Assembly (NCBI RefSeq): GCF_000633635.1
Contig: NZ_AYPQ01000001.1
Span: 902,820-966,819 of the forward strand
Direction: 5' to 3'
Source of the DNA: Enterococcus crotali
GTDB lineage: Bacteria > Bacillota > Bacilli > Lactobacillales > Enterococcaceae
Length of the DNA stretch: 64,000 nt
The translations under genes were made by a program, and so were the position numbers. The notes below the pieces were generated by a model, which saw nothing but the letters and a program-made list of their open reading frames with translations, was not told the origin of the DNA and did not search any database. Below are positions 1 to 64,000 of the stretch, in pieces. How positions within the stretch are numbered: the first letter of the stretch is position 1; the number at the start of each line of letters is the position of its first letter.

Positions 1-2
1 CT

Positions 3-164
3 ACTGTTGCCATCATTTCAATATTATCTGTCCCTATGTCAAAAGTTGGTGTTAAATTAATGCTAAAAATTTCTGATAATAATATCAAACGTTATTTTGC
101 GTCGTTCCTAATTACTCTTAGTCTCTATATGATATTCATGGCTGTAAAAGCGTTACTTGACTAA
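3..164 (+). CDS. C-terminal end of a TauE/SafE-like membrane protein (partial)
   Basis: The window opens inside this gene; only about 53 C-terminal codons are present, in the third frame, ending in TAA. The fragment has a proline-containing hydrophobic stretch (ISILSVPMSKVGVKL), a short basic loop and a final membrane segment ending MAVKALLD. This layout fits the C-terminus of the sulfite exporter TauE/SafE (DUF81) permease family. The assignment rests on a short tail and is tentative. A hairpin terminator follows at 205-249. Confidence 0.45.
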   Translation, partial: TVAIISILSVPMSKVGVKLMLKISDNNIKRYFASFLITLSLYMIFMAVKALLD

Positions 165-204
165 TCACAACAATTTGGTATTCATCCTAAATTGTAAAAG
201 CTTT

Positions 205-249
205 GAGCACCTATCGGTCGCTAAATAATTGATTAGTGCTCTAATTTTT
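205..249 (+). terminator. Rho-independent terminator after the TauE/SafE-like gene
   Basis: GAGCAC at 205-210 pairs with GTGCTC at 236-241, extended by TA/TA across a bulge, and is followed by TAATTTTTT. Confidence 0.5.
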
Positions 250-459
250 TAATAGTCGTATGATAAACAATCTTGTATATATACCATTTAGATTGCAGTA
301 AACTGAAACCTGTATTTTATATGGACAAATGTTTCTTCATAAGAAAATAAGAAAAATGAAACTCTTGATAACTTCAATTAAATTGAATTTCTTCTGGATT
401 TATATTTTATTCAATGCCTTGCTCATATTTAATCATCCTTTTTGATTGTTTCGATTTTC

Positions 460-738
460 TTAATTGTTAGTTTTGGAGTATGTTTCTAGTATTGCTAATT
501 CTTTACGTAGTTTCATAGCTACGAAAACTGTAATAACATCAGCAATTGGCTGTGCGAAAATAATGCCATTTTTTCCAAAAATATATGTAAAAATCAAGAT
601 AATTGGTATAAAACAAATTCCTTGTCTACAAATCCCTAATAAAAAGCCCTCTTTTACCTTACCTATTGCTAAAAGAAGTGATGAATATATTGTATAAAAG
701 CCAAATATCATAAATGATAAACCATTTTTTGAAAAACA
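460..738 (-). pseudogene. MATE-family efflux transporter remnant (C-terminal fragment)
   Basis: The open frame from 711 down to 460 encodes 83 residues (FGFYTIYSSLLLAIGKVKEG...) that resemble the last two transmembrane helices of MATE multidrug/Na+ antiporters of the MepA type. Family-like sequence continues upstream in the same frame to about 735 (FSKNGLSF), then meets a stop at 739-741, and no further MATE sequence can be followed. A MATE protein is about 450 residues, so roughly 80% is missing. It lies in a degraded, AT-rich patch with a broken integrase and is most likely a dead remnant. Confidence 0.6.
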
Positions 739-877
739 TCAGATCAGGCGAGCAAATATAAACGACGAAAGATTTTGTAGCAAAGTTAAATATTAACGAG
801 ACGATATTCGGGGAAAAATCTGATTGAAATTAAAAAGTACGATTCTGCAATCTGCATAGTTCGTGCCTCTTATTTTG

Positions 878-886
878 TGATATAAT
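878..886 (+). promoter_or_regulatory. Extended -10 promoter for the small lipoprotein gene
   Basis: TGA-TATAAT at 878-886 is an extended -10 element about 40 bases ahead of the start codon. No good -35 hexamer is visible 17 bases upstream. Confidence 0.4.
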
Positions 887-927
887 CAATTTGTTACAAA
901 TATTAATTTGTGAAATGGGGAGAAATA

Positions 928-1257
928 TTGAAAAGATTAAGTACTATATTAGTAGCGTTGTTTGTAGTTATTGCATTGGTGGGTTGTGGAACTAAAGAAG
1001 TAAAACCAGATTACACTGAAGCAAAAGCAGAAGAAGCTTTAAACAACGGTGAGGATTTGGAAGGTAAAACAGTGAAAATTAAAGTATTAGAGTATGTCCC
1101 AGATGGACCGCTAGGTTATACAATTCAAGCTGGAGAACACCTCAATTTTATTTCTTCGGATAACCCTAAAATAAAAAATGGGGACGAATTAGTAGTCAAG
1201 ATCAAAAAAGTCGAGAATCTAATGGGTTCTTTCATAATCACCTATGATAAAGTATAA
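928..1257 (+). CDS. Small secreted lipoprotein, function unknown
   Basis: The product is a 109-residue lipoprotein. The TTG at 928 is preferred over an in-frame GTG at 910 because GGGGAG at 917-922 sits just ahead of the TTG and would otherwise be inside the gene. The N-terminus is a lipoprotein signal peptide (KRLSTILVALFVVIALVGC) with the lipobox LVGC. The mature part is acidic and beta-rich (KTVKIKVLEYVPD, LNFISSDNPKIKNGDELVVKI), resembling small OB-fold-like lipoproteins common in Lactobacillales. It is monocistronic, with its own promoter and a terminator at 1271. Ligand and role are unknown. Confidence 0.75.
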   Translation: MKRLSTILVALFVVIALVGCGTKEVKPDYTEAKAEEALNNGEDLEGKTVKIKVLEYVPDGPLGYTIQAGEHLNFISSDNPKIKNGDELVVKIKKVENLMGSFIITYDKV

Positions 1258-1270
1258 TTAAAAGATTGTG

Positions 1271-1298
1271 AACACTCTATATTTTTAGAGTGTTTTTT
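1271..1298 (+). terminator. Rho-independent terminator of the lipoprotein gene
   Basis: A perfect 9-bp stem, AACACTCTA (1271-1279) with TAGAGTGTT (1286-1294), is followed by a T run. Confidence 0.85.
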
Positions 1299-1361
1299 AT
1301 AGATTTCAATAAACTATGAAATAAATAAAAAAAGAGTGATACAACAAGGTGGAGAGAATAA

Positions 1362-1860
1362 TTGCCGAACGGTAATTTTAAATACTTTGAGCATTACAAA
1401 GATTCATATAGAGATAAGTAAAAAGGTTCCGTTAATCTAACTAGCAAATCAAAGGTAGCTCAGAAAGAAGCTCACTCTTGAGTACTGTGGACTTGCTAAT
1501 GGCGTGAAAATATAATTGGAAATGATACCTTGTTAGTAAAATAGATACTATTCTAGTTAATAATATTTTGAAGGATTTTCACTACAGTGAAAGAAACTTG
1601 TCAAATAAGTATGTCTCCATTATTAAGTCAAAGCTTAAAAATATTTTTAGCTATGCAGCAAAAAAAAAGGTTACCTTATTGATAATCCCATCGATAAAGT
1701 CGAAATACCATATAAAAGAGATCAAAACTCTTCTAAAAATTAGAGATAAATTTTTAGAAACTGAAGAGTACGAAGAAATTATAGCCATTTCTATGGACCA
1801 CAATAGGCGTTACAGGCTATTGTTCCAGTGGTTATACCTTACAGGAACGAGAGTCTGATC
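1362..1860 (+). pseudogene. Degraded tyrosine integrase of ICE/phage type
   Basis: Three short frames reconstruct an integrase. LPNGNFKYFEHYKDSYRDK (from 1362) and VNLTSKSKVAQKEAH (from about 1432) match the DNA arm-binding N-terminal domain of Tn916/phage-type integrases. The open frame from 1568 gives the core-binding domain (RNLSNKYVSIIKSKLKNIF) and the start of the catalytic domain (FLETEEYEEI...LTGTRV), which stops where the catalytic Arg motif TGxR is reached. At least three frame changes are needed and the rest of the catalytic domain, with the Tyr nucleophile, is missing. It therefore cannot be functional. It lies directly downstream of rplS. Confidence 0.7.
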
Positions 1861-1993
1861 AAACTATATCAAAGGAATTAAAGATAAATAAAAAAAAGAC
1901 ATCGAACTTTTGTAGCCCCCTTGCCCCTTTTCTGCCTCCTTTTACTTTTAAAAAAAATTATTATCAAATCCATATATCAATTAATAAAACAAA

Positions 1994-2027
1994 GCAAAAA
2001 ATAAAACCCCTTGAAAATCAAAGGGTT
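1994..2027 (-). terminator. Rho-independent terminator of rplS
   Basis: AACCCCTT (2005-2012) pairs with AAAGGGTT (2020-2027), with one G-U pair in the minus-strand RNA. An A-rich tract at 1994-2004 gives the U run on the minus strand. Confidence 0.75.
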
Positions 2028-2050
2028 CATTGTTAATCAATAACAAGTTT

Positions 2051-2398
2051 TTAGCGACGGATTTCTTTAATACGAGCTGCTTTACCATGTAATGCACGTA
2101 AGTAATAAAGTTTCGCACGACGAACTTTACCATAGCGTACTACTTCGATTTGAGCAACACGTGGTGTGTGTAATGGGAATGTACGTTCCACACCAACACC
2201 GTTAGAAATTTTACGTACTGTATAAGTTTCGCTGATACCAGCGCCGCGGCGTCCGATAACAACTCCTTCAAATAACTGGATACGTTCGCGTGTTCCTTCG
2301 ACTACTTTCGCATGAACGCGAACAGTGTCTCCAGGACGAAACGCAGGGATATCCGTACGTAATTGTTCTTGTGTTAATTCTTGAATTAATGGATTCAT
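2051..2398 (-). CDS. rplS: 50S ribosomal protein L19
   Basis: This is a 115-residue full-length bL19, an rRNA-binding protein of the large subunit near the 30S/50S interface. The hallmark stretches are present: [28 protein letters not shown] and [13 protein letters not shown]. An AGGAG site precedes the ATG. In many Firmicutes the order is rimM-trmD-rplS on one strand; here a CAT-like gene is inserted between trmD and rplS, and rplS has its own promoter and leader. Confidence 0.97.
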
Positions 2399-2483
2399 TC
2401 TTTTTTCTCCTCATTCCAAACATTCTTATGGCAACTGCCACAGCGGAATATCGTAATAGTTGAGCGCTTTGCACTCACTGAAA
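2399..2483 (-). ncRNA. Structured rplS (L19-type) 5' leader
   Basis: The 5' UTR of rplS contains two compact hairpins. GAGTGC-AAA-GCGCTC (around 2462-2476) is a 6-bp stem with one G-U pair, and TGGCAGTTGCCA (around 2429-2440) is a short stem. Leaders of this size before rplS are known as autoregulatory L19 leaders in Bacilli. The structure is seen here; the function is inferred from position. Confidence 0.5.
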
Positions 2484-2484
2484 T

Positions 2485-2513
2485 AGTGTAACATAGGTAT
2501 TCAGAGCTGTAAA
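2485..2513 (-). promoter_or_regulatory. rplS promoter
   Basis: On the minus strand, TTTACA (2508-2513) and TACACT (2485-2490) are separated by exactly 17 bases. Confidence 0.6.
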
Positions 2514-2532
2514 GTAATTTTCTTGATATCTC

Positions 2533-3189
2533 TTAGATAATCGGTTCGATCACAAGATTATCTAAATATCTTTGCAATTGATTGACCAATTTCCCTAAAT
2601 GGATGCCATCAACGAGACGATGATTGACCTGAACAGAATAAGGTAAGACTAAATGATCTCCTTGCTTTTCAAACTTTCCCCAAGTCACTTTTGGTATCGA
2701 ATCATCACGATCCATACTTAATTCATTTCCTAAATTTGTGAAAGAAAACCAAGGTAAACATGAAAATTGAATCATTGTATCTTGTTGATACTTCGATTTT
2801 GGAAAGTAGACTTGTTGAAGTTCACTAGCTTTTTTTGCTTCGTTAGAAAATTCCTTCAAGCTACCTTCAAAATCAAGTGTAACGATATGAAATAGTTCAC
2901 TATTCATTTTTAAATCAGTAAAACTAGGAATCAATCGCTCAAGTAAAACAACCTCTTCCCCACGAATTTTATACCGAAAATTTTCAATAGAATTCATGAC
3001 ATTTGTCGTAGCTCCAATCAAGCCATAATAAAAAGAAATATCGTTACGTTTCACGTACTGATAAAAATGAGTCACATCAATTTGCGTTGTTATGTCATAA
3101 AGAGGGAACACATTATCTCCAGAAAAAAAATCAAAATGTTCTTTACGATCCCAAGTTGTTTGATCAATGACTTTGGCTGGTACGACCAT
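2533..3189 (-). CDS. Chloramphenicol acetyltransferase-like O-acetyltransferase
   Basis: The 218-residue protein has the length and fold signature of type A CATs, trimeric enzymes that move acetyl from acetyl-CoA to a hydroxyl group. The catalytic HxxxDG motif is intact as NHRLVDG (His190, Asp194), although the usual His-His pair is Asn-His. AAAGGAGG at about 3196-3203 fixes the ATG. It starts 36 bases after trmD and may be transcribed with it. Core-genome CAT-like enzymes of this kind are not necessarily resistance determinants; the natural acceptor is unknown. I am sure of the family and not of resistance. Confidence 0.8.
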   Translation of the reverse strand: MVVPAKVIDQTTWDRKEHFDFFSGDNVFPLYDITTQIDVTHFYQYVKRNDISFYYGLIGATTNVMNSIENFRYKIRGEEVVLLERLIPSFTDLKMNSELFHIVTLDFEGSLKEFSNEAKKASELQQVYFPKSKYQQDTMIQFSCLPWFSFTNLGNELSMDRDDSIPKVTWGKFEKQGDHLVLPYSVQVNHRLVDGIHLGKLVNQLQRYLDNLVIEPII

Positions 3190-3225
3190 CCTTAGACCTC
3201 CTTTTAAACTAGAGACAACCTGTTG

Positions 3226-3966
3226 CTATACTTTCTCGTTTCGAATTTCTTCCAACCATTTTTCTTGTTGTTCTGTTAAGTCAACTTTTTCAAGCATATC
3301 TGGTCTACGCTCTAAAGTTCTTCTTAATGATTCTTTTTGCTGCCATTCATCGATTAATTTATGATTTCCGTTGGTAAGTACTTCGGGTACAGTCATCCCC
3401 TTGAATTCAGCAGGACGTGTGTATTGCGGATGTTCAAGCAACCCAGTTGAATGTGAGTCAGTTTGCGCAGATAGTTTATTCCCCAACACATCAGGAAGCA
3501 AACGAACCGTGGCATCGATCATGACCATAGCACCTAACTCTCCACCAGTTAAAACATAATCCCCTAATGAAACTTCATCCGTAACCAATGAACGAATCCG
3601 CTCATCGTATCCTTCGTAATGACCACAGATAAAAACCAAATGCTCTTCTTCGGAAAACTCTTCCGCCATTTTCTGGTCAAATCGTTTACCAGCTGGATCT
3701 AGTAAAATCACACGTTTTTTAGTTTCCGGAGAACCTTCTTCAATTCTTCGTAAATTATCATAAATCGGCTGCACTTTTAAAAGCATCCCAGCGCCACCGC
3801 CATAAGGATAATCATCAACCGACTGATGCTTATTATCTGAATGATCCCGGAAATTAGATACATTGATTTCCAGTAAGTTTTTATCTACAGCTTTCCCAAT
3901 GATCGATTCTCCCATCGGCCCTTCAAACATTCTTGGAAAAAGCGTCAATACATCAATTTTCATCAT
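3226..3966 (-). CDS. trmD: tRNA (guanine-37-N1)-methyltransferase
   Basis: TrmD methylates G37 next to the anticodon of tRNAs reading CNN codons, using S-adenosylmethionine, and prevents +1 frameshifting. The 246-residue protein has the SPOUT knot sequences [15 protein letters not shown] and the loop [11 protein letters not shown], with the C-terminal tRNA-binding domain. It overlaps the end of rimM by 14 bases (ATGATGAAAATTGATGAT), a coupled arrangement. Either of two adjacent ATGs could be used; the first gives better spacing from AGAAGG. Confidence 0.97.
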
Positions 3967-4477
3967 CGATCAAGCCTTCTGGAATTTCTACACGAACGAT
4001 TCCTTCTTCTAAATCAACAGATTTAACAACAGATTCAATATAAGGGATCAAAACATCTTTTTTCTTTGGTCTTTGAACAACCCAGACATCATTAGCACCT
4101 GGTGAAAGAATTTCTTTGATTTTTCCTAGTTCTTCGCCATTTTCGTCAATAACAGTCAAGCCAATGATCTCGTGATAGTAAAACTCATCTCCAGGTAGAT
4201 CTTTCAACTCGTCTTTCGACACTTTCAAAATTCCATCACGATATTTCTCGACATCATTAATTGAAAAATGATCTTCAAATGTTACAATATCAAAATTTTT
4301 ATGTTTGCGATGAGTTTTGATCGTTAATTCGATTGGCGCCTTTTTTTCTTGAAATAATGTCAAAACTGATCCTTTTTTATAGCGTAGTTCTGGAAAATCT
4401 GTTTGAGAAATTACACGTACTTCCCCTTTTAAGCCTTGGGTATTGACGATTTTCCCAACATTTAAATATTCAGTCAC
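3953..4477 (-). CDS. rimM: Ribosome maturation factor RimM
   Basis: RimM (174 aa) binds S19 and helps the 30S head mature. The N-terminal RimM domain ([18 protein letters not shown]) and the C-terminal PRC barrel ([11 protein letters not shown]...GANDVWVV...LIPYIESVV) are both complete. It forms a two-gene unit with trmD. Confidence 0.96.
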
Positions 4478-4552
4478 TTAAAACCCTCATTTCAAAATTT
4501 TAGTCTTGTTTATTCTACCATTTCTATAGGCTGAATTCTATTATATATACAT

Positions 4553-4590
4553 AAAAAGAAAGCCATTCAATGAAGAATCGCTTTCTTTTT
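4553..4590 (-). terminator. Terminator of mntH
   Basis: A perfect 11-bp stem, AAAAAGAAAGC (4553-4563) with GCTTTCTTTTT (4580-4590), lies just after the mntH stop, with a U run on the minus strand. Confidence 0.85.
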
Positions 4591-4596
4591 AACTTT

Positions 4597-5964
4597 CTAT
4601 GCGTTGACACCTGTTAATGTTCCGTAAATTAAGAACAAATTCAAAGCCGTCAATACAATCGCGATGATCCATGCCAGAACTTTTACCCACATTGGATTAG
4701 CAAATTTGCCCATGATTTTTTTATCACTCGTATACATCGTCAATGGAATAATCGAGATTGGTAAAGCGATACTTAAAAATACTTGGGTATACAACAACAA
4801 ATCTTCCACCGCGGACTCTCTACCGCCGTATATAATCACGCAAACGATTACTGGAACGATCGCAATCAGACGTGTTACAACTCTACGCATCCATAGCGGC
4901 ATTTTCAAATGAATAAAGCCTTCCATCACAATTTGTCCTGAAAGTGTCCCAGTGATCGTTGAATTTTGTCCAGAAGCAAGTAAAGCAATAGCAAATAAAA
5001 TACTTAAAACTGGACTGGCAATATTTCCTACAATATCAGGATTTTTCAACGCATCAAACAAATCAACAAACTTCCCTAGATCACTATTTGTGCCATAAAA
5101 TAAAGCACCACCCAAAATCAACAATAAACAATTCACGATAAAAGCCACCGTTAATTGAATATTTGAATCCCAAATTGTAAAACGAATCGCTTTGGCCTTT
5201 TCCTTGTCATCGTTACGATCAAACTTTCTTGCTTGAGCAATGGAAGAATGCAAATATAGATTATGCGGCATAACTGTAGCACCTACAATTCCTAGCGCTA
5301 AAAACAACATTGATTTATCACTAGCAATCCGAGTATCAGGAATAAAGCCTCGCAATACTTCCCCAATATTCGGATCAGCAAGAGCAACCTCGTAAGCAAA
5401 AACAAAAAAGATAACAGCAATCAAACAGGCTACAATTGCTTCAATTTTTCTAAAGCCTAATTTTGTCAAAAGTAACAGTAATAAAACATCAAAGGTTGTA
5501 ATCAATACACCGATCAATAGTGGAAAGCCAAACAGTAATTGTAAGGCTACCGCTCCACCAATTACTTCAGCAATATCTGTTGCCATGATCGCAAGTTCTG
5601 TAATGATCCATAAAACAAAACCCGTTTTTTTGCTTGTATGCTCTCTGGTCGCCTGAGCTAGGTCTCTACCTGTCACAATTCCTAATTTAGCGGCCATACT
5701 TTGGAGCAACATTGCAATCAAGCTTGATAATAAGATGACACTTAACAAAGCATATTTATATTCTGCACCACCAGCGATCGATGTAATCCAGTTTCCAGGA
5801 TCCATATAGCCAACTGCTACAAGTGCTCCTGGTCCGCTATAAGCCATCAATGTTCGCCAAAAGCTAGCATTTTTTGGAACATCAACTGTATTGTTGATTT
5901 CTTCTAAACTAGGGCCATTTGCATATTCCAACAACTTTTCTGCTTCATTTTTCTCTTCTTTCAT
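4597..5964 (-). CDS. mntH: Nramp-family Mn2+/Fe2+ transporter
   Basis: The 455-residue, 11-helix membrane protein is a proton-coupled divalent metal importer. The metal-binding motif of helix 1 is present as DPGN (residues 55-58), followed by the family pattern in helix 6 as [10 protein letters not shown], with its metal-contacting Met. It is monocistronic and convergent with nothing, with a strong terminator. A DtxR/MntR-type inverted repeat at 6013-6028 lies upstream, so repression by Mn2+ through an MntR/EfaR-like protein is likely. Enterococci often carry two such genes; which paralogue this is cannot be told here. Confidence 0.93.
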
Positions 5965-6012
5965 GTTTATCCTTCTTCCAACTATAAATCATCAGGTTTA
6001 TATTATTATATT

Positions 6013-6028
6013 TTTAGGTACACCTTAA
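6013..6028. promoter_or_regulatory. Candidate MntR/EfaR (DtxR-family) operator of mntH
   Basis: TTTAGGTACACCTTAA is a near-palindrome of the TTAGGTnnACCTAA type bound by Mn-responsive DtxR-family repressors. It lies about 50 bases upstream of the mntH start, overlapping the region where the promoter should be (TATAAT runs at about 6001-6012 on the minus strand). Confidence 0.5.
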
Positions 6029-6253
6029 TCCTTAAAACAATTATAATCCTCTCATTGTTGCTTGTAAATAGGAAACACTTAGTTATTTTTTCAATTAGGG
6101 CTAAAGTAGGATGTTTTTAACTGCGATTCTTTGTATAATAATTTTATCAGATTGGTTCTTACAACTTTGTTCGTCAAAATCGATAAATAACAATGGTAAA
6201 ATAATAGGAAGACTTTTATAATAAAGATAGTTAATTTTAAGGAGATGATACAC

Positions 6254-6853
6254 ATGAGCATCGCGCTTTCAAGAAAAATTATTAACTGCATTTCAATCGT
6301 AGGAATCATCGCAACGATTTCTGTAACGATTTATTTTATGCGATTAGGTGTTTTTAAGGATGTAGACGCGTTGAGAGGGTTAGTCGGTGACTCAGTCATC
6401 TTAGGACCTGTACTGTTTATTTTGGTGCAGATCGTTCAAGTTGTTATTCCAATCATTCCAGGCGGCATCAGTTGTGCTGCAGGTGTTTTGATTTTTGGTC
6501 CTTTGGCTGGATTCATTTATAATTACGTGGGTATTGCGATCGGCTCTGTCATCATATTCATGTTAGGCCGCCAATACGGTAAACCATTTATCTTAAGTTT
6601 AGTTAGTGATAAGACTTATAATAAGTACATTGGTTGGTTGGATAACGAAAAACGTTTTGAGCGCCTATTCGCCTTAGCAATTTTTCTTCCGATCGCACCA
6701 GATGATGCGCTTTGTTTAATGGCTGGTTTAACCAAAATGTCACTAAAGAAATTTACTTTGATCATTATTTTAGCAAAACCTGCGTCAATTTTCTTATATA
6801 GCTTAGCTTTGATATATGGTGGTACTTATTTAAACGGTTTGCTAGGATTTTAA
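6254..6853 (+). CDS. TVP38/TMEM64 (DedA-like) family membrane protein
   Basis: The 199-residue protein has about five hydrophobic segments and the family signature YNYVGIAIGSVIIFMLGRQYG (G-x3-G ... F-x-x-GR-x-x-G). VTT-domain proteins of this type are linked to lipid scrambling or membrane homeostasis. The ATG at 6254 is chosen because AAGGAG at 6239-6244 runs directly into an earlier in-frame ATG at 6245, which is too close to be used. The exact substrate is unknown. Confidence 0.85.
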   Translation: MSIALSRKIINCISIVGIIATISVTIYFMRLGVFKDVDALRGLVGDSVILGPVLFILVQIVQVVIPIIPGGISCAAGVLIFGPLAGFIYNYVGIAIGSVIIFMLGRQYGKPFILSLVSDKTYNKYIGWLDNEKRFERLFALAIFLPIAPDDALCLMAGLTKMSLKKFTLIIILAKPASIFLYSLALIYGGTYLNGLLGF

Positions 6854-6939
6854 AATAAAAAATTATATAATAAAGACTTGAATGGGATGCTTTCGTGTCC
6901 TATTTTCTTTTTTCAATTTACATAAGGGTGGAATAATTC

Positions 6940-8742
6940 ATGAAATACCTAAAAAATAGTGTTAAAAATCTAATCGACTTTTTTGCTGGCACTTCAGCCT
7001 ATCTTCGTGATGTCTTGTTGATGCACGGCTTTATGCTTTTCATTTTGCTCCCTCTTTTAGCTAGCTCTACCCGTTTTATTTTAAAGCGGGGAAATATCAA
7101 TTATCTGTCATATGATACACTTCCAATAATTTTTGCAAAGCATCCTGGTGTGTTAATTGCTTTGATCATTGTATTATTGGCGATTGTGATCAGTGTGTTT
7201 TTTGAGTTTACCTTTTTATTGTTAAGTATTTTTTTCATTAAAAAAAAGCAGCCGATTTCTCTAACAAACTTGTTAAAAGGAACGTTACTTCAGCTTAAAA
7301 AAATTCGTTTCAGTACCATACTATTCTTCTTATTTTATTTTTTCTTAGTTTTACCGCTTAGTGGTTTAGGTTTTAATTCAGATTTATTGGCAAAAATAAA
7401 AATTCCAGCGTTTATAATGGATTTCATTTTTGCTAATCGCGTAACTATTATTGCCTTGGTTCTTTTGGGCTATCTACTCTTTTTCTATCTTTCTATCCGT
7501 TTGATTTTTGCATTACCTGAAATGATTTTAAGAGATGTACCCTTTCGTCAAGCAGTCAAAGAAAGCTGGCGTTCAACGAAAAATCACTTCTTTAGGATTC
7601 TTGGGCAGTTTATCGTGATTGGCGGAAGTATTCTACTGGTTTTTATTCTGAGTACTACCCTGATTCTTAGTGCTCAAGCAATTATTGAAACGACATTTCC
7701 TAGTTATGCTTTAGTCAGTGCAGTCGTTGCAATGACACTTTTACAGTTTATTTTACTGCTTAATATTATCTTCTCAACTGTAGGAATTTTTTATATTACA
7801 ATCGATTATATGGACGATGAGGGGTTCTTACCTGACTTACCTCAATGGTTTTTCACTCAACCTACACAGCAGAAAAAAGAATGGACTGCTCTAAAAGTTA
7901 GCGGATTTGCCTTTATTGCAGTGATTTTTGGGATTGGCGTTGGTACTTACAACACTGATTTCCTAAGTAAGCCTTCCGTGACAGAGCCGTTAACATTCTC
8001 TCACAGAGGGGTTGACGCAAATAATGGTGTGCAAAACACTTTGCCTGCTCTTGAAAAAACAAGCGCAGAGCATCCTAACTATATCGAGATGGATGTTCAA
8101 GAAACCAAAGACAAACAATTTGTAGTCATGCATGACTTTAATTTGAAAAAACTTACTGGTGTGGATAAAAGGCCTAATCAATTGACCTTAACCGAATTGA
8201 CTAAATTAACTGCTAGGGAAAATGGAATGGAAGCAAAAGTGTGTTCCTTTGATGAGTACTTAGCCAAAGCCAAAGAGCTAAACCAAAAGCTACTGATCGA
8301 GATCAAGACTACACCACAAGACAGCCCAGATTTAGTTGAACATTTCATTGAAAAATACCGTTCGATCATTTTATCAGAAAAGCATATTATTCAAACGTTA
8401 ACTTTTAGCACAGCAACAGAACTAAAAGAAAAAGAACCTGACTTTTATGTTGGCTATATTCTTCCATTTAATATTGTAGGGCCACCCGTTTCAAATGTGG
8501 ACTTTTTTACAATGGAGTATACAACTTTAAATCGAAATTTCATCAATGCTGCACATAATGATGGCAAAAAAGTTTATGCTTGGACTATCAATGATGAAGA
8601 TACAATGACGCGGATGATGTTTTACGGTGTGGATGGAATTGTCACAGATGAGTTAAAACTGCTCAATGAAACAATCAAAACGGATTTAGATGAACTGACT
8701 TATTCAGATAAACTGTTTCATTTCGTTATAGGAATCGGTTAA
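6940..8742 (+). CDS. Membrane-anchored glycerophosphodiester phosphodiesterase
   Basis: Residues 1 to about 340 form a multi-helix membrane domain of the kind fused to GDPDs in Firmicutes. Residues from about 350 form a GDPD TIM barrel that hydrolyses glycerophosphodiesters or lipoteichoic-acid-like glycerol phosphate chains to glycerol 3-phosphate. Catalytic His is in FSHRGV, and the metal-site residues are in YIEMDVQ and the second His in VVMHDFNLKKLTG. The usual PENT is GVQNT, so the Glu of that motif is Gln; this also occurs in related membrane-fused members as far as I recall. GGGTGG precedes the ATG. It ends in a bidirectional terminator. Confidence 0.9.
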   Translation: MKYLKNSVKNLIDFFAGTSAYLRDVLLMHGFMLFILLPLLASSTRFILKRGNINYLSYDTLPIIFAKHPGVLIALIIVLLAIVISVFFEFTFLLLSIFFIKKKQPISLTNLLKGTLLQLKKIRFSTILFFLFYFFLVLPLSGLGFNSDLLAKIKIPAFIMDFIFANRVTIIALVLLGYLLFFYLSIRLIFALPEMILRDVPFRQAVKESWRSTKNHFFRILGQFIVIGGSILLVFILSTTLILSAQAIIETTFPSYALVSAVVAMTLLQFILLLNIIFSTVGIFYITIDYMDDEGFLPDLPQWFFTQPTQQKKEWTALKVSGFAFIAVIFGIGVGTYNTDFLSKPSVTEPLTFSHRGVDANNGVQNTLPALEKTSAEHPNYIEMDVQETKDKQFVVMHDFNLKKLTGVDKRPNQLTLTELTKLTARENGMEAKVCSFDEYLAKAKELNQKLLIEIKTTPQDSPDLVEHFIEKYRSIILSEKHIIQTLTFSTATELKEKEPDFYVGYILPFNIVGPPVSNVDFFTMEYTTLNRNFINAAHNDGKKVYAWTINDEDTMTRMMFYGVDGIVTDELKLLNETIKTDLDELTYSDKLFHFVIGIG

Positions 8743-8746
8743 AAAG

Positions 8747-8794
8747 ATAAATAGAGTGACGTAAACGATAAATTGTCTACGTCACTCTATTTAT
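8747..8794. terminator. Bidirectional terminator between GDPD and nth
   Basis: A perfect 17-bp stem, 8747-8763 with 8778-8794 (core TAGAGTGACGTA), has a 14-base loop and AT-rich flanks on both sides. The right arm includes the nth stop codon. Confidence 0.85.
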
Positions 8795-9438
8795 TTTGAA
8801 TTCATTCGTGTTTTGCCCTCTTGGCACATATAAAGAAGCGGACAGATATCACATTTAGGATTACGCGCTAAGCAATGATAGCGTCCAAAAAAAATCATCG
8901 TATGATGGGTTTTTACCCATAATTCTTTAGGAATTTTTCTCATCAATGTTTGTTCAACTTCCATGACATTAGCATCTAATTTGCAGATCCGTAAACGCTT
9001 TGACACTCGTTCAACATGGGTATCAACTGCAATTGCTGGTTCACCAAAAGCATCCCCCATCACCACATTAGCTGTTTTACGACCAACGCCTGGCAAAGAA
9101 ACTAGTTCTTCTCGAGTTTCAGGTACTTTTCCATCAAATTGATCTAGCAATTGAGCGGCACACGCTTTAATATTCTTGGCTTTATTTCGATACAGACCGA
9201 TTGTTTTGATTTTTTGAATAATCTCATCTATCGGGGCTGCCGCCAGTGCCTCAGGGGTTGGATAGGCCGCAAATAATGCAGGTGTTGCTTTATTCACAGA
9301 AACATCCGTTGCTTGAGCACTTAAAATAACAGCGATTAATAGTTGGAATGGACTTTTATGGGTCAATTCACATGCAGCTTCCGGGAACATATCATACATG
9401 ATTTCTATAGCTTCCATTGTTTTTTCTTTGGAAAGCAT
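8791..9438 (-). CDS. nth: Endonuclease III
   Basis: This base-excision repair glycosylase/AP lyase removes oxidised pyrimidines. In the 215-residue protein the helix-hairpin-helix LPGVGRKTANVV carries catalytic Lys121, Asp139 is in VDTHV, and the [4Fe-4S] cluster ligands follow the C-x6-C-x2-C-x5-C pattern (CLARNPKCDICPLLYMC). AGGAGG precedes the ATG. It follows dnaD closely, the standard dnaD-nth pair of Firmicutes. Confidence 0.96.
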   Translation of the reverse strand: MLSKEKTMEAIEIMYDMFPEAACELTHKSPFQLLIAVILSAQATDVSVNKATPALFAAYPTPEALAAAPIDEIIQKIKTIGLYRNKAKNIKACAAQLLDQFDGKVPETREELVSLPGVGRKTANVVMGDAFGEPAIAVDTHVERVSKRLRICKLDANVMEVEQTLMRKIPKELWVKTHHTMIFFGRYHCLARNPKCDICPLLYMCQEGKTRMNSK

Positions 9439-9449
9439 TTATCTACCTC

Positions 9450-10165
9450 CTATTCACTATCTTCTGGGTTTAGCCAATTGTGAAGAGTAACTTTAGGAAT
9501 TGGCTCATTTTGAGCACCTTGTTGCTCGATTTCCTTTTGAATCAACGCTTGTTTTCGACGTTTTTGATCTTCAGCCACTTGCTCTTTTGTCGTAATATTT
9601 TTACGCTCCCAAGCAAGTAAGATTCGATCGATATATTTTAAACTATACGCTTGATTTAACACGGCTTCTCTTAAGGCTAGTCGGATAAGTTCTGGTTGAT
9701 AGTGATCTGTTTCAAGCCACTGTCCGATCATTTCCAGTTCAATTGGCGATAACTGGCGTCCAAACTCTTTTTCAAACCCTTGATAAAGCTGCTTGATCGT
9801 TTCTTCTGATGTCGCCTCTTTTTGCTTTTCCGTCTGTTTTTGCTGCAAAGATCAATTTTTTCAAAAATCGGTAGTAAATCATACGTATCCATCATTTGAC
9901 CTTGATCGTTTTGTTTTGTTTCAATGATCAAAAAGCCACGTGAAACAAGTTGATTCATCAATTTATAAATAACATCGATTGGCTTGCCCATCATTTGACT
10001 GATTTCAGCTAAATCTGGAAACAAATCACCTTTTGCTTGGGAACGAAACAACTGCAGCCAGAATAAAAATTCTTCGTCCGTTAGACCTATTTTTTGATAA
10101 TTCTCAATGACCAAATTGGAGACAGTCGTTTCACCGGCTTTCAGGTATTCATTGATAGATAACAT
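9450..10165 (-). pseudogene. dnaD: DnaD replication initiation protein, frameshifted
   Basis: DnaD loads the replicative helicase together with DnaB and DnaI. The N-terminal winged-helix domain (MLSINEYLKAGETTVSNLVI..., about 105 residues) is in one frame. The C-terminal DnaD domain (TIKQLYQGFEKEFGRQLSPIE...NWLNPEDSE) is in the next. The break is at 9847-9849, where the minus strand reads GATCTTTGCAG; one more T would give Asp-Leu-Leu-Gln-Gln and join both parts. DnaD is essential in Bacillus, so loss is unlikely; I suspect a consensus error. The first part ends in a basic out-of-frame tail that is meaningless. Confidence 0.85.
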
Positions 10166-10201
10166 AACTGCTCCCTCATTTCTGTTGCTAGATAATAATT
10201 G

Positions 10202-11701
10202 TTATTCTTTGATTTTATAGACATCATAATAGATTGATTTCATATAATCAATCAAATATTGTGGATTCAGTGCTTCACCCGTCGCATCTAAAATCAATTG
10301 ATTTGGTTTTCTTGAGGCACCATATTGGTGGATATAATCAGTTAACCAGTTTTTGATTGAAGAGTAATCATCACTAGCTAAAACTGCATCTACATCAAGC
10401 TCTTTGCCCATTGCATGACGTAGTTGAGCAGCATACATGTAGCCTAAGGCATAAGATGGGAAATAACCAAAACTACCGCCAGACCAATGAACATCCTGTA
10501 CGATGCCTTCTAAATCATTCTTAGGTCGAATCCCTAAATATTCTTCGTACTTATCATTCCAGATTTGAGGTAGATCATCGACGGAAACCTCTTCATTAAA
10601 AATCATTTTTTCAATTTCATAACGAATAATGATATGAAGTGGGTAAGTTAAACTGTCTGCTTCAATTCGCACCAAACTCGCCTTTGTCTCTTTTAATGAA
10701 TCATAAAAAGTATCAAAATCAATATCATCAAAAGTACCTTCTGTGCACTCTTTAAAAAATGGGAATTGTTTTTGCCAAAACTGTTTATTACTACCAATAA
10801 TAATTTCATTAAATAACGATTGAGACTCATGGATCCCCATAGAAGCGCCAGTTGAAAGTGGCGTGTAATCATATTTTGGATCGATACTTTGCTCGTAGAT
10901 TCCATGACCCGCTTCATGGATGACACCAAATGTTGCCATTGAAAAATTCGTTTCATCCCAACGCGTTGTGATCCGTGCATCATTGCGATTCAAATCTAGC
11001 ATGAATGGATGAACCGTATCATCTAAACGTCCACGAGAAAAATCATAGCCTAACTGCTCTGCAACTCCTGTTACAAAGGTTCTTTGTTGTTCTTTTGTTA
11101 CACGTCTAGATAAAAAATCAGTACGAGGGACTGTTCCTTTTTCAGCAATCTGGGCTCTAATTTCCATGATTCCTGTTTTTAATTGAGTAAAAATTTGATC
11201 TAATTTTTCAACACTTAACCCAGGTTCATATTGATTCAACAAGACATCATAATTTGTTGCTTCATCTTTTTTCCAAAATGGAATAAATTCCTTTAAGAAA
11301 TCGATAATCGTTTGGATTTCGTTTTTCATTTTAGCGAAATCTTTCGCTTTTCTAGCTTGCAGCCATGCTGTATGAGCATTGGTCAATGCAGTATTATACG
11401 CCTGCATCCGCTCAGCAGGAATGCTATGATTTAACTCATATTCTTCTTTGATCTTCTTATAAACGGCTAAACCGACTTCTGATAGCTCATCAGAGTGCGT
11501 GTCAAAATAAGCTAGAGCTTCTTGAACTTTTGGTCCCACGCTACGCTCAAATGACATTCCTGATAAATAACCGACAGCTTCGCCTCTAAACGCACTGCTC
11601 GCTTCTGGCATTCCAGTTTGGCTGTCCCATTCTAGCAAACCCAAAGCTTGGTTTATCAATTCGATTTCTCTGATTTCTTGCAAAAATTCTTGTTCTTTCA
11701 T
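10202..11701 (-). CDS. M32-family metallocarboxypeptidase
   Basis: The 499-residue protein is a zinc carboxypeptidase of the Taq/Pfu type that trims C-terminal residues from peptides in the cytoplasm. The zinc site HEAGH (in GVIHEAGHGIYEQ) and the third ligand region (MGIHESQSLFNEIIIG) are present, and the length is normal for the family. An in-frame GTG lies at 11710, but AGGTG at 11709-11713 places the true start at the ATG at 11701. It begins next to the end of the upstream methyltransferase gene. Confidence 0.93.
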   Translation of the reverse strand: MKEQEFLQEIREIELINQALGLLEWDSQTGMPEASSAFRGEAVGYLSGMSFERSVGPKVQEALAYFDTHSDELSEVGLAVYKKIKEEYELNHSIPAERMQAYNTALTNAHTAWLQARKAKDFAKMKNEIQTIIDFLKEFIPFWKKDEATNYDVLLNQYEPGLSVEKLDQIFTQLKTGIMEIRAQIAEKGTVPRTDFLSRRVTKEQQRTFVTGVAEQLGYDFSRGRLDDTVHPFMLDLNRNDARITTRWDETNFSMATFGVIHEAGHGIYEQSIDPKYDYTPLSTGASMGIHESQSLFNEIIIGSNKQFWQKQFPFFKECTEGTFDDIDFDTFYDSLKETKASLVRIEADSLTYPLHIIIRYEIEKMIFNEEVSVDDLPQIWNDKYEEYLGIRPKNDLEGIVQDVHWSGGSFGYFPSYALGYMYAAQLRHAMGKELDVDAVLASDDYSSIKNWLTDYIHQYGASRKPNQLILDATGEALNPQYLIDYMKSIYYDVYKIKE

Positions 11702-11710
11702 AACATTCAC

Positions 11711-12874
11711 CTACTCTTCTCTTGGTTTTCTCGGTGGTCTTTCTCCCCAATATTGGAACAAATCAGTACGTAATGCACCATTATATAATTTTCTCTTTTT
11801 CGTAGCTCTTGCGCCATAATATTGTTCAAACGTTAAATCACTCGTTAAGATATATTTGCTCCACGTTTTAAGTGGACGAAAAACTTCGCCCATTTCTTTG
11901 TATAATTTACGCACGGATTCTTCTTCGCCTAAACGTTCTCCATAAGGCGGATTAGCAACCATTACACCGTATTCTTTTTCTGTCGTAAAATCACGCAACG
12001 CTAGCTGTTTGAATGTGATTGAATCACCTAAACCAATTTCTTCCGCATTCGCTTTGGCGATTTCGATCATTTTGCCATTGATATCAGATCCCATAATATC
12101 TAATTCAATATCATAATCGGCTTTCTCATCTGCTTCTTTACGAACTTTTTCAAAAACTGCAGAATCAAACCAATCCCATGTTTCACAAACAAATTCACGG
12201 TTAAACCCTGGTGCAATATTATGACCAATTAACGCTGCTTCAATACAAATAGTACCAGAACCACAAACCGGATCGTAAAAAGGACGATCTTTGCGCCAAT
12301 TCGTTAACGCCACTAATGCCGCTGCCATATTCTCTTTTAGCGGTGCCCCACCTTTTTCAATACGATACCCCCGTTTAAATAAACTAGGCCCAGTTGTATC
12401 AATCGTTACAGTCACATGATCTTTTAAAAGAGCAACTTCTAATTGGAAAAATGCACCTGTTTCTGCTAGAGGCACGGTCGCAGGACGATGGTAAACTTCT
12501 CTCAAACGATTAACGATCGCTTTTTTAGTGATCGATTGGCAATCTGGTGTGCTGTATAATTTAGATTTGATGGATTTTCCAGCAACTGGAAATTCTGCAT
12601 CCATCGGTAAATAATCTTCCCATGGTAATGCTTTAACTTTTTCAAATAACTCATCAAAGCTAAACGCATCAAATTCGCCAACAATAATTTTGATACGGTC
12701 TGCTGTTCTCAACCATAAATTAGCCGTAGCGATGGTTTCCATCGTCCCTTCAAATAAGGCTTTGCCATTTTCGACTTCGCATGGAATACCTAAATCACGT
12801 AATTCTTTCCCTACTAATGCTTCTAAACCACTTGCTGCCGTTGCAACAAGTTTAAATGTCTTTTCTTCTGTCAT
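11711..12874 (-). CDS. THUMP-domain rRNA N2-guanine methyltransferase
   Basis: The 387-residue protein has an N-terminal THUMP domain (about 1-165) and a Rossmann methyltransferase domain. The SAM site is in YDPVCGSGTICIEAAL and the catalytic motif IV is NPPYG. It corresponds to YpsC of Bacillus and to the N-terminal methylase half of RlmL, which makes m2G2445 in 23S rRNA. The neighbouring rnpB-gpsB order is the same as around Bacillus ypsC, which supports the assignment. Confidence 0.92.
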   Translation of the reverse strand: MTEEKTFKLVATAASGLEALVGKELRDLGIPCEVENGKALFEGTMETIATANLWLRTADRIKIIVGEFDAFSFDELFEKVKALPWEDYLPMDAEFPVAGKSIKSKLYSTPDCQSITKKAIVNRLREVYHRPATVPLAETGAFFQLEVALLKDHVTVTIDTTGPSLFKRGYRIEKGGAPLKENMAAALVALTNWRKDRPFYDPVCGSGTICIEAALIGHNIAPGFNREFVCETWDWFDSAVFEKVRKEADEKADYDIELDIMGSDINGKMIEIAKANAEEIGLGDSITFKQLALRDFTTEKEYGVMVANPPYGERLGEEESVRKLYKEMGEVFRPLKTWSKYILTSDLTFEQYYGARATKKRKLYNGALRTDLFQYWGERPPRKPREE

Positions 12875-12949
12875 TATATCTCCTCTTGTTCTTGTTATCG
12901 TTAAGAACTGTTCCTTACTCTATCTATACTAAAATTTTGTTTATCTCTT

Positions 12950-12985
12950 ACTTTAAAAAAAGCCTTCACAACAAAGTTGGAAGGT
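12950..12985 (-). terminator. Terminator of rnpB
   Basis: CCTTC-A-CAAC (12963-12972) pairs with GTTG-GAAGG (12976-12984), and an A run at 12954-12960 makes the U tract on the minus strand. Confidence 0.7.
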
Positions 12986-12998
12986 CATCCTGAATACT

Positions 12999-13385
12999 TG
13001 TAATTTTCTGTAAGCCATGTTCTGTATCGAATGCCTCTCAGGGAAAGACACTCGACGGTCATCATCTATCTGCAGAATTAATTCTGCCTCTTCTACTCGT
13101 TCATTTCCTTTAGAAGAGCGCCCCTACCATTGTTTGGGTTGCTCGCTCGAGGGGTTTACCGCGTTCCACCAATTCCGTTTCCAAAATTGCTTCGTCACTG
13201 TGGCACTTTCAAGGGTACTTTGACATAGTCGAAACCTTAGTCATTTTTCCTGCCGTTATTCTATTACTAGAATACCTTAGCTTATGATTTCGCTAAGCAC
13301 GAACACTACAGACATCTCAGTCTGTGCGAGCATGGACTTTCCTCAGCCTGAATAAATTCAAACCGCGATCACCCGAAAATTACAA
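12999..13385 (-). ncRNA. rnpB: RNase P RNA, Bacillus type (class B)
   Basis: On the minus strand the sequence contains the universal block GAGGAAAGTCCATGCTCGC close to the 5' end, and the 3' block with ACAGAACATGGCTTACAG. The ends pair as helix P1: TGTAATTTTC at 13375-13384 with GAAAATTACA at 12999-13008. About 387 nt fits class B. It is the ribozyme that matures tRNA 5' ends. It starts only about 18 bases after the gpsB stop, so its promoter lies within gpsB or it is cut from a longer transcript. Confidence 0.95.
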
Positions 13386-13403
13386 AATACTGCTTTCAAT
13401 CGA

Positions 13404-13835
13404 TTAAAATTGACGTGTTTCTGAATTGTCTATCTCGCGTTCATATGGATTGTGCAAGTTGCTTTCATATGGATTAGAATGGCTCATACCTGAAATTGGA
13501 TTTGAAGCAGGAGTGTCATCTAATTTTTTACCGAAAACCTCGCGTTCTAAATTAGACAAACGTTTTAGAATATCGAAGTTTGTAACAGCTGCACTTTTAG
13601 GCATTTCTTGTCCGCCGCGTGGTGGCATTGCTTGTTGTACTTTAGAAGCTTGATCAAGTTTTGCTAGTAACCGGTTATTTTCTTCTTGTAACGTTAAAAT
13701 TTCTTTGTTATACGCTTCATAATCCTTGATTACGTTATCTAAAAACTCATCAACTTCAACTGGATCATACCCACGCATTTTTGTTTTAAATTCTTTTTGT
13801 AAAATATCTTTTGGACTGTATACTAAATTTGCCAT
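13404..13835 (-). CDS. gpsB: Cell-cycle protein GpsB (DivIVA domain)
   Basis: GpsB is a septal and sidewall adaptor that positions class A penicillin-binding proteins. The 143-residue protein has the DivIVA membrane-binding head ([28 protein letters not shown]), a coiled coil to about residue 70, a linker and a C-terminal trimerisation segment ([16 protein letters not shown]). The gene lies close to pbp1A, its likely partner. Confidence 0.95.
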
Positions 13836-13928
13836 ACTTACACCTCATTATTTTCTTTGATTAGGATAAAAGTTCATAGTTCAACAGCATTATTGTATCG
13901 GAAAATCGTCAGAAAATCAAACAGATTC

Positions 13929-14470
13929 TCACGAATCCATCGAGTTTTGTAAATCATCCATCGTTATCTGGCGGATTTCGTAAGGAAATTTCTCCGAAAA
14001 AAGTTCCGCATCCTTTAAAAAATACTGCGTCTTTCCTGGATATTCCTTATCATAAACAAGTAAACTTGCTCCAGAATGTTCCAATAAAAATCGTGTATGC
14101 ATTTTTAATTGTGCTGGCGATTTATAAGGTTGATGACTCACTGAGTCGACAAAATCTGCTAAAAGTTCAACTTTTTCTAAATTTGCGCGATTTTTTCATT
14201 CCAATTATTCCCAAAATCTTTAAATGGATAGATCAATCCTAGCATTAATTCCGGATAATCGTTCTTCAATTCTGCTACGACTTCCGCTGCCCAAATCTCT
14301 GTTCCAAGATTGCCTGAAACCAAAACCCACTCCAATCCAGTATCTAAATAGCCCATAATTTCCTTTTTTAATACATTTTTAATAACTGTAATTTTAGGGT
14401 CATTGTCCTGAAAAGCCCCGATTTCAAAGCTTTTATAACCAGTAACATAAAGTGTTTTTACGTTTTCCAT
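13929..14470 (-). pseudogene. ypsA: YpsA-like DUF1273 (SLOG) protein, frameshifted
   Basis: The N-terminal part (MENVKTLYVTGYKSFEIGAF...GLIYPFKDFGNNWNEK) has the nucleotide-binding SLOG features (WVLVSGNLGTEIWAAE). The C-terminal part (SHQPYKSPAQLKMHTRFLLEHS...) continues in another frame. At 14191-14196 the minus strand reads GAA-AAAATCGCG with six A; a seventh would restore NEKNRANLEKVELLADFVD and join the halves into a protein of about 180 residues, the family size. The start at 14470 is set by AAGGA spacing. YpsA is linked to cell division in Bacillus. A consensus error is likely. Confidence 0.85.
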
Positions 14471-14503
14471 AGACATTCCTTTTCTTTCATAAAGATTTTT
14501 TGT

Positions 14504-14509
14504 TATAAT
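14504..14509 (+). promoter_or_regulatory. -10 element for recU-pbp1A
   Basis: TATAAT at 14504-14509 lies 23 bases ahead of the recU start; no good -35 hexamer is seen. The divergent ypsA start is at 14470. Confidence 0.4.
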
Positions 14510-14531
14510 GTTGGCTAGGAGTGTGATAGAA

Positions 14532-15173
14532 ATGGCTTTTCATTATCCTAATGGTACTCCCTATAATAATCATGAAGCACCCAAAACAAAAAAACAAGTA
14601 AAAAAACAAAAATCAATCCAATTTGGTAAACGAGGAATGGATTTCGAGGAAGAAATCAATAAAAGTAATGCTTATTATCAGATGCACAGTAAAGCTGTCG
14701 TCCATAAAAAGCCCACACCCGTTCAAATTGTAAAAGTTGATTATCCCAGCCGAAGTGCCGCTGTCATCAAAGAAGCTTACTTTAGACAAGCTTCTACTAC
14801 TGATTACAATGGGGTCTATAAAGGATATTATCTGGATTTTGAAGCGAAGGAAACCAAGAATAAAACCTCTTTTCCTTTTAAAAACTTTCATCAACACCAG
14901 ATCGACCATATCCAACAATGTTTGGCTCAAGACGGAATTTGCTTTGTTCTATTGTGGTTCTCTTCATTGAATAGATGTTTCTTTTTTAGCGGAGAAGAAT
15001 TAGTAACTTGTTGGTCAGAACAAGAAAAAACTGGGAAAAAATCGTTGCCTTTATCTATTATTGAAAAAAATGGAATAGAGATCCAAATTGGAATTGCACC
15101 GCGGGTACCCTACTTGGATGCAGTCGAGCAACATATTCAATCAAACAAAGGAGTTGCGATTAATGACAACTGA
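14532..15173 (+). CDS. recU: Holliday junction resolvase RecU
   Basis: RecU cleaves Holliday junctions in recombinational repair. Within about 213 residues the active-site residues are visible as RGMDFEEEIN, the Asp in TDYNGVYKGYYLDFEAKETKNK (D-x-n-E-x-K nuclease core) and FPFKNFHQHQIDH. The ATG at 14532 is chosen because AGGAG at 14517-14521 is properly spaced from it. It overlaps the start of pbp1A by 11 bases, the classical recU-ponA operon, and its product supports both repair and chromosome segregation. Confidence 0.95.
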   Translation: MAFHYPNGTPYNNHEAPKTKKQVKKQKSIQFGKRGMDFEEEINKSNAYYQMHSKAVVHKKPTPVQIVKVDYPSRSAAVIKEAYFRQASTTDYNGVYKGYYLDFEAKETKNKTSFPFKNFHQHQIDHIQQCLAQDGICFVLLWFSSLNRCFFFSGEELVTCWSEQEKTGKKSLPLSIIEKNGIEIQIGIAPRVPYLDAVEQHIQSNKGVAINDN

Positions 15174-17493
15174 TGAAATAAGTTCACGTGCAGCTAGACA
15201 CGGACATACCTCTACTTCTAACGGTAATACAAACATACCGTCTAATGGTGGTAAAAAACCAAAGAAAAAACGAATCTTTTTAAAAATATTTCTAGGATTA
15301 GTTATTCTTGGAATCGTCGGTCTTCTGGCAGGTGTCGGTCTTTTCTGGTCCTACGCTAAAGATGCTCCTAAAATAGAAGACGATAAACTAAGTGCTACAG
15401 TCTCTTCAAAATTATACGATGCAAATAATGAAGTCTTTGAAGAACTCGGTGCTGAAAAACGAGAAATGATCAAACCAACAGATGTACCTCAATTACTTAA
15501 AGATGCTGTCGTATCGGTCGAAGACAAGCGTTTTTACAAGCATAGCGGTGTTGATCCGATTCGAATACTTGGTTCTGCTTTCTCAAACTTTAAGACAGGT
15601 GGTCTGCAAGGTGGTAGTACACTGACGCAACAATTGATCAAACTTTCTTATTTTTCTACAAAGGAAAAAGATCAAAATCTTAAGCGAAAAGCTCAAGAAG
15701 CCTGGATGGCAATGCAGTTAGAAAAAGAAAAATCAAAAGAAGAGATTTTAACGTATTATATCAATAAAGTCTATATGGCAAATGGCTTATACGGTATGGA
15801 AACTGCTGCTCAGTCATATTTTGGAAAACCACTAGCTGAGCTGTCGCTTCCCCAAACTGCGCTTTTAGCTGGGATGCCGCAAGCCCCCAACGACTATGAT
15901 CCATATGTAAAACCTGATGTGGCTAAAGAACGACGTGACGTTGTTTTATACACAATGAAAGAAAATGAGAAAATCACTCAAAAAGAATATGAGGATGCTA
16001 AAGCTACTCCAATCGACGATGGCCTGCAACCTTTAAAACAATCAAATGAAAATCGTAAAATTGTTGATAATTATATCAAGGAAGTTATCGCTGAAGTGGA
16101 AAGTATGGGCAAAAATGTGTACACAGACGGTTTGGACATACATACCAATCTTGACATGAACGCACAAAAACGACTGTATGATATCATTAATAGCGATACT
16201 TATGTAGAATATCCTGATCCAGATTTCCAAGTGGCTTCAACTGTGATCGATGTCAAAACAGGTCAAGTCAAAGCACAAATCGGCGGACGAAATATTCCTG
16301 ATGACGTGCAGCTTGGCGAGAATTTAGCCCTAAATGTTCGACGTGATGTTGGTTCAACAATGAAGCCCATCGCTGACTATGGTCCAGCCATTGAAAACCT
16401 TAATTACTCAACTGGACGAATCATGATGGATCAACCAACCACTTATGAAGGAACCAATATTCCTGTAACAAATGCTGATATGCAATATTACGGTGCTCTT
16501 ACTATGAGAAAAGCGATCATGTACTCACGTAATACCACAGCAATCCAAACATTCGATACTGTAGGTAGCGACAAATCAGCAGAGTTCCTTAAAAACTTAG
16601 GGATCGAATTTAAAGATATTGTTGCTGCAAATGCAATTTCAAGTAACACGAACGAGATCGATGGAACAAAATACGGTGTGTCTTCTTTAAAACTAGCTGC
16701 GGCATATGCTGCTTTTGCTAATATGGGCGTATACAATAAGCCTTACTACGTTAACAAAGTTGTATATCAAGACGGCTCAGAAGATGTAACTGAAACTGAA
16801 AGTAAACGTGCTATGAAAGATTCAACCGCTTATATGATGACTGACATGCTTAAAGACGTAATAACTGGAGGAACAGCCTTCAATGCAGGAGTTCCTGGTC
16901 TCATCCAAGCAGGTAAAACCGGTACAGCCAACTATACTGAAGATGATCTGATTAAAATGGGTGCTTCGCAATCGTCTAGTATTGCTCCTGACAGTACTTT
17001 CGTTGGCTATACACCTCATTATGCTGTTTCAGTTTGGACAGGCTATAACGATCGAAAAACTCCGATTCCTTTTGAATATTGGGGAACCGCTTCTGATGTT
17101 TACCGAGAAATGATGACCTATCTTTCTGAAGGTGTTTCAAATGATGATTGGACAATGCCTGACAGCGTGATTCGTTCTGGTAGCGAGCTCTATGTAAAAG
17201 GAGCTTACGAAGAAAACTTGTTGCCTTCAAATACAAGTTATGATACTTCTGCTTCTTGGGAAAATCCAATAAGCTCTGAACCAGCAACAACAAGTAGTTC
17301 TACTTCTGCTTCACAAACAGAACCATCATCAACACAACCTAGTGATCAGCCAGTTTCTTCTACACAACCGTCAGAGCAACCAAGTTCAACACCACCAACG
17401 GAGCCACCAGCAAGTAGTGATCCACCAGAACAACCATCGAGTACGCCTCCTGAACAAAATAATGCAGCTGGAAGACGATCCCCTTCCAGCTGA
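15163..17493 (+). CDS. pbp1A: Class A penicillin-binding protein 1A
   Basis: This bifunctional peptidoglycan synthase (776 aa) starts at the ATG at 15163, where AAAGGAG ends seven bases upstream; a longer frame from 15088 lacks a site. It has a basic cytoplasmic tail, one membrane helix (about 43-65), a GT51 glycosyltransferase domain (EDKRFYKHSGVDP, GGSTLTQQLIK) and a transpeptidase domain with GSTMKP (Ser nucleophile), SRN and KTGTA. The last 70 residues are a Ser/Thr/Pro-rich extracellular tail with repeated SSTQPSEQP-like units. GpsB, encoded nearby, is a probable partner. Confidence 0.95.
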   Translation: MTTDEISSRAARHGHTSTSNGNTNIPSNGGKKPKKKRIFLKIFLGLVILGIVGLLAGVGLFWSYAKDAPKIEDDKLSATVSSKLYDANNEVFEELGAEKREMIKPTDVPQLLKDAVVSVEDKRFYKHSGVDPIRILGSAFSNFKTGGLQGGSTLTQQLIKLSYFSTKEKDQNLKRKAQEAWMAMQLEKEKSKEEILTYYINKVYMANGLYGMETAAQSYFGKPLAELSLPQTALLAGMPQAPNDYDPYVKPDVAKERRDVVLYTMKENEKITQKEYEDAKATPIDDGLQPLKQSNENRKIVDNYIKEVIAEVESMGKNVYTDGLDIHTNLDMNAQKRLYDIINSDTYVEYPDPDFQVASTVIDVKTGQVKAQIGGRNIPDDVQLGENLALNVRRDVGSTMKPIADYGPAIENLNYSTGRIMMDQPTTYEGTNIPVTNADMQYYGALTMRKAIMYSRNTTAIQTFDTVGSDKSAEFLKNLGIEFKDIVAANAISSNTNEIDGTKYGVSSLKLAAAYAAFANMGVYNKPYYVNKVVYQDGSEDVTETESKRAMKDSTAYMMTDMLKDVITGGTAFNAGVPGLIQAGKTGTANYTEDDLIKMGASQSSSIAPDSTFVGYTPHYAVSVWTGYNDRKTPIPFEYWGTASDVYREMMTYLSEGVSNDDWTMPDSVIRSGSELYVKGAYEENLLPSNTSYDTSASWENPISSEPATTSSSTSASQTEPSSTQPSDQPVSSTQPSEQPSSTPPTEPPASSDPPEQPSSTPPEQNNAAGRRSPSS
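17465..17492 (+). repeat. Perfect inverted repeat over the pbp1A stop codon
   Basis: CAGCTGGAAG (17465-17474) and CTTCCAGCTG (17483-17492) form a 10-bp stem with an 8-base loop that includes the last codons and most of the stop codon. There is no T run. The true terminator is the next hairpin. Confidence 0.6.
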
Positions 17494-17502
17494 TGTATAA
17501 AT

Positions 17503-17536
17503 AAAAAGATACGATGCTCTCGCATCGTATCTTTTT
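17503..17536. terminator. Bidirectional terminator between pbp1A and pyrG
   Basis: A perfect 15-bp stem, AAAAAGATACGATGC (17503-17517) with its complement (17522-17536), has the tetraloop TCTC. It gives U runs in both directions. Confidence 0.9.
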
Positions 17537-17538
17537 AT

Positions 17539-19140
17539 TTATTGATTATTTAAAGCGGCCTCAACGAAACCTTTAAACAAATGTTGCGGTCTATTTGGTC
17601 TAGAAATCAATTCTGGATGGAATTGGCAACCAACGAAGAATTTTTTATCTGGTAATTCAACAATTTCAACTAAGCGATTGTCTGGCGAAACCCCAGAGAA
17701 TACTAAGCCCTTTTCTTCAAATAATTGGCGATATTTATTATTGAATTCATAGCGATGACGATGACGTTCTTGAACCACTTCTTGTCCTTCGTATGTCGCA
17801 GCTGTAACACTACCTTTTTTCAGTTTACATGGGTATAAACCTAAACGTAATGTTCCACCAAGATTTTCAACATTTTCTTGATCTGACATCAAATCAATGA
17901 TGTTATTAAGAATATCTGGATTATTTTCAGCAGATCCTGCATCTTCTAATTTTACAACATTACGAGCAAATTCAACACAGGCCATTTGCATACCTAAACA
18001 GATACCTAAGAATGGCACATCATTTTCGCGGGCAAAACGAATCGCTTCGATTTTTCCTTCCACTCCACGATCACCAAAACCACCAGGTACTAAAATGCCA
18101 TCAGCAGCTTTTAAAGTCTCCGCAACATTTTCTTCTGTTAGCTCTTGTGAATCGATCCAATCAATGACAATATCAGAATCAAAAGCAAAACCAGCATGTT
18201 TCAATGCTTCTACCACTGAAAGATAGGCATCAGGAAGTTCCACATACTTACCTACTAAAGCAATTCTAGTTGTCTTCTTTAAGCCTAGTACTTTTTCTTC
18301 TAAAGCACGCCATTCCGTCATATCTGCAGCTGGTACATCTAGTTTTAAGTGATCACAAACAATTTGGTCCATATTTTGAGCTTGTAATGCTAATGGAATT
18401 GAATAAAGCGTCTCAACGTCACGTGATTCAATAACCGCTTCTGGTGCTACATCACAAAATTGAGCTAATTTATTTTTTGTTCCTTGAGAAACTGGTAATT
18501 CTGTACGAACGACTAAAATATTGGGTTGAATCCCTAAACTACGTAATTCTTTTACACTGTGTTGCGTTGGTTTAGTTTTCATCTCGCCCGCCGCTTTTAG
18601 ATACGGAATCAGCGTTGTATGGATATACATCACGTTGTCACTGCCAACGTCTGCTTTCATTTGACGTAACGCTTCTAAAAACGGTAGTGATTCGATGTCA
18701 CCGACTGTTCCTCCGACTTCTGTAATAATAATATCCGCATCTGTCATAGTTGCTGCACGCATGATTTTATCTTTGATTTCATTTGTGATATGAGGAATAA
18801 CTTGTACAGTTGCCCCTAAATACTCACCCTTACGTTCTTTTCTCAATACCTCTGAATAAATCTTCCCTGTTGTCACATTTGAATATTTATTTAAGTTGAT
18901 ATCGATAAAACGTTCATAGTGACCTAAGTCTAAGTCTGTTTCGGCACCATCATCTGTGACAAAAACTTCTCCATGTTGATAAGGACTCATTGTTCCTGGA
19001 TCCACGTTGATATAGGGATCAAATTTTTGAATCGTTACTTTCAAGCCGCGATTTTTTAATAAACGCCCTAAAGATGCGGCAACAATACCCTTCCCAATCG
19101 AAGAAACTACGCCGCCTGTAACAAAAATGTATTTTGTCAT
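17539..19140 (-). CDS. pyrG: CTP synthase
   Basis: PyrG makes CTP from UTP, ATP and glutamine. The 533-residue protein has the synthetase domain ([14 protein letters not shown], the ATP loop; VEGTVGD-like [11 protein letters not shown]) and a class I glutaminase domain with nucleophile Cys in GICLGMQ and the His/Glu pair in QFHPEL. It is monocistronic, with its own promoter and a CTP-sensing attenuator in the leader (19212-19291), and a shared terminator. Confidence 0.97.
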
Positions 19141-19211
19141 AATATAAAAAACCCTTTCTGAAAATAGATTTGTAGAGATAAGTAAACAACAAATTACTTT
19201 CTTGCTTGTTA

Positions 19212-19252
19212 TGAAAAAGTAAAAGCTCCCTATTCAAAATGAATAGGGAGCT
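19212..19252 (-). promoter_or_regulatory. pyrG leader attenuator (intrinsic terminator)
   Basis: On the minus strand AGCTCCCTATTCA (19252 to 19240) pairs perfectly, over a 3-base loop, with TGAATAGGGAGCT (19236 to 19224), followed by TTTTACTTTTT. It sits between the promoter and pyrG. The upstream arm carries CUCCC, which can pair with 5' poly-G made by reiterative transcription from the GGGC start, the mechanism known for Bacillus pyrG. Confidence 0.85.
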
Positions 19253-19287
19253 GAAATTTGTTGTAAACTTCTGACCTTCTCAAAGGT

Positions 19288-19327
19288 GCCCAAGTAGTAT
19301 AATACAAGCAAATTAGTTTGAGGTCAA
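19288..19327 (-). promoter_or_regulatory. pyrG promoter with GGGC start site
   Basis: On the minus strand TTGACC (19322-19327), a 17-base spacer, TATTAT (19299-19304), seven bases, then GGGC (19291 to 19288). The position and sequence of the start site match the CTP-regulated pyrG promoters of Gram-positive bacteria. Confidence 0.85.
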
Positions 19328-19382
19328 GTTTTTCTATTGGAAGATTTTTGTTTTTTTAGTAAAGTTTTAACGCTTCGTCCAT

Positions 19383-21053
19383 TTATTCTTTAATGTAAGC
19401 ATTTTTATATGTGCTCGTTGCACCAAAGTTATGATATTCGATTCCTTCCACTCCTGGACGGACCAATTGTCCTCTGGCTTGTTGATACAATGGAATCAAG
19501 GCTACATCTTCTTCTACTAATACTTTTTCAGCTTCAATCAATGCTTGCCAACGTTTTTCTGGTTCATTTGCATATTTATTTGATGCATCATCGATTAGCT
19601 GATCGTATTTTTCGCTGCGGTAGCTTGTTTTATTTTTCGTGCTAACTGAACTTTCTAAGAAAGTCATCGGGTCTTGGTAATCAGGTCCCCACATGCTGAC
19701 AGAAAGCTCATAGTCACCTTTTTTCATCAGTTCGATCGAGTTATTCAACGGAACAGTTTTTACATTAACTTTCAAACCTGGTAATGTTTTTTCTAGTTGA
19801 CCTTGAATGAATTCAGCTACTTTTTTATCTCCATCACCATCTTTGGATAGTAATTCGATCGTCACATCACCGTTCAATTCTTTTTTCGCTTTTTCTAAAT
19901 ATTCGTTCGCTAGTTTTTCATCTGTTTTTACTAAGTCGCCTGCTTCTTTCCTGAAATCTTCTCCTGTTTCGGGATTAGCAACAAAATCTTTAGGAATATA
20001 GCCATAAATATCTTTAGAACCATCAGCTAAAATGTTTTCAACTAAGCTTTTCTTGTCAAGTGCATAGGCAACTGCTTTTCGCACATTTTCATTGGCAAAG
20101 ATCGATGGCTTATCATTTCTTTTTTGGTTCATTCTTAACGAGTAAACTTTGGAGCGTTGGATCGCTTCGTAATCTGGATTGTCTTTATTTTGTTTCGCAA
20201 AATCTCCGGTTAAAATGGCTACGTCTAGCTCACCTGACTCATAAAGATTGAACACAGTGTTGGTCTCTTTTAAAACTTCAAAATGAATTTTTTCTGATTT
20301 TATTTTATCTGCATCATAATAATTAGGATTTGCTTCTAAATCCCAAGACATTGATGCTTGATCCCAATTTTTCATTAGGAATGGTCCATTAGAAACAATA
20401 TTTTCGCTAGATGTTCCGTATTCTTTGCCTTTTTCCGTCACAAACTTTTCATTTTGCGGGAAGAAAGGTGAAAATGCTAGTAATGACGTGAAATAAGTGA
20501 CTGGTTTAGCCATTTTGATTTCAAGTGTATAATCGTCTAATGCTTTTACGCCTAATTCGTCTGCTGATTTTTCTTCGTTTACAATCTCTGTTCCGTTAAG
20601 AATCGTTCCATCCATCAAGAAAAAGTAATTCGCTTGATTTTTAGGGTCTGCCATTTTTTTCCAAGCGAAAACAAAATCATTGGCTGTTACCTTATCGCCA
20701 TTTGACCATTTGGCATCATCTCTCAATTTTATTGTATATGTTTTACCATCTTCTGAAATCTCAGGCATGTCTTTGGCAACGGCTGGAATAATCGCATCTT
20801 TTTCATCTAACTGATAAAGCCCTTCAAAAACATTCGATTGTGCATTAACGCTTGGTTCATCTTGAGTGAAAATCGTATCCATCGAGCCCACTTCAGATGC
20901 TTCCATCAAATTCAATACCTTTGTTGATTTTTGACCAGATGTAGCTGTTTTGTCTGTGCTGTCTGCTGATTTATCGCTTGTATTCCCCCCACAAGCTGAA
21001 AGCAGCAGTATTGTTGTGATCAATGTGATGCTTTGTTTTAACCCATTTTTCAT
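19383..21053 (-). CDS. Oligopeptide-binding lipoprotein (OppA/MppA-like)
   Basis: The 556-residue protein is an extracytoplasmic solute-binding protein of peptide ABC transporters (SBP family 5). It has a lipoprotein signal (ITTILLLSAC), then the family sequences NVFEGLYQLDEKDAIIPAVAK and YTIKLRDDAKWSNGDKVTANDFVFAW. It is the last gene of an operon after a transglutaminase-fold protein and an Ala-Glu epimerase, and no permease is encoded beside it. This suggests it feeds cell-wall or other acidic peptides to a shared Opp permease. Specificity is inferred from neighbours. Confidence 0.9.
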   Translation of the reverse strand: MKNGLKQSITLITTILLLSACGGNTSDKSADSTDKTATSGQKSTKVLNLMEASEVGSMDTIFTQDEPSVNAQSNVFEGLYQLDEKDAIIPAVAKDMPEISEDGKTYTIKLRDDAKWSNGDKVTANDFVFAWKKMADPKNQANYFFLMDGTILNGTEIVNEEKSADELGVKALDDYTLEIKMAKPVTYFTSLLAFSPFFPQNEKFVTEKGKEYGTSSENIVSNGPFLMKNWDQASMSWDLEANPNYYDADKIKSEKIHFEVLKETNTVFNLYESGELDVAILTGDFAKQNKDNPDYEAIQRSKVYSLRMNQKRNDKPSIFANENVRKAVAYALDKKSLVENILADGSKDIYGYIPKDFVANPETGEDFRKEAGDLVKTDEKLANEYLEKAKKELNGDVTIELLSKDGDGDKKVAEFIQGQLEKTLPGLKVNVKTVPLNNSIELMKKGDYELSVSMWGPDYQDPMTFLESSVSTKNKTSYRSEKYDQLIDDASNKYANEPEKRWQALIEAEKVLVEEDVALIPLYQQARGQLVRPGVEGIEYHNFGATSTYKNAYIKE

Positions 21054-21086
21054 ACGTTCCCACCTATTCCTTCTCTTTTTTATTTA

Positions 21087-22457
21087 TTACACAAGTTCCT
21101 CCATTGCAATCAACTCTTGTTTTACCTCTAAATATGCATAAGGAAGTCCTTGGTCTTCATATTCAAATTCTCCACGCTGATTATCGATCGGATCTGCTCG
21201 TAAAAACTGCTTTGGCGGATTGAAGTCTGTTTGGATCTCACTGTTTGCAGGCATCCTGAAAATATCTAAATTGCCAAAGTAATAATTCCAGCGATCTAAA
21301 TCACCATTTCTACGTGCACCGCCGCCAAACGATAGATCGGCAAAGACCCAACCATAAGGCGCCACATAAAATTGTGTCCAGTCATGACAGCCAGTATAGT
21401 ATTGCGATACATATAGCCCTGACTGCCATTTTGCCGGGATATTAGCCATGCGACACAAGGTTATAAACAAAATTGCTTGGACGCCACAGTCACCCTTTAA
21501 ATTGACCGCTGCATACTCTGAGATATTATCGATCGTAAAATATTCGCGCATAAATGAATAATTGACTTTTGTTGTGATAAAATCATAGATTTTTCGGGCT
21601 CTTTTAATTGGATTAGTCTCACCTGCCAAAATCTCAGTGAGCAATTGTTCCAAATATGGTGTGAAACGAATATGAGGCAACGCTTCACTCAATTCAAATT
21701 CTGGTTGAAGTTCAGAGGCTTTTTCTGGATCTAATTCAACATAATCGACTTGATTGATATAACTATATTCCACTGAGAATACTTGATCTTCTTCCAAAGT
21801 TGTTTCGAAATAAACGGTACGTTGGTCTTCATTCTCTGGTGCAATAAAGGTCGCTTCTGGTGATGTCTTTAGAATCTGAATATCAGAAACCTGTTTACAC
21901 TCCTTGGGTAAAGGCAGATATACCTTAACTATTTCTCCAGGACGTTCGTATTCTTTTTTGACTTGAATACTGGTTTTTAAATGAATTTTTACCTTTCTTC
22001 CCCCATGTTCTTTCATCATTTGAACATTTTGGGTCAATTCTTGTTTTCTTAAGCGATCGACTTCGTTATCCTCTTTTACAAGTAACCGTGCTTCATAATC
22101 ACCTTGTGTTTTGATCAAATTCATTAAAAAGCGACGCTGAAAATGAATCTTTCCGTCGATATAAAGCCAATCTACTTTTCCAGTTTCTTTTAAGTGCGTT
22201 AACTCATGATCTTGGTAGTCTTTGAATGTTTCTTTCATCATCTTATTTGCTTCAACAAAGTCAAATGGGTACTCGTTAATACCGACGATTCGGATAATAT
22301 CTTGTTCGATTTCTAAGCGTTTCCTTAATGATTCTGGTATATCATTCGATAGCAAGTGTTGAATCAATTTATCAGCACCTTCAAAATCACCATAATTTTT
22401 TAATTTGATCACGTCTTCTGGTAGAGGCACACTCATATATTTTAGATCATAATACAT
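21087..22457 (-). CDS. Transglutaminase-like domain protein
   Basis: The 456-residue, apparently cytoplasmic protein has no signal peptide. The C-terminal half (about 275-400) is a transglutaminase-like fold with the Cys-His-Asp triad in KGDCGVQAILF, GCHDWTQFYV and VFADLSFGG. The N-terminal half is helical, with a beta domain carrying KVYLPLPKECKQVSDIQI. Bacterial proteins of this type are usually peptidases or amidases. Placed between an L-Ala-D/L-Glu epimerase and a peptide-binding protein, it may release L-Ala-D-Glu from imported wall peptides, a role played by the unrelated NlpC/P60 enzyme YkfC in Bacillus. Confidence 0.8.
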   Translation of the reverse strand: MYYDLKYMSVPLPEDVIKLKNYGDFEGADKLIQHLLSNDIPESLRKRLEIEQDIIRIVGINEYPFDFVEANKMMKETFKDYQDHELTHLKETGKVDWLYIDGKIHFQRRFLMNLIKTQGDYEARLLVKEDNEVDRLRKQELTQNVQMMKEHGGRKVKIHLKTSIQVKKEYERPGEIVKVYLPLPKECKQVSDIQILKTSPEATFIAPENEDQRTVYFETTLEEDQVFSVEYSYINQVDYVELDPEKASELQPEFELSEALPHIRFTPYLEQLLTEILAGETNPIKRARKIYDFITTKVNYSFMREYFTIDNISEYAAVNLKGDCGVQAILFITLCRMANIPAKWQSGLYVSQYYTGCHDWTQFYVAPYGWVFADLSFGGGARRNGDLDRWNYYFGNLDIFRMPANSEIQTDFNPPKQFLRADPIDNQRGEFEYEDQGLPYAYLEVKQELIAMEELV

Positions 22458-22473
22458 TTGACACTCACCTTCC

Positions 22474-23538
22474 TTATTTACTTAAACCTAAACCGGCTTT
22501 ATTTGATAGTGCAATCGTACTAGTCGCTGTAAGTCCAACACCACCAGGAATTGCTACTTCATTGAGACCGAATGTTGCATCTAAATCAGCTCTTGTGATA
22601 TTTTTAGTTGCAGCAGCAAGATGAGCCGCAGCTGTCACGCCAATATTGGTTTCTTCGACCATACACCCAATCATGCACTCAACACCAGCTGCTTCACAGA
22701 TATTGTTGATTTTCAGCGCTTCATGTATGCCACCGCATTTCATCAACTTGATATTCACAAAATCAACTGCATGCGCTTTGATCAAACGTAAAGCATCTTT
22801 GGAATCAAAGCAGCTCTCATCGGACATGATTGGTGTCGCTACATTTGCTGTAACAAATGCTAACCCGTCGATATCGTAATATGCTACTGGTTGTTCCACT
22901 AATTCAATCCCATACTCTGCTAAGTGGTTGATTGTGTTTACAGCCTCTTTAGGTTTCCATCCTTGATTAGCGTCTAAGCGTAAATTTATCTGACTGCCGA
23001 CCGCATCTCTAATGGTTTTGATTCTAGCAACATCAGCGGCAAATCCAGTTCCCACTTTTATTTTCAAAGTATCAAAGCCCTGTGAAACTGCTAGCTTTGC
23101 CTTTTCAGCCATCACCTCAGGCTGATCGATCCCGATCGTCATATCCGTTTTAACGTTTGAATCAAATCCTCCCAAAAGTTTATAAACCGGCAGATTTGCT
23201 TTTTTTCCAAATAGATCGTAACAGGCAATATCTATTGCTGTTTTTGCTGATGGTGCTTTGGCAGCCGCAGCATTCATAATACTGTGGATTTTTTCAATAT
23301 CTAACGGATCAACACCGACCAGTTGTTTTTCAAATAATTGAATGCATTCAGTGGTGCCTTTTAATGTTTCGCCTGTAATCAAAATTCCCGGCGAACCTTC
23401 CCCATAACCGATCATTCCTTCATCCGTCTCGATTTCAACGACTGCGCTCATTGAATGTTCGATCGTCCCTAATGAAATCGTGATTGGTTCTTTCAATTTA
23501 ACTGCTTTTGATACTACATTGATTTTAGTTATTTTCAC
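22474..23538 (-). CDS. L-Ala-D/L-Glu epimerase (dipeptide epimerase)
   Basis: This 354-residue enolase-superfamily enzyme of the YkfB/YcjG type interconverts L-Ala-D-Glu and L-Ala-L-Glu so that murein dipeptides can be degraded. The acid-base lysine pair is in LKIKVGTG, metal ligands are in LRLDANQGW, VEQP and MSDES, and the second lysine is in VNIKLMKCGG. The start codon is GTG with GGGGGA upstream. It is the first gene of the operon, preceded by a good promoter, and divergent from an XRE-cupin regulator. Confidence 0.93.
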   Translation of the reverse strand: MKITKINVVSKAVKLKEPITISLGTIEHSMSAVVEIETDEGMIGYGEGSPGILITGETLKGTTECIQLFEKQLVGVDPLDIEKIHSIMNAAAAKAPSAKTAIDIACYDLFGKKANLPVYKLLGGFDSNVKTDMTIGIDQPEVMAEKAKLAVSQGFDTLKIKVGTGFAADVARIKTIRDAVGSQINLRLDANQGWKPKEAVNTINHLAEYGIELVEQPVAYYDIDGLAFVTANVATPIMSDESCFDSKDALRLIKAHAVDFVNIKLMKCGGIHEALKINNICEAAGVECMIGCMVEETNIGVTAAAHLAAATKNITRADLDATFGLNEVAIPGGVGLTATSTIALSNKAGLGLSK

Positions 23539-23679
23539 TTCATTTCCCCCAATATTCTGCGCTTTTATCTATTCAATTTTATAGTTTAAAAAAATCTTAA
23601 CATTACCAAATGATAATTTAATCATTCTTTTTTTAATTTTGAATTAAATTTTCACACATTTTTTGAATTAGTAGTTACA

Positions 23680-23708
23680 ATTTTAAGTTTACTCTATGGA
23701 AATGTCAA
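23680..23708 (-). promoter_or_regulatory. Promoter of the epimerase operon
   Basis: On the minus strand TTGACA (23703-23708), a 17-base spacer and TAAAAT (23680-23685). The 5' UTR would be about 135 bases. Confidence 0.65.
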
Positions 23709-23756
23709 TATATTAATGAGATTTCCACGTGTTTTTTCTCATTAAAACCTAAGTGC

Positions 23757-23785
23757 TTGTAATTTTGTAACGAATTCGAGATAAT
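23757..23785 (+). promoter_or_regulatory. Promoter of the XRE-cupin regulator
   Basis: TTGTAA (23757-23762), 17 bases, GATAAT (23780-23785). It is divergent from the operon promoter about 50 bases away. Confidence 0.5.
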
Positions 23786-23823
23786 ATGAATGAAAAAAGG
23801 ATTCTAACAAAGGACGGCTGCAA

Positions 23824-24390
23824 ATGGAATTTAGAAAAATAAAGACCCTAAGGAAAGAAAAGAAAATCACTTTAACTGAACTTGGAGAAAAAACTGGCTA
23901 TTCCGCTAGCTTTTTATCACAAATTGAGCGCGGTACGAACCGCCCTTCGCTTGAAGCACTAAGAAAAATTGCTGACTCATTGGGAGTCACCGTAGCTTAT
24001 TTATTGGCAAATGAAGCACCACAGGTTATACAAGATGACGAGACTACGGAGAATGGTTATAAGATCATCCGTAACTCTTCAGGTACTGTTTATAATCCGT
24101 GGCAGACAAACTCTACTTATTATGATACATTGTTCAATTTACCTGTACATACAAATAATATGGTGATTTCTAAAATCTATATCGATGCTCAATCTTCATC
24201 CAGCGGTCGGAAAATTGCTCATAATCTTTGTGAAATTAATTACGTTTTAAAAGGTGAAGCAACGGTTGAGCTAAAAGACGAAGTGCTTCTCTTACAAGAA
24301 GGAGACGCGATATTTTTGGAGGCTTTTACCCCACATAATATTCTTAACGCCACTGAAAATGAGCTAATGCTCTTTACTCTACAGTTTTAA
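23824..24390 (+). CDS. XRE-family regulator with cupin sensor domain
   Basis: The 188-residue protein has an N-terminal XRE helix-turn-helix (residues 1-60: LTELGEKTGYSASFLSQIERG) and a C-terminal cupin barrel (about 110-188: EINYVLKGEATVEL, GDAIFLEAFTPHNI). Regulators of this type (PuuR/SinR-cupin) bind a small ligand in the cupin. It is divergent from the epimerase operon with both promoters in a 285-base interval, so control of that operon is the likeliest job, possibly with a murein dipeptide as effector. Confidence 0.88.
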   Translation: MEFRKIKTLRKEKKITLTELGEKTGYSASFLSQIERGTNRPSLEALRKIADSLGVTVAYLLANEAPQVIQDDETTENGYKIIRNSSGTVYNPWQTNSTYYDTLFNLPVHTNNMVISKIYIDAQSSSSGRKIAHNLCEINYVLKGEATVELKDEVLLLQEGDAIFLEAFTPHNILNATENELMLFTLQF

Positions 24391-24451
24391 TTTAACCGAT
24401 TCTCGTCGTTTTTTTCAGTTTTCAACACAGGCTCATTGAAAAAGATTCTCA

Positions 24452-24480
24452 TTTACAAAGCTTTTAAAAAAAGGTATCAT
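24452..24480 (+). promoter_or_regulatory. Promoter of the DUF59 gene
   Basis: TTTACA (24452-24457), a 17-base spacer and TATCAT (24475-24480), 33 bases ahead of the start codon. Confidence 0.5.
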
Positions 24481-24513
24481 ATGGAAAGAACGAACTGTAA
24501 AGGAGTGGATACA

Positions 24514-24855
24514 ATGACTGAAACAAATCAAGAATGGTCTACTGAAGAGATTGAAGATATCAAGGAACAAATATTAACTGCTCTAGAAACTGTGATTGAC
24601 CCTGAACTCGGAATCGATATCGTTAATTTAGGATTAATCTATGAAGTTGAATTTGCACAAAACGGTGATACTGTCATCAAAATGACCTTAACAACCATGG
24701 GTTGCCCTCTAGCTGATGTTTTAACTGATCAAATCCATGAAGCCTTAAAAGAAATTCCAGAAGTAAAAAATCCAGAAGTAAAACTTGTCTGGTATCCAGC
24801 GTGGACGACTGATAAAATGTCGCGGTATGCTCGAATTGCTTTAGGTATCAGATAA
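24514..24855 (+). CDS. MIP18/DUF59-family Fe-S assembly protein
   Basis: The 113-residue protein has the DUF59 core ALETVIDPELGIDIVNLGLIY and the conserved cysteine in TTMGCPLAD. Relatives (PaaD, SufT, YitW) support maturation of Fe-S proteins. The ATG at 24514 is chosen because AAAGGAG (24499-24505) is eight bases ahead; a longer frame from 24436 starts before the promoter. It is monocistronic, with a terminator at 24914. Confidence 0.9.
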   Translation: MTETNQEWSTEEIEDIKEQILTALETVIDPELGIDIVNLGLIYEVEFAQNGDTVIKMTLTTMGCPLADVLTDQIHEALKEIPEVKNPEVKLVWYPAWTTDKMSRYARIALGIR

Positions 24856-24913
24856 GACGAATATATCAATGATCCTACCGTTGAAAATTCAATCATTCCA
24901 ACAAATCGAATAG

Positions 24914-24956
24914 GTCTCCTAACTGTTTTTAATATAACTGTTAGGAGGCTTTTTTT
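24914..24956 (+). terminator. Terminator of the DUF59 gene
   Basis: CTCCTAAC (24916-24923) pairs with GTTAGGAG (24940-24947), followed by GCTTTTTTT. Confidence 0.8.
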
Positions 24957-25127
24957 GTGAATCTCTCCAACTCTTGTTTTCAGCTTCTATGCTAAGCAAG
25001 AATTTCCACTATATTTACATGATCTTGCCTCCAAAATGCCAACACTTTCTATAAGTCAATTATACACGACATTAAATCTTAAGTAAATTCCATTTATTGA
25101 AATTAAAATAACAACGAGTTCTTACTA

Positions 25128-25165
25128 AGAAAAGAAGGGTTCGCTATCATTGAACCCTTCTTTTT
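25128..25165. terminator. Terminator after the small lipoprotein pair
   Basis: A 12-bp stem, AAAGAAGGGTTC (25131-25142) with GAACCCTTCTTT (25152-25163). The A-rich left flank gives a U run on the minus strand, serving the lipoprotein gene that ends at 25213. Confidence 0.75.
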
Positions 25166-25212
25166 AGCGAGGAATGCTAGTTTTTCAAAGAACCCAGCTA
25201 TTTTGGTATCAT

Positions 25213-25647
25213 TCACTCACCATTTTCATCTGCTTTTGCTGACTTTACCTGCCATTTTCCATCAGCTGTAATCGCTAGTAGATAGTTATCCGCATCTTTT
25301 GGGATTTGAACAACTACTTTTCCAGAATAGCTTCCTACTTTATCCACTAAAGTTGCTACAGTCAGACCACTACTATCCAACAGTTTAACCGTAAATGTAG
25401 CTTTTCCATCATGTGTAAGAGTAATAATCACTGGACCTTTTTTGAAAGCTAAATTGCTGATCACTTCATCCCCCATACCGCTTTTTGACAGTAGTGTACC
25501 ACTTGTTTTATCATCACCGCTACTATAGCTACTGCTAGCCCCTACTCCATAATTATCATCTCTGGCACTTTGGGGGCTATTGTATTCTAATTTACACCCT
25601 GACAAAACAAACAATAAAACAAATAATAATCGTATATTTCTTTTCAT
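25213..25647 (-). CDS. Small lipoprotein of unknown function
   Basis: The 144-residue protein has a lipoprotein signal peptide (MKRNIRLLFVLLFVLSGC), a Ser/Gly-rich linker and a C-terminal beta-rich domain (KATFTVKLLDSSGLTVATLV) that looks like a small immunoglobulin-like or jelly-roll module. I do not recognise a family. AAGGAGGG overlaps the stop codon of a 26-codon lipoprotein ORF 12 bases upstream, so the two are translated from one message. The residues before the cysteine (VLLFVLSG) resemble enterococcal pheromone sequences; see the findings. Confidence 0.7.
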   Translation of the reverse strand: MKRNIRLLFVLLFVLSGCKLEYNSPQSARDDNYGVGASSSYSSGDDKTSGTLLSKSGMGDEVISNLAFKKGPVIITLTHDGKATFTVKLLDSSGLTVATLVDKVGSYSGKVVVQIPKDADNYLLAITADGKWQVKSAKADENGE

Positions 25648-25659
25648 GCATTTCCCTCC

Positions 25660-25740
25660 TTACATCCGCACAATGACACATCCTGATAAAAGCATTAACA
25701 ACATAATCAAAACCAAAACACTTTTTAAGCCGTTCTTCAT
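25660..25740 (-). CDS. 26-aa lipoprotein-like peptide
   Basis: The ORF starts at ATG 25738-25740, with GGAGG 8 bases upstream, and ends in TAA. It encodes a lysine-containing N-terminus, a hydrophobic core and a lipobox (MLLMLLSGC) followed by only VIVRM. It is therefore almost entirely a lipoprotein signal peptide. The good ribosome binding site and the tight coupling to the next lipoprotein argue that it is translated. A role as a pheromone-type precursor or small lipopeptide is inference. Confidence 0.6.
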   Translation of the reverse strand: MKNGLKSVLVLIMLLMLLSGCVIVRM

Positions 25741-25841
25741 ACTACCGCCTCCTTCATAGTGGAGCTTTTTATTTAATATATAAGATTATTTTCAATACCA
25801 CCTTTCATAAATCACCCAACATTCTTTTCTACACAAAAAAG

Positions 25842-25891
25842 CATTACTGTAAGTATTCTCCAAAAGATTACTTACAATAATGCTTCATTGA
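25842..25891 (-). terminator. Terminator of the 36-aa peptide gene
   Basis: AAGCATTA-C-TGTAAGTA (from about 25840) pairs with TTACTTACA-ATAATGCTT (to about 25885); the AAAAAA just left of it gives the U run on the minus strand. Confidence 0.6.
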
Positions 25892-25897
25892 TTTTAC

Positions 25898-26008
25898 TTA
25901 TTTCTTATTTGCTTTCAAAACTGCATTTAGCATGATGATCCCTGTAATGATCGTTGTCAAAGCCTGTATTAACTTGATTTTATCGAGTTTTTTTGATTTA
26001 TTAGACAT
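25898..26008 (-). CDS. 36-aa basic, single-helix peptide
   Basis: The ORF begins at ATG 26006-26008 with GGAGGGA upstream. It has a lysine-rich N-terminus (MSNKSKKLDKIK), one hydrophobic helix (ALTTIITGIIMLNAV) and a basic end (LKANKK). It is followed by its own terminator. I do not recognise it; the layout is that of a small membrane-associated peptide. It could be a small regulatory or toxin-like peptide, but nothing here shows that. Confidence 0.6.
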   Translation of the reverse strand: MSNKSKKLDKIKLIQALTTIITGIIMLNAVLKANKK

Positions 26009-26120
26009 CGTAATCCCTCCTGCTAGTTATGAGTCCATCATACAACTAGAATGCTCTCATTACCAATAACAAGCCTGCGTTATTGTCAGTCTTTTTAAAC
26101 TAAGAAACGAACCGAATTCC

Positions 26121-26468
26121 TCACTGACTAATAATAAAAACACCAACAATGATCAACACAACTGCCAAAACTTTTCGAATACTCAGCTTTTCTTTAAAGA
26201 TAAAATAAGAAATGATCACTGTCCAAACATAGGTCAAAGAGGTCATTGGAAATGCGATAGAATAGTCTAGAAATTTTAACAAAACGATATTCGTTAATGC
26301 ACTTAAAATATATAAAAAGGAACCTAAATAAATCCAACCGTTCGTCAGTACAAGCTTTAAACTTAATCGTGGAAGATCATTCATCCCTTTTTTTAAAGCC
26401 AATGCCCCTGCACTTCCAGAGAATGTCGTAATGATAAGAATCGTCAAGACTGCTGCATAATTGATCAT
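26121..26468 (-). CDS. EamA/SMR-type small transporter subunit B
   Basis: A 115-residue, four-helix protein of the drug/metabolite transporter superfamily (FSGSAGALALKKGM, IAFPMTSLTYVWTVIISYFIFKEKL). It overlaps the upstream paralogue by four bases (ATGA coupling). Such half-size pairs usually work as heterodimers. Substrate unknown. Confidence 0.8.
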   Translation of the reverse strand: MINYAAVLTILIITTFSGSAGALALKKGMNDLPRLSLKLVLTNGWIYLGSFLYILSALTNIVLLKFLDYSIAFPMTSLTYVWTVIISYFIFKEKLSIRKVLAVVLIIVGVFIISQ

Positions 26469-26833
26469 ACGGTTTCCTCATTTCCTTCGATTCCCAAGAG
26501 AACTGATCCTGCGATAATAAATCCTGTACCTAACAATTTATACCAAGTAATACTCTCATTTAAAAATAGCGCTCCTAAAACAATCGACAAAGCAAACCCT
26601 AAACTCATCATCGGTTGTAAAATGGAGACTTCTCCATAGCGAAATGCTGCCATCATGAAAAACATTCCAGCGCCTGCAGCTATAAACCCCACAACATATA
26701 AAACAATTGCATAACCACCTGTCCCATCGGCACCAAATTTCCATGCCAATTGACCTAAACTACTTAATACAGCGGCAATCAAGATCAGTAAAATACCTAA
26801 GCTTAGTTTCTGTTGCTTATTTTTTGCATCCAT
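26465..26833 (-). CDS. EamA/SMR-type small transporter subunit A
   Basis: A 122-residue, four-helix partner of the next gene, with the DMT pattern AAVLSSLGQLAWKFGA and VSILQPMMSLGFALSIVLGALFLNE. GGAGA precedes the ATG. It begins 15 bases after the alpha/beta hydrolase gene, so hydrolase and transporter form a three-gene operon. The pair could export a product linked to the hydrolase, which is inference from layout only. Confidence 0.8.
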   Translation of the reverse strand: MDAKNKQQKLSLGILLILIAAVLSSLGQLAWKFGADGTGGYAIVLYVVGFIAAGAGMFFMMAAFRYGEVSILQPMMSLGFALSIVLGALFLNESITWYKLLGTGFIIAGSVLLGIEGNEETV

Positions 26834-26848
26834 ATTTGTTCTCCTTTC

Positions 26849-27820
26849 CTAACAATAGCGAGCAATAAATTCAAAAACAGTATCAAAATAATGTGCTGGT
26901 TCATAGATAAATGAAGATAAATGAGGAGCCTTTTCAATGATCAAACTTTCTTTCACGCCATTCGTTGCCTCCATATTTTCATAAAGCATTTGGTGAGGAA
27001 CAAATTTATCACCTGTGCCATGTATAAACAAAGTAGGTAAATCATTTTTTGCTAATTGAGCGACTGAAGACGCTTCTTTAAGCGAATACCCAACTTTTTT
27101 TCTAGCCCAGCGATCAGCAATAGTCAAGATAGGAAATGCTGGTAATTTGAAAGCCGAACGTAGCATTGCACCAAACTCACTGTAAACTGAAGAGTAGCCA
27201 CAATCAACAATCAGTCCTTTAATATTTTTTGGTAATGTTTCGCCGCTTACCATCATCACTGTAGACGCTCCCATCGAGCCACCAAACAAAACGATTTCAG
27301 CTTGAGGCTCGATCGTCAGTACCTCATTGATCCATTTTAATAAATCCAAACGATCCAGCCAGCCCATGCCAATAATATTCCCTGTACTTTGGCCATGCGC
27401 TCTTAGATCTGGGATCAACATATTATAGTGTTGTTCAGAAAACTTAGACGCCACAAAAGACATATCACGCTGACCAAAGGAACGATAGCCATGAACACAG
27501 ATTACCCATTTTTTACTTTCAGGATGTGGAATAATCAAACGACTATACAGTTTTTCCTCTCCGACCTTTAACCAATGATCCTGAGCAAATGACTCTTGCC
27601 AAAAAGCCGAGCCAAGTTCATTTTGTTCTTTCTCAATAAGATCATATTGAGATGTTCCTTTATTAAAATTATCAGGGTTCATCATTTTATGTCCTGTTTG
27701 GTCATACCACTTATTGTTTCTAAAAAGTGCTACATTCAAGAAAAAGTTTGCTGCATAAACGGAAACAGCAATAAACACAATAACTAAAATAACCAAAACT
27801 AATAATAACCACTTCAAAAA
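26849..27820 (-). CDS. Membrane-anchored alpha/beta hydrolase
   Basis: About 323 residues with an N-terminal membrane helix (KWLLLVLVILVIVFIAV) and a serine hydrolase domain. The nucleophile elbow is FGGSMGAST, an oxyanion-type sequence VCVHGYRSFGQRD precedes it, and the catalytic Asp and His are probably in FIHGTGDKFVPH and KAPHLSS. It belongs to the family with YqkD-like proteins. The TTG at 27820 is chosen because GAGGTG is spaced from it; an in-frame TTG at 27826 is too close. Substrate unknown. Confidence 0.85.
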   Translation of the reverse strand, partial: FLKWLLLVLVILVIVFIAVSVYAANFFLNVALFRNNKWYDQTGHKMMNPDNFNKGTSQYDLIEKEQNELGSAFWQESFAQDHWLKVGEEKLYSRLIIPHPESKKWVICVHGYRSFGQRDMSFVASKFSEQHYNMLIPDLRAHGQSTGNIIGMGWLDRLDLLKWINEVLTIEPQAEIVLFGGSMGASTVMMVSGETLPKNIKGLIVDCGYSSVYSEFGAMLRSAFKLPAFPILTIADRWARKKVGYSLKEASSVAQLAKNDLPTLFIHGTGDKFVPHQMLYENMEATNGVKESLIIEKAPHLSSFIYEPAHYFDTVFEFIARYC

Positions 27821-27909
27821 CAACACCTCACTTCTAAGATTTAAGTCCTAATTTAAGTATACTCCTATTTATGGAAAAAAGTATGGATGTACTCAAACAA
27901 TCAACTTTC

Positions 27910-27958
27910 AAAAAAAACGTGAGTAGAATATAACTCTTCGAGTCATATCTTACTCACG
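27910..27958 (-). terminator. Terminator of lysA
   Basis: CGTGAGTA...ACTC (27918-27936) pairs with GAGT...TACTCACG (27940-27958) with two mismatches; eight A at 27910-27917 give the U run on the minus strand. Confidence 0.75.
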
Positions 27959-28007
27959 TGGAATCTGGATAAACAGTGATAGAAACACAAATCCTTCGGT
28001 TCAATAC

Positions 28008-29308
28008 CTATTCACAATCCAAAGCAATCAGGTCTTCAAACGTTTCACGGCGAATGGCTAGCTTATCTTGTCCATTTTCTACAAAAACAACTGCAGGTTT
28101 AGGATTTCGATTATAGTTATTGGCCATCGAATAACCATAGGCACCAGTACTTGTAATAGCGAATAAATCTCCTGGTTCCATCGGCGGCAATTCGATATTT
28201 TTGATCAAAACATCGCCAGATTCACAGTACTTCCCAACAATTCTAAATTCTTTTGGCAATTCTGAGCTAATCCGATTCGCTAAGAAGCCATCATATACTG
28301 CATCGTATAAAGCTGGTCGGATATTGTCTCCCATACCTCCATCCACTGAAACGTAGCGACGGACCTCTGGAATCACTTTTTGTGAGCCAACAGTATAGAT
28401 CGTCGTTCCAGCTTCAGCAATGATACTGCGCCCTGGTTCGATCCAAATTTCTGGGAATGAATAATCAAGTAATTCACATTGACCTTTTACAGCATTTACG
28501 ATTGCTTTGACGAACGCTTCAGGTTCTAGCGGATCGTCTGCTTTGGTATATTGCACGCCAAAGCCACCACCCATGTTTAAAATATCCACTGTATATCCTA
28601 ATGTTTGTTTCCACTCATTTAAAATCAACAACATTTTCTCAACAGCCGCTAAAAAACCTTCCGCGGAAAAATTTGTGATCCAATATGACAATGTGCTCCT
28701 TTTAAAATAAAGCGCTCCTCTGCTAAAAGCATTTCTAATGCTTGTGTAGCTTGCCCACTATTCACATCGAAGCCAAATTTAGAATCTACTTGCCCTGTCA
28801 ATATATATTCATGAGTTTCAGCGTCTACACCTGGCGTAATACGAAACATAACATTCTGCTTCTTGTCCTTTTCTTTTAAAATAGCACTTAATAACTCGAT
28901 CTCATAAAAATTATCGATAATAATGGTGCCTACGCCCTGCTCAACAGCATACGCCAACTCTTCTTTGGTCTTATTATTTCCATGAAATTCGATGTTCTCA
29001 GGTGACATACCACCTTTGATCGCTGTATAAATTTCTCCAGCAGAAACGACATCACAACCAAGCTCTTCTTCTTCTAAAAGCTTATACATCGCTAAACAGC
29101 AAAAGGCTTTACTTGCATAAATCACCTTGTTTTTTACTCCTAAAGAGTTGAATGTTTGTTTAAATCCTCTTGCACGCTCTCGAATATGCGCAACATCATA
29201 AACAAATAATGGTGTCCCATATTTCTCGGCTAAACGAACCGTGTCACATCCACCGATCGTTAAATGCTCTTGTTCATTAAATTCTGCTGTTCCAAATAAT
29301 AGTGGCAT
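28008..29308 (-). pseudogene. lysA: Diaminopimelate decarboxylase, frameshifted
   Basis: LysA converts meso-diaminopimelate to lysine with pyridoxal phosphate. The PLP lysine is in VIYASKAFCC and the barrel continues to KGAHCHIGSQIF. The rest (AEGFLAAVEKML...GGGFGVQY...EPGRSIIAEAG...CESGD) is in another frame. At 28667-28671 the T run on the minus strand has five T; a sixth would read GSQIFSAEGFL and give one protein of about 433 residues, the normal size. It would be functional if the missing base is a consensus error, which I consider likely. Confidence 0.9.
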
Positions 29309-29399
29309 CTCTTCACCTTCTTCAATTGATTTATTAAAAATAATAGCATAAAAATGAAAAACTTCCTATCTATTTTTCATCATCTTCACAAATAGTCAC

Positions 29400-30500
29400 T
29401 CAAATTTTTAGTAATTGATCGTATAGTTCCTCACTCAATGCCTGCATTCCGTTATTAGCCGCTTGATTTGCAAAAAGAATCACTATATTTTGATTATCCT
29501 GATCACCATAAATAACAGTATCATAACCACCTAAATTACCTTCTGAGTATTTCAAATCATCAAAATAGACCATCCCTGCCTGATACCCTGCTTTTTTTAC
29601 ATTTGCAAGTTGCTCATATTCCTCTTGTTCAAACAGTTTCCCATCTTCTAAGCTTTGAATAAATAGCCAAAAATCCTCGGTTGACATGTACATATTGCCT
29701 GCTCCTAACAAACTAGAAAACAGCTTTTCACTGGCTGGAGATGGATCTGTTTGATAATCTTTCCCCGCATAAAAATAAGGTTTTGGAATTGCTTCATCTT
29801 TAGGTAAAGTATCCCAAAAATAAGTGTTGGTCAATGCTAACGTATCAATCACTCTTTTTTGGATAACTTCTTCATAGGATTGACCTGTTAGTTTAGAGAT
29901 AATCCCAGCAAGCAGCGTATAATTACTATTAGTATAATTAAATTCCTTATTTTCAGTAACAGACAATGCCTCTAAAACATTATCTAGTTGACTCGTCTGA
30001 TCTGTCAAAAGTTTATCCGGTTCCTCTTCTGCCATCAAGATACCAGAACTATGATTGAGCAAGTCTTGAATTGTAATTGTCTTACTAAATTTGATATCAG
30101 GATAAAAAGTGTCTAATGTTGTTTCCACTGTCAGTTTTTTTTCTTTGACCAGTTCAAAAATAATCGTACTTGTAATCACTTTTTGTAAGGAAGCAATTGG
30201 AAAAATTCCATTTACTTTATTTAGTCGCTTATTTTGCACATCGGCATAGCCATAGCTTTGCTGATAAAAAATCTGGTTTTCGTGGATCAACAACGCCTCT
30301 CCTTTAAAGTGACTATCCCTAATCAGCTGATTAATCAGTTCTTTTGAGCTTGATTTAGTCGTGGCCTGTTCCTTTGATTTTTCCTCTGACATAGGGTTTA
30401 TCAATCGTTCGTTTTCTTTATTAAAAAACCAATTACCCAGCAAAATAGACAGTAATAAGACGGCACCTAGCCAAACAAGCCAATTCCAGCGCTTACTCAT
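29400..30500 (-). CDS. Serine hydrolase of the class C beta-lactamase family
   Basis: About 366 residues with an N-terminal membrane anchor (NWLVWLGAVLLLSILLGNW) and an extracytoplasmic domain. The Ser-x-x-Lys motif is in PIASLQKVIT, the Tyr-x-Asn motif in FNYTNSNY, and the third-motif region is near the C-terminus (NLGGYDTVIYG). Members act as DD-peptidases, esterases or amidohydrolases; a role on cell-wall substrates is likely but not shown. An in-frame GTG at 30509 is less well placed than the ATG at 30500. Confidence 0.85.
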   Translation of the reverse strand: MSKRWNWLVWLGAVLLLSILLGNWFFNKENERLINPMSEEKSKEQATTKSSSKELINQLIRDSHFKGEALLIHENQIFYQQSYGYADVQNKRLNKVNGIFPIASLQKVITSTIIFELVKEKKLTVETTLDTFYPDIKFSKTITIQDLLNHSSGILMAEEEPDKLLTDQTSQLDNVLEALSVTENKEFNYTNSNYTLLAGIISKLTGQSYEEVIQKRVIDTLALTNTYFWDTLPKDEAIPKPYFYAGKDYQTDPSPASEKLFSSLLGAGNMYMSTEDFWLFIQSLEDGKLFEQEEYEQLANVKKAGYQAGMVYFDDLKYSEGNLGGYDTVIYGDQDNQNIVILFANQAANNGMQALSEELYDQLLKI

Positions 30501-30574
30501 TTCGTTCACTTCTTTCTCAAAATACTTCTGTCATAAATTATACCATTTATAAAACAAAAAACAGACTACTAAGA

Positions 30575-30636
30575 AAAAGAAAAACGATAGACTAAAACAA
30601 TGCCCTAAAAAAGGCCTATTTTAGTCTATCGTTTTT
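30575..30636 (-). terminator. Terminator of ppdK
   Basis: AAAAACGATAGACTAAAA (30580-30597) pairs with TTTTAGTCTATCGTTTTT (30619-30636), an 18-bp stem whose loop contains GCCC/GGGC. It follows directly on the ppdK stop. Confidence 0.85.
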
Positions 30637-33245
30637 TATTGCTCTTGAGCAATCGTTAAAATTGCCGCTGGAATTCGGTACGGTGAGCATGAAATATAGT
30701 CTACGCCTATTTTTTTTAAGAAACGAATAGACTGAGGATCACCACCGACCTCACCACATACACCGATTTTGATCGCCGAATCGAAGTTTCTTATTTTATC
30801 CACTGCAATCTTCATCAACGTACCTACACCTTCTTCGTCAATATGCTGAAAAGGGTCTTCTTTTAGTAACTTTTTCTCCTGATAAGCACCAATGAATTTT
30901 CCTGCGTCATCTCGTGAAAAACCATAAGTCAGCTGAGTTAGATCATTTGTTCCAAAACTAAAAAAGTCAGCAACTTCTGCAATTTTATCAGCAGTCAAAC
31001 AGGCTCTAGGGATTTCCAGCATTGTTCCTATTTTATAAGAAATTACTTGACCCGTGTTATCAAATACGTTTTCAATGGTCTGAACTAGACGCTCTCTTAA
31101 CCATTTCATCTCCTCTTGACTACCGATTAGAGGAATCATGATTTCAGGGACATTTGTGTTAGCCTCGTCTTTTTGAGCAACCTCTATCGCACTTTCAATA
31201 ATAGCGGCTACTTGCATTTCGTAAATTTGCGGTGTGGTAACTGCTAAACGGCAACCACGATGGCCAAGCATAGGGTTTTGCTCATGCAGTTCTTCAATGC
31301 GATGCTTGATCTCAGCCGTCGTCCGCTGTGTTGCCTCTGCTAAATAGTTGATCTCTTCTTCAGTTTGCGGCAAAAACTCATGTAATGGCGGATCCAGCAA
31401 ACGGATAGTACATTCTTTCCCTTTTAATAAAGTAAAGATCGCTCGAAAATCTTCTTTTTGAAACTCTTTTAATTTATTCAAAGGAGGCATTAAGGCTTCC
31501 TCGTTTAGTGCAAGAATCATTTTGCGCATTTCAACAATTCGTTCTTCACCGAAAAACATATGCTCTGTTCTAGCTAAACCAATTCCTTGTGCGCCTAGTT
31601 TAAGTGCTGTTTTAATATCTGCCGGTGTTTCGGCGTTGGCTTTGACACTGATGCCTCCTTCTTCTTTAGCCCAATCTGTGATTGTTTCTAGCAGTTGCCA
31701 TTCGTCCCCTTCAACATAAGGAATACTCCCTCTATAGATGGTTCCTGTTGTTCCGTCTACAGAGATTGTCTCCCCTTGATGTAAAGTAACATCGCCCGCT
31801 GTTGCCTGCTCCAAAAATTCATCCACATAAATTTCTTCACAACCCGCAACACAACAAACACCCATTCCTCTGGCAACGACAGCCGCATGAGAGGTCATCC
31901 CACCTCTTGATGTGACGATTGCTTCACTTACCACCATCCCTTCAATATCTTCCGGTGAAGTTTCTTGACGAATCAAAATGACTTTTTCTCCTTGATCGCT
32001 CGCTTTTTTGGCCTGCTCTGCAGTAAAATAGATACTTCCGTTAGCGGCACCTGGACTTGCTGGTAATCCTGTAGCAAAAATTTGCGCATTTTTTAAGTGA
32101 TCTGGTTCAAAAACTGGATGAAGTAATTGCGTCACCATTGACGGGTTGATTCGTTGGATCGCTTCTTTTTTTGAAATAATTCCTTCTTCTACTAATTGAA
32201 TACAAACTTTAAAAGCAGATTTTGCCGTTCGCTTGCCATCTCTCGTTTGCAAAAGATATAGTTTGCCATTTTCTATTGTAAATTCAATGTCCTGCATATC
32301 GCGATAATGACTTTCCAACATAGAACTCAAGGTCAGAAATTCTTGATAGACCTCTGGTAGCAACATCTTAAGTTCACTAATCGGTTGAGGCGTCCGAATT
32401 CCTGCCACAACATCTTCTCCCTGAGCATTCAATAAGAATTCACCGAAAATTCCCTTTTCGCCAGTTGCTGGATTTCTTGTAAAAGCGACACCAGTGCCGC
32501 TAGCAGAGCCAAAGTTTCCGAAAACCATTTCTTGGATATTAACTGCTGTGCCCAATGAATCAGGAATATCATGTAAACGACGGTAGGTGATCGCTCTCCG
32601 ATTATTCCATGAATGAAAAACCGCTTCTACTGCTAAGGTTAGCTGTTCATAGGGATCTTGAGGAAATGGCCGATGAGTCACTTCTAGAAAAATGTCTTTA
32701 TAAACCGCTACCAATTCCCGCCAATCTTCAGCCTGCATATCAATATCTGAACAATATTTTTTCTTTGATTTATAAAAATCCAGCTGTTCTTCAAATCGGT
32801 TCTTGTCGATTCCGCAAACAACATCACCAAACATTTGCAGCAGCCTTCTATAGCAATCATAAGCAAAACGAGCATCGTCTGTTTTTTCAATCAAACCGAT
32901 AACAGTCTTGTCATTTAAACCTAAATTTAAAATTGTATCCATCATTCCAGGCATTGAAAATTTTGAGCCGCTTCTTACTGAAACCAACAATGGATCAGAA
33001 CTATCACCAAAACGCTTGTTTGTCCTACTCTCCATGCTGACGATATGTTGTCGGATCTCTGTGTTAAGTTCAGTAGAAATCTCTTCTTTTTTTTCTAAAT
33101 AATCCAAACACGCCTCTGTTGTTATCGTAAATCCTGTAGGTACAGGCAACTTCAATTTTGTCATTTCAGCCAAATTGGCACCTTTTCCACCTAGTAAATC
33201 TTTCTGTTCTTTACTTCCTTCCGAAAAATCAATCACATATTTCAC
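30636..33245 (-). CDS. ppdK: Pyruvate, phosphate dikinase
   Basis: PPDK interconverts pyruvate, ATP and phosphate with PEP, AMP and pyrophosphate. The 869-residue protein has an N-terminal ATP-grasp domain (LGGKGANLAEMTKL, VRSGSKFSMPGMMDT), the phosphohistidine domain (SRGGMTSHAAVVARGMG, with the His and its regulatory Thr two residues before) and a PEP barrel ending with catalytic Cys in IGVCGEVGGDP. The GTG at 33245 fits the AAGGAG site better than the TTG at 33251. The promoter carries two CcpN-like operators, and the next genes on the other strand encode its regulators. Confidence 0.97.
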   Translation of the reverse strand: MKYVIDFSEGSKEQKDLLGGKGANLAEMTKLKLPVPTGFTITTEACLDYLEKKEEISTELNTEIRQHIVSMESRTNKRFGDSSDPLLVSVRSGSKFSMPGMMDTILNLGLNDKTVIGLIEKTDDARFAYDCYRRLLQMFGDVVCGIDKNRFEEQLDFYKSKKKYCSDIDMQAEDWRELVAVYKDIFLEVTHRPFPQDPYEQLTLAVEAVFHSWNNRRAITYRRLHDIPDSLGTAVNIQEMVFGNFGSASGTGVAFTRNPATGEKGIFGEFLLNAQGEDVVAGIRTPQPISELKMLLPEVYQEFLTLSSMLESHYRDMQDIEFTIENGKLYLLQTRDGKRTAKSAFKVCIQLVEEGIISKKEAIQRINPSMVTQLLHPVFEPDHLKNAQIFATGLPASPGAANGSIYFTAEQAKKASDQGEKVILIRQETSPEDIEGMVVSEAIVTSRGGMTSHAAVVARGMGVCCVAGCEEIYVDEFLEQATAGDVTLHQGETISVDGTTGTIYRGSIPYVEGDEWQLLETITDWAKEEGGISVKANAETPADIKTALKLGAQGIGLARTEHMFFGEERIVEMRKMILALNEEALMPPLNKLKEFQKEDFRAIFTLLKGKECTIRLLDPPLHEFLPQTEEEINYLAEATQRTTAEIKHRIEELHEQNPMLGHRGCRLAVTTPQIYEMQVAAIIESAIEVAQKDEANTNVPEIMIPLIGSQEEMKWLRERLVQTIENVFDNTGQVISYKIGTMLEIPRACLTADKIAEVADFFSFGTNDLTQLTYGFSRDDAGKFIGAYQEKKLLKEDPFQHIDEEGVGTLMKIAVDKIRNFDSAIKIGVCGEVGGDPQSIRFLKKIGVDYISCSPYRIPAAILTIAQEQ

Positions 33246-33270
33246 GAGCAAACTCTCCTTCTCTTATATA

Positions 33271-33282
33271 GTGTATCACATT
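33271..33282. promoter_or_regulatory. CcpN-like operator copy A
   Basis: GTGTATCACATT, downstream of the ppdK promoter (between the -10 and the start codon). It is identical to copy B, 32 bases away. Confidence 0.65.
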
Positions 33283-33294
33283 TAACTAATTATG

Positions 33295-33323
33295 ATTATA
33301 TTGTGTATCACATTGGTTGTCAA
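33295..33323 (-). promoter_or_regulatory. ppdK promoter
   Basis: On the minus strand TTGACA (33318-33323), 17 bases, TATAAT (33295-33300). Both hexamers are consensus, so the gene must rely on repression; operator B fills the spacer. Confidence 0.8.
33303..33314. promoter_or_regulatory. CcpN-like operator copy B
   Basis: GTGTATCACATT lies inside the spacer of the ppdK promoter. Confidence 0.65.
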
Positions 33324-33351
33324 CAAGAATTAGTATGACTTATTTTTATGG

Positions 33352-33380
33352 TTGCTTTATTTTTATAAGAAATATATAAT
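33352..33380 (+). promoter_or_regulatory. Promoter of the HTH-CBS regulator gene
   Basis: TTGCTT (33352-33357), 17 bases, TATAAT (33375-33380), followed at once by operator copy C at the expected start site. Confidence 0.65.
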
Positions 33381-33385
33381 CATTA

Positions 33386-33397
33386 GTGTGTCACATT
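33386..33397. promoter_or_regulatory. CcpN-like operator copy C
   Basis: GTGTGTCACATT differs by one base from copies A and B and covers the start site of the regulator promoter, suggesting autoregulation. Confidence 0.6.
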
Positions 33398-33416
33398 TAG
33401 AAAGTAGGTTGATAAA

Positions 33417-34052
33417 ATGAAACTTACCTCAAGACAATTGGAGATCATCAAAATCGTCAAGGAAAATGAGCCCATCAGTGGCGATAGCATCGCAAAAACA
33501 CTGGGTTTAAGCCGAGCAACCTTGCGAAGTGATTTAGCTATTTTGACGATGACTGGTTTGCTTGATGCAAGACCAAAAGTTGGCTACTTTTATACAGGTC
33601 AAACAATTGAACCTTTACTCTATGAAAAACTGTATAAAAAAACGGTCAAAGATATCATGCTTCCTCCCATACTTATTCATCAAAGCACAACTGTTTATGA
33701 TGCTGTAACTAATTTGTTTATGTACGATGTTGGTTCTTTATATGTAAAAAATGACCAAGATGAATTAAATGGTGTCTTATCTCGTAAAGACCTATTACGG
33801 GCAGCTATCAGTAATCCGAATACCGAGAAAACACCGGTAGCTATGATTATGAGCCGAATGCCAAACATTATTACGATCACAAGTGATCGAACGATTTTGG
33901 AAGCTGGCGGATTGTTATTGCAGCATAGCATCGATACCTTGCCTGTCGTTGAAATAGATCAGCCAAAAAAAGTGATCGGAAAAGTAACAAAAACCCGGAT
34001 GATGGCTTATTTCATCAACGCTGGGAATGACATTGAAAAAGAAAATTACTAG
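33417..34052 (+). CDS. ccpN: HTH-CBS transcriptional repressor, CcpN-like
   Basis: The 211-residue protein has an N-terminal winged HTH (ISGDSIAKTLGLSRATLRSDLAIL) and two CBS domains (from about residue 80: VKDIMLPPILIHQSTTVYDAV; and MIMSRMPNIITITSDRTILEA). This is the architecture of Bacillus CcpN, an ATP/ADP-sensing repressor of gluconeogenic genes that is encoded beside the PDRP gene yqfL, as here. Three GTGTATCACATT-type sites in the upstream interval indicate that it controls ppdK and itself. It is the first gene of ccpN-PDRP-fbp. Confidence 0.9.
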   Translation: MKLTSRQLEIIKIVKENEPISGDSIAKTLGLSRATLRSDLAILTMTGLLDARPKVGYFYTGQTIEPLLYEKLYKKTVKDIMLPPILIHQSTTVYDAVTNLFMYDVGSLYVKNDQDELNGVLSRKDLLRAAISNPNTEKTPVAMIMSRMPNIITITSDRTILEAGGLLLQHSIDTLPVVEIDQPKKVIGKVTKTRMMAYFINAGNDIEKENY

Positions 34053-34168
34053 ATGATCAGAAAAAAATCTTTGAAGTTTTTCACAAGTAGATTATTGACG
34101 AGATTCACTGTACCATACAACTAAATTTATTCTGTGAGGAGTAACCATAGAAAAAGGAGAGTATAATC

Positions 34169-34984
34169 ATGCAAACAGACAAAATCAAGATTTATTTAGT
34201 ATCAGATTCAGTTGGAGAAACGGCCCAAAAAATTATTTCTGCCGTTTCAGCCCAATACCCCAGTATCGACATGAGCGATATTCAACGCTTCCCTTTTATT
34301 ACAGATGAAGAATTACTTCAGCCTATTTTAAGAGATGCTCTACATGATAAAGCAATCGTCGTTACAACACTGGTAAATAAAAAACTGGTCGCCTTGGTCA
34401 AAGATTTCGCCAATCGAACGAGCTTGCAATATGTCGATTATATGAGTCCATTAAGCGAAATAATTGAAGGAACATTTGGCGTTCAGCCATTACAGGAGCC
34501 TGGTGCAATCCATAAGTTGAACGAACAATATTTTAGTCGTGTTTCTGCTATTGAATTTGCTGTGAGATATGACGATGGAAAAGATTCAAAAGGCTTTTTA
34601 GAAGCTGATTATGTATTATTAGGGGTTTCCCGCACTTCAAAAACACCTTTAAGTATGTATATGGCTAACAGAAATCACAAAGTTGCTAATCTGCCTTTGA
34701 TTCCAGAGGTTTCTTTGCCTGCTGAGTTAGATCAAATCGATCCTAAAAAAATTATTGGCTTAACAGCTAGTATCGACAGTTTAATGGATATTCGTAAATC
34801 TCGCCTACATTCTTTAGGTTTGAAAGAAGATTCCGCATATACTAATGCAGACCGTATTCAGGAAGAATTAGATTATGCTAATCGTGTGTTTGAAAAATAT
34901 AATGCTCTGGTCATCAATGTAGATAAAAAATCCATTGAAGAAACCTCAACAATCATTGAAGATTTAGTTCAAAACAAACAGTAA
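34169..34984 (+). CDS. PPDK regulatory protein (bifunctional kinase/pyrophosphorylase)
   Basis: The 271-residue DUF299 protein uses ADP to phosphorylate the Thr next to the catalytic His of PPDK, and removes that phosphate with Pi to give PPi. The start SDSVGETAQKI and the P-loop GVSRTSKTPLSMYMAN are intact. AAGGAG precedes the ATG, 116 bases after ccpN and 12 bases before fbp. The target PPDK is encoded on the other side of ccpN, so it is a PPDK-type and not a PEP-synthase-type regulator. Confidence 0.95.
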   Translation: MQTDKIKIYLVSDSVGETAQKIISAVSAQYPSIDMSDIQRFPFITDEELLQPILRDALHDKAIVVTTLVNKKLVALVKDFANRTSLQYVDYMSPLSEIIEGTFGVQPLQEPGAIHKLNEQYFSRVSAIEFAVRYDDGKDSKGFLEADYVLLGVSRTSKTPLSMYMANRNHKVANLPLIPEVSLPAELDQIDPKKIIGLTASIDSLMDIRKSRLHSLGLKEDSAYTNADRIQEELDYANRVFEKYNALVINVDKKSIEETSTIIEDLVQNKQ

Positions 34985-34996
34985 GGAGATCTTTAG

Positions 34997-36892
34997 ATGA
35001 GTAACGTTCAAGACAATGAGCTGATTGCCGAAATCATAAATCTCGAAGCTATTTTAAATCTACCTAAAGGGACGGAGCATTTTATCAGCGATCTCCATGG
35101 AGAATTTGATGCGTTTGATCACATTTTAAGAAACGGTTCAGGCAGTATTCGCGACAAGGTTTATACCTTATTCAACCAAGAACTTTCTGCACAACAGCTG
35201 AATGACCTTTGTTTTTTAATTTATTATCCCGATTCAAAGATCCATTCTTTAAAGAAGCAACAGGCGTTGGCTCAAAATTGGTGGTTTGAAACAATCGAAC
35301 GTTTATTGATCATTGTTCGTTTCACATCAAGTAAATATACTCGCTCTAAAGTTCGCAAAGCATTGCCTAAAACCTACGCATATATTCTAGAAGAACTAAT
35401 TTATCAATATGATGAAACGACTGATAAAAAAGCGTATTATCACCAAATAATTAATGTGATCATTGAACTTGGCGAGGCGGAACGCTTTATAACAGATCTT
35501 GCTTACTTAATTCAGCGCTTCGTGATCGATCATTTGCATGTGATCGGAGATATCTACGATCGAGGCCCTCATCCTGATAAAATAATGGATGCCTTGATCA
35601 ACTATCATTCCCTAGATATCCAATGGGGAAATCATGATATCATATGGATCGGTGCTGTCAGTGGATCAAAAGCTTGTTTAGCTAATGTCTTGCGAATTTG
35701 TGCTCGTTATGGAAATCTCGACCTTTTAGAAGAAGCTTACGGGATTGATTTGCATTTATTAAAAGCGTATAGCCGTAAAATATATCAGGAAAATCAGTCA
35801 TTTTCACCTAAGAAAAATCCATACAGAAACCTTACTCAGACAGAAACAACAGATGCGATGAAGATTCAGCAAGCGATGGCCATCATACAAGAAAAACTTG
35901 AAGGCCAACTCATCAAGCGTCGACCTGAATTTCAAACGGATCATCGTTTATTACTAGATAAAATTCATAAGAATCAACTTGTGATCAATAATCAAACTTA
36001 CAAATTAGTCAACACTTGTTTTCAAACTGTGGATTGGTATGATCCTTACCAATTGTCTACGGAGGAAGAGTCAGTCATCACCGATTTATTGCAGCAATTT
36101 CAACATTCGAAAAAATTGAATCAGCATATGGCTTTTCTGATAGAAAAAGGCTCGCTTTATCTGTCTTACAACCATAATTTATTGATTCACGGCTGTATTC
36201 CTCTTACTGAGGACGGTTCTTTTCAATCTATAACCTTTAATAATAATACGTATGCAGGTAAGAAATTACTTGATTTCTTTGAATCGACTATTAAACATGC
36301 CTTTGCTAAACCGTGGCAAACGGAAGATTTTTCAACAGATATCGTCTGGTATCTTTGGTGTGGTGAAAGCTCTTCGCTGTTCGGTAAAAAAGCAATGAAA
36401 ACGTTTGAACGTTATTTTATCAATGAGAGCAGCACACATGTGGAGGTGAAAAACTCGTATTATGAGTTAAGAAATAACGCAAATATTTGCAAACATATCC
36501 TAAATGAATTTGGGCTTAATGACGATGATTCCCATATCATCAATGGGCACACTCCTGTAAAACAAATCAAAGGAGAATCACCGATCAAAGCTGATGGCAC
36601 GATGCTTGTCATAGATGGCGGTTTTTCACGATCCTATCAAAAAGTAACTGGGATCGGCGGTTACACGCTTTTATACAATTCTTTCGGGATGCAGTTAGCA
36701 GCACACAAGCCTTTCTCTGATAAAAATACTGCAATCGAACAAAATGATGATATTATATCTACACGTCAAATTGTTGATCGCCAAAAAAAACGCTTGAAAG
36801 TCAAAGATACTACAATTGGCACAACCTTGATCAAAGAAGCAGAGCTGTTAAAGCAACAACTAGCAGCTAACCACCGTTCAGCTGTTAACTAA
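34997..36892 (+). CDS. fbp: Fructose-1,6-bisphosphatase class 3
   Basis: The 631-residue enzyme makes fructose 6-phosphate in gluconeogenesis. It has the calcineurin-type metallophosphatase motifs FISDLHGEFDAFDHIL, VIGDIYDRGPHPDKIMD, WGNHDIIWIGA and INGHTPVK, and the size of Firmicute class 3 enzymes. AAGGAG precedes the ATG. Together with ppdK and its regulators, the locus looks like a gluconeogenic switch. Confidence 0.96.
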   Translation: MSNVQDNELIAEIINLEAILNLPKGTEHFISDLHGEFDAFDHILRNGSGSIRDKVYTLFNQELSAQQLNDLCFLIYYPDSKIHSLKKQQALAQNWWFETIERLLIIVRFTSSKYTRSKVRKALPKTYAYILEELIYQYDETTDKKAYYHQIINVIIELGEAERFITDLAYLIQRFVIDHLHVIGDIYDRGPHPDKIMDALINYHSLDIQWGNHDIIWIGAVSGSKACLANVLRICARYGNLDLLEEAYGIDLHLLKAYSRKIYQENQSFSPKKNPYRNLTQTETTDAMKIQQAMAIIQEKLEGQLIKRRPEFQTDHRLLLDKIHKNQLVINNQTYKLVNTCFQTVDWYDPYQLSTEEESVITDLLQQFQHSKKLNQHMAFLIEKGSLYLSYNHNLLIHGCIPLTEDGSFQSITFNNNTYAGKKLLDFFESTIKHAFAKPWQTEDFSTDIVWYLWCGESSSLFGKKAMKTFERYFINESSTHVEVKNSYYELRNNANICKHILNEFGLNDDDSHIINGHTPVKQIKGESPIKADGTMLVIDGGFSRSYQKVTGIGGYTLLYNSFGMQLAAHKPFSDKNTAIEQNDDIISTRQIVDRQKKRLKVKDTTIGTTLIKEAELLKQQLAANHRSAVN

Positions 36893-36941
36893 AACAAGAA
36901 CTAAGACAACATTGATTGCTTGCCTTAGTTCTTGTTTTTTT
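36891..36941. terminator. Terminator between fbp and the ABC transporter genes
   Basis: A 15-bp stem, AAAACAAGAACTAAG (36891-36905) with its complement (36924-36938), then T. It serves fbp and probably also the converging ABC operon. Confidence 0.8.
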
Positions 36942-37599
36942 ATTTAAGCACATTGAACGCTCGATTTCTTAATTCATAGACTTTATCACATGCATCAGCC
37001 ACTTCCTGCTCATGCGTCACAATAACAACACACTTTTGCTGTTCATGCGCTACCTTTTGAAAAAGTTGAACCATTTCTTTTGAGGTGTGTTCATCTAGAT
37101 TTCCTGTCGGCTCATCAGCCACGATCAATTCATGATCACAACACAGCGCTCTAACGATTGCGACACGCTGCTGTTGTCCACCAGAAAGCTGTGTGACGTT
37201 TTGACTTGCCAGCTTTTCATCAATCCCTACTTTGGCTAAATTTTCTAAAGCATATGCTTTTTTATCCGTTTGTTTGGAAGCAGATATTGCCATCGCAGTC
37301 AAAACATTATCTAGTGCCGACATATAAGGTAGTAAATTATACGCTTGAAAAATAATCGAGACATCATTTTTCCGGTAATTTCTAAGCCCTATTTTACTTA
37401 AAGACTCACCGTTGTATAAAATCGTTCCTACTTTAGGTATATCTAATCCAGCAATCAACGAAAGAAAGGTCGTTTTTCCAGAGCCACTTGCCCCTAAAAT
37501 TGCATACATCTTCCCTCGTTGAAATTCTAAATTCACATTTTTATACAAAAATTCCTGTTCGTTTTTATACCAATAACCTACTTCTTGCGTCTGTAACAT
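36940..37599 (-). CDS. ABC transporter ATP-binding protein (MacB/LolD type)
   Basis: A 219-residue nucleotide-binding subunit with Walker A GASGSGKTT, Q-loop IIFQAYNLLPYM, signature LSGGQQQR and Walker B LIVADEPTGNLD. The LolD-type sequence and the FtsX-like partner upstream indicate a mechanotransmission transporter and not an importer. Substrate unknown. Confidence 0.9.
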   Translation of the reverse strand: MLQTQEVGYWYKNEQEFLYKNVNLEFQRGKMYAILGASGSGKTTFLSLIAGLDIPKVGTILYNGESLSKIGLRNYRKNDVSIIFQAYNLLPYMSALDNVLTAMAISASKQTDKKAYALENLAKVGIDEKLASQNVTQLSGGQQQRVAIVRALCCDHELIVADEPTGNLDEHTSKEMVQLFQKVAHEQQKCVVIVTHEQEVADACDKVYELRNRAFNVLK

Positions 37600-37614
37600 C
37601 GCATTCCCTCTTTT

Positions 37615-39138
37615 CTATGTGGTCAATATTTTTTTAGGCTGTAATCTTAAAATTCCGATGGACGATAAAAGAATCGAGAAGAAACTAATCAAAATACCTA
37701 ATCCTGCTAAGATTGCAATCTCTTTTGGTTGAACAGAGATATTCAACTCTTCAATAGCATTTTTTGTTTCTTCAGAACTCTTGCTAAGTCTGTTCATATC
37801 ACCTCTAGGACCACCTTGTTTTTGTTCTCCTCCACCCATTCCAGGAGAACCTTCTTGATTATTCCCTGTTTGCTGAATAGTTTCTGTTTGTTGATTGATC
37901 AATTGCTCACCAACTACATTCCCTACGATGCCGCCACTAACAGTCGCAATCGCTAACGCGACTAGCATACAAATAATGATTTCACTAAAAAATTGTAAAA
38001 CAACTTTGAAACGAGACTCTCCCAGCGACAATAATACACCTATCTCATATCGTCTTTCCCTAATAGTCATCATCACGATCAAGGTCAAAATGATCACTCC
38101 AGCCACCGCTACCAAAATAACAATGTTTTTTGCAAAACTTGCAACATTATTCAATGGTTGCAGCATTTGTTGGTAGGCTTGATCATTCGTTTGTAAACTG
38201 AAGCTGTCTGTATCGATCAGTTTTTCAGCTTTTTCAACAAAAGAATCCATTTGTTTTGGATCATCAAGAGTATAAGCTGCAGAGTCGATCGTCCCTTTTG
38301 AATCATCCCCTTTTAAGGTATTAGCAAATGTGTAAGAAGTATAAAGGGTGTTCGCTGGATTTAAAAAATTAAACATCATCCCCATACTGTCACCATTCTC
38401 GGAAGTTTCGTAAATCCCTTTAACGATTAGTTCATAGCTTTTTGTCTCATCTTCCGGATCTGTCACTTTGAAGCTATCACCGACTTTCAGCTCATTTGCC
38501 TCAGCCAAAGTTTGTTCAATAACAACATTAGCTGAACCTTCGTCTGATTCACTGATTCCTTCTCCACTGATAATTTTGGCAACACCTTCAGAAAAATCAC
38601 TTTGCTTTGCCAGATCCATTACACCACTTATTTGAAAATCACTTTGTTTTGAACCAGACATTGGTCCGCCGCCCATACGACCGCCTTCTCGAGGCTGCTC
38701 TTCTGGTATTTCATTGCTTTGACTCCCCTCAGTAGATGACATTGTGGCCTCACTTTCAGATTCATTGGAAATCGGTGTGATACCATCGCCTGCTCCAGCT
38801 GAAGATGATGCTAGAAAAGAATAGGATTTCACATTATCCAGTGCTGCAATCTTTTGCGCATCTGCTAATGAAACTGGCGTTAAACTAAAACTACCTGGAT
38901 CTGGTCTCTCACCACTATCACTCTCCTGACTTTTTTTCATTGCAGCTTCTCGATTAGCTGAAAGCGTGACGGTTGCACCTACACTTTTTTTAGCATTTTC
39001 CGTTGCTGTCAGCGCCGCACTTTGAATCGTTAATCCAGCCAAAACAAAAATCAAGATAGCGGAAAAAACAGCACATAATAAAAATGTTCGTCCCTTTTTT
39101 GTTTTCATGCTTACTATTGCTCGTTTAATAAAATTCAT
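37615..39138 (-). CDS. FtsX-like ABC transporter permease
   Basis: The 507-residue protein has one N-terminal helix (FLLCAVFSAILIFVLAGLT), a large extracellular domain (about 45-320) that is unusually rich in Ser, Glu and Gly, and three C-terminal helices (IVILVAVAGVIILTLIVMM and following), the MacB/FtsX layout. A second low-complexity Gly/Gln-rich loop (about 430-460) lies between the last helices. AGGAGG precedes the ATG. The pair may export peptides or act in envelope-stress sensing; the sequence does not decide. Confidence 0.88.
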   Translation of the reverse strand: MNFIKRAIVSMKTKKGRTFLLCAVFSAILIFVLAGLTIQSAALTATENAKKSVGATVTLSANREAAMKKSQESDSGERPDPGSFSLTPVSLADAQKIAALDNVKSYSFLASSSAGAGDGITPISNESESEATMSSTEGSQSNEIPEEQPREGGRMGGGPMSGSKQSDFQISGVMDLAKQSDFSEGVAKIISGEGISESDEGSANVVIEQTLAEANELKVGDSFKVTDPEDETKSYELIVKGIYETSENGDSMGMMFNFLNPANTLYTSYTFANTLKGDDSKGTIDSAAYTLDDPKQMDSFVEKAEKLIDTDSFSLQTNDQAYQQMLQPLNNVASFAKNIVILVAVAGVIILTLIVMMTIRERRYEIGVLLSLGESRFKVVLQFFSEIIICMLVALAIATVSGGIVGNVVGEQLINQQTETIQQTGNNQEGSPGMGGGEQKQGGPRGDMNRLSKSSEETKNAIEELNISVQPKEIAILAGLGILISFFSILLSSIGILRLQPKKILTT

Positions 39139-39462
39139 ATAATTCCTCCTTGATTTATCACTAACCCCACTACGCTTTCGTTGAAAATCATAAAAATAAA
39201 ATAGCTGTTCTTTTTCTATCTTTCATTTTGGACTTCAAGCATCACTTGGAACTTATCTGAGCGTAGTGCTTGTGAACAGGTACAACATTAGTTCATCTAC
39301 CTTAAACAAACCTTAAATCAGAATCGTACTTTGTCTTTTATCTGACCTTGCAAATCTATTGAAAAAATGATTAAATGGTTGTGATCGTATTTTTAGTTGA
39401 ACGGTCTGGATAATTTTTGATATGATTGTAATAACTTATTTTTTGAAAGGAACGAAAGGTAT
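39139..39462. other. Intergenic region, divergent ABC permease and beta-lactamase-like gene
   Basis: This 324-base AT-rich interval should hold two divergent promoters. I see no convincing -35/-10 pair with good spacing, no hairpin with a T run and no small ORF with a good ribosome binding site. Two CGTAGTG-containing stretches (around 39172 and 39262) are the only repeated motif and may be chance. Confidence 0.3.
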
Positions 39463-40417
39463 TTGGAAAAAAAGAAAATGACTCTATATGGGATGATTTT
39501 CTCTATTTGTTTCTTTTTGATTGTGTCGTTCTTTTTTTCACCTCATACAGTAGACTACGCAAATGAAACAGAATCGAGTGAAAAAATTCCTATTCCAGCA
39601 AAAAAAACGGATGATTCTGCCGTTAAAAATATAAAAACTCCTGAAAAGGAATCTCCTGAATTGACAGATTTTTACCATAAAGTCGAGCAAACCATGATAG
39701 ATGCTGCTAAAAACTTCAACGGCGATGTTGGAATGACTTATGTAGACTTAACAACGGGAAAGCAAATTTCAGTCAACGGAACAACAGAATTTTACAGTGC
39801 CAGTACAATCAAGGTTCCTTTAGCTATGATGATTGCTGACAAAGTTCAATCTGGTAGTTTAAAATGGGATGATCAGCTTACTTTTAACGAAAAAGAAGAC
39901 TATGAGGATGGGACTGGAATTATCATCAATGATATTCAGCCAAAGTATTCACTAAGAACATTACAAGAATACAGCATCACGTATTCTGACAATATTGCTA
40001 AAAATATGTTGTATGACACATTTGGCGGAGATATTGCGGCGAAAAAAGCCTCTATGCTCATTTCTTGCAAAAAGAAACCGAATGGGACGATGCAAAATTT
40101 ACTTCTGAGGACGCAGCAAAAATACTCAAAATCCTCTACAAAGAAAAAGCAACAAATCAGGAGTATCAAACAATTTATGACTACATGAAAAATACAGTCT
40201 TTCATGAACGAATGGATACACCCACAACATCGGGTAAAGTAGCACACAAAATTGGATCATATGCGGGTTTTCTACATGATATTGGTATTTTAGAAACAGA
40301 GCAGCCATTCATTCTCACCATATTTACTAATGGACAAACAGATGCTGGTATTCCATTTATTGCTTCGGTTACAGATCAGTTGTGGAACATTCAAAGTAAT
40401 GACTATCCCAAAAATAA
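39463..40417 (+). pseudogene. Class A beta-lactamase-fold serine hydrolase, frameshifted
   Basis: The N-terminus is a membrane anchor (ILFSICFFLIVSFFF-like stretch) followed by a charged linker. The hydrolase domain has the Ser-x-x-Lys motif STIKVPLAM, the SDN motif (YSDNIAKNML) and, in the second frame, KIGSYAGFLHD where KTG is expected. The frame changes at 40042-40047, a run of six A; a seventh would read AAKKSLYAHFLQKETEW. A second missing A at 40410-40414 would restore a stop at 40417 just ahead of the terminator, while the frame as given runs to 40487 into ntpD. Both suggest consensus errors. Relatives are wall-active enzymes or lactamases. Confidence 0.8.
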
Positions 40418-40462
40418 AGCTATGATAATGGAATTATCCACTATCACAGCTTTATTTTTTAT
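40413..40462. terminator. Bidirectional terminator between the serine hydrolase and ntpD
   Basis: AATAAAGCT (40413-40421) pairs with AGCTTTATT (40448-40456), with inner pairing GATAATGG/CCACTATC and T runs on both strands. Confidence 0.75.
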
Positions 40463-41097
40463 GTGGCATTGCTGCCCATATTTTTAATTTTAATGAGACG
40501 AGTAATCTCACTACGCTCGTTTTCTTCCAACTTCATTTGAATATAATAGATCGTTTCTTCTAACTGAGGAATCGTCATGTACTCTAAGGCATTTACACGT
40601 CGCCGCGTTTTTTCGATTTCTTCTGACATCAGCTGGCACGTCTTCTCCACTTCAGCTAGTTCCAATAATTTCGGCAAAATAGTCGAAATTTTATCAAAAA
40701 CACTATCTAATTCTGCATTTGAATTTAGATAACCATAATTCAAAGGCGCTTGTGTCACCGTTTCATCATAGTGAAAGTTCATGATTGGTACAGTAACGCT
40801 CATAATATTTTTTTCAATCACATCTAATGTGATATCATCAGCCGGTACAGCTACTAATTCTTCAATGAATGCTTCATTTAAAGTAGCATTAGCCAATACA
40901 AAATTAGACAATGCCGTCGTCAATTCCTGCTCTACATCGATCCGTAACTGATTATTTTTTTTGACAAGCAAGATAAAACGACGCATCAGTTCATCTTGTT
41001 TATCTTTTAATAATTTGTGCCCACGCGTTGCTGTGCCAAGTTGTTTTTTTAAACGAGAGAGTTCCATTCTTGTAGGATTCACATTTAACCGAGCCAC
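40459..41097 (-). CDS. ntpD: V-type Na+-ATPase subunit D
   Basis: The 212-residue central-stalk subunit is a long antiparallel coiled coil ([32 protein letters not shown] at the start; [20 protein letters not shown] at the end), which turns inside the A3B3 ring. The start is GTG with GGAG upstream. It is the last gene of the operon; the ntpH and ntpJ genes that follow in E. hirae are absent here. Confidence 0.95.
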
Positions 41098-41103
41098 TTT
41101 TGA

Positions 41104-44254
<3,151 letters not shown>

Positions 44255-44260
44255 AATCAT

Positions 44261-44381
44261 TCCTCCTATTCAGTAAAGCTGAGCAGGCGTTTAGCTTTTA
44301 AACAAATTAATTTATCTATTTGCCAAAAGATCTAGCCTGCGAATTTAAATCACACCTACTGCTGAACATCTCTTCAACAGT
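44261..44381 (-). other. Intercistronic spacer with long imperfect hairpin
   Basis: A 121-base gap separates two V-ATPase genes that are usually close. It contains GCAGGC at 44283-44288 and GCCTGC at 44335-44340 as ends of an imperfect stem of roughly 20 bp (TAG, TTTT and CAAA blocks also pair). There is no U run, so an mRNA-processing or stability element is more likely than a terminator. Confidence 0.4.
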
Positions 44382-44693
44382 CTACAAAATATTCTGACCA
44401 ACGGCTCTTTCAACATTATCCTGAATTTCCTTCAAGCCGATACCTTTAGTTCCATTATGACTTGGGATCAGTATAATCGCCGGAGTGACTTCACTTTTAT
44501 ACCGTTGAATCGTTTCAACGGCTAATTCAGAAGCATCTTCTGTCACAAAGATAACGCCAAAATTATTCTTTGCCATTGATTCGATCGTCTCTCTAACTTG
44601 ATTTGACGAAACCGCGTAAACAACCTCAAAGCCAAAAAGTTTGAAAGGCATCACAGAATCTCTATCACCGATTACACCGATTTTATACACCAT
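44382..44693 (-). CDS. ntpG: V-type Na+-ATPase subunit F (NtpG)
   Basis: The 103-residue rotor subunit ([20 protein letters not shown]...[18 protein letters not shown]) binds subunit D in the central stalk. It is close in sequence to E. hirae NtpG, including the end [10 protein letters not shown]. It overlaps the end of ntpC by 11 bases. Confidence 0.95.
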
Positions 44694-45684
44694 CTGTCAC
44701 ACGCATCCTTTCTCTAATGACTTCTATTGGAAAATCACTTCGTTTACTAACTAAAATCAAGCGTAGATTCTTCCATTCCACTTCCTTAGCATTTAAAAAA
44801 GCCAGCAGCGGCAATGGACCAAACGCCATGATTTTTGCTTTATCATACAAACTTGTCAGATAATTATCTTTGACTTTTTCAAATGCAACCAAATCCAATT
44901 CTTTGGTTTCAGCAGAAACAATCGGTGCGAGCAAGGTACCATAACTCGTTCCTAAAACAAATTCTGTAAACACAGCTAATGACTGGTCTGTATATTCTAA
45001 AAATTGTTCTTTTGAAATATTGCCTGAACTGGATAAAACTGTTGATAAGAAATTTTCATGCTGTCCTTGAATAATTCCTCTAGCCATTGTGGAAATATTG
45101 GTTAAATCAATAAAAGCTATGACCTCTGCTTTGATATCTTGATCACCTATTTTTTCAGCTAACTGGCGTTGAAAGGTTAGAAAATTCCGATCATAGATAA
45201 TATCGATTGCCTGTAGCATAGAAGATTCTTGAAAATAATCCAATACTTCAAGAATCGCTGACATTAATGCCTCTGGTAATTCTGTCGATAGACGTGTACG
45301 AATTGCACTTTTTAACGTCTCAATGGAATAACGACCATCATCAATAAACAGATAATCCAACTCTTTTCCAGTTAGCTCAGCTTTAGTCAAAACTTTTAAA
45401 TTATGAAACGTGATTCTAGATGTATAGATTGTTATGACTTCTGGTTCTGGCGCCATTTCGTACAACCATTCATATAATCTGCCTTTCTCTTTTGAATAGA
45501 TATATTCAAACCGTTCAGTGAAATCAGCTGTCATATACGCACCATACACAGTATTTTTCAAAATATCCTTTAGTTCTTCTGTATTTTTAGCATTCAATAA
45601 TTGTTCATATTGAGCATTACTCAATAATTCTGTTTCTTTAAGACGAATCAAAGGATTGATTTGATTATATGCAGTCTCTTTCAT
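44683..45684 (-). CDS. ntpC: V-type Na+-ATPase subunit C/d
   Basis: The 333-residue funnel-shaped socket subunit links the membrane ring to the central stalk. The helical repeats ([40 protein letters not shown]) fit the AC39/NtpC family. AGGAGG precedes the ATG. A 97-base gap to ntpE upstream shows no feature I can name. Confidence 0.94.
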
Positions 45685-45781
45685 CAGGATCCTCCTAATC
45701 TAGTAAGTAACGATGTTCCTCTTAGTCATCTTGAGCTTAGCTAGATAACACATTGCAAAACATACTCTTTAAACATTCGTT

Positions 45782-46363
45782 TTATTGAAACAACAGTTCC
45801 GCTATTTTAAAGCTTTCCATTTTTTTGATTTCCTGAACAAGGGTAGAAAATAAAAAGTTATATTCGATTCCCTCTTTGGCAATAATAAATCCGCCAACAG
45901 CTGGAATCACTTCTTTCTCTAATCTCAGAGTCAACCGATCAGTAGAATGTGCCAACAACCATTGTTCTGACAACTTTCCTTTTGAAAAAGCACCTAATTG
46001 CAACACAACTTCGCCTTCAATCGGTAGTTGAACAATGATTTGCTGAGCAAATAGCTGAAATTCACTCTCTGACCATTGATTCATCCGCCCGACTGCTTCT
46101 GTAAATAACTGTTCTAAGTAGCCTTGTTTTTGATTCAATGTGGCTTGTTTGATCTCCAACTGTTGTCGATTTTGTTTTTGCTTAAATGATTTATTGACCT
46201 GTTCTTCATTTTTTTCGATTATTTTACTCTCTTGTAAAATCAAGGCTTCTTCTTGTTCTTGATATTCTCGGTCGATCCGTTTCATTTCTGCTTCTTTCAT
46301 CTCCGAAACTTCTGTTTGACCTTTTTTTAGAATTTGCTCGACGATTTTTTCGATTGCATCCAT
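45782..46363 (-). CDS. ntpE: V-type Na+-ATPase subunit E
   Basis: The 193-residue peripheral-stalk subunit has a long charged N-terminal coiled coil (about 1-85, rich in Glu, Gln and Lys) and a globular C-terminal head (VIPAVGGFIIAKEGIEYNFLFSTLVQ). It pairs with NtpF to form stators. AGGAGG precedes the ATG. Confidence 0.94.
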   Translation of the reverse strand: MDAIEKIVEQILKKGQTEVSEMKEAEMKRIDREYQEQEEALILQESKIIEKNEEQVNKSFKQKQNRQQLEIKQATLNQKQGYLEQLFTEAVGRMNQWSESEFQLFAQQIIVQLPIEGEVVLQLGAFSKGKLSEQWLLAHSTDRLTLRLEKEVIPAVGGFIIAKEGIEYNFLFSTLVQEIKKMESFKIAELLFQ

Positions 46364-46376
46364 GTTTTTCCTCCTG

Positions 46377-46865
<489 letters not shown>

Positions 46866-48869
46866 CTATTCTTTGACTTTTGATTTTTTTTCAATGTTCA
46901 TATATTTTTCTTCTGTTTTTAGCGGTTTAAACGCACGACCACCGCCAGAGTAGAATTTTCCGAAAAACTCCACATATTGTAGACGTGCACCATGTACATA
47001 AGCACTCAATAAGCTTAAAAAGAGATTCAATGCATGCAAAGCAATAATCAATAAAATTCCGACTGTAAACCTAGCTACAGGCGGCATAAATGCTACTAGC
47101 ATATTAAAAGCTGCAGCAATACTCCCACCAGAAATCCCTAACGCCATTAGTCGAGTATAGCTGACTAAATCTCCAATATAACTGGTCAACCCATATAAAC
47201 CATATAATCCTTTAGCCAAGCCTTTAACTTTTGATTTCGTTTGAATAATCGGCACGATCACAATAGATAACGCAGATATGACTGCTACAACAATCCCTGC
47301 TGTCACTAATCCGTCATTATCGAATACCAGCATCCCCAAAACAATAATCAAAATACCTACCAATAACCCTTGCCAAGCAAAGCTTTCGCTGATACTATCC
47401 AAATATCGTTTGCGCTTGGTCAGTTCGATCCCATTGACCATTAACCCAGTTAATAGCTGAATAAATCCGAAAATAACCGATAAAATCAAAATCGTATTGA
47501 CATCTTCTGTGGTCGATAAAATTGGAAATGGCAGTTGAATACCAAACAATACTTTTGGCAAAGCCTCGCCAAAAATCGACCCATAAATAAAACCCCAGAT
47601 AATTGTTGGAAACGATAAAATCAGAAAGAAATCAGCAAACCGCTTCATTCCACGTGGTAAAACTAAAAACTTTAGTGCAAGTAATGCACCAAAAAGCATT
47701 AATAAACCATAGCCAATATCAGCCACCATCATTCCAAAAAATACCATATAAAATGGTGTCATGATCGGCGTTGGATCGATTTCATCATATTTTGGCAAGC
47801 TATACATCTCCGTAAGCATCTCAAATGGTGTCACGAGAGAATTATTTTTTAACTTTACTGGGATATCCGTTTGAATTTCAGTGGCTGTCGGCTGGTCAAA
47901 AGCGATATACACTTCATTCTTTGGCAATGTGTCTTCTAATGCACTCGTCAATTCTCGTTTTTCATCTACTGGAATCCACCCTTGCATAATAAAGAAATAC
48001 GTTGTATTCAACAGATGTTTTTTCGCTTCTTCACGATGAATATACGCATAGGTCATCTCTTCAGCAAGAAACAATTCTTCCAAATGAGCTCGATGAGAAG
48101 ACAGCTCGCTCTTAGTGTGCTTTTCTTGTTCGACAAGTAATGCCAATTGTTCCTTATTCTGTTGGTAGGCTTCTTTAGGCAGGATATCGTATGGATAATT
48201 GAATTCGTTAAAACTATAACGTGCGGTGATTTCCGCGACCTGTGCTAGTTGACTTTTTAAATAAACCAAGCTGTAATACACATGATTTTGACTATGATAA
48301 ATTTCCTCGACATAAATAGAGTCAAGGTTTTCTAGATCTGCTAAAAATAACGTATGGTTGGCTGAACTGATCGAGCCAAGTAAAATATCTGTATTTTCAG
48401 ATGGATTCATTTTGGGGACGATATCTAAATATTGCCAACGAGCAAGCCATTTTTCCTTGGATAACAGCTCTTTTCTGGTAGAATCAATTCTCGCCAATTC
48501 CCTTTTTAGCTCAGCTATTTCCTTTAAATAACCACTGATTTTCCCTTCATCAAAATTCTCTTCCAATGAAGTCAGTGTCCGAACCTGTCTTTTTAACGGT
48601 TTATTTTTTGAGGAGCTCTCTGAAAAACGTTCGATAAATGTTAATGAATCTTGAATTTCCAACAACATTGTTTGAAAACGTTTCTTTTGACTGTCATCTT
48701 CTGCCAATAATGTTTGGGCGAAGTTTTTTTCTATATAAGAACTATCTACATTTGAATGAAAAAAATCTTTGATCTCGATTGCTTGCATCCCTTGAATGGC
48801 TTGAAGAATTGCTTCTTCTTTTTCTGAAGCAGCTATGATCGTCATTTTTTCCATTTTATTGACTGCCAT
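46866..48869 (-). CDS. ntpI: V-type Na+-ATPase subunit I (a)
   Basis: The 667-residue membrane stator has a cytoplasmic N-terminal half with coiled coils (about 1-340) and a C-terminal half with about eight helices. The key arginine region is in SYTRLMALGISGGSIAAAFN, in the ion half-channel facing the K ring. It overlaps the end of ntpF by 14 bases. Confidence 0.95.
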   Translation of the reverse strand: MAVNKMEKMTIIAASEKEEAILQAIQGMQAIEIKDFFHSNVDSSYIEKNFAQTLLAEDDSQKKRFQTMLLEIQDSLTFIERFSESSSKNKPLKRQVRTLTSLEENFDEGKISGYLKEIAELKRELARIDSTRKELLSKEKWLARWQYLDIVPKMNPSENTDILLGSISSANHTLFLADLENLDSIYVEEIYHSQNHVYYSLVYLKSQLAQVAEITARYSFNEFNYPYDILPKEAYQQNKEQLALLVEQEKHTKSELSSHRAHLEELFLAEEMTYAYIHREEAKKHLLNTTYFFIMQGWIPVDEKRELTSALEDTLPKNEVYIAFDQPTATEIQTDIPVKLKNNSLVTPFEMLTEMYSLPKYDEIDPTPIMTPFYMVFFGMMVADIGYGLLMLFGALLALKFLVLPRGMKRFADFFLILSFPTIIWGFIYGSIFGEALPKVLFGIQLPFPILSTTEDVNTILILSVIFGFIQLLTGLMVNGIELTKRKRYLDSISESFAWQGLLVGILIIVLGMLVFDNDGLVTAGIVVAVISALSIVIVPIIQTKSKVKGLAKGLYGLYGLTSYIGDLVSYTRLMALGISGGSIAAAFNMLVAFMPPVARFTVGILLIIALHALNLFLSLLSAYVHGARLQYVEFFGKFYSGGGRAFKPLKTEEKYMNIEKKSKVKE

Positions 48870-49182
48870 AGATTTTTTTCACCCTTTCTATTACATAATC
48901 AATAATAGATTCCTGATTCTTTTCATATTTTTCTCTAAAATCTTGATTTTGTTCTTTCGCTTCACTTAGTAAAATATCTTTTTCTTTTTGCAGCTCCGCG
49001 TTTTTTTGTGTCTCTAATTCATGAAGAAGTGCTGTGATTTTCTCCTGACTTACCATTTGTTTTTGCTTGAATTCCTCTGCTTTTTTTTGTTCGTATAAGT
49101 CAAGTTCCGTTTTAACCGTTTGTCTCATTGTTTCAACATTTATTTCTGCTTCGCGAATTTTATCTAGTGCCTCTAAAACCAT
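48856..49182 (-). CDS. ntpF: V-type Na+-ATPase subunit F/G-like stator (NtpF)
   Basis: The 108-residue protein is almost entirely a charged coiled coil (ALDKIREAEINVETMRQTVKTE...YVIERVKKIYGS). It is the first gene of the operon, as in E. hirae, and pairs with NtpE as a peripheral stalk. GGGGTG precedes the ATG. Confidence 0.93.
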   Translation of the reverse strand: MVLEALDKIREAEINVETMRQTVKTELDLYEQKKAEEFKQKQMVSQEKITALLHELETQKNAELQKEKDILLSEAKEQNQDFREKYEKNQESIIDYVIERVKKIYGSQ

Positions 49183-49222
49183 TTTTTCACCCCTAGCATC
49201 AGATTATTTTGTCTTCATCCTT

Positions 49223-49251
49223 ATTATTCAATGTCTACCCTTTTATTACAA
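49223..49251 (-). promoter_or_regulatory. Promoter of the ntp operon
   Basis: On the minus strand TTGTAA (49246-49251), 17 bases, AATAAT (49223-49228), about 40 bases ahead of ntpF. Confidence 0.5.
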
Positions 49252-49318
49252 TCAAAAAGAGAATAACTCTTGCTTTTTTTAACGCAAATCGTATTCCCTT
49301 AAAAATTTTGATTGAAAA

Positions 49319-49411
49319 ATAAAAAAAGGGCGTAAGTTCAAAAAACCATTCTTCTCACCCCTTGAAGAACCTGATCCTTGAAGCTTGCGCCCAACCATTT
49401 TTATTCATATG
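49319..49411 (-). ncRNA. Putative small RNA 1
   Basis: On the minus strand a promoter TTGTAA (49440-49445), 17 bases, TAAGAT (49417-49422) would start a transcript near 49410. It ends in GGGCG-C-AAG..TTCAA (49392 to 49378) paired with TTGAACTTACGCCC (49341 to 49328) and a run of seven U. Between the arms TTCTTC and GAAGAA pair around a loop AAGGGGTGA. No gene lies between promoter and terminator, so a free RNA of about 90 nt is expected. The short frame inside starts at the RNA end and lacks a ribosome binding site. Confidence 0.55.
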
Positions 49412-49477
49412 TCTGTATCTTAGCAAAAAAATACTAAAATTACAACTGATTTTCTAGTAAACTTTATCTGACTTATA

Positions 49478-49557
49478 AAAAAAAGTCCACCTTCATTTGA
49501 AGATGGACAAGGAGTCTTACTCATGAGAGTAAATGAAAAAAAGTTTATTGTTAGGAT
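49478..49557 (-). ncRNA. Putative small RNA 2 with anti-SD motif
   Basis: On the minus strand TTGTAA (49587-49592), 17 bases, TAAGAT (49564-49569) gives a start near 49557. The RNA has a 6-bp hairpin (TTACTC/GAGTAA, 49517-49532), then the single-stranded ACUCCUUGU (CTCCTT complement at 49509-49514), then an 11-bp terminator GTCCATCTTCA/TGAAGGTGGAC (49508 to 49485) and eight U. The arrangement is that of a trans-acting RNA that pairs with ribosome binding sites. A related copy lies at 51990-52062. Confidence 0.6.
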
Positions 49558-49611
49558 AAGTTTATCTTACTACCCTACTTCTATTTTTACAAATAATACG
49601 CACAGTAATCT

Positions 49612-49929
49612 CTAAAAAAAGAAAGCTTCTAATTCATATGGCGCACGACTTACTCGCTCGACAATCGTTTCTTTCCAGACATCAGTGAACCAATCATACT
49701 GCATTTGATTGATAATACTTTTTTTCAATTCAACCATAAACGATTCTTCATTGATCTCGTCTTCATAAAATGAGCCCATCAAGGCTATAAGTTTCGTGTT
49801 ATTATGTTGCTGAAATCGATATACTCGACCCTTTTCTATGTAATAAAACCAATGATTAATAATAATTGCAAAACGATCTTCTCTATTTTCCAATAAGATC
49901 CTAAACTTTTCAGGTGTGATTTTTTGCAT
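49612..49929 (-). CDS. Hypothetical 105-aa protein
   Basis: I do not recognise it. It has no signal peptide or membrane segment, is aromatic-rich (NHWFYYIEKGRVYRFQQ; MQYDWFTDVWKE) and ends in AFFF. The frame fills the space between small RNA 2 and the next divergent gene, and AAGGAG is seen near the start (CAAAAAATCA preceded by AGTAAAAGGAGTACAG). It looks like a small cytoplasmic alpha/beta protein. Confidence 0.65.
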   Translation of the reverse strand: MQKITPEKFRILLENREDRFAIIINHWFYYIEKGRVYRFQQHNNTKLIALMGSFYEDEINEESFMVELKKSIINQMQYDWFTDVWKETIVERVSRAPYELEAFFF

Positions 49930-50265
49930 AACTGTACTCCTTTTACTATTCCCTACTACCCATCAATAAGAATTATTTTAGATTAAATCAAGTGAATAAA
50001 CATAAAAACTACTCTTTTTCATTTTTGTTTAACTAGTTTTTGACCAAAATCCTTGTTTATCATATCAAACATTTAATGGATAGACAATCTTAGTTTGAAT
50101 CAAGACTTCTTTTTCAATCTTCAAATTATGATAATCTGATTGAATTCTTAAAAAAGTGAATAAAACGGGTGATTTTTCAAATTATTTTATTTTTATGTCC
50201 GAAATTCCGTACTATCTGATATAATCAAAGAAAGAGTAATCAATTCAACAACTGGAGGAGAAACA
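49930..50265. other. Intergenic region with divergent starts
   Basis: This 336-base AT-rich interval separates two divergent small genes. TGA-TATAAT (about 50216-50224) is an extended -10 for the right-hand gene. I see no hairpin and no convincing small ORF. Confidence 0.35.
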
Positions 50266-50595
50266 ATGGAACAACATTTGGTAAAGATAACAACAACTTT
50301 CCATAATACATGGTTAGTCTCTCAAAAAAGCGATGCTTTTTCTGAGAAAAATGATATTCTATTTGGCGATACATTGCGGCTATCCATTTCTAAAAATGAT
50401 TCTTACTTTTTTTCAAAAGCGATCGCTTTAACCTATAATCAAGAAATTCTCTCTAGAGAAATACCGACTGATAGTGAGGTCGAGTTTTTTGATTACATGA
50501 AAATGGTTGAAGAGAAATCATTTTCAAAGAGCCTAGCGGCCAAATATGGTTTAGAAGCCTATATCATGCCTGTACCGTTGGAAGAGTCTAATTAA
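50266..50595 (+). CDS. Hypothetical 109-aa protein
   Basis: I do not recognise a family. GGAGGAG precedes the ATG, an extended -10 lies 40 bases upstream and a terminator follows, so this is a real monocistronic gene. The protein is soluble, with an N-terminal beta region (LVKITTTFHNTWLV) and an acidic C-terminal helix (EVEFFDYMKMVEEKSF). It neighbours the peptide/Rgg locus. Confidence 0.65.
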   Translation: MEQHLVKITTTFHNTWLVSQKSDAFSEKNDILFGDTLRLSISKNDSYFFSKAIALTYNQEILSREIPTDSEVEFFDYMKMVEEKSFSKSLAAKYGLEAYIMPVPLEESN

Positions 50596-50608
50596 AAGCA
50601 AATCAAAT

Positions 50609-50678
50609 AATAGCCTCTGATTTACTTCATTCAACAGGAAAAGTAAATCAGAAGCTACTATTTTGCACTTTTTTTGTT
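50609..50678 (+). terminator. Terminator of the 109-aa protein gene
   Basis: TAGCCTCTGATTTACTT (50611-50627) pairs with AAGTAAATCAGAAGCTA (50641-50657) with one mismatch, and T-rich sequence follows (CACTTTTTTT). Confidence 0.65.
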
Positions 50679-50775
50679 ACGCACTTTTTATTTATACATT
50701 TAGTTTTTTAGTTAAATTCTTTGTTTACAAAATTGTTTTCTAATCCAATTTAAATAAGAGATAGTTCAATACGTT

Positions 50776-50841
50776 TTAGACTCCTCCTGTAACTACAAAT
50801 ACAGAAATAGCACTAGCAACAACTGCTATTAATGAAATCAT
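50776..50841 (-). CDS. 21-aa short hydrophobic peptide (SHP-like)
   Basis: The ORF starts at ATG 50839-50841 behind a very strong GTGGAGGTG site and ends in TAA at 50776. The peptide is MISLIAVVASAISVFVVTGGV, uncharged and almost wholly hydrophobic, with a VVTGG-V end that recalls the IIVGG ends of streptococcal SHP pheromones. It is divergent from an Rgg-family regulator 215 bases away, the usual layout for rgg/shp pairs. It is below the size limit of gene callers. A tiny type I toxin is the alternative; lack of Lys/Arg is unusual for either. Confidence 0.55.
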   Translation of the reverse strand: MISLIAVVASAISVFVVTGGV

Positions 50842-51022
50842 AAACACACCTCCACTCATTTTTTTAAAAATCAACGTTTGCAAACAAATAATTTTCCTTA
50901 GGTAAAGAATAACAAACAGACGAAAAAAAATAAAGCCTTAAAATTCAAAAGTGCGAAATTAGCATAAAAATCCGAAAAAATATTTATTTTTTTATTAAAA
51001 ATAGGAATATATTGTTAAATTC

Positions 51023-51034
51023 ATGCTATAATCG
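51023..51034 (+). promoter_or_regulatory. Extended -10 promoter of the Rgg gene
   Basis: TGC-TATAAT just ahead of the AAGGGAG site; the region upstream is a run of A/T with no clear -35. Confidence 0.45.
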
Positions 51035-51055
51035 CATAAGAAGGGAGAGAAACGC

Positions 51056-51970
51056 TTGGATATCACAGAAACTTTACGTTTTTTTAGACATAAATTGAAG
51101 TTAACTCAAAGAGAAATGATGTCTGAATTTACAGATCCATCAACTTATTCAAAAATTGAAAGCGGCAAACGCTCTTTAAAAGTAAATGAACTAGAAGAAA
51201 TACTAAATCAAACATCCATTAGTGTTGAGGAATTCTTTAGTTTCACAACATTTGATAAGCAACAACAAGATTTCAGAGAAACATTCTATTATTGCGGTGC
51301 TCATTTAGAAAATAAAACCACGAAACAAAAGTTGCTAAATTATTATTATTCACTACAAAATAAAGAAAAAAAATCATTACGAGATTTATCAAATTATATT
51401 GGTATTAAAAATTTTTTCAATGCACATTGGGAAGAAGTTCATCCAGTGACTTTAGAGGAAGTAAATGATATTTTTGAAGATTTACTGAACAAATCTTTCT
51501 ATATTCAATATGATTATATTATCACAGCAAATTTGATTCGTTTTTTCAATGCAAAGCAATCTGATTTATTACTTGCAAGGATGTTCCCAATAAAATACGA
51601 AGAACAACGTGATTTCACTACTAAAAAATTTGCTCATAATATCTTGATCAATTTAATTTCAATGCGGTTATACGCAAAAGATTATAATAGCGCTGAAAAA
51701 TATATCAAGCTAGCAAAAAAACAAGATAAACAGAATGAAAATTACAGTTTTAAGTTGAACCTTCAATATTTAACAAATCTCTTAAATTATATTCTTGAAG
51801 GTGAACCTATTTATATGGAACGAGTATATGACTTTATACATCTATTGGAAAATACAGGTGACATTTTACAAGCTGAACAAGTAAAAAAAGAAGTGAAAAT
51901 GTTAACACATGAGCGAGATAGCGAAAAAATGCTAAATAACTATGCGGTCGGATTACTTAAAGAGTCCTAG
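51056..51970 (+). CDS. Rgg/PrgX-type transcriptional regulator
   Basis: The 304-residue protein has an N-terminal XRE HTH (residues 1-65: LRFFRHKLKLTQREMMSEF, then STYSKIESGKRSL) with the Rgg pattern L-x-x-x-R...KIE-GK...EEFF, and a long all-helical C-terminal domain of TPR type that in this family binds peptide pheromones. It starts with TTG at 51056, after AAGGGAGAG. The divergent 21-aa hydrophobic ORF is the obvious candidate ligand. Target genes are not evident; the small RNA downstream on the opposite strand could also be linked. Confidence 0.8.
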   Translation: MDITETLRFFRHKLKLTQREMMSEFTDPSTYSKIESGKRSLKVNELEEILNQTSISVEEFFSFTTFDKQQQDFRETFYYCGAHLENKTTKQKLLNYYYSLQNKEKKSLRDLSNYIGIKNFFNAHWEEVHPVTLEEVNDIFEDLLNKSFYIQYDYIITANLIRFFNAKQSDLLLARMFPIKYEEQRDFTTKKFAHNILINLISMRLYAKDYNSAEKYIKLAKKQDKQNENYSFKLNLQYLTNLLNYILEGEPIYMERVYDFIHLLENTGDILQAEQVKKEVKMLTHERDSEKMLNNYAVGLLKES

Positions 51971-51989
51971 TTTAACAAACCAAGAATAT

Positions 51990-52062
51990 CCCACCTCTTT
52001 CAAGGTGGGATAAGGAGTATTACTCAGATTGAGTAAAATGAAAATACTGTTAGGGTACATTT
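51990..52062 (-). ncRNA. Putative small RNA 3, paralogue of small RNA 2
   Basis: On the minus strand TTGATA (52086-52091), 17 bases, TATTAT (52063-52068) gives a start near 52056. The RNA repeats the plan of small RNA 2: CTAACA near the 5' end, a TTACTCA/TGAGTAA hairpin (52020-52036), free ACUCCUUAU (complement of AAGGAG at 52012-52017) and a GC-rich hairpin CCCACCT/AGGTGGG (51990-52009). The U run after the last hairpin is poor, so the 3' end is less certain. Confidence 0.5.
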
Positions 52063-52334
52063 ATAATACTACATCGTGTTACAAATATCAACCCTTTGGT
52101 CAATAAATATTCTATATTTGTTCGTTTGTTGTTTTTCCTTCCAAATACCTTAAGTTTGCCTTCTAGTCATTCACCCATTTTACTATCCTACTCAATGATT
52201 TTCACCTAAAAAAATTATTTTAGCTTTTAAATTCAGATTCCCCTGTGAGTATTGTTTCTTAATATCAATTATTTTATATTTTTATTCGTTATTCTGTTAA
52301 AATAAAGAAAATAAGATAAAGCAGGCGAACATTT

Positions 52335-53974
52335 TTGAATATAAAATATAACAAAACCAACCTAATCATTTTATTACTTTTATTATGGATCAGTATTCTT
52401 TCAATCTTTCCGTACTTTTTTAACAACTATATTTTTAGTCAAGATGATCTAATCTTTCATCGAACAAGATTAGAAAGCTATACTCAAGCTGTTAGACACC
52501 TTGATTTTTTCCCCCGAGTCTTCCCAACGATGGGTTTAAATTTTGGCTATGGCGCCGATTTATTCTATCCATCTATTTTGTTGCTGCCTTTTGCGTTTTT
52601 TAGAATCATCGGACTCTCTTTTGTTCCTTCCTACTATTTGTATCAATTATTGATCAGTTTTATTACTGCTATTACTTCTTATTATTTTCTGTATTCTATA
52701 AAAAAGACAAAAAAACAAGCACTTTTATTTGCTTGCTTTTATACTCTTTCTACTTATCGATTGATTGATCAATCTGTTCGTGCAGCGCTTGGAGAAACCT
52801 TAGCTTTTGCATTCTTGCCATTGTTTGTTCTGGGAGTCTACTCCATTTTTTATAGTGATAAACACCGCTGGCAATTACTTGGTATTGGAATGAGTTTATT
52901 GATTGCTGGTCATTTGATTACTGCCTTTTACTCTGTTGTCTTATTGTTGGTCTTCCTATTGATCAATTGGAGAAAATGTAAGTGGCCTCAAATGAAAAGC
53001 TTGATTAAAGCTGGTTTATTATCTCTTGGTTTATCTGCGTGGTTTTTATTTCCTTATTTTGAACAAATCTATCATTTAACATTTAATTTTAGTAATACAA
53101 CACTTTGGGCAAGCGGTTTGAATTTTAGCTTAGGTAATTTGTTTTTAAATAGTCTTTCCAATCTGAGTGCGCCATTCACCGAATTAAAACCTAATATTGG
53201 ACTATTACTTTTAGTTGCTACCATTATTGCTGCTGTTCATTTCCGAACATTAACACCTTCCAATAAACGCCTTACATTCGTCACAATTTTTATGCTCTTA
53301 TTTGCTACAAATATTTTCCCGTGGGGCTTGTTTAAAGGATCAGTGTTGGCGATGATCCAGTTTCCTTGGCGATTATTATTATTTGCCTCTTTTTTTACCA
53401 GTTTACTTGCGGTTTGTTTGATTGAACAATTCCGGCTTTTTTCTGGTAAATATCTAGCCGTATTTATTGCTCTATGTAGTTTGTTAACAATCAGCTTTAA
53501 CGTGAACAATTTAATGCAAAGTAACATCCAAAATAATGTTACTGTGACCAATGAAAATTTTAATGATTTTTATGCATCTGAAATCGGTCATGGCAAAGAA
53601 TATCTCATCAAAGGGACGGATTTCAAAAGCTATTTTGCCGCTCCTGCCTGATCATCGACGGCATTCCTTATACCAATTCAGCTAGCCAAACCAACAACAC
53701 ATATAATTATAGCAGCTACACCTTTCAAACGAATGGGACTCAAGAAGTGCAACTAACTAAGTTTTATTACAAGGGCTATGAAGTAAGCGACGGAACCAAA
53801 AAAATCGACTCATATAATAAAGCTGGTTTAGTCACAGTAAAACTGGATTCTGGTGTTCATACGCTTACTATCTCATATAAAAAAACAATGATACAAAGAG
53901 TCTCAGTTATCCTTTCAATTTTAGTGATCTGTGTAATGGTTTTGTTCAAGCAAAAAACGACTAGCCGACGATAA
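52335..53974 (+). pseudogene. YfhO-like multi-helix membrane protein, frameshifted
   Basis: About 12 membrane segments follow a TTG start. The conserved first loop (FSQDDLIFHRTRLESYTQAVRHLDFFPRV...GYGADLFYPS) is that of YfhO/6-pyruvoyl-tetrahydropterin-synthase-related membrane proteins, which resemble GT-C glycosyltransferases and act in cell-envelope glycosylation. The frame ends at SYFAAPA and resumes at LIIDGIPYTNSASQ, ending in a final helix and KTTSRR. One missing base, for example a C in GCCTGATC at 53647-53648, explains the break. Confidence 0.75.
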
Positions 53975-54059
53975 TGCCGTAATGCTAAAATGATTTTTTT
54001 GATTAAAAACAAAACACTATTTCTCAGCATGGTCCTTTTTGAGCTTTGCTAAGAAACAT

Positions 54060-54431
54060 TTAAAACATTCCCATTTCTATAGACAGAAAAAGGGAAAAAC
54101 CTACGATAAAGGTTTCTACAGTAATGACTGCCCATACTAAATTCAATATACTATAACTCATTATTTTAATTGAAGTTAGTGTGGTTTTTCGTTTATCAAA
54201 GGACCAAAAATAAGTTATGGGTATACTTAATAATGACAAGATGAGCAGAATAAGAATAAGTGTCTGCTCATTAGACATATCGGAAAACCTAAACCCAAAA
54301 GCTAACTGCACGCAAACAAAAATACTCGCTGTTAATAAACAATATACTCTTGAATGACATTTTTTTATTCCAAAGAATAATGCTAAACACAAAATAACTA
54401 ACGGAAATATCGGAAATATTAATAATGACAT
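54060..54431 (-). CDS. Hypothetical four-helix membrane protein
   Basis: The 123-residue protein is mostly hydrophobic, with about four membrane segments and short loops (IKKCHSR; SFDKRKTT). AGGTGAAAG precedes the ATG. I do not recognise the family. Confidence 0.65.
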   Translation of the reverse strand: MSLLIFPIFPLVILCLALFFGIKKCHSRVYCLLTASIFVCVQLAFGFRFSDMSNEQTLILILLILSLLSIPITYFWSFDKRKTTLTSIKIMSYSILNLVWAVITVETFIVGFSLFLSIEMGMF

Positions 54432-54668
54432 TCTTTCACCTACTACTTTTTTTAAGTTTCAACTTTTTCTAGATTTAACCATTGAAGGTTTGTACTCCTA
54501 AAATAGTTAAAGCCAAATTGAACATTCTGCTCGTTAAGTTGCCTGACTGATTTTGGAGTATTTATCTGATTTTCACATATCATGTTCAATAGGTGTCTCA
54601 AATACCATCTGGAGAAGAACCATTTTTATTTGTTATGTTCTTACAAGAATAAATGTAAAGCTTTTTTC

Positions 54669-55418
54669 CTATTCTGCATTTTCAATACTAAATTTCACTG
54701 AAAAATTACTGTATTCTTTTAATTCATCTATTTTAATCGACTCCTCGATATTGCCTTTAATCCCATGTTCTGATTTAATGATTAAGATTATTTGGAATTG
54801 CTCTTTATATTTAGTTAGCCAATCGAGCTTTTCACTCGTTGAAGCATAAATAAGCCATTCATAGTCCTTTGCTATCGTCTTATAGCCCGCAACTTCTAGT
54901 GGTTCTATAAACATACGTGCATTGTATCTTTTTAGTTCTTTTACTTTGTCCGTTATCTCAGCAAAATCAAACGGTTGAACTTTGTCAGTCAACTGATAAG
55001 ACTCAGCTAAATATGAATCAACTTCGGTGAGAAATTCATTTCCAAACAGCTCACTAACTCTAATATTAAGCGCCTCAATCAAGTTAGAATATAGCCAAAG
55101 GGATTCCTCTTCATCATGAACAACAGTCGTTTTGAATTCTAAACGATTTTTTGCTTTTTTTTTGCTTATATCTTTTGTTATATCCGTAACATATTTTTCT
55201 TCAGCCGTTTTTAAATCATTCTCACTGAATAAAATCGACATCCTGACACTGCCACCTTCGTCGGCTAATATTCTATTCATTTTTGCTTTTGTGTTTTTTA
55301 GCCCTAAATCATTTTGAATAAAATCAGTTGCTAATTCATCTGCATACTTTCTATCTGTACTTGACACGCAACCTGTTATAAAGAACAATAATCCCATTAA
55401 AATCAACAATCTTTTCAT
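54669..55418 (-). CDS. Hypothetical lipoprotein, about 249 aa
   Basis: The ATG at 55418 gives a proper lipoprotein signal (KRLLILMGLLFFITGC), whereas the frame from 55481 would place it internally. The mature protein is charged and alpha/beta (KYADELATDFIQNDLGLKNTKAKMNRIL). I do not recognise the family; it resembles DUF-type lipoproteins of Listeria and Bacillus in layout only. Confidence 0.65.
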   Translation of the reverse strand: MKRLLILMGLLFFITGCVSSTDRKYADELATDFIQNDLGLKNTKAKMNRILADEGGSVRMSILFSENDLKTAEEKYVTDITKDISKKKAKNRLEFKTTVVHDEEESLWLYSNLIEALNIRVSELFGNEFLTEVDSYLAESYQLTDKVQPFDFAEITDKVKELKRYNARMFIEPLEVAGYKTIAKDYEWLIYASTSEKLDWLTKYKEQFQIILIIKSEHGIKGNIEESIKIDELKEYSNFSVKFSIENAE

Positions 55419-55577
55419 TTGGTCATACTCATTTCTAAAATTTATTATTTTTGAAAACTCATTTAAAAAAGCTAGGTTCAATCAAATATCTTATCCGATC
55501 ATCTTTGTTTAACTAAATAGACTTTTGTATTTCAACGCATCTAAGAACCATTTTTTCCCCTTTATTGATATTGTTTT
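55419..55577. other. Non-coding interval
   Basis: AT-rich sequence upstream of the lipoprotein gene. I see no gene and no clear promoter pair. Confidence 0.3.
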
Positions 55578-55686
55578 CTACTTTTTTACATCTTCAACTA
55601 TTATTTCGGCTAACAATATTGCTGTAGCAGAGTAGAAATACTGGCCTATATTTTTAATAGCTAAGACCCACTTCTTAAAAGTTCAT
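55578..55686 (-). pseudogene. Possible 35-aa membrane peptide with one-base break
   Basis: An ATG at 55684-55686, behind an extended -10 (TGG-TACAAT) and a weak GATAGGATA site, reads MNF and then a stop. If one T of the TTTT run is removed, the frame continues as KKWVLAIKNIGQYFYSATA and ILLAEIIVEDVKK. The 34 open codons with amphipathic and hydrophobic pattern suggest a real or recently lost small protein. Confidence 0.3.
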
Positions 55687-55993
55687 TATCCTATCTTTAT
55701 TGTACCAGAAACGAATGTTTTTGATAGGTTGCTTTTTATTAATCTTAGGCGTGATCGTACTGGCTGTTGTTATGATTTTTGTTGTATAGCAAATTTATCA
55801 TGTGCTTGGATTGATCTCCTAAAGTAACTTTATTTTAGGGCTTCAATAATATAAGTCGGATTTGTGAATAGCTAGTCTTCAAAAATATATATACTTGTCA
55901 GAAAAGCATTAATTCTATTGCGATAAGAAAATAGAATAGAAGTTTTATAATACTGGGGTTCTTTTTAACTTTTTATTTAACCCAAACTGTAAA

Positions 55994-56092
55994 TCACCAA
56001 GGTTGACTAGTTGGGCCTACAGTAAATTCATTAACATTCACATCTTCTGGTTGATCGATTGCATAAACAACAATTTTATCTTTAATTGTCAT
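55994..56092 (-). CDS. 32-aa peptide ORF of unknown function
   Basis: The ORF encodes MTIKDKIVVYAIDQPEDV and NVNEFTVGPTSQPW, with a polar, acidic middle and a Gly-Pro-Thr-Ser-Gln-Pro-Trp end. The upstream AAAGAG is a modest ribosome binding site. The layout (acidic leader-like part, short distinct C-terminus) could be a modified-peptide precursor, but no modifying enzyme is nearby. It may also be a gene remnant. Confidence 0.35.
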   Translation of the reverse strand: MTIKDKIVVYAIDQPEDVNVNEFTVGPTSQPW

Positions 56093-56148
56093 TGTTCTCT
56101 TTAGAACTTAAATATGCAACTCTAATTGAACTACTTCCGTTATTTTGC

Positions 56149-56721
56149 CTATTCATCTTCTTCGATTTTTCGAATCACTCTGGCTGGACTACCCACTACG
56201 ACCACATTATCAGGAACATCTTTTGTCACCGTTGAGTCTGCCGCAACAATCGAATTTTTTCCAATTGTGATTCCAGGTAAAACAGTCACATTTGCCCCAA
56301 GCCATGCGTTCTTCTTAATACAGATCGGCTCTACCTTGATTCCGCGCCGATTTTTAGGAGAAATCAAATGATTTACTGTAATTAATCTAGATCCTGGACC
56401 AATCAATACTTGATCTTCGATCGTAATACCACCCAAATCAACAAAAGTCACATTTTGATTAATAAAAATATCTTTGCCAAAGATAATATGCTTACCGAAA
56501 TCACTATAAAAAGGTTGGGAAATTTTCACAGATGAATCAATTTTTTGCCCAGTAATTTTCTCTAGATGCTCTAAGACCTTTTCATTAGGATAATACTGTG
56601 CATTCATCATCATTATTAATTGCTCGTTATTCTGCTTTACTAAATAGATTTCCTTAAACAAGGGTGAATCTTTTACTATCTCTTTTCCTACAATTTTCTG
56701 CTGTAAATCCATGTTTTCCAT
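56149..56721 (-). CDS. Maltose/galactoside O-acetyltransferase-like protein
   Basis: The 190-residue protein has the N-terminal Mac domain and a left-handed beta-helix of hexapeptide repeats (FINQNVTFVDLGGITIEDQVLIGPG), with the CoA-site region AWLGANVTVLPGITIGKNSIVAADS. Acetyl-CoA acetylates a sugar hydroxyl. Catalytic His is probably in TVNHLIS. AGGAGG precedes the ATG. It is divergent from a LysR gene, which probably regulates it. Confidence 0.9.
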   Translation of the reverse strand: MENMDLQQKIVGKEIVKDSPLFKEIYLVKQNNEQLIMMMNAQYYPNEKVLEHLEKITGQKIDSSVKISQPFYSDFGKHIIFGKDIFINQNVTFVDLGGITIEDQVLIGPGSRLITVNHLISPKNRRGIKVEPICIKKNAWLGANVTVLPGITIGKNSIVAADSTVTKDVPDNVVVVGSPARVIRKIEEDE

Positions 56722-56845
56722 TTATTTTCCTCCTGACATATCCATTAAATTTTCACTATCCAAAGTATATACGAATCCGTTATACTTAACTAATACCAAT
56801 AAAACATAGATAACTATTCTTTTTAGTTATAGGAAGGACGATTAA

Positions 56846-57711
56846 ATGGAGCTTCGTGTATTAACGTATTTTTTAGCAGTCGCAAGAGAAAAAACAATTA
56901 GTAAAGCAGCTGAAGTCCTGCATCTGTCTCAGCCAACCCTTTCAAAGCAATTAAAAGAATTAGAAGACGAACTTGGTGTGACCTTATTTACTAGAGGAAA
57001 TCGATCCATCACATTAACCGAAGATGGTATCTATTTAATGAATAGAGGGAAAGAAATTCTATCTTTGGTTGAATCAACGACAACAAATCTCGGCAAAAAT
57101 GAAGTAATCAGTGGAGAAATAACGATTGGCGGTGGAGAAACACAAGCTTCGAGTTTGTTGGGCGTATTTTGCACGAGCTAAGAGATCATTATCCAGAAGT
57201 TAATCTACACCTCTATAGTGGTAATGCGGATGATGTATTGGAAAAAATTGATAAGGGTCTTGTAGATTTTGGGCTCGTTATAGATCCAGTAGAAAAACAA
57301 AAATACGAATATATTCGACTGCCTTTAATTGATTCTTGGGGAATTTTAGTCAATACCTCACATCCTTTAGCTAGTCAACAAACAGTGCAGCCAGAAGATA
57401 TTCAACATACGCCTTTACTTATTTCAAATCAATCATTCGTTGATAATCAGCTGTCTGAATGGTTTGGAGGAAATATAGAGCACCTGAATGTTGTTGGCAC
57501 ATATAACCTGCTTTATAATGCGTCGTTGTTGGCAAAAAAAGGCGTTGCGAGCGTTCTTTGTATTGACGGAATTGTAAATACGTCTAACACAAACCTAACC
57601 TTCGTTCCTTTTTTTCCACCATTAACCGCAAATATCAACATTGTTTGGAAAAAAGACAAGAGCTTTTCAAGTGCATCAAAGGAGTTTTTACGCTTACTGA
57701 AGTTGGTTTAG
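56846..57711 (+). pseudogene. LysR-family regulator, frameshifted
   Basis: The N-terminal HTH (MELRVLTYFLAVAREKTISKAAEVLHLSQPTLSKQ, typical LTTR) and the start of the effector domain (GEITIGGGETQASSLLG) are in one frame. The effector domain continues in the next (LRDHYPEVNLHLYSGNADDVLEKI...VWKKDKSFSSASKEFL). At 57160-57162 there are three G; a fourth would read SLLGRILHELRDHYPEV and give a normal protein of about 288 residues. It is divergent from the acetyltransferase gene. Confidence 0.85.
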
Positions 57712-57882
57712 TTTCTTTGTTGTTTTCTCAGAAAAAACGGTATTGATTTACATTGGGGCGGTGTAGATTTAAAACAGTATAGTTAAAATTATTTAGACTC
57801 TATTGAATGTATATATCAAAGGGAAGACCAACTACCCCTTTGTTTGTAAATTTCGTAGAATTGTAACGATGGTACTCAATGC

Positions 57883-57940
57883 AAAAAAATAGACAGTAGA
57901 AACGCTGTACAAACCTCTGTACATCACCGTTTCTACTGTC
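57883..57940 (-). terminator. Terminator of ssrA
   Basis: GACAGTAGAAACG (57892-57904) pairs with CGTTTCTACTGTC (57928-57940), with inner CTGTAC/GTAC pairing, and seven A at 57883-57889 give the U run on the minus strand. Confidence 0.85.
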
Positions 57941-57957
57941 TGTCTCCATAAAAAGTA

Positions 57958-58321
57958 TGGAGACGGCGGGAGTCGAACCCGCGTCCAAACACATTGCCAC
58001 TTAAACTTCTACGCTCATAGTCATACTATTTTAAGGCTTCGCTGAAGTTCATGCCGCATAACAGGCCCAAACTCTCGCTAGTCTGATGATCTCTTCTACA
58101 TTTTACAGACGGAAAAATGTAGTGTATCCCACTTAATTTGAGACCCTTACCCGAGCACATGGCGATGCCGGGAGGATCTTCACCCGCTGTTTTTACGCAG
58201 CTAGAGCGAAAGTATTGTTTGTGTTTTTAGCAGTTATATTTAACTGTAACGTTTTTACGTAGACGTAACCTACGAAACGCGATTCAAGCTCAACTATGCC
58301 TGTCGAATCCGTAACGTCCCC
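57958..58321 (-). ncRNA. ssrA: tmRNA
   Basis: The 364-nt minus-strand RNA begins GGGGACGTTACGGATTCGAC (58321) and ends with a T-arm GGGTTCGACTCCC and CCGTCTCCA (57958), so the CCA end is encoded. The tag frame at 58193-58231 reads AKNTNNTFALAA-stop and starts with GCT; the ALAA end is the ClpXP degradation signal. It rescues stalled ribosomes with SmpB. The tag differs at two positions from the E. faecalis tag as I remember it (AKNENNSFALAA). Confidence 0.97.
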
Positions 58322-58457
58322 GTTAAGATTAAATAGCATAATATACGCTTTTGTTAGTATAACATATTTATCTTGAATTTTAAAGGTTTAAGAGCTGATT
58401 ACTTCCCTTTTGTTTGTAACTAGATAACACTTTTTAAAACAGTTTTCAGATCAAAAA

Positions 58458-58784
58458 TCAATGACCTGTTCCAAAAGTATTGACTAAAACTGTACCGATC
58501 ACAATAAAACCAATACCGATCACTGTTGGCGTATTGATCTGTTCTTTCCAGTAAACCACTGAAAAAATCGTGATCAAGATAATTCCAACCGCTCCCCACA
58601 AAGCATACGCTACATTTAACGGCATATATTTGATCGCCTTAGACAAACTATAAAAACAGACAACATATGCAATCAGACATTCCACCGATGGTAATAGCTT
58701 AGTGAATCCGTCAGTTGCTTTTAATAAATTTGTTGCAATAACTTCACTTATTATGGCAATAAAAAGATAGATATACCCTATCAA
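58458..58784 (-). CDS. SMR-family multidrug efflux protein
   Basis: The 108-residue, four-helix EmrE/QacC-type proton antiporter keeps the essential membrane Glu in IAIISEVIATNLLK and the helix 2-3 pattern YVVCFYSLSKAIKYMPLNVAYALWGAVG. The start is TTG with GGAGGGA upstream. It probably exports quaternary ammonium cations or guanidinium-type compounds as a dimer. Confidence 0.93.
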   Translation of the reverse strand: MIGYIYLFIAIISEVIATNLLKATDGFTKLLPSVECLIAYVVCFYSLSKAIKYMPLNVAYALWGAVGIILITIFSVVYWKEQINTPTVIGIGFIVIGTVLVNTFGTGH

Positions 58785-58956
58785 ACTCGTTCCCTCCTCT
58801 TATAACACCTAAATCATTATAGCAAAATTCTAGCTAAAAGAAACCTAGATTTTTTAAACTAATTAACAGCAAGTTTTAGATAAAAAAACATCAACAGATT
58901 TAGTGATTCAAAATCCATTGATGCGTTTTCTTCTATTTTATTCATTTCTTTCCAAA

Positions 58957-59379
58957 TCAAGGTTCAACATAATAATTCAACATCCAATTGATGCCAAATT
59001 TATCAACGACCATCCCATATTTTTTCGACCAGAATGTTTCTCCCAGCGGCATTGTTACTTTTCCCTCTTCAGCCAATCGATTGAAAATTCGATCGATTTT
59101 CGCTTCATCTTCCGTGCTTATCACTAAAGATACATTATTTCCTTGAGTAAATGTTAAACCCATTCCATCTGGCACATCAGAAAACATAACAGGAACACCT
59201 TCAATTGTCATGGATGCATTGATTACCAAATCTTTCCAAGCCTCAGGTGTTGGGTGTTCAGGATCTTTTGGCGCATCCGCAAAAGTCATGATCCCTTCAT
59301 TTTTCACCTCGAACACAGACTCATAGAAAGCAATTGCAGCCGCCGCTTCGTTTTTAAAATTCAGATAGACTTCTAACAT
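58957..59379 (-). CDS. VOC-family (PhnB/glyoxalase-like) protein
   Basis: The 140-residue protein has the two beta-alpha-beta-beta-beta modules of the vicinal oxygen chelate fold (YLNFKNEAAAAIAFYESVFEVKN; GDTFWSKKYGMVVDKFGINWML-like end). PhnB-type proteins of this kind often lack enzyme activity data. The ATG at 59379 is better spaced from GAGAGG than the one at 59388. Confidence 0.88.
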   Translation of the reverse strand: MLEVYLNFKNEAAAAIAFYESVFEVKNEGIMTFADAPKDPEHPTPEAWKDLVINASMTIEGVPVMFSDVPDGMGLTFTQGNNVSLVISTEDEAKIDRIFNRLAEEGKVTMPLGETFWSKKYGMVVDKFGINWMLNYYVEP

Positions 59380-59454
59380 GTTCGTCATCCTCTCAAGCTA
59401 TTTTCAATAATTATCTCATGACAAAATAGATTAAGCGAAAGGAACGCTCATATT

Positions 59455-59934
59455 TTAATCAAAGTCTGTATCTATCAACAAGGTTGCGACAAAGTTTTCT
59501 AAATATTTTTGATCCATCTCATCATAGCCATTAGTTACTGAACTATCCAAATCTAAAACACCAAGTAATTTTCCCTCTTTGACCATTGGCACGACAATTT
59601 CTGAATGAGCTGCTGAATCACAAGAGATATAATTTTGATGATTTTTCACATCATCGACGATCAATGTCTTACGTGTTTCAGCCGATTCACCACAAACGCC
59701 TTTTCCCATCTTGATTCGAGTACAAGAAACCTTTCCTTGAAATGGACCTAGAACTAATTCTTCCCCATCAAACAAGTAATAGCCGGCAAAAACTGTATTT
59801 GGTAATGCATCCGCTAATAATGCAGACGAATTGGCAAGATTGGCAATTTTATCATGTTCGATTTCAATAATTGCTGCTTGTTGCTGTATTAGAAGCTGGT
59901 AAGCTGCTGACTTTTCTTCTTTAGTATTCCACAT
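59455..59934 (-). CDS. Free methionine-(R)-sulfoxide reductase (GAF domain)
   Basis: The 159-residue single GAF-domain protein has the three fRMsr cysteines in [14 protein letters not shown] and [15 protein letters not shown]. It reduces free Met-R-sulfoxide with thioredoxin and protects from oxidative stress. The length fits YtsP/YeaZ-type fRMsr. Confidence 0.92.
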
Positions 59935-60209
59935 TGTTTCGTCACACTCTTTTCTGTAGTTAAAAATAGTTAATTTAGTTGGCTTTTTTTATTATAGCAT
60001 ATCTTTTCTTTAAACTATTTTTCAAACTTTCACATAAAAAGAAAGATCGCTAGCCTATTATTTTGTCAATACTTTGTTTTTTTATTAGGAAAGATATTCA
60101 TACTCTTCATAACAAGTTCAAACGAATTCATACTTTCTTCAAGCTTTTTTATGTTTGATTTAATCTATTAAGGTTATAGTTTAATCATAGTAAACAACCA
60201 ATATATTTT

Positions 60210-60299
60210 GTGGATGAACGTGGTGTTAAAACTCTTTGAGGACTAACGGATGTTTATTCTCGACCTGATGAGGTGTAGGTTCGAATCCTACCGTCCACG
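60210..60299 (+). other. tRNA-like fold (not a canonical tRNA)
   Basis: A 7-bp acceptor-like stem, GTGGATG (60210-60216) with CGTCCAC (60292-60298), one G-U pair, is directly joined to a perfect T-arm, GTAGG-TTCGAAT-CCTAC (60275-60291). The 58 bases between do not form a usual D-arm or a 7-base anticodon loop; the best inner stem is GAGGA/TTCTC with a 14-base loop. No CCA is encoded. The RNA resembles a tmRNA end or a decayed class II tRNA. It lies 58 bases before a tiny ORF. Confidence 0.45.
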
Positions 60300-60357
60300 T
60301 ACGTGCAATTTTTGCACTTGATCATACAATCATTAACCAAGAAAGGACAGATGTTTC

Positions 60358-60465
60358 ATGACAAAATTTTTAGTTACAGGTGCAACCTTATCAGCCCTTA
60401 CCCTTGCTGCGTATTCGCTTTTTAAGCACATGCCAAAACATCAACATGACTATGGCAAACTATAA
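60358..60465 (+). CDS. 35-aa peptide ORF downstream of the tRNA-like fold
   Basis: The ATG at 60358 follows GAAAGGACAG. The peptide has a hydrophobic N-terminal part (MTKFLVTGATLSALTLAAY) and a His/Lys-rich tail (KHMPKHQHDYGKL). A good terminator follows, so it is a self-contained transcription unit. I do not recognise a family; it could be a small membrane peptide. Confidence 0.5.
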   Translation: MTKFLVTGATLSALTLAAYSLFKHMPKHQHDYGKL

Positions 60466-60469
60466 CAAC

Positions 60470-60510
60470 AAAGTTGTCCTGAACTAAACATGTTCAAGAC
60501 AACTTTTTTT
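60470..60510 (+). terminator. Terminator after the 35-aa ORF
   Basis: AAAGTTGTC-C-TGAAC (60470-60485) pairs with GTTCAAGACAACTTT (60492-60506) and is followed by TTTT. Confidence 0.8.
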
Positions 60511-60553
60511 GTTATATAATTGATACTTTACTCACAAAGAGTGACACGTTGAT

Positions 60554-61351
60554 TTATTTAAACACCAAATGATATTCCCCTTCTTCGGCGTTATCTAAAT
60601 ATTGATATAAAATCAATTCCATAATTGCCAACATTGAAATATGAGAAGTAATTTCCATTTTATTTAAAAAGAGCTCATCTGTAAATACATAAAAATTAAT
60701 ATCACTCATATTTTGAACTACATTATTATCTGCACCTGTGATTGAAACAAGTAAGGGATGTGTTGTATTCTTTAAACGCTGGATCAATTGAATCCATTCT
60801 TCATCTTTTCCTTGATAGGTCAAAATCAACACCATGTCTTCAGTCTTTATTTGCTTTTGTACGACCGCGCGCATTGATTGATCTTCAGGAAAAACCACTA
60901 AAAATCCTGCAGCAACAAATAAGTACTTCACGTACTGCATTAGTTGCTTATTCATCCCTTTAGCAAATAGATAAATTATAGGTTTTTCCTTTAAGTATTC
61001 CCCAACCTTGACTAAACTATTTTTATCGATCACCCGAACAGATTCATTAATATTTTTAAGATACTCTTCTCGGTAATCTTTTTGAGAAACAACAAAAGGG
61101 CTGACTTTTTCCTCTTTTTTTTGATTTAAAAGCGTATATTTGATGACTGTTGTAAATTCACTATATCCTGAAAAACCAATTTTTCTAACAAATCGAAGAA
61201 AGGTCGTTGTGGATACAAAACAATCATCCGCTACTTCACGAATACTTTTATTTTTAATTTCATTTAGGTTTTTCACAACATAGTCAAACAGTAGGTGCTC
61301 ATTTTTCGTTAATTCTGAAACGTGAGGGTTCACTACTTCAAAAAAGTCCAT
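60554..61351 (-). CDS. RpiR-family regulator
   Basis: The 265-residue protein has an N-terminal HTH_6 domain (VVKNLNEIKNKSIREVADDCFVSTTTFLRFVRKIGFSGYSEF) and a C-terminal SIS domain (about 110-245) that binds phosphosugars in most relatives. It follows the second agmatine deiminase gene by 11 bases, the same order as in the Listeria agmatine cluster, so it is the probable regulator of that operon. Confidence 0.88.
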   Translation of the reverse strand: MDFFEVVNPHVSELTKNEHLLFDYVVKNLNEIKNKSIREVADDCFVSTTTFLRFVRKIGFSGYSEFTTVIKYTLLNQKKEEKVSPFVVSQKDYREEYLKNINESVRVIDKNSLVKVGEYLKEKPIIYLFAKGMNKQLMQYVKYLFVAAGFLVVFPEDQSMRAVVQKQIKTEDMVLILTYQGKDEEWIQLIQRLKNTTHPLLVSITGADNNVVQNMSDINFYVFTDELFLNKMEITSHISMLAIMELILYQYLDNAEEGEYHLVFK

Positions 61352-61362
61352 TTTCTTCCCTC

Positions 61363-62459
61363 CTAGCTGTTTTTAGGAATACTTTGAGCAATACAATGAA
61401 TATTTCCGCCACCCAGCAGAATTTCACGGGCAGAAACACCAATAATTTTGCGGTTTGGGTATATTTTTTCTAACAATACTTTTGCAGCATGATCATTTTT
61501 ATCGTTAAATAAAGGATAAATGATGCCTCCATTCGCTGTGTAATAGCTAACGTAAGTCGCAGTCAGTCGATCTCCTGGAAACCGCGGCAGCATTCCATTA
61601 ACTGGGTCCACGCCTTGGCTTTCTTCTGTTGTGATATACATCGGTTCAGGCATCAGCATCTTATGAATAATCAATTTACGGCCTTTGGCATCTGTTTCCT
61701 TTTTCAGCTGTTCATATGCAGCGTTTGAGATTTCATATTGAGGATCATTAGGATCATTGGTCCATGTCAGTACGATCTCACCAGGACGAACAATATTGAT
61801 CATATTGTCGATGTCTCCGTTTGTTTCATCTAAAAAGAAGCCTTGTTTCAGCCATATGATTTTTTCTACATTACAGTAAACCTTCAGCACTTCTTCGATT
61901 TCCTCTTTTGAAAGTTTACCATTTCTACCTTCTGAAAGTAAAACTTCTTCTGTCGTATATAATGTTCCATCACCATCAAAATGAATCGAACAACCTTCTA
62001 AAATAAATTTTTCTAAAGAATAGTAGTCCATCCTATTAAACTCGCATAATTTTTCAGCGATCAAATCATCTTGATCCCATGGAAAATATAGTCCATCTAA
62101 CAAGCCGCCCCATGCATTAAAACGCCAATCTACTCCACGAACTTCACCAGTTTTATTTGTTACATATATTGGTCCATAATCTTTGATCCAAGCATCATTA
62201 TTACTCATTTCCATCACTCGGATCGATTCTGGAAGTATTTGCCGGGCATTTTTATATTGCTTAGCTGAAACCAACATCGTTACTGGTTCAAACATCGCAA
62301 TCGTTTGGGCTACTTCAGCGTAAGCTGCTTGAGCAGGTTTAGCGCCATTACGCCAATTGTCAGCTCGTTCTGGCCAGATCATATAGGTTTCTTCATGCGG
62401 CTCAAATTCTCCAGGTACAAAAAACCATCCATTTTAGGATTGCTAATTGTTAATTTCAT
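61363..62459 (-). pseudogene. aguA: Agmatine deiminase (second copy), frameshifted near the start
   Basis: The enzyme hydrolyses agmatine to N-carbamoylputrescine and ammonia. The catalytic Cys is in [16 protein letters not shown], with the active-site Asp/Glu regions [10 protein letters not shown] and [10 protein letters not shown]. The frame from the ATG at 62459 reads [13 protein letters not shown] and then shifts: six T at 62419-62424 on the minus strand; a seventh gives [18 protein letters not shown] and joins the open frame ([10 protein letters not shown]). Read as given, translation could only start at 62382. It probably encodes a normal protein of about 365 residues. Confidence 0.88.
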
Positions 62460-62577
62460 ACGAGCTTGTCTCCTTTACCTTATCCGTTACTAGCATTTTT
62501 ATATGTAAGCGATATATTTTTAATATATCAGAAAAAAAGAGCAGAAACTAGTTTTTGCCTCTACTCTTCTAATAAAA

Positions 62578-63516
62578 CTAACTCGTTATAATTGTACCGG
62601 TTTCTTCAGTTAACAAATTTTTGATATTTTCTAAGGAGGTGATCACGGCTTTGCCATTGGTATTTTCTTTAATAAATGTTATTGCCGCTTGTACTTTAGG
62701 CAACATACTGCCTGGTGCAAACTGATTTTCTTCCATATACTTCTCCATATCAGCAACCGTGACTTTCGTTAGATCAGATTGATTTGGTTGATTAAAATTG
62801 ATGCTGACATGATCCACACCTGTTAAAATCACTAACATATCTGCTTGAATTAAAGCGGCAATTTTTTCAGAAGCGAAATCTTTATCAATCACAGCTTCTA
62901 TTCCATGATACGTATCATCTTTCAAAATAACTGGAATTCCTCCTCCTCCGCCTGCAATTGTTACAATACTATTTTCGACCAGTTGCTGAATAACTGGATA
63001 TTCAACGATATCGATCGGTTTTGGTGAAGGAACGACTTTACGATAACCGCGACCAGCATCTTCTATATACGTTGCAGATGTTTGTTTTTTTTCTCTCTCC
63101 ATTTCGTCCTGACTTAAAAAAGGACCGATGGGTTTACTTGGTGTTTGAAATGCTGGATCTGTTTCACTGACAACCACTTGGGTCAAAAGAGTTGCTACAT
63201 TTTTTGAAATATTTCTTTTTTTCAATTCATCAACTAAAGCGTTCTCCAACCAATAGCCAATACTACCTTGAGTCATTGCAACAGCGGTGTCAACAGGCAT
63301 TGCTGGATTTTTTTCTGTTGCACCTACTTGCTGTTGTAATAATAAGTTCCCAACCTGTGGCCCATTGCCATGTGTGATGATCAATTCATGGCCTGCTTCA
63401 ATAAAATCAGCTAAATAATAAGCCGTTTGTACTAATGCTTGTTGCTGCCCTTTGGCACTAGGATCTGTAGTTAAAATGGCATTTCCTCCAAGAGCCACTA
63501 CGATACGTTTTTTCAC
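62578..63516 (-). CDS. arcC: Carbamate kinase
   Basis: The 312-residue enzyme makes ATP from carbamoyl phosphate and ADP. It has the start [11 protein letters not shown], the nucleotide/carbamate region [16 protein letters not shown] and [14 protein letters not shown], with [10 protein letters not shown]. The GTG start is preceded by GAGGTG. In the agmatine pathway it provides ATP from the product of putrescine carbamoyltransferase, whose gene must lie to the right of the window. Confidence 0.95.
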
Positions 63517-63526
63517 TTATTTCACC

Positions 63527-64000
63527 TCACTTTGGTACTTGTTGGGTAATACAATGGATATTCCCACCGCCTAAAAGAATTTCTCTAGCAGGCACGCCAA
63601 CAATTTTTCTATCAGGATATAATTTTTGTAATAACGCAATGGCTTTTTCATCATTTGGATCATCGAATAAAGGTAAAACGATCCCGCCATTTGCCGTGTA
63701 ATAATTTGCATAACTAGCAGCCAAACGATCTCCTTTTTCTCTAGCAATGTTCCTGCTACTGCATCAACGCCTAAACTTTCTTCTTCTGTAATTAAAATCG
63801 GTTTAGGTACATATAATTTATGAACAACTAGTTTGCGGCCCTTGGCATCTGTTTCGTTTTCTAAAATATCCAAACATTCTTTTGAAATTTCATATTGTGG
63901 ATCACCTTTGTCATCTGTCCAAGCTAATACAACTTCTCCTGGTTTGGTAAAATTCACAATATTATCTACATGACCATTAGTTTCATCTAAATAAATACCA
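63527..64000 (-). pseudogene. aguA: Agmatine deiminase (first copy), partial and frameshifted
   Basis: The gene runs off the right end. The sequence from about 63960 ([21 protein letters not shown]) to 63750 and the C-terminal part ([20 protein letters not shown]...[18 protein letters not shown]) are in different frames. One base missing near 63744 (TTGCTAGA, expected TTGCCTAGA on the minus strand) separates them; restored, it reads [14 protein letters not shown]. The catalytic Cys is present. It is upstream of arcC and likely the first, main copy. Confidence 0.85.

Follow-up and report, generated by a model that had tools for sequence, protein, structure and literature searches.

A chromosomal PrgX-like regulator and a divergent, uncharged 21-residue peptide in Enterococcus form a likely peptide-receptor switch

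A conserved short peptide gene divergent from a 304-residue regulator

The window analysed here is a 64,000-nucleotide stretch of the Enterococcus crotali genome (G000:C1:902820-966819; 3.9 Mb in 20 contigs), to which all coordinates below refer. On the forward strand, positions 51056..51970 hold the gene of a PrgX-like regulator of 304 aa with a TTG start. Divergent from it, on the reverse strand at 50776..50841, lies an ORF of 21 codons encoding the hydrophobic, uncharged peptide MISLIAVVASAISVFVVTGGV; its ATG start follows, at a distance of 5 bases, a Shine-Dalgarno sequence, GGAGGTG (50847..50853, reverse strand), which reads GGAGG or GGGGG across the alignment of 17 orthologous loci. The starts of the two genes are 214 bases apart. 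The original prediction had described a 66-base hydrophobic ORF with a strong ribosome site, divergent from a 304-aa helix-turn-helix gene, and the sequence confirmed each of these elements. No longer ORF follows the peptide gene on its strand, and conjugation genes are absent downstream of it: the next gene is an ORF of 109 aa (50266-50595, forward strand), convergent with the peptide gene, separated from it by a strong hairpin and matching no Pfam or NCBIfam model.

The regulator was matched in all 22 genomes of the genus, in 17 of them (its own included) at 75-100% identity; relatives named by a scan of genome contigs include Enterococcus ureasiticus (91% identity), caccae, plantarum, termitis, moraviensis, quebecensis, ureilyticus and larvae. 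Synteny within the flanks was conserved, with the 109-aa neighbour present at 16 of the 17 loci and a YfhO-like neighbour at 15. When the search was widened to 105 genomes, the regulator was matched at 1e-15 in 32, comprising the 22 of the genus and 10 of the 83 outside it, two strongly (G022, G095) and eight weakly.

Conservation of the short ORF as a protein wherever the regulator is present had been named as the check that could overturn the pairing, and the ORF came through it: all 21 codons are in frame and intact at 17/17 orthologous loci among the 22 genus genomes, with no indel and no stop, and the distance to the regulator is constant within a few bases. None of the 357 residues in the 17 peptides is charged. 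Codon position 3 is more variable than positions 1 and 2 (permutation p = 1.5e-4, 17 loci), and the pooled pN/pS is 0.52 (uncorrected counts over all pairs of the 17 loci). Within this focal clade, conservation is higher in the C-terminal half of the peptide than in the rest (mean entropy 0.76 vs 1.16). One pick of the ORFs for the 17 loci had used a fixed length and a loose motif; another pick, based solely on a length of 14-26, hydropathy and a fragment of the ribosome site, had returned identical ORFs. Conservation, codon constraint and the result for control ORFs in the strict screen described below (0/49 passing) rule out a random ORF. The comparative evidence thus supports a conserved protein-coding gene tied to the 304-aa regulator.

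Operator-like dyads in the control region

The putative peptide promoter, an extended -10-like TGTTATTCT (50906..50914, reverse strand), is near-invariant in the 17 loci. Two operator-like dyads, both candidate binding sites, are present in 17/17 loci: dyad 1, ATGCTATAATCGCAT (51023..51037, forward strand), overlaps the -10-like TATAAT of the regulator (51027-51032, forward strand), and dyad 2, ATGCTAATTTCGCAC (50951..50965, reverse strand), reads ATGC[TC]AATTTCGCA[CT] across loci, with T as its first base in two of them. The spacing between the dyads is 72 bp in the 17 loci (71 in one). Between dyad 2 and the peptide gene there is a T-rich stretch and then TGTTATTCT, with no clear -35. PrgX itself uses two operators 91 bp apart and requires looping, according to the accessible part of PMC5552905.

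An unconstrained scan for matched dyads across 38 loci gave no clear excess. With the geometry fixed, the first site of a locus agreed with the inverted second site at 10.2 of 15 positions vs 8.8 of 15 for cross pairs in 27 family loci (p = 5e-5; none of 20,000 permutations was as good), a result to be read with the facts that the windows were selected after the free scan and that AT-rich composition may favour own pairs; 13 of the 27 loci stood out individually, with at most 2 of 26 cross pairs as good. These 27 were drawn from the 38 loci of the free scan by omitting close relatives (L011, L031, L034, L036, L037, L047) and loci with 84-139 bases between the genes (L002, L021, L058, L064, L070).

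The dyad pattern ATGCKAWWWTMGCAY, which misses dyad 2 where the fifth base is C, occurs at three places in the 3.9-Mb genome, two of them at the focal locus (backward control, one); three of the seven relatives searched show one further place each. We rejected a large regulon because the pattern is nearly absent elsewhere in the genome, and no target gene beyond the module was found. A third regulator site, AAAAAGTGCGTAAC downstream of the ORF, was likewise discarded: judged by eye, in a related group it does not match that group's dyads.

A leader palindrome and a conserved hairpin flank the peptide gene

The presumed 5' leader of the peptide gene contains a conserved palindrome, GTTTGCAAAC (50876..50885), which could pair as RNA with TTTGTTTACAAA (50720-50731), the two flanking the peptide ORF; the pairing partner is missing in one of the 17 loci (L011), and no compensatory both-sided changes were seen. 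The palindrome recurs in the leaders of some paralogs. The cre consensus contains CG, and a CcpA site at GTTTGCAAAC was rejected since this CG is not conserved in all loci (by eye).

Past the other end of the gene, a strongly conserved hairpin (50605..50664) has a stem-loop core that is identical, loop included, in 15/17 loci; the cores of L014 and L015 lack three loop bases and carry one more change, and the few variable positions of the outer stem keep their pairing. The hairpin could end both the peptide transcript and that of the convergent 109-aa gene. Conservation of the loop to the same degree as the stem exceeds the apparent need of a terminator. The only full copy in a genome is the one at its orthologous locus, in all 17 cases, while G008 and G012 yielded one weak partial match each; we accordingly dismissed a repeated element. 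A known RNA family was dismissed on Rfam matches that all fell under gathering scores.

These features raise another possibility: the working part could be the conserved RNA, made up of leader palindrome and hairpin, for example as a regulatory RNA, and the ORF its by-product. The hairpin core is identical in 15/17 loci while coding bases vary, and the peptide transcript carries no other gene, both of which fit such an RNA; yet the third-position excess and the lack of any stop, indel or charge in 17 loci indicate that the ORF is selected as a protein, and the hairpin may be merely a shared terminator. We regard this explanation as very improbable.

The regulator family matches PrgX more closely than Rgg

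Searched alone, the regulator matched Pfam HTH_3 at 25 bits (cut-off 23) and HTH_19 under the cut-off, the remainder of the protein, including its C-terminal part, having no model match; there was no NCBIfam match, and no PDB match at E 0.01. When a profile of 28 regulator sequences was used instead, the best match was PrgX, over positions 2-288 (E = 3.5e-25), and the next was 4yv6 (E = 1.4e-12), which the accessible text of PMC9765709 gives as Rgg2. As a single pair, the window regulator and PrgX share 21% identity over residues 3-217 (E = 4e-6). The 'Rgg features' of the original prediction hold for the family and not for the window protein alone: at E 0.01, Pfam Rgg_C matches 22/28 aligned members (window protein included), NCBIfam RGG_Cterm 16/28 and Pfam PrgX_C_TPR 1/28, whereas the window regulator matches neither Rgg_C nor RGG_Cterm. 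A 60-row tree separates PrgX, together with L084 and L087, from the large family and joins the focal clade to L026, L030 and L065 (support 95/96); being midpoint-rooted, it cannot choose between PrgX and Rgg as nearest kin.

The proposal of an Rgg/SHP-type pair stands in its divergent receptor-peptide layout, but the closest known system is PrgX/PrgQ, both by profile and by the Anti-Q-like RNA of paralogous loci described below, and a strict streptococcal-type Rgg/SHP assignment was rejected on the better fit of PrgX to the regulator profile. A classical Rgg/SHP pair, with a peptide exported by PptAB and cut by Eep, would share with this locus a regulator of helix-turn-helix and C-terminal repeat type, a short hydrophobic divergent peptide and a GG near the C-terminus (VVTGG, like the SHP ending); the Rgg_C matches of 22/28 family members also speak for it. 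Streptococcal SHPs have a basic N-terminal leader. The peptides here, the focal one among them, are without basic N-terminal residues, the profile match to Rgg is the weaker one, and paralogous loci carry Anti-Q-like RNA, all of which makes a classical pair quite improbable.

Related regulator-peptide pairs

Two further regulator relatives in the same genome (44-45% identity) have the divergent peptides MSILLLAVVVPFVIIVAP and MFFVTVISVITTFANLVGP; for a fourth relative, at 24% identity, no divergent peptide was accepted. Altogether we examined 93 loci, representing 95 of 105 matched stretches; of the ten omitted, two are G021:C3 matches duplicating examined loci and most others are short fragments. 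Peptides of 16-22 aa, 57 of them distinct, were accepted at 61/93 loci by a screen with a minimum of 12 aa, which excluded shorter ORFs. K or R occurs at 0 of the 1184 residues of the 61 accepted peptides, with the caveat that the 44 paralogous ones were picked by hydropathy and ribosome site, a selection biased against charge. No peptide was accepted at the other 32/93 loci (among them L023, L040, L041, L044, L048, L049, L051, L056, L059, L062, L071, L073, L077 and L082). L076 has a peptide candidate with a TTG start, and L025 one with charges. Phage and Melissococcus homologs of the regulator had no accepted peptide and no model match.

For a stricter screen we demanded a peptide of 16-23 aa without K, R, D, E or H, with hydropathy >1.2, an ATG or GTG start and a ribosome site, divergent from the regulator and 60-260 bases upstream of it. 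It was passed at 56/78 family loci and at 0/15 distant or fragmentary loci, by 0/49 other ORFs in the loci and by 1/53 window ORFs, the one being the focal ORF; control ORFs were mechanical ORFs of at least 120 aa, and extra start positions were tried for regulators only, the counts being the same without them. The group of 15 is not a clean negative set, since two of its entries are fragments of genes (L057, L078) and four are receptors near which other candidate peptides occur (L079, L080, L084, L087). Similarity between peptides follows similarity between regulators (r 0.68, Mantel test significant), a correlation explained by descent, as r is only 0.05 among distant pairs. On a 56-kb IMG/VR contig, a pair at L114 (3502-4909) has a peptide identical to that of E. 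caccae L027, and some paralogs may thus ride on prophage-like elements.

The uncharged character of the peptides bears on whether they leave the cell at all. Were the peptide never exported and instead bound by the regulator in the producing cell, the locus would not serve communication but would work as a switch, either bistable or for timing; the want of a basic leader in all 61 accepted peptides and the near confinement of the dyad pattern to the focal locus are compatible with such internal feedback. Against it, the peptides that RRNPPA receptors bind are described as re-imported ones (available portion of PMC10518010), and leaderless peptides of the RRNPPA family are thought to exit by an uncharacterised route (available portion of PMC12700828). 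We consider purely internal feedback unlikely.

An Anti-Q-like antisense RNA in paralogous loci

On the regulator's strand, 20-260 bases beyond the stop codon of the peptide gene, an extended -10 motif, TGNTATA[ACT]T, occurs in 29/44 paralogous loci with a peptide, compared with 2.3 expected over all 61 (first-order shuffles); the motif was first noticed in, and then counted over, identical sequences, and in two of the 29 loci (L065, L080) it lies >250 bases from the stop and may be there by chance. It is present in 0/17 loci of the focal clade, where other promoter types are possible, and present in the own-genome paralog L003. The antisense -10 TGTTATACT of paralogous loci is also found in pCF10, 140 bases past prgQ, where it would be the promoter of Anti-Q. 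According to the accessible part of PMC8265641, the prgX operon has a countertranscript, Anti-Q, that acts on IRS1, a terminator located downstream of prgQ.

The antisense RNA would extend from the -10 motif as far as a U-run immediately beyond the stop of the peptide gene. In one group of loci its fold comprises a 5' hairpin together with a three-way junction, in others it forms different hairpins, with both-sided changes at 12 of 38 pairs among eight sequences. A model, R1, built from these eight chromosomal sequences and excluding pCF10, scored pCF10 at 23.6 bits (E = 0.0086, E-values being rough) in a search of 53 sources (194 kb); since a wrong-strand match at the true locus L114 reached 22.6 bits, the pCF10 score taken by itself is marginal. 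Within 3 kb of pCF10, searched with filters off, that match was the best of 21 (next 15.3 bits), lay on the expected strand and started at TGTTATACT. Held-out chromosomal or plasmid loci scored 134.6 (L057), 52.4 (L084), 33.4 (L053) and 31.7 bits (L025). Across 22 genomes, with no more than 150 first-look candidates scored in each, R1 gave at least 12 matches at E 0.01, in seven genomes; eight are the building sequences, and all four others (G006:C1, G021:C2, G021:C3, G021:C5) lie within ~500 bases of a regulator match, three on its upstream side and one past its 3' end. R1 had no match in the window at E 1 and none in the own genome at E 0.01 among 150 of 354 first-look candidates. At the focal locus, the hairpin occupies the place that the Anti-Q-like RNA takes in paralogous loci.

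Several further observations concern these loci. R1 matches adjoin L079 (G021:C5) and L084 (G021:C2), PrgX-type regulators whose nearby peptide candidates, MKKHKNILGTVIICVLTMAPIFPNLLG and MNFNKKEKIKALLSLAVAFSLTLVA, have basic leaders. At L057 and L060 the regulator is in pieces; the antisense RNA region (in both) and the peptide (in L060) look intact. A second structure 3' of the peptide gene (L003, L043, L046, L031, L052 and relatives) has CTTCCCCAAG in antisense orientation inside a long stem; in a scan of 15 loci this type gave no Rfam match above the gathering score.

Type I toxin-antitoxin modules such as Fst and Ibs combine a small hydrophobic peptide with an antisense RNA. By this precedent the peptide would be a membrane-active toxin restrained by the antisense RNA, with the regulator as a further transcriptional brake, and the hydrophobic peptides of 16-22 aa with their strong ribosome site, together with an antisense promoter motif past the 3' end and pointing at the peptide gene in 29/44 paralogous loci, are what it would predict. 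The antisense RNA, however, is laid out like Anti-Q of pCF10, which serves a signalling peptide; the regulator profile aligns with a peptide receptor over its whole length; and the C-terminal half of the peptide is the more conserved within the clade, as for signals. The peptide also differs from such toxins in having no charged tail and a PrgX-like regulator attached, and in the focal clade, the focal locus included, the supposed antitoxin is not found by the extended -10 motif, which is absent from all 17 loci, although a promoter of another type is possible there. We think a toxin distinctly unlikely.

Discussion

We consider that the locus is most likely a chromosomal peptide-receptor switch of the PrgX/PrgQ type, probably serving peptide signalling. 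The 304-aa protein would be a receptor inside the cell that also regulates transcription; its N-terminal domain would bind DNA and, by relation to PrgX, its C-terminal domain would bind peptide. It may occupy both dyads, of which dyad 1 sits on the regulator's own -10 and dyad 2 lies 36 bases upstream of the extended -10 of the peptide gene. Probably bound to the two sites as a looped tetramer, it would set the expression of both genes. The signal would be the whole peptide or a C-terminal fragment of 7-10 residues (about SVFVVTGGV), which, once made, would exit the cell, be re-imported and shift the regulator between two DNA-bound states. Peptide binding, export, trimming, operator function and looping are steps that we infer; a membrane protease gene of the Eep/RseP family is present in the genome.

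Several features recall PrgX, PrgQ and Anti-Q of the E. faecalis plasmid pCF10: a regulator similar end to end in the profile search; a divergent short hydrophobic peptide, 208 bases away there and 214 at the focal locus; two operator-like sites, 91 bp apart there and 72 here; and, in paralogous loci, the identical antisense -10 and a similar folded antisense RNA. Unlike the plasmid module, the focal pair is chromosomal, in a conserved neighbourhood with no adjoining conjugation gene, its regulator is only 21% identical to PrgX, and its clade is without the antisense promoter motif. PrgQ has four K/R in 23 residues, whereas the focal peptide is without a basic leader; with 0/1184 K/R in accepted peptides, the basic leader of PrgQ and the SHPs is missing throughout. 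We do not assign the locus to the PrgX/PrgQ plasmid system itself, because a basic leader, a recognisable local antisense RNA and downstream conjugation genes are all wanting.

The pairs also resemble RopB with its leaderless peptides (LCP) in having no export leader, a strong ribosome site and a divergent arrangement. They differ in peptide length, the accepted peptides here being 16-22 aa, whereas the available text of PMC10518010 describes RopB-type receptors with leaderless peptides of mostly 8-10 aa, E. malodoratus included (9 aa).

Tentatively, and with rather more doubt than conviction, we extend the proposal beyond the focal locus: in this Enterococcus genus, the pheromone-plasmid control module (PrgX, PrgQ, Anti-Q) may exist as a chromosomal gene family. 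A genome would hold several mutually distinct copies, every one equipped with operators and a peptide of its own, and an antisense RNA would accompany most of them; the peptides, of 16-22 uncharged residues without an export leader, may form a new class of signal. If this were true, a single strain would operate several peptide channels, each of them private and none linked to conjugation.

The accessible part of a published survey reports PrgX as plasmid-only (PMC9765709). The RRNPP_detector survey, in the portion of its text available, dropped clusters whose propeptides do not fit its reference profile, which combines basic residues at the N-terminus with a long hydrophobic middle (PMC10075063), a filter that would remove uncharged peptides of the focal type. 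We found no account of these chromosomal pairs in the accessible parts of the open PMC literature, where an unnamed cluster in RRNPP-survey supplementary tables may hold them.

Should the proposed function of these pairs be borne out, enterococci would have a richer chromosomal peptide signalling than described, the pheromone-plasmid switch would have relatives on the chromosome, and it would become possible to test, across many natural variants, how uncharged peptides without a leader are exported.
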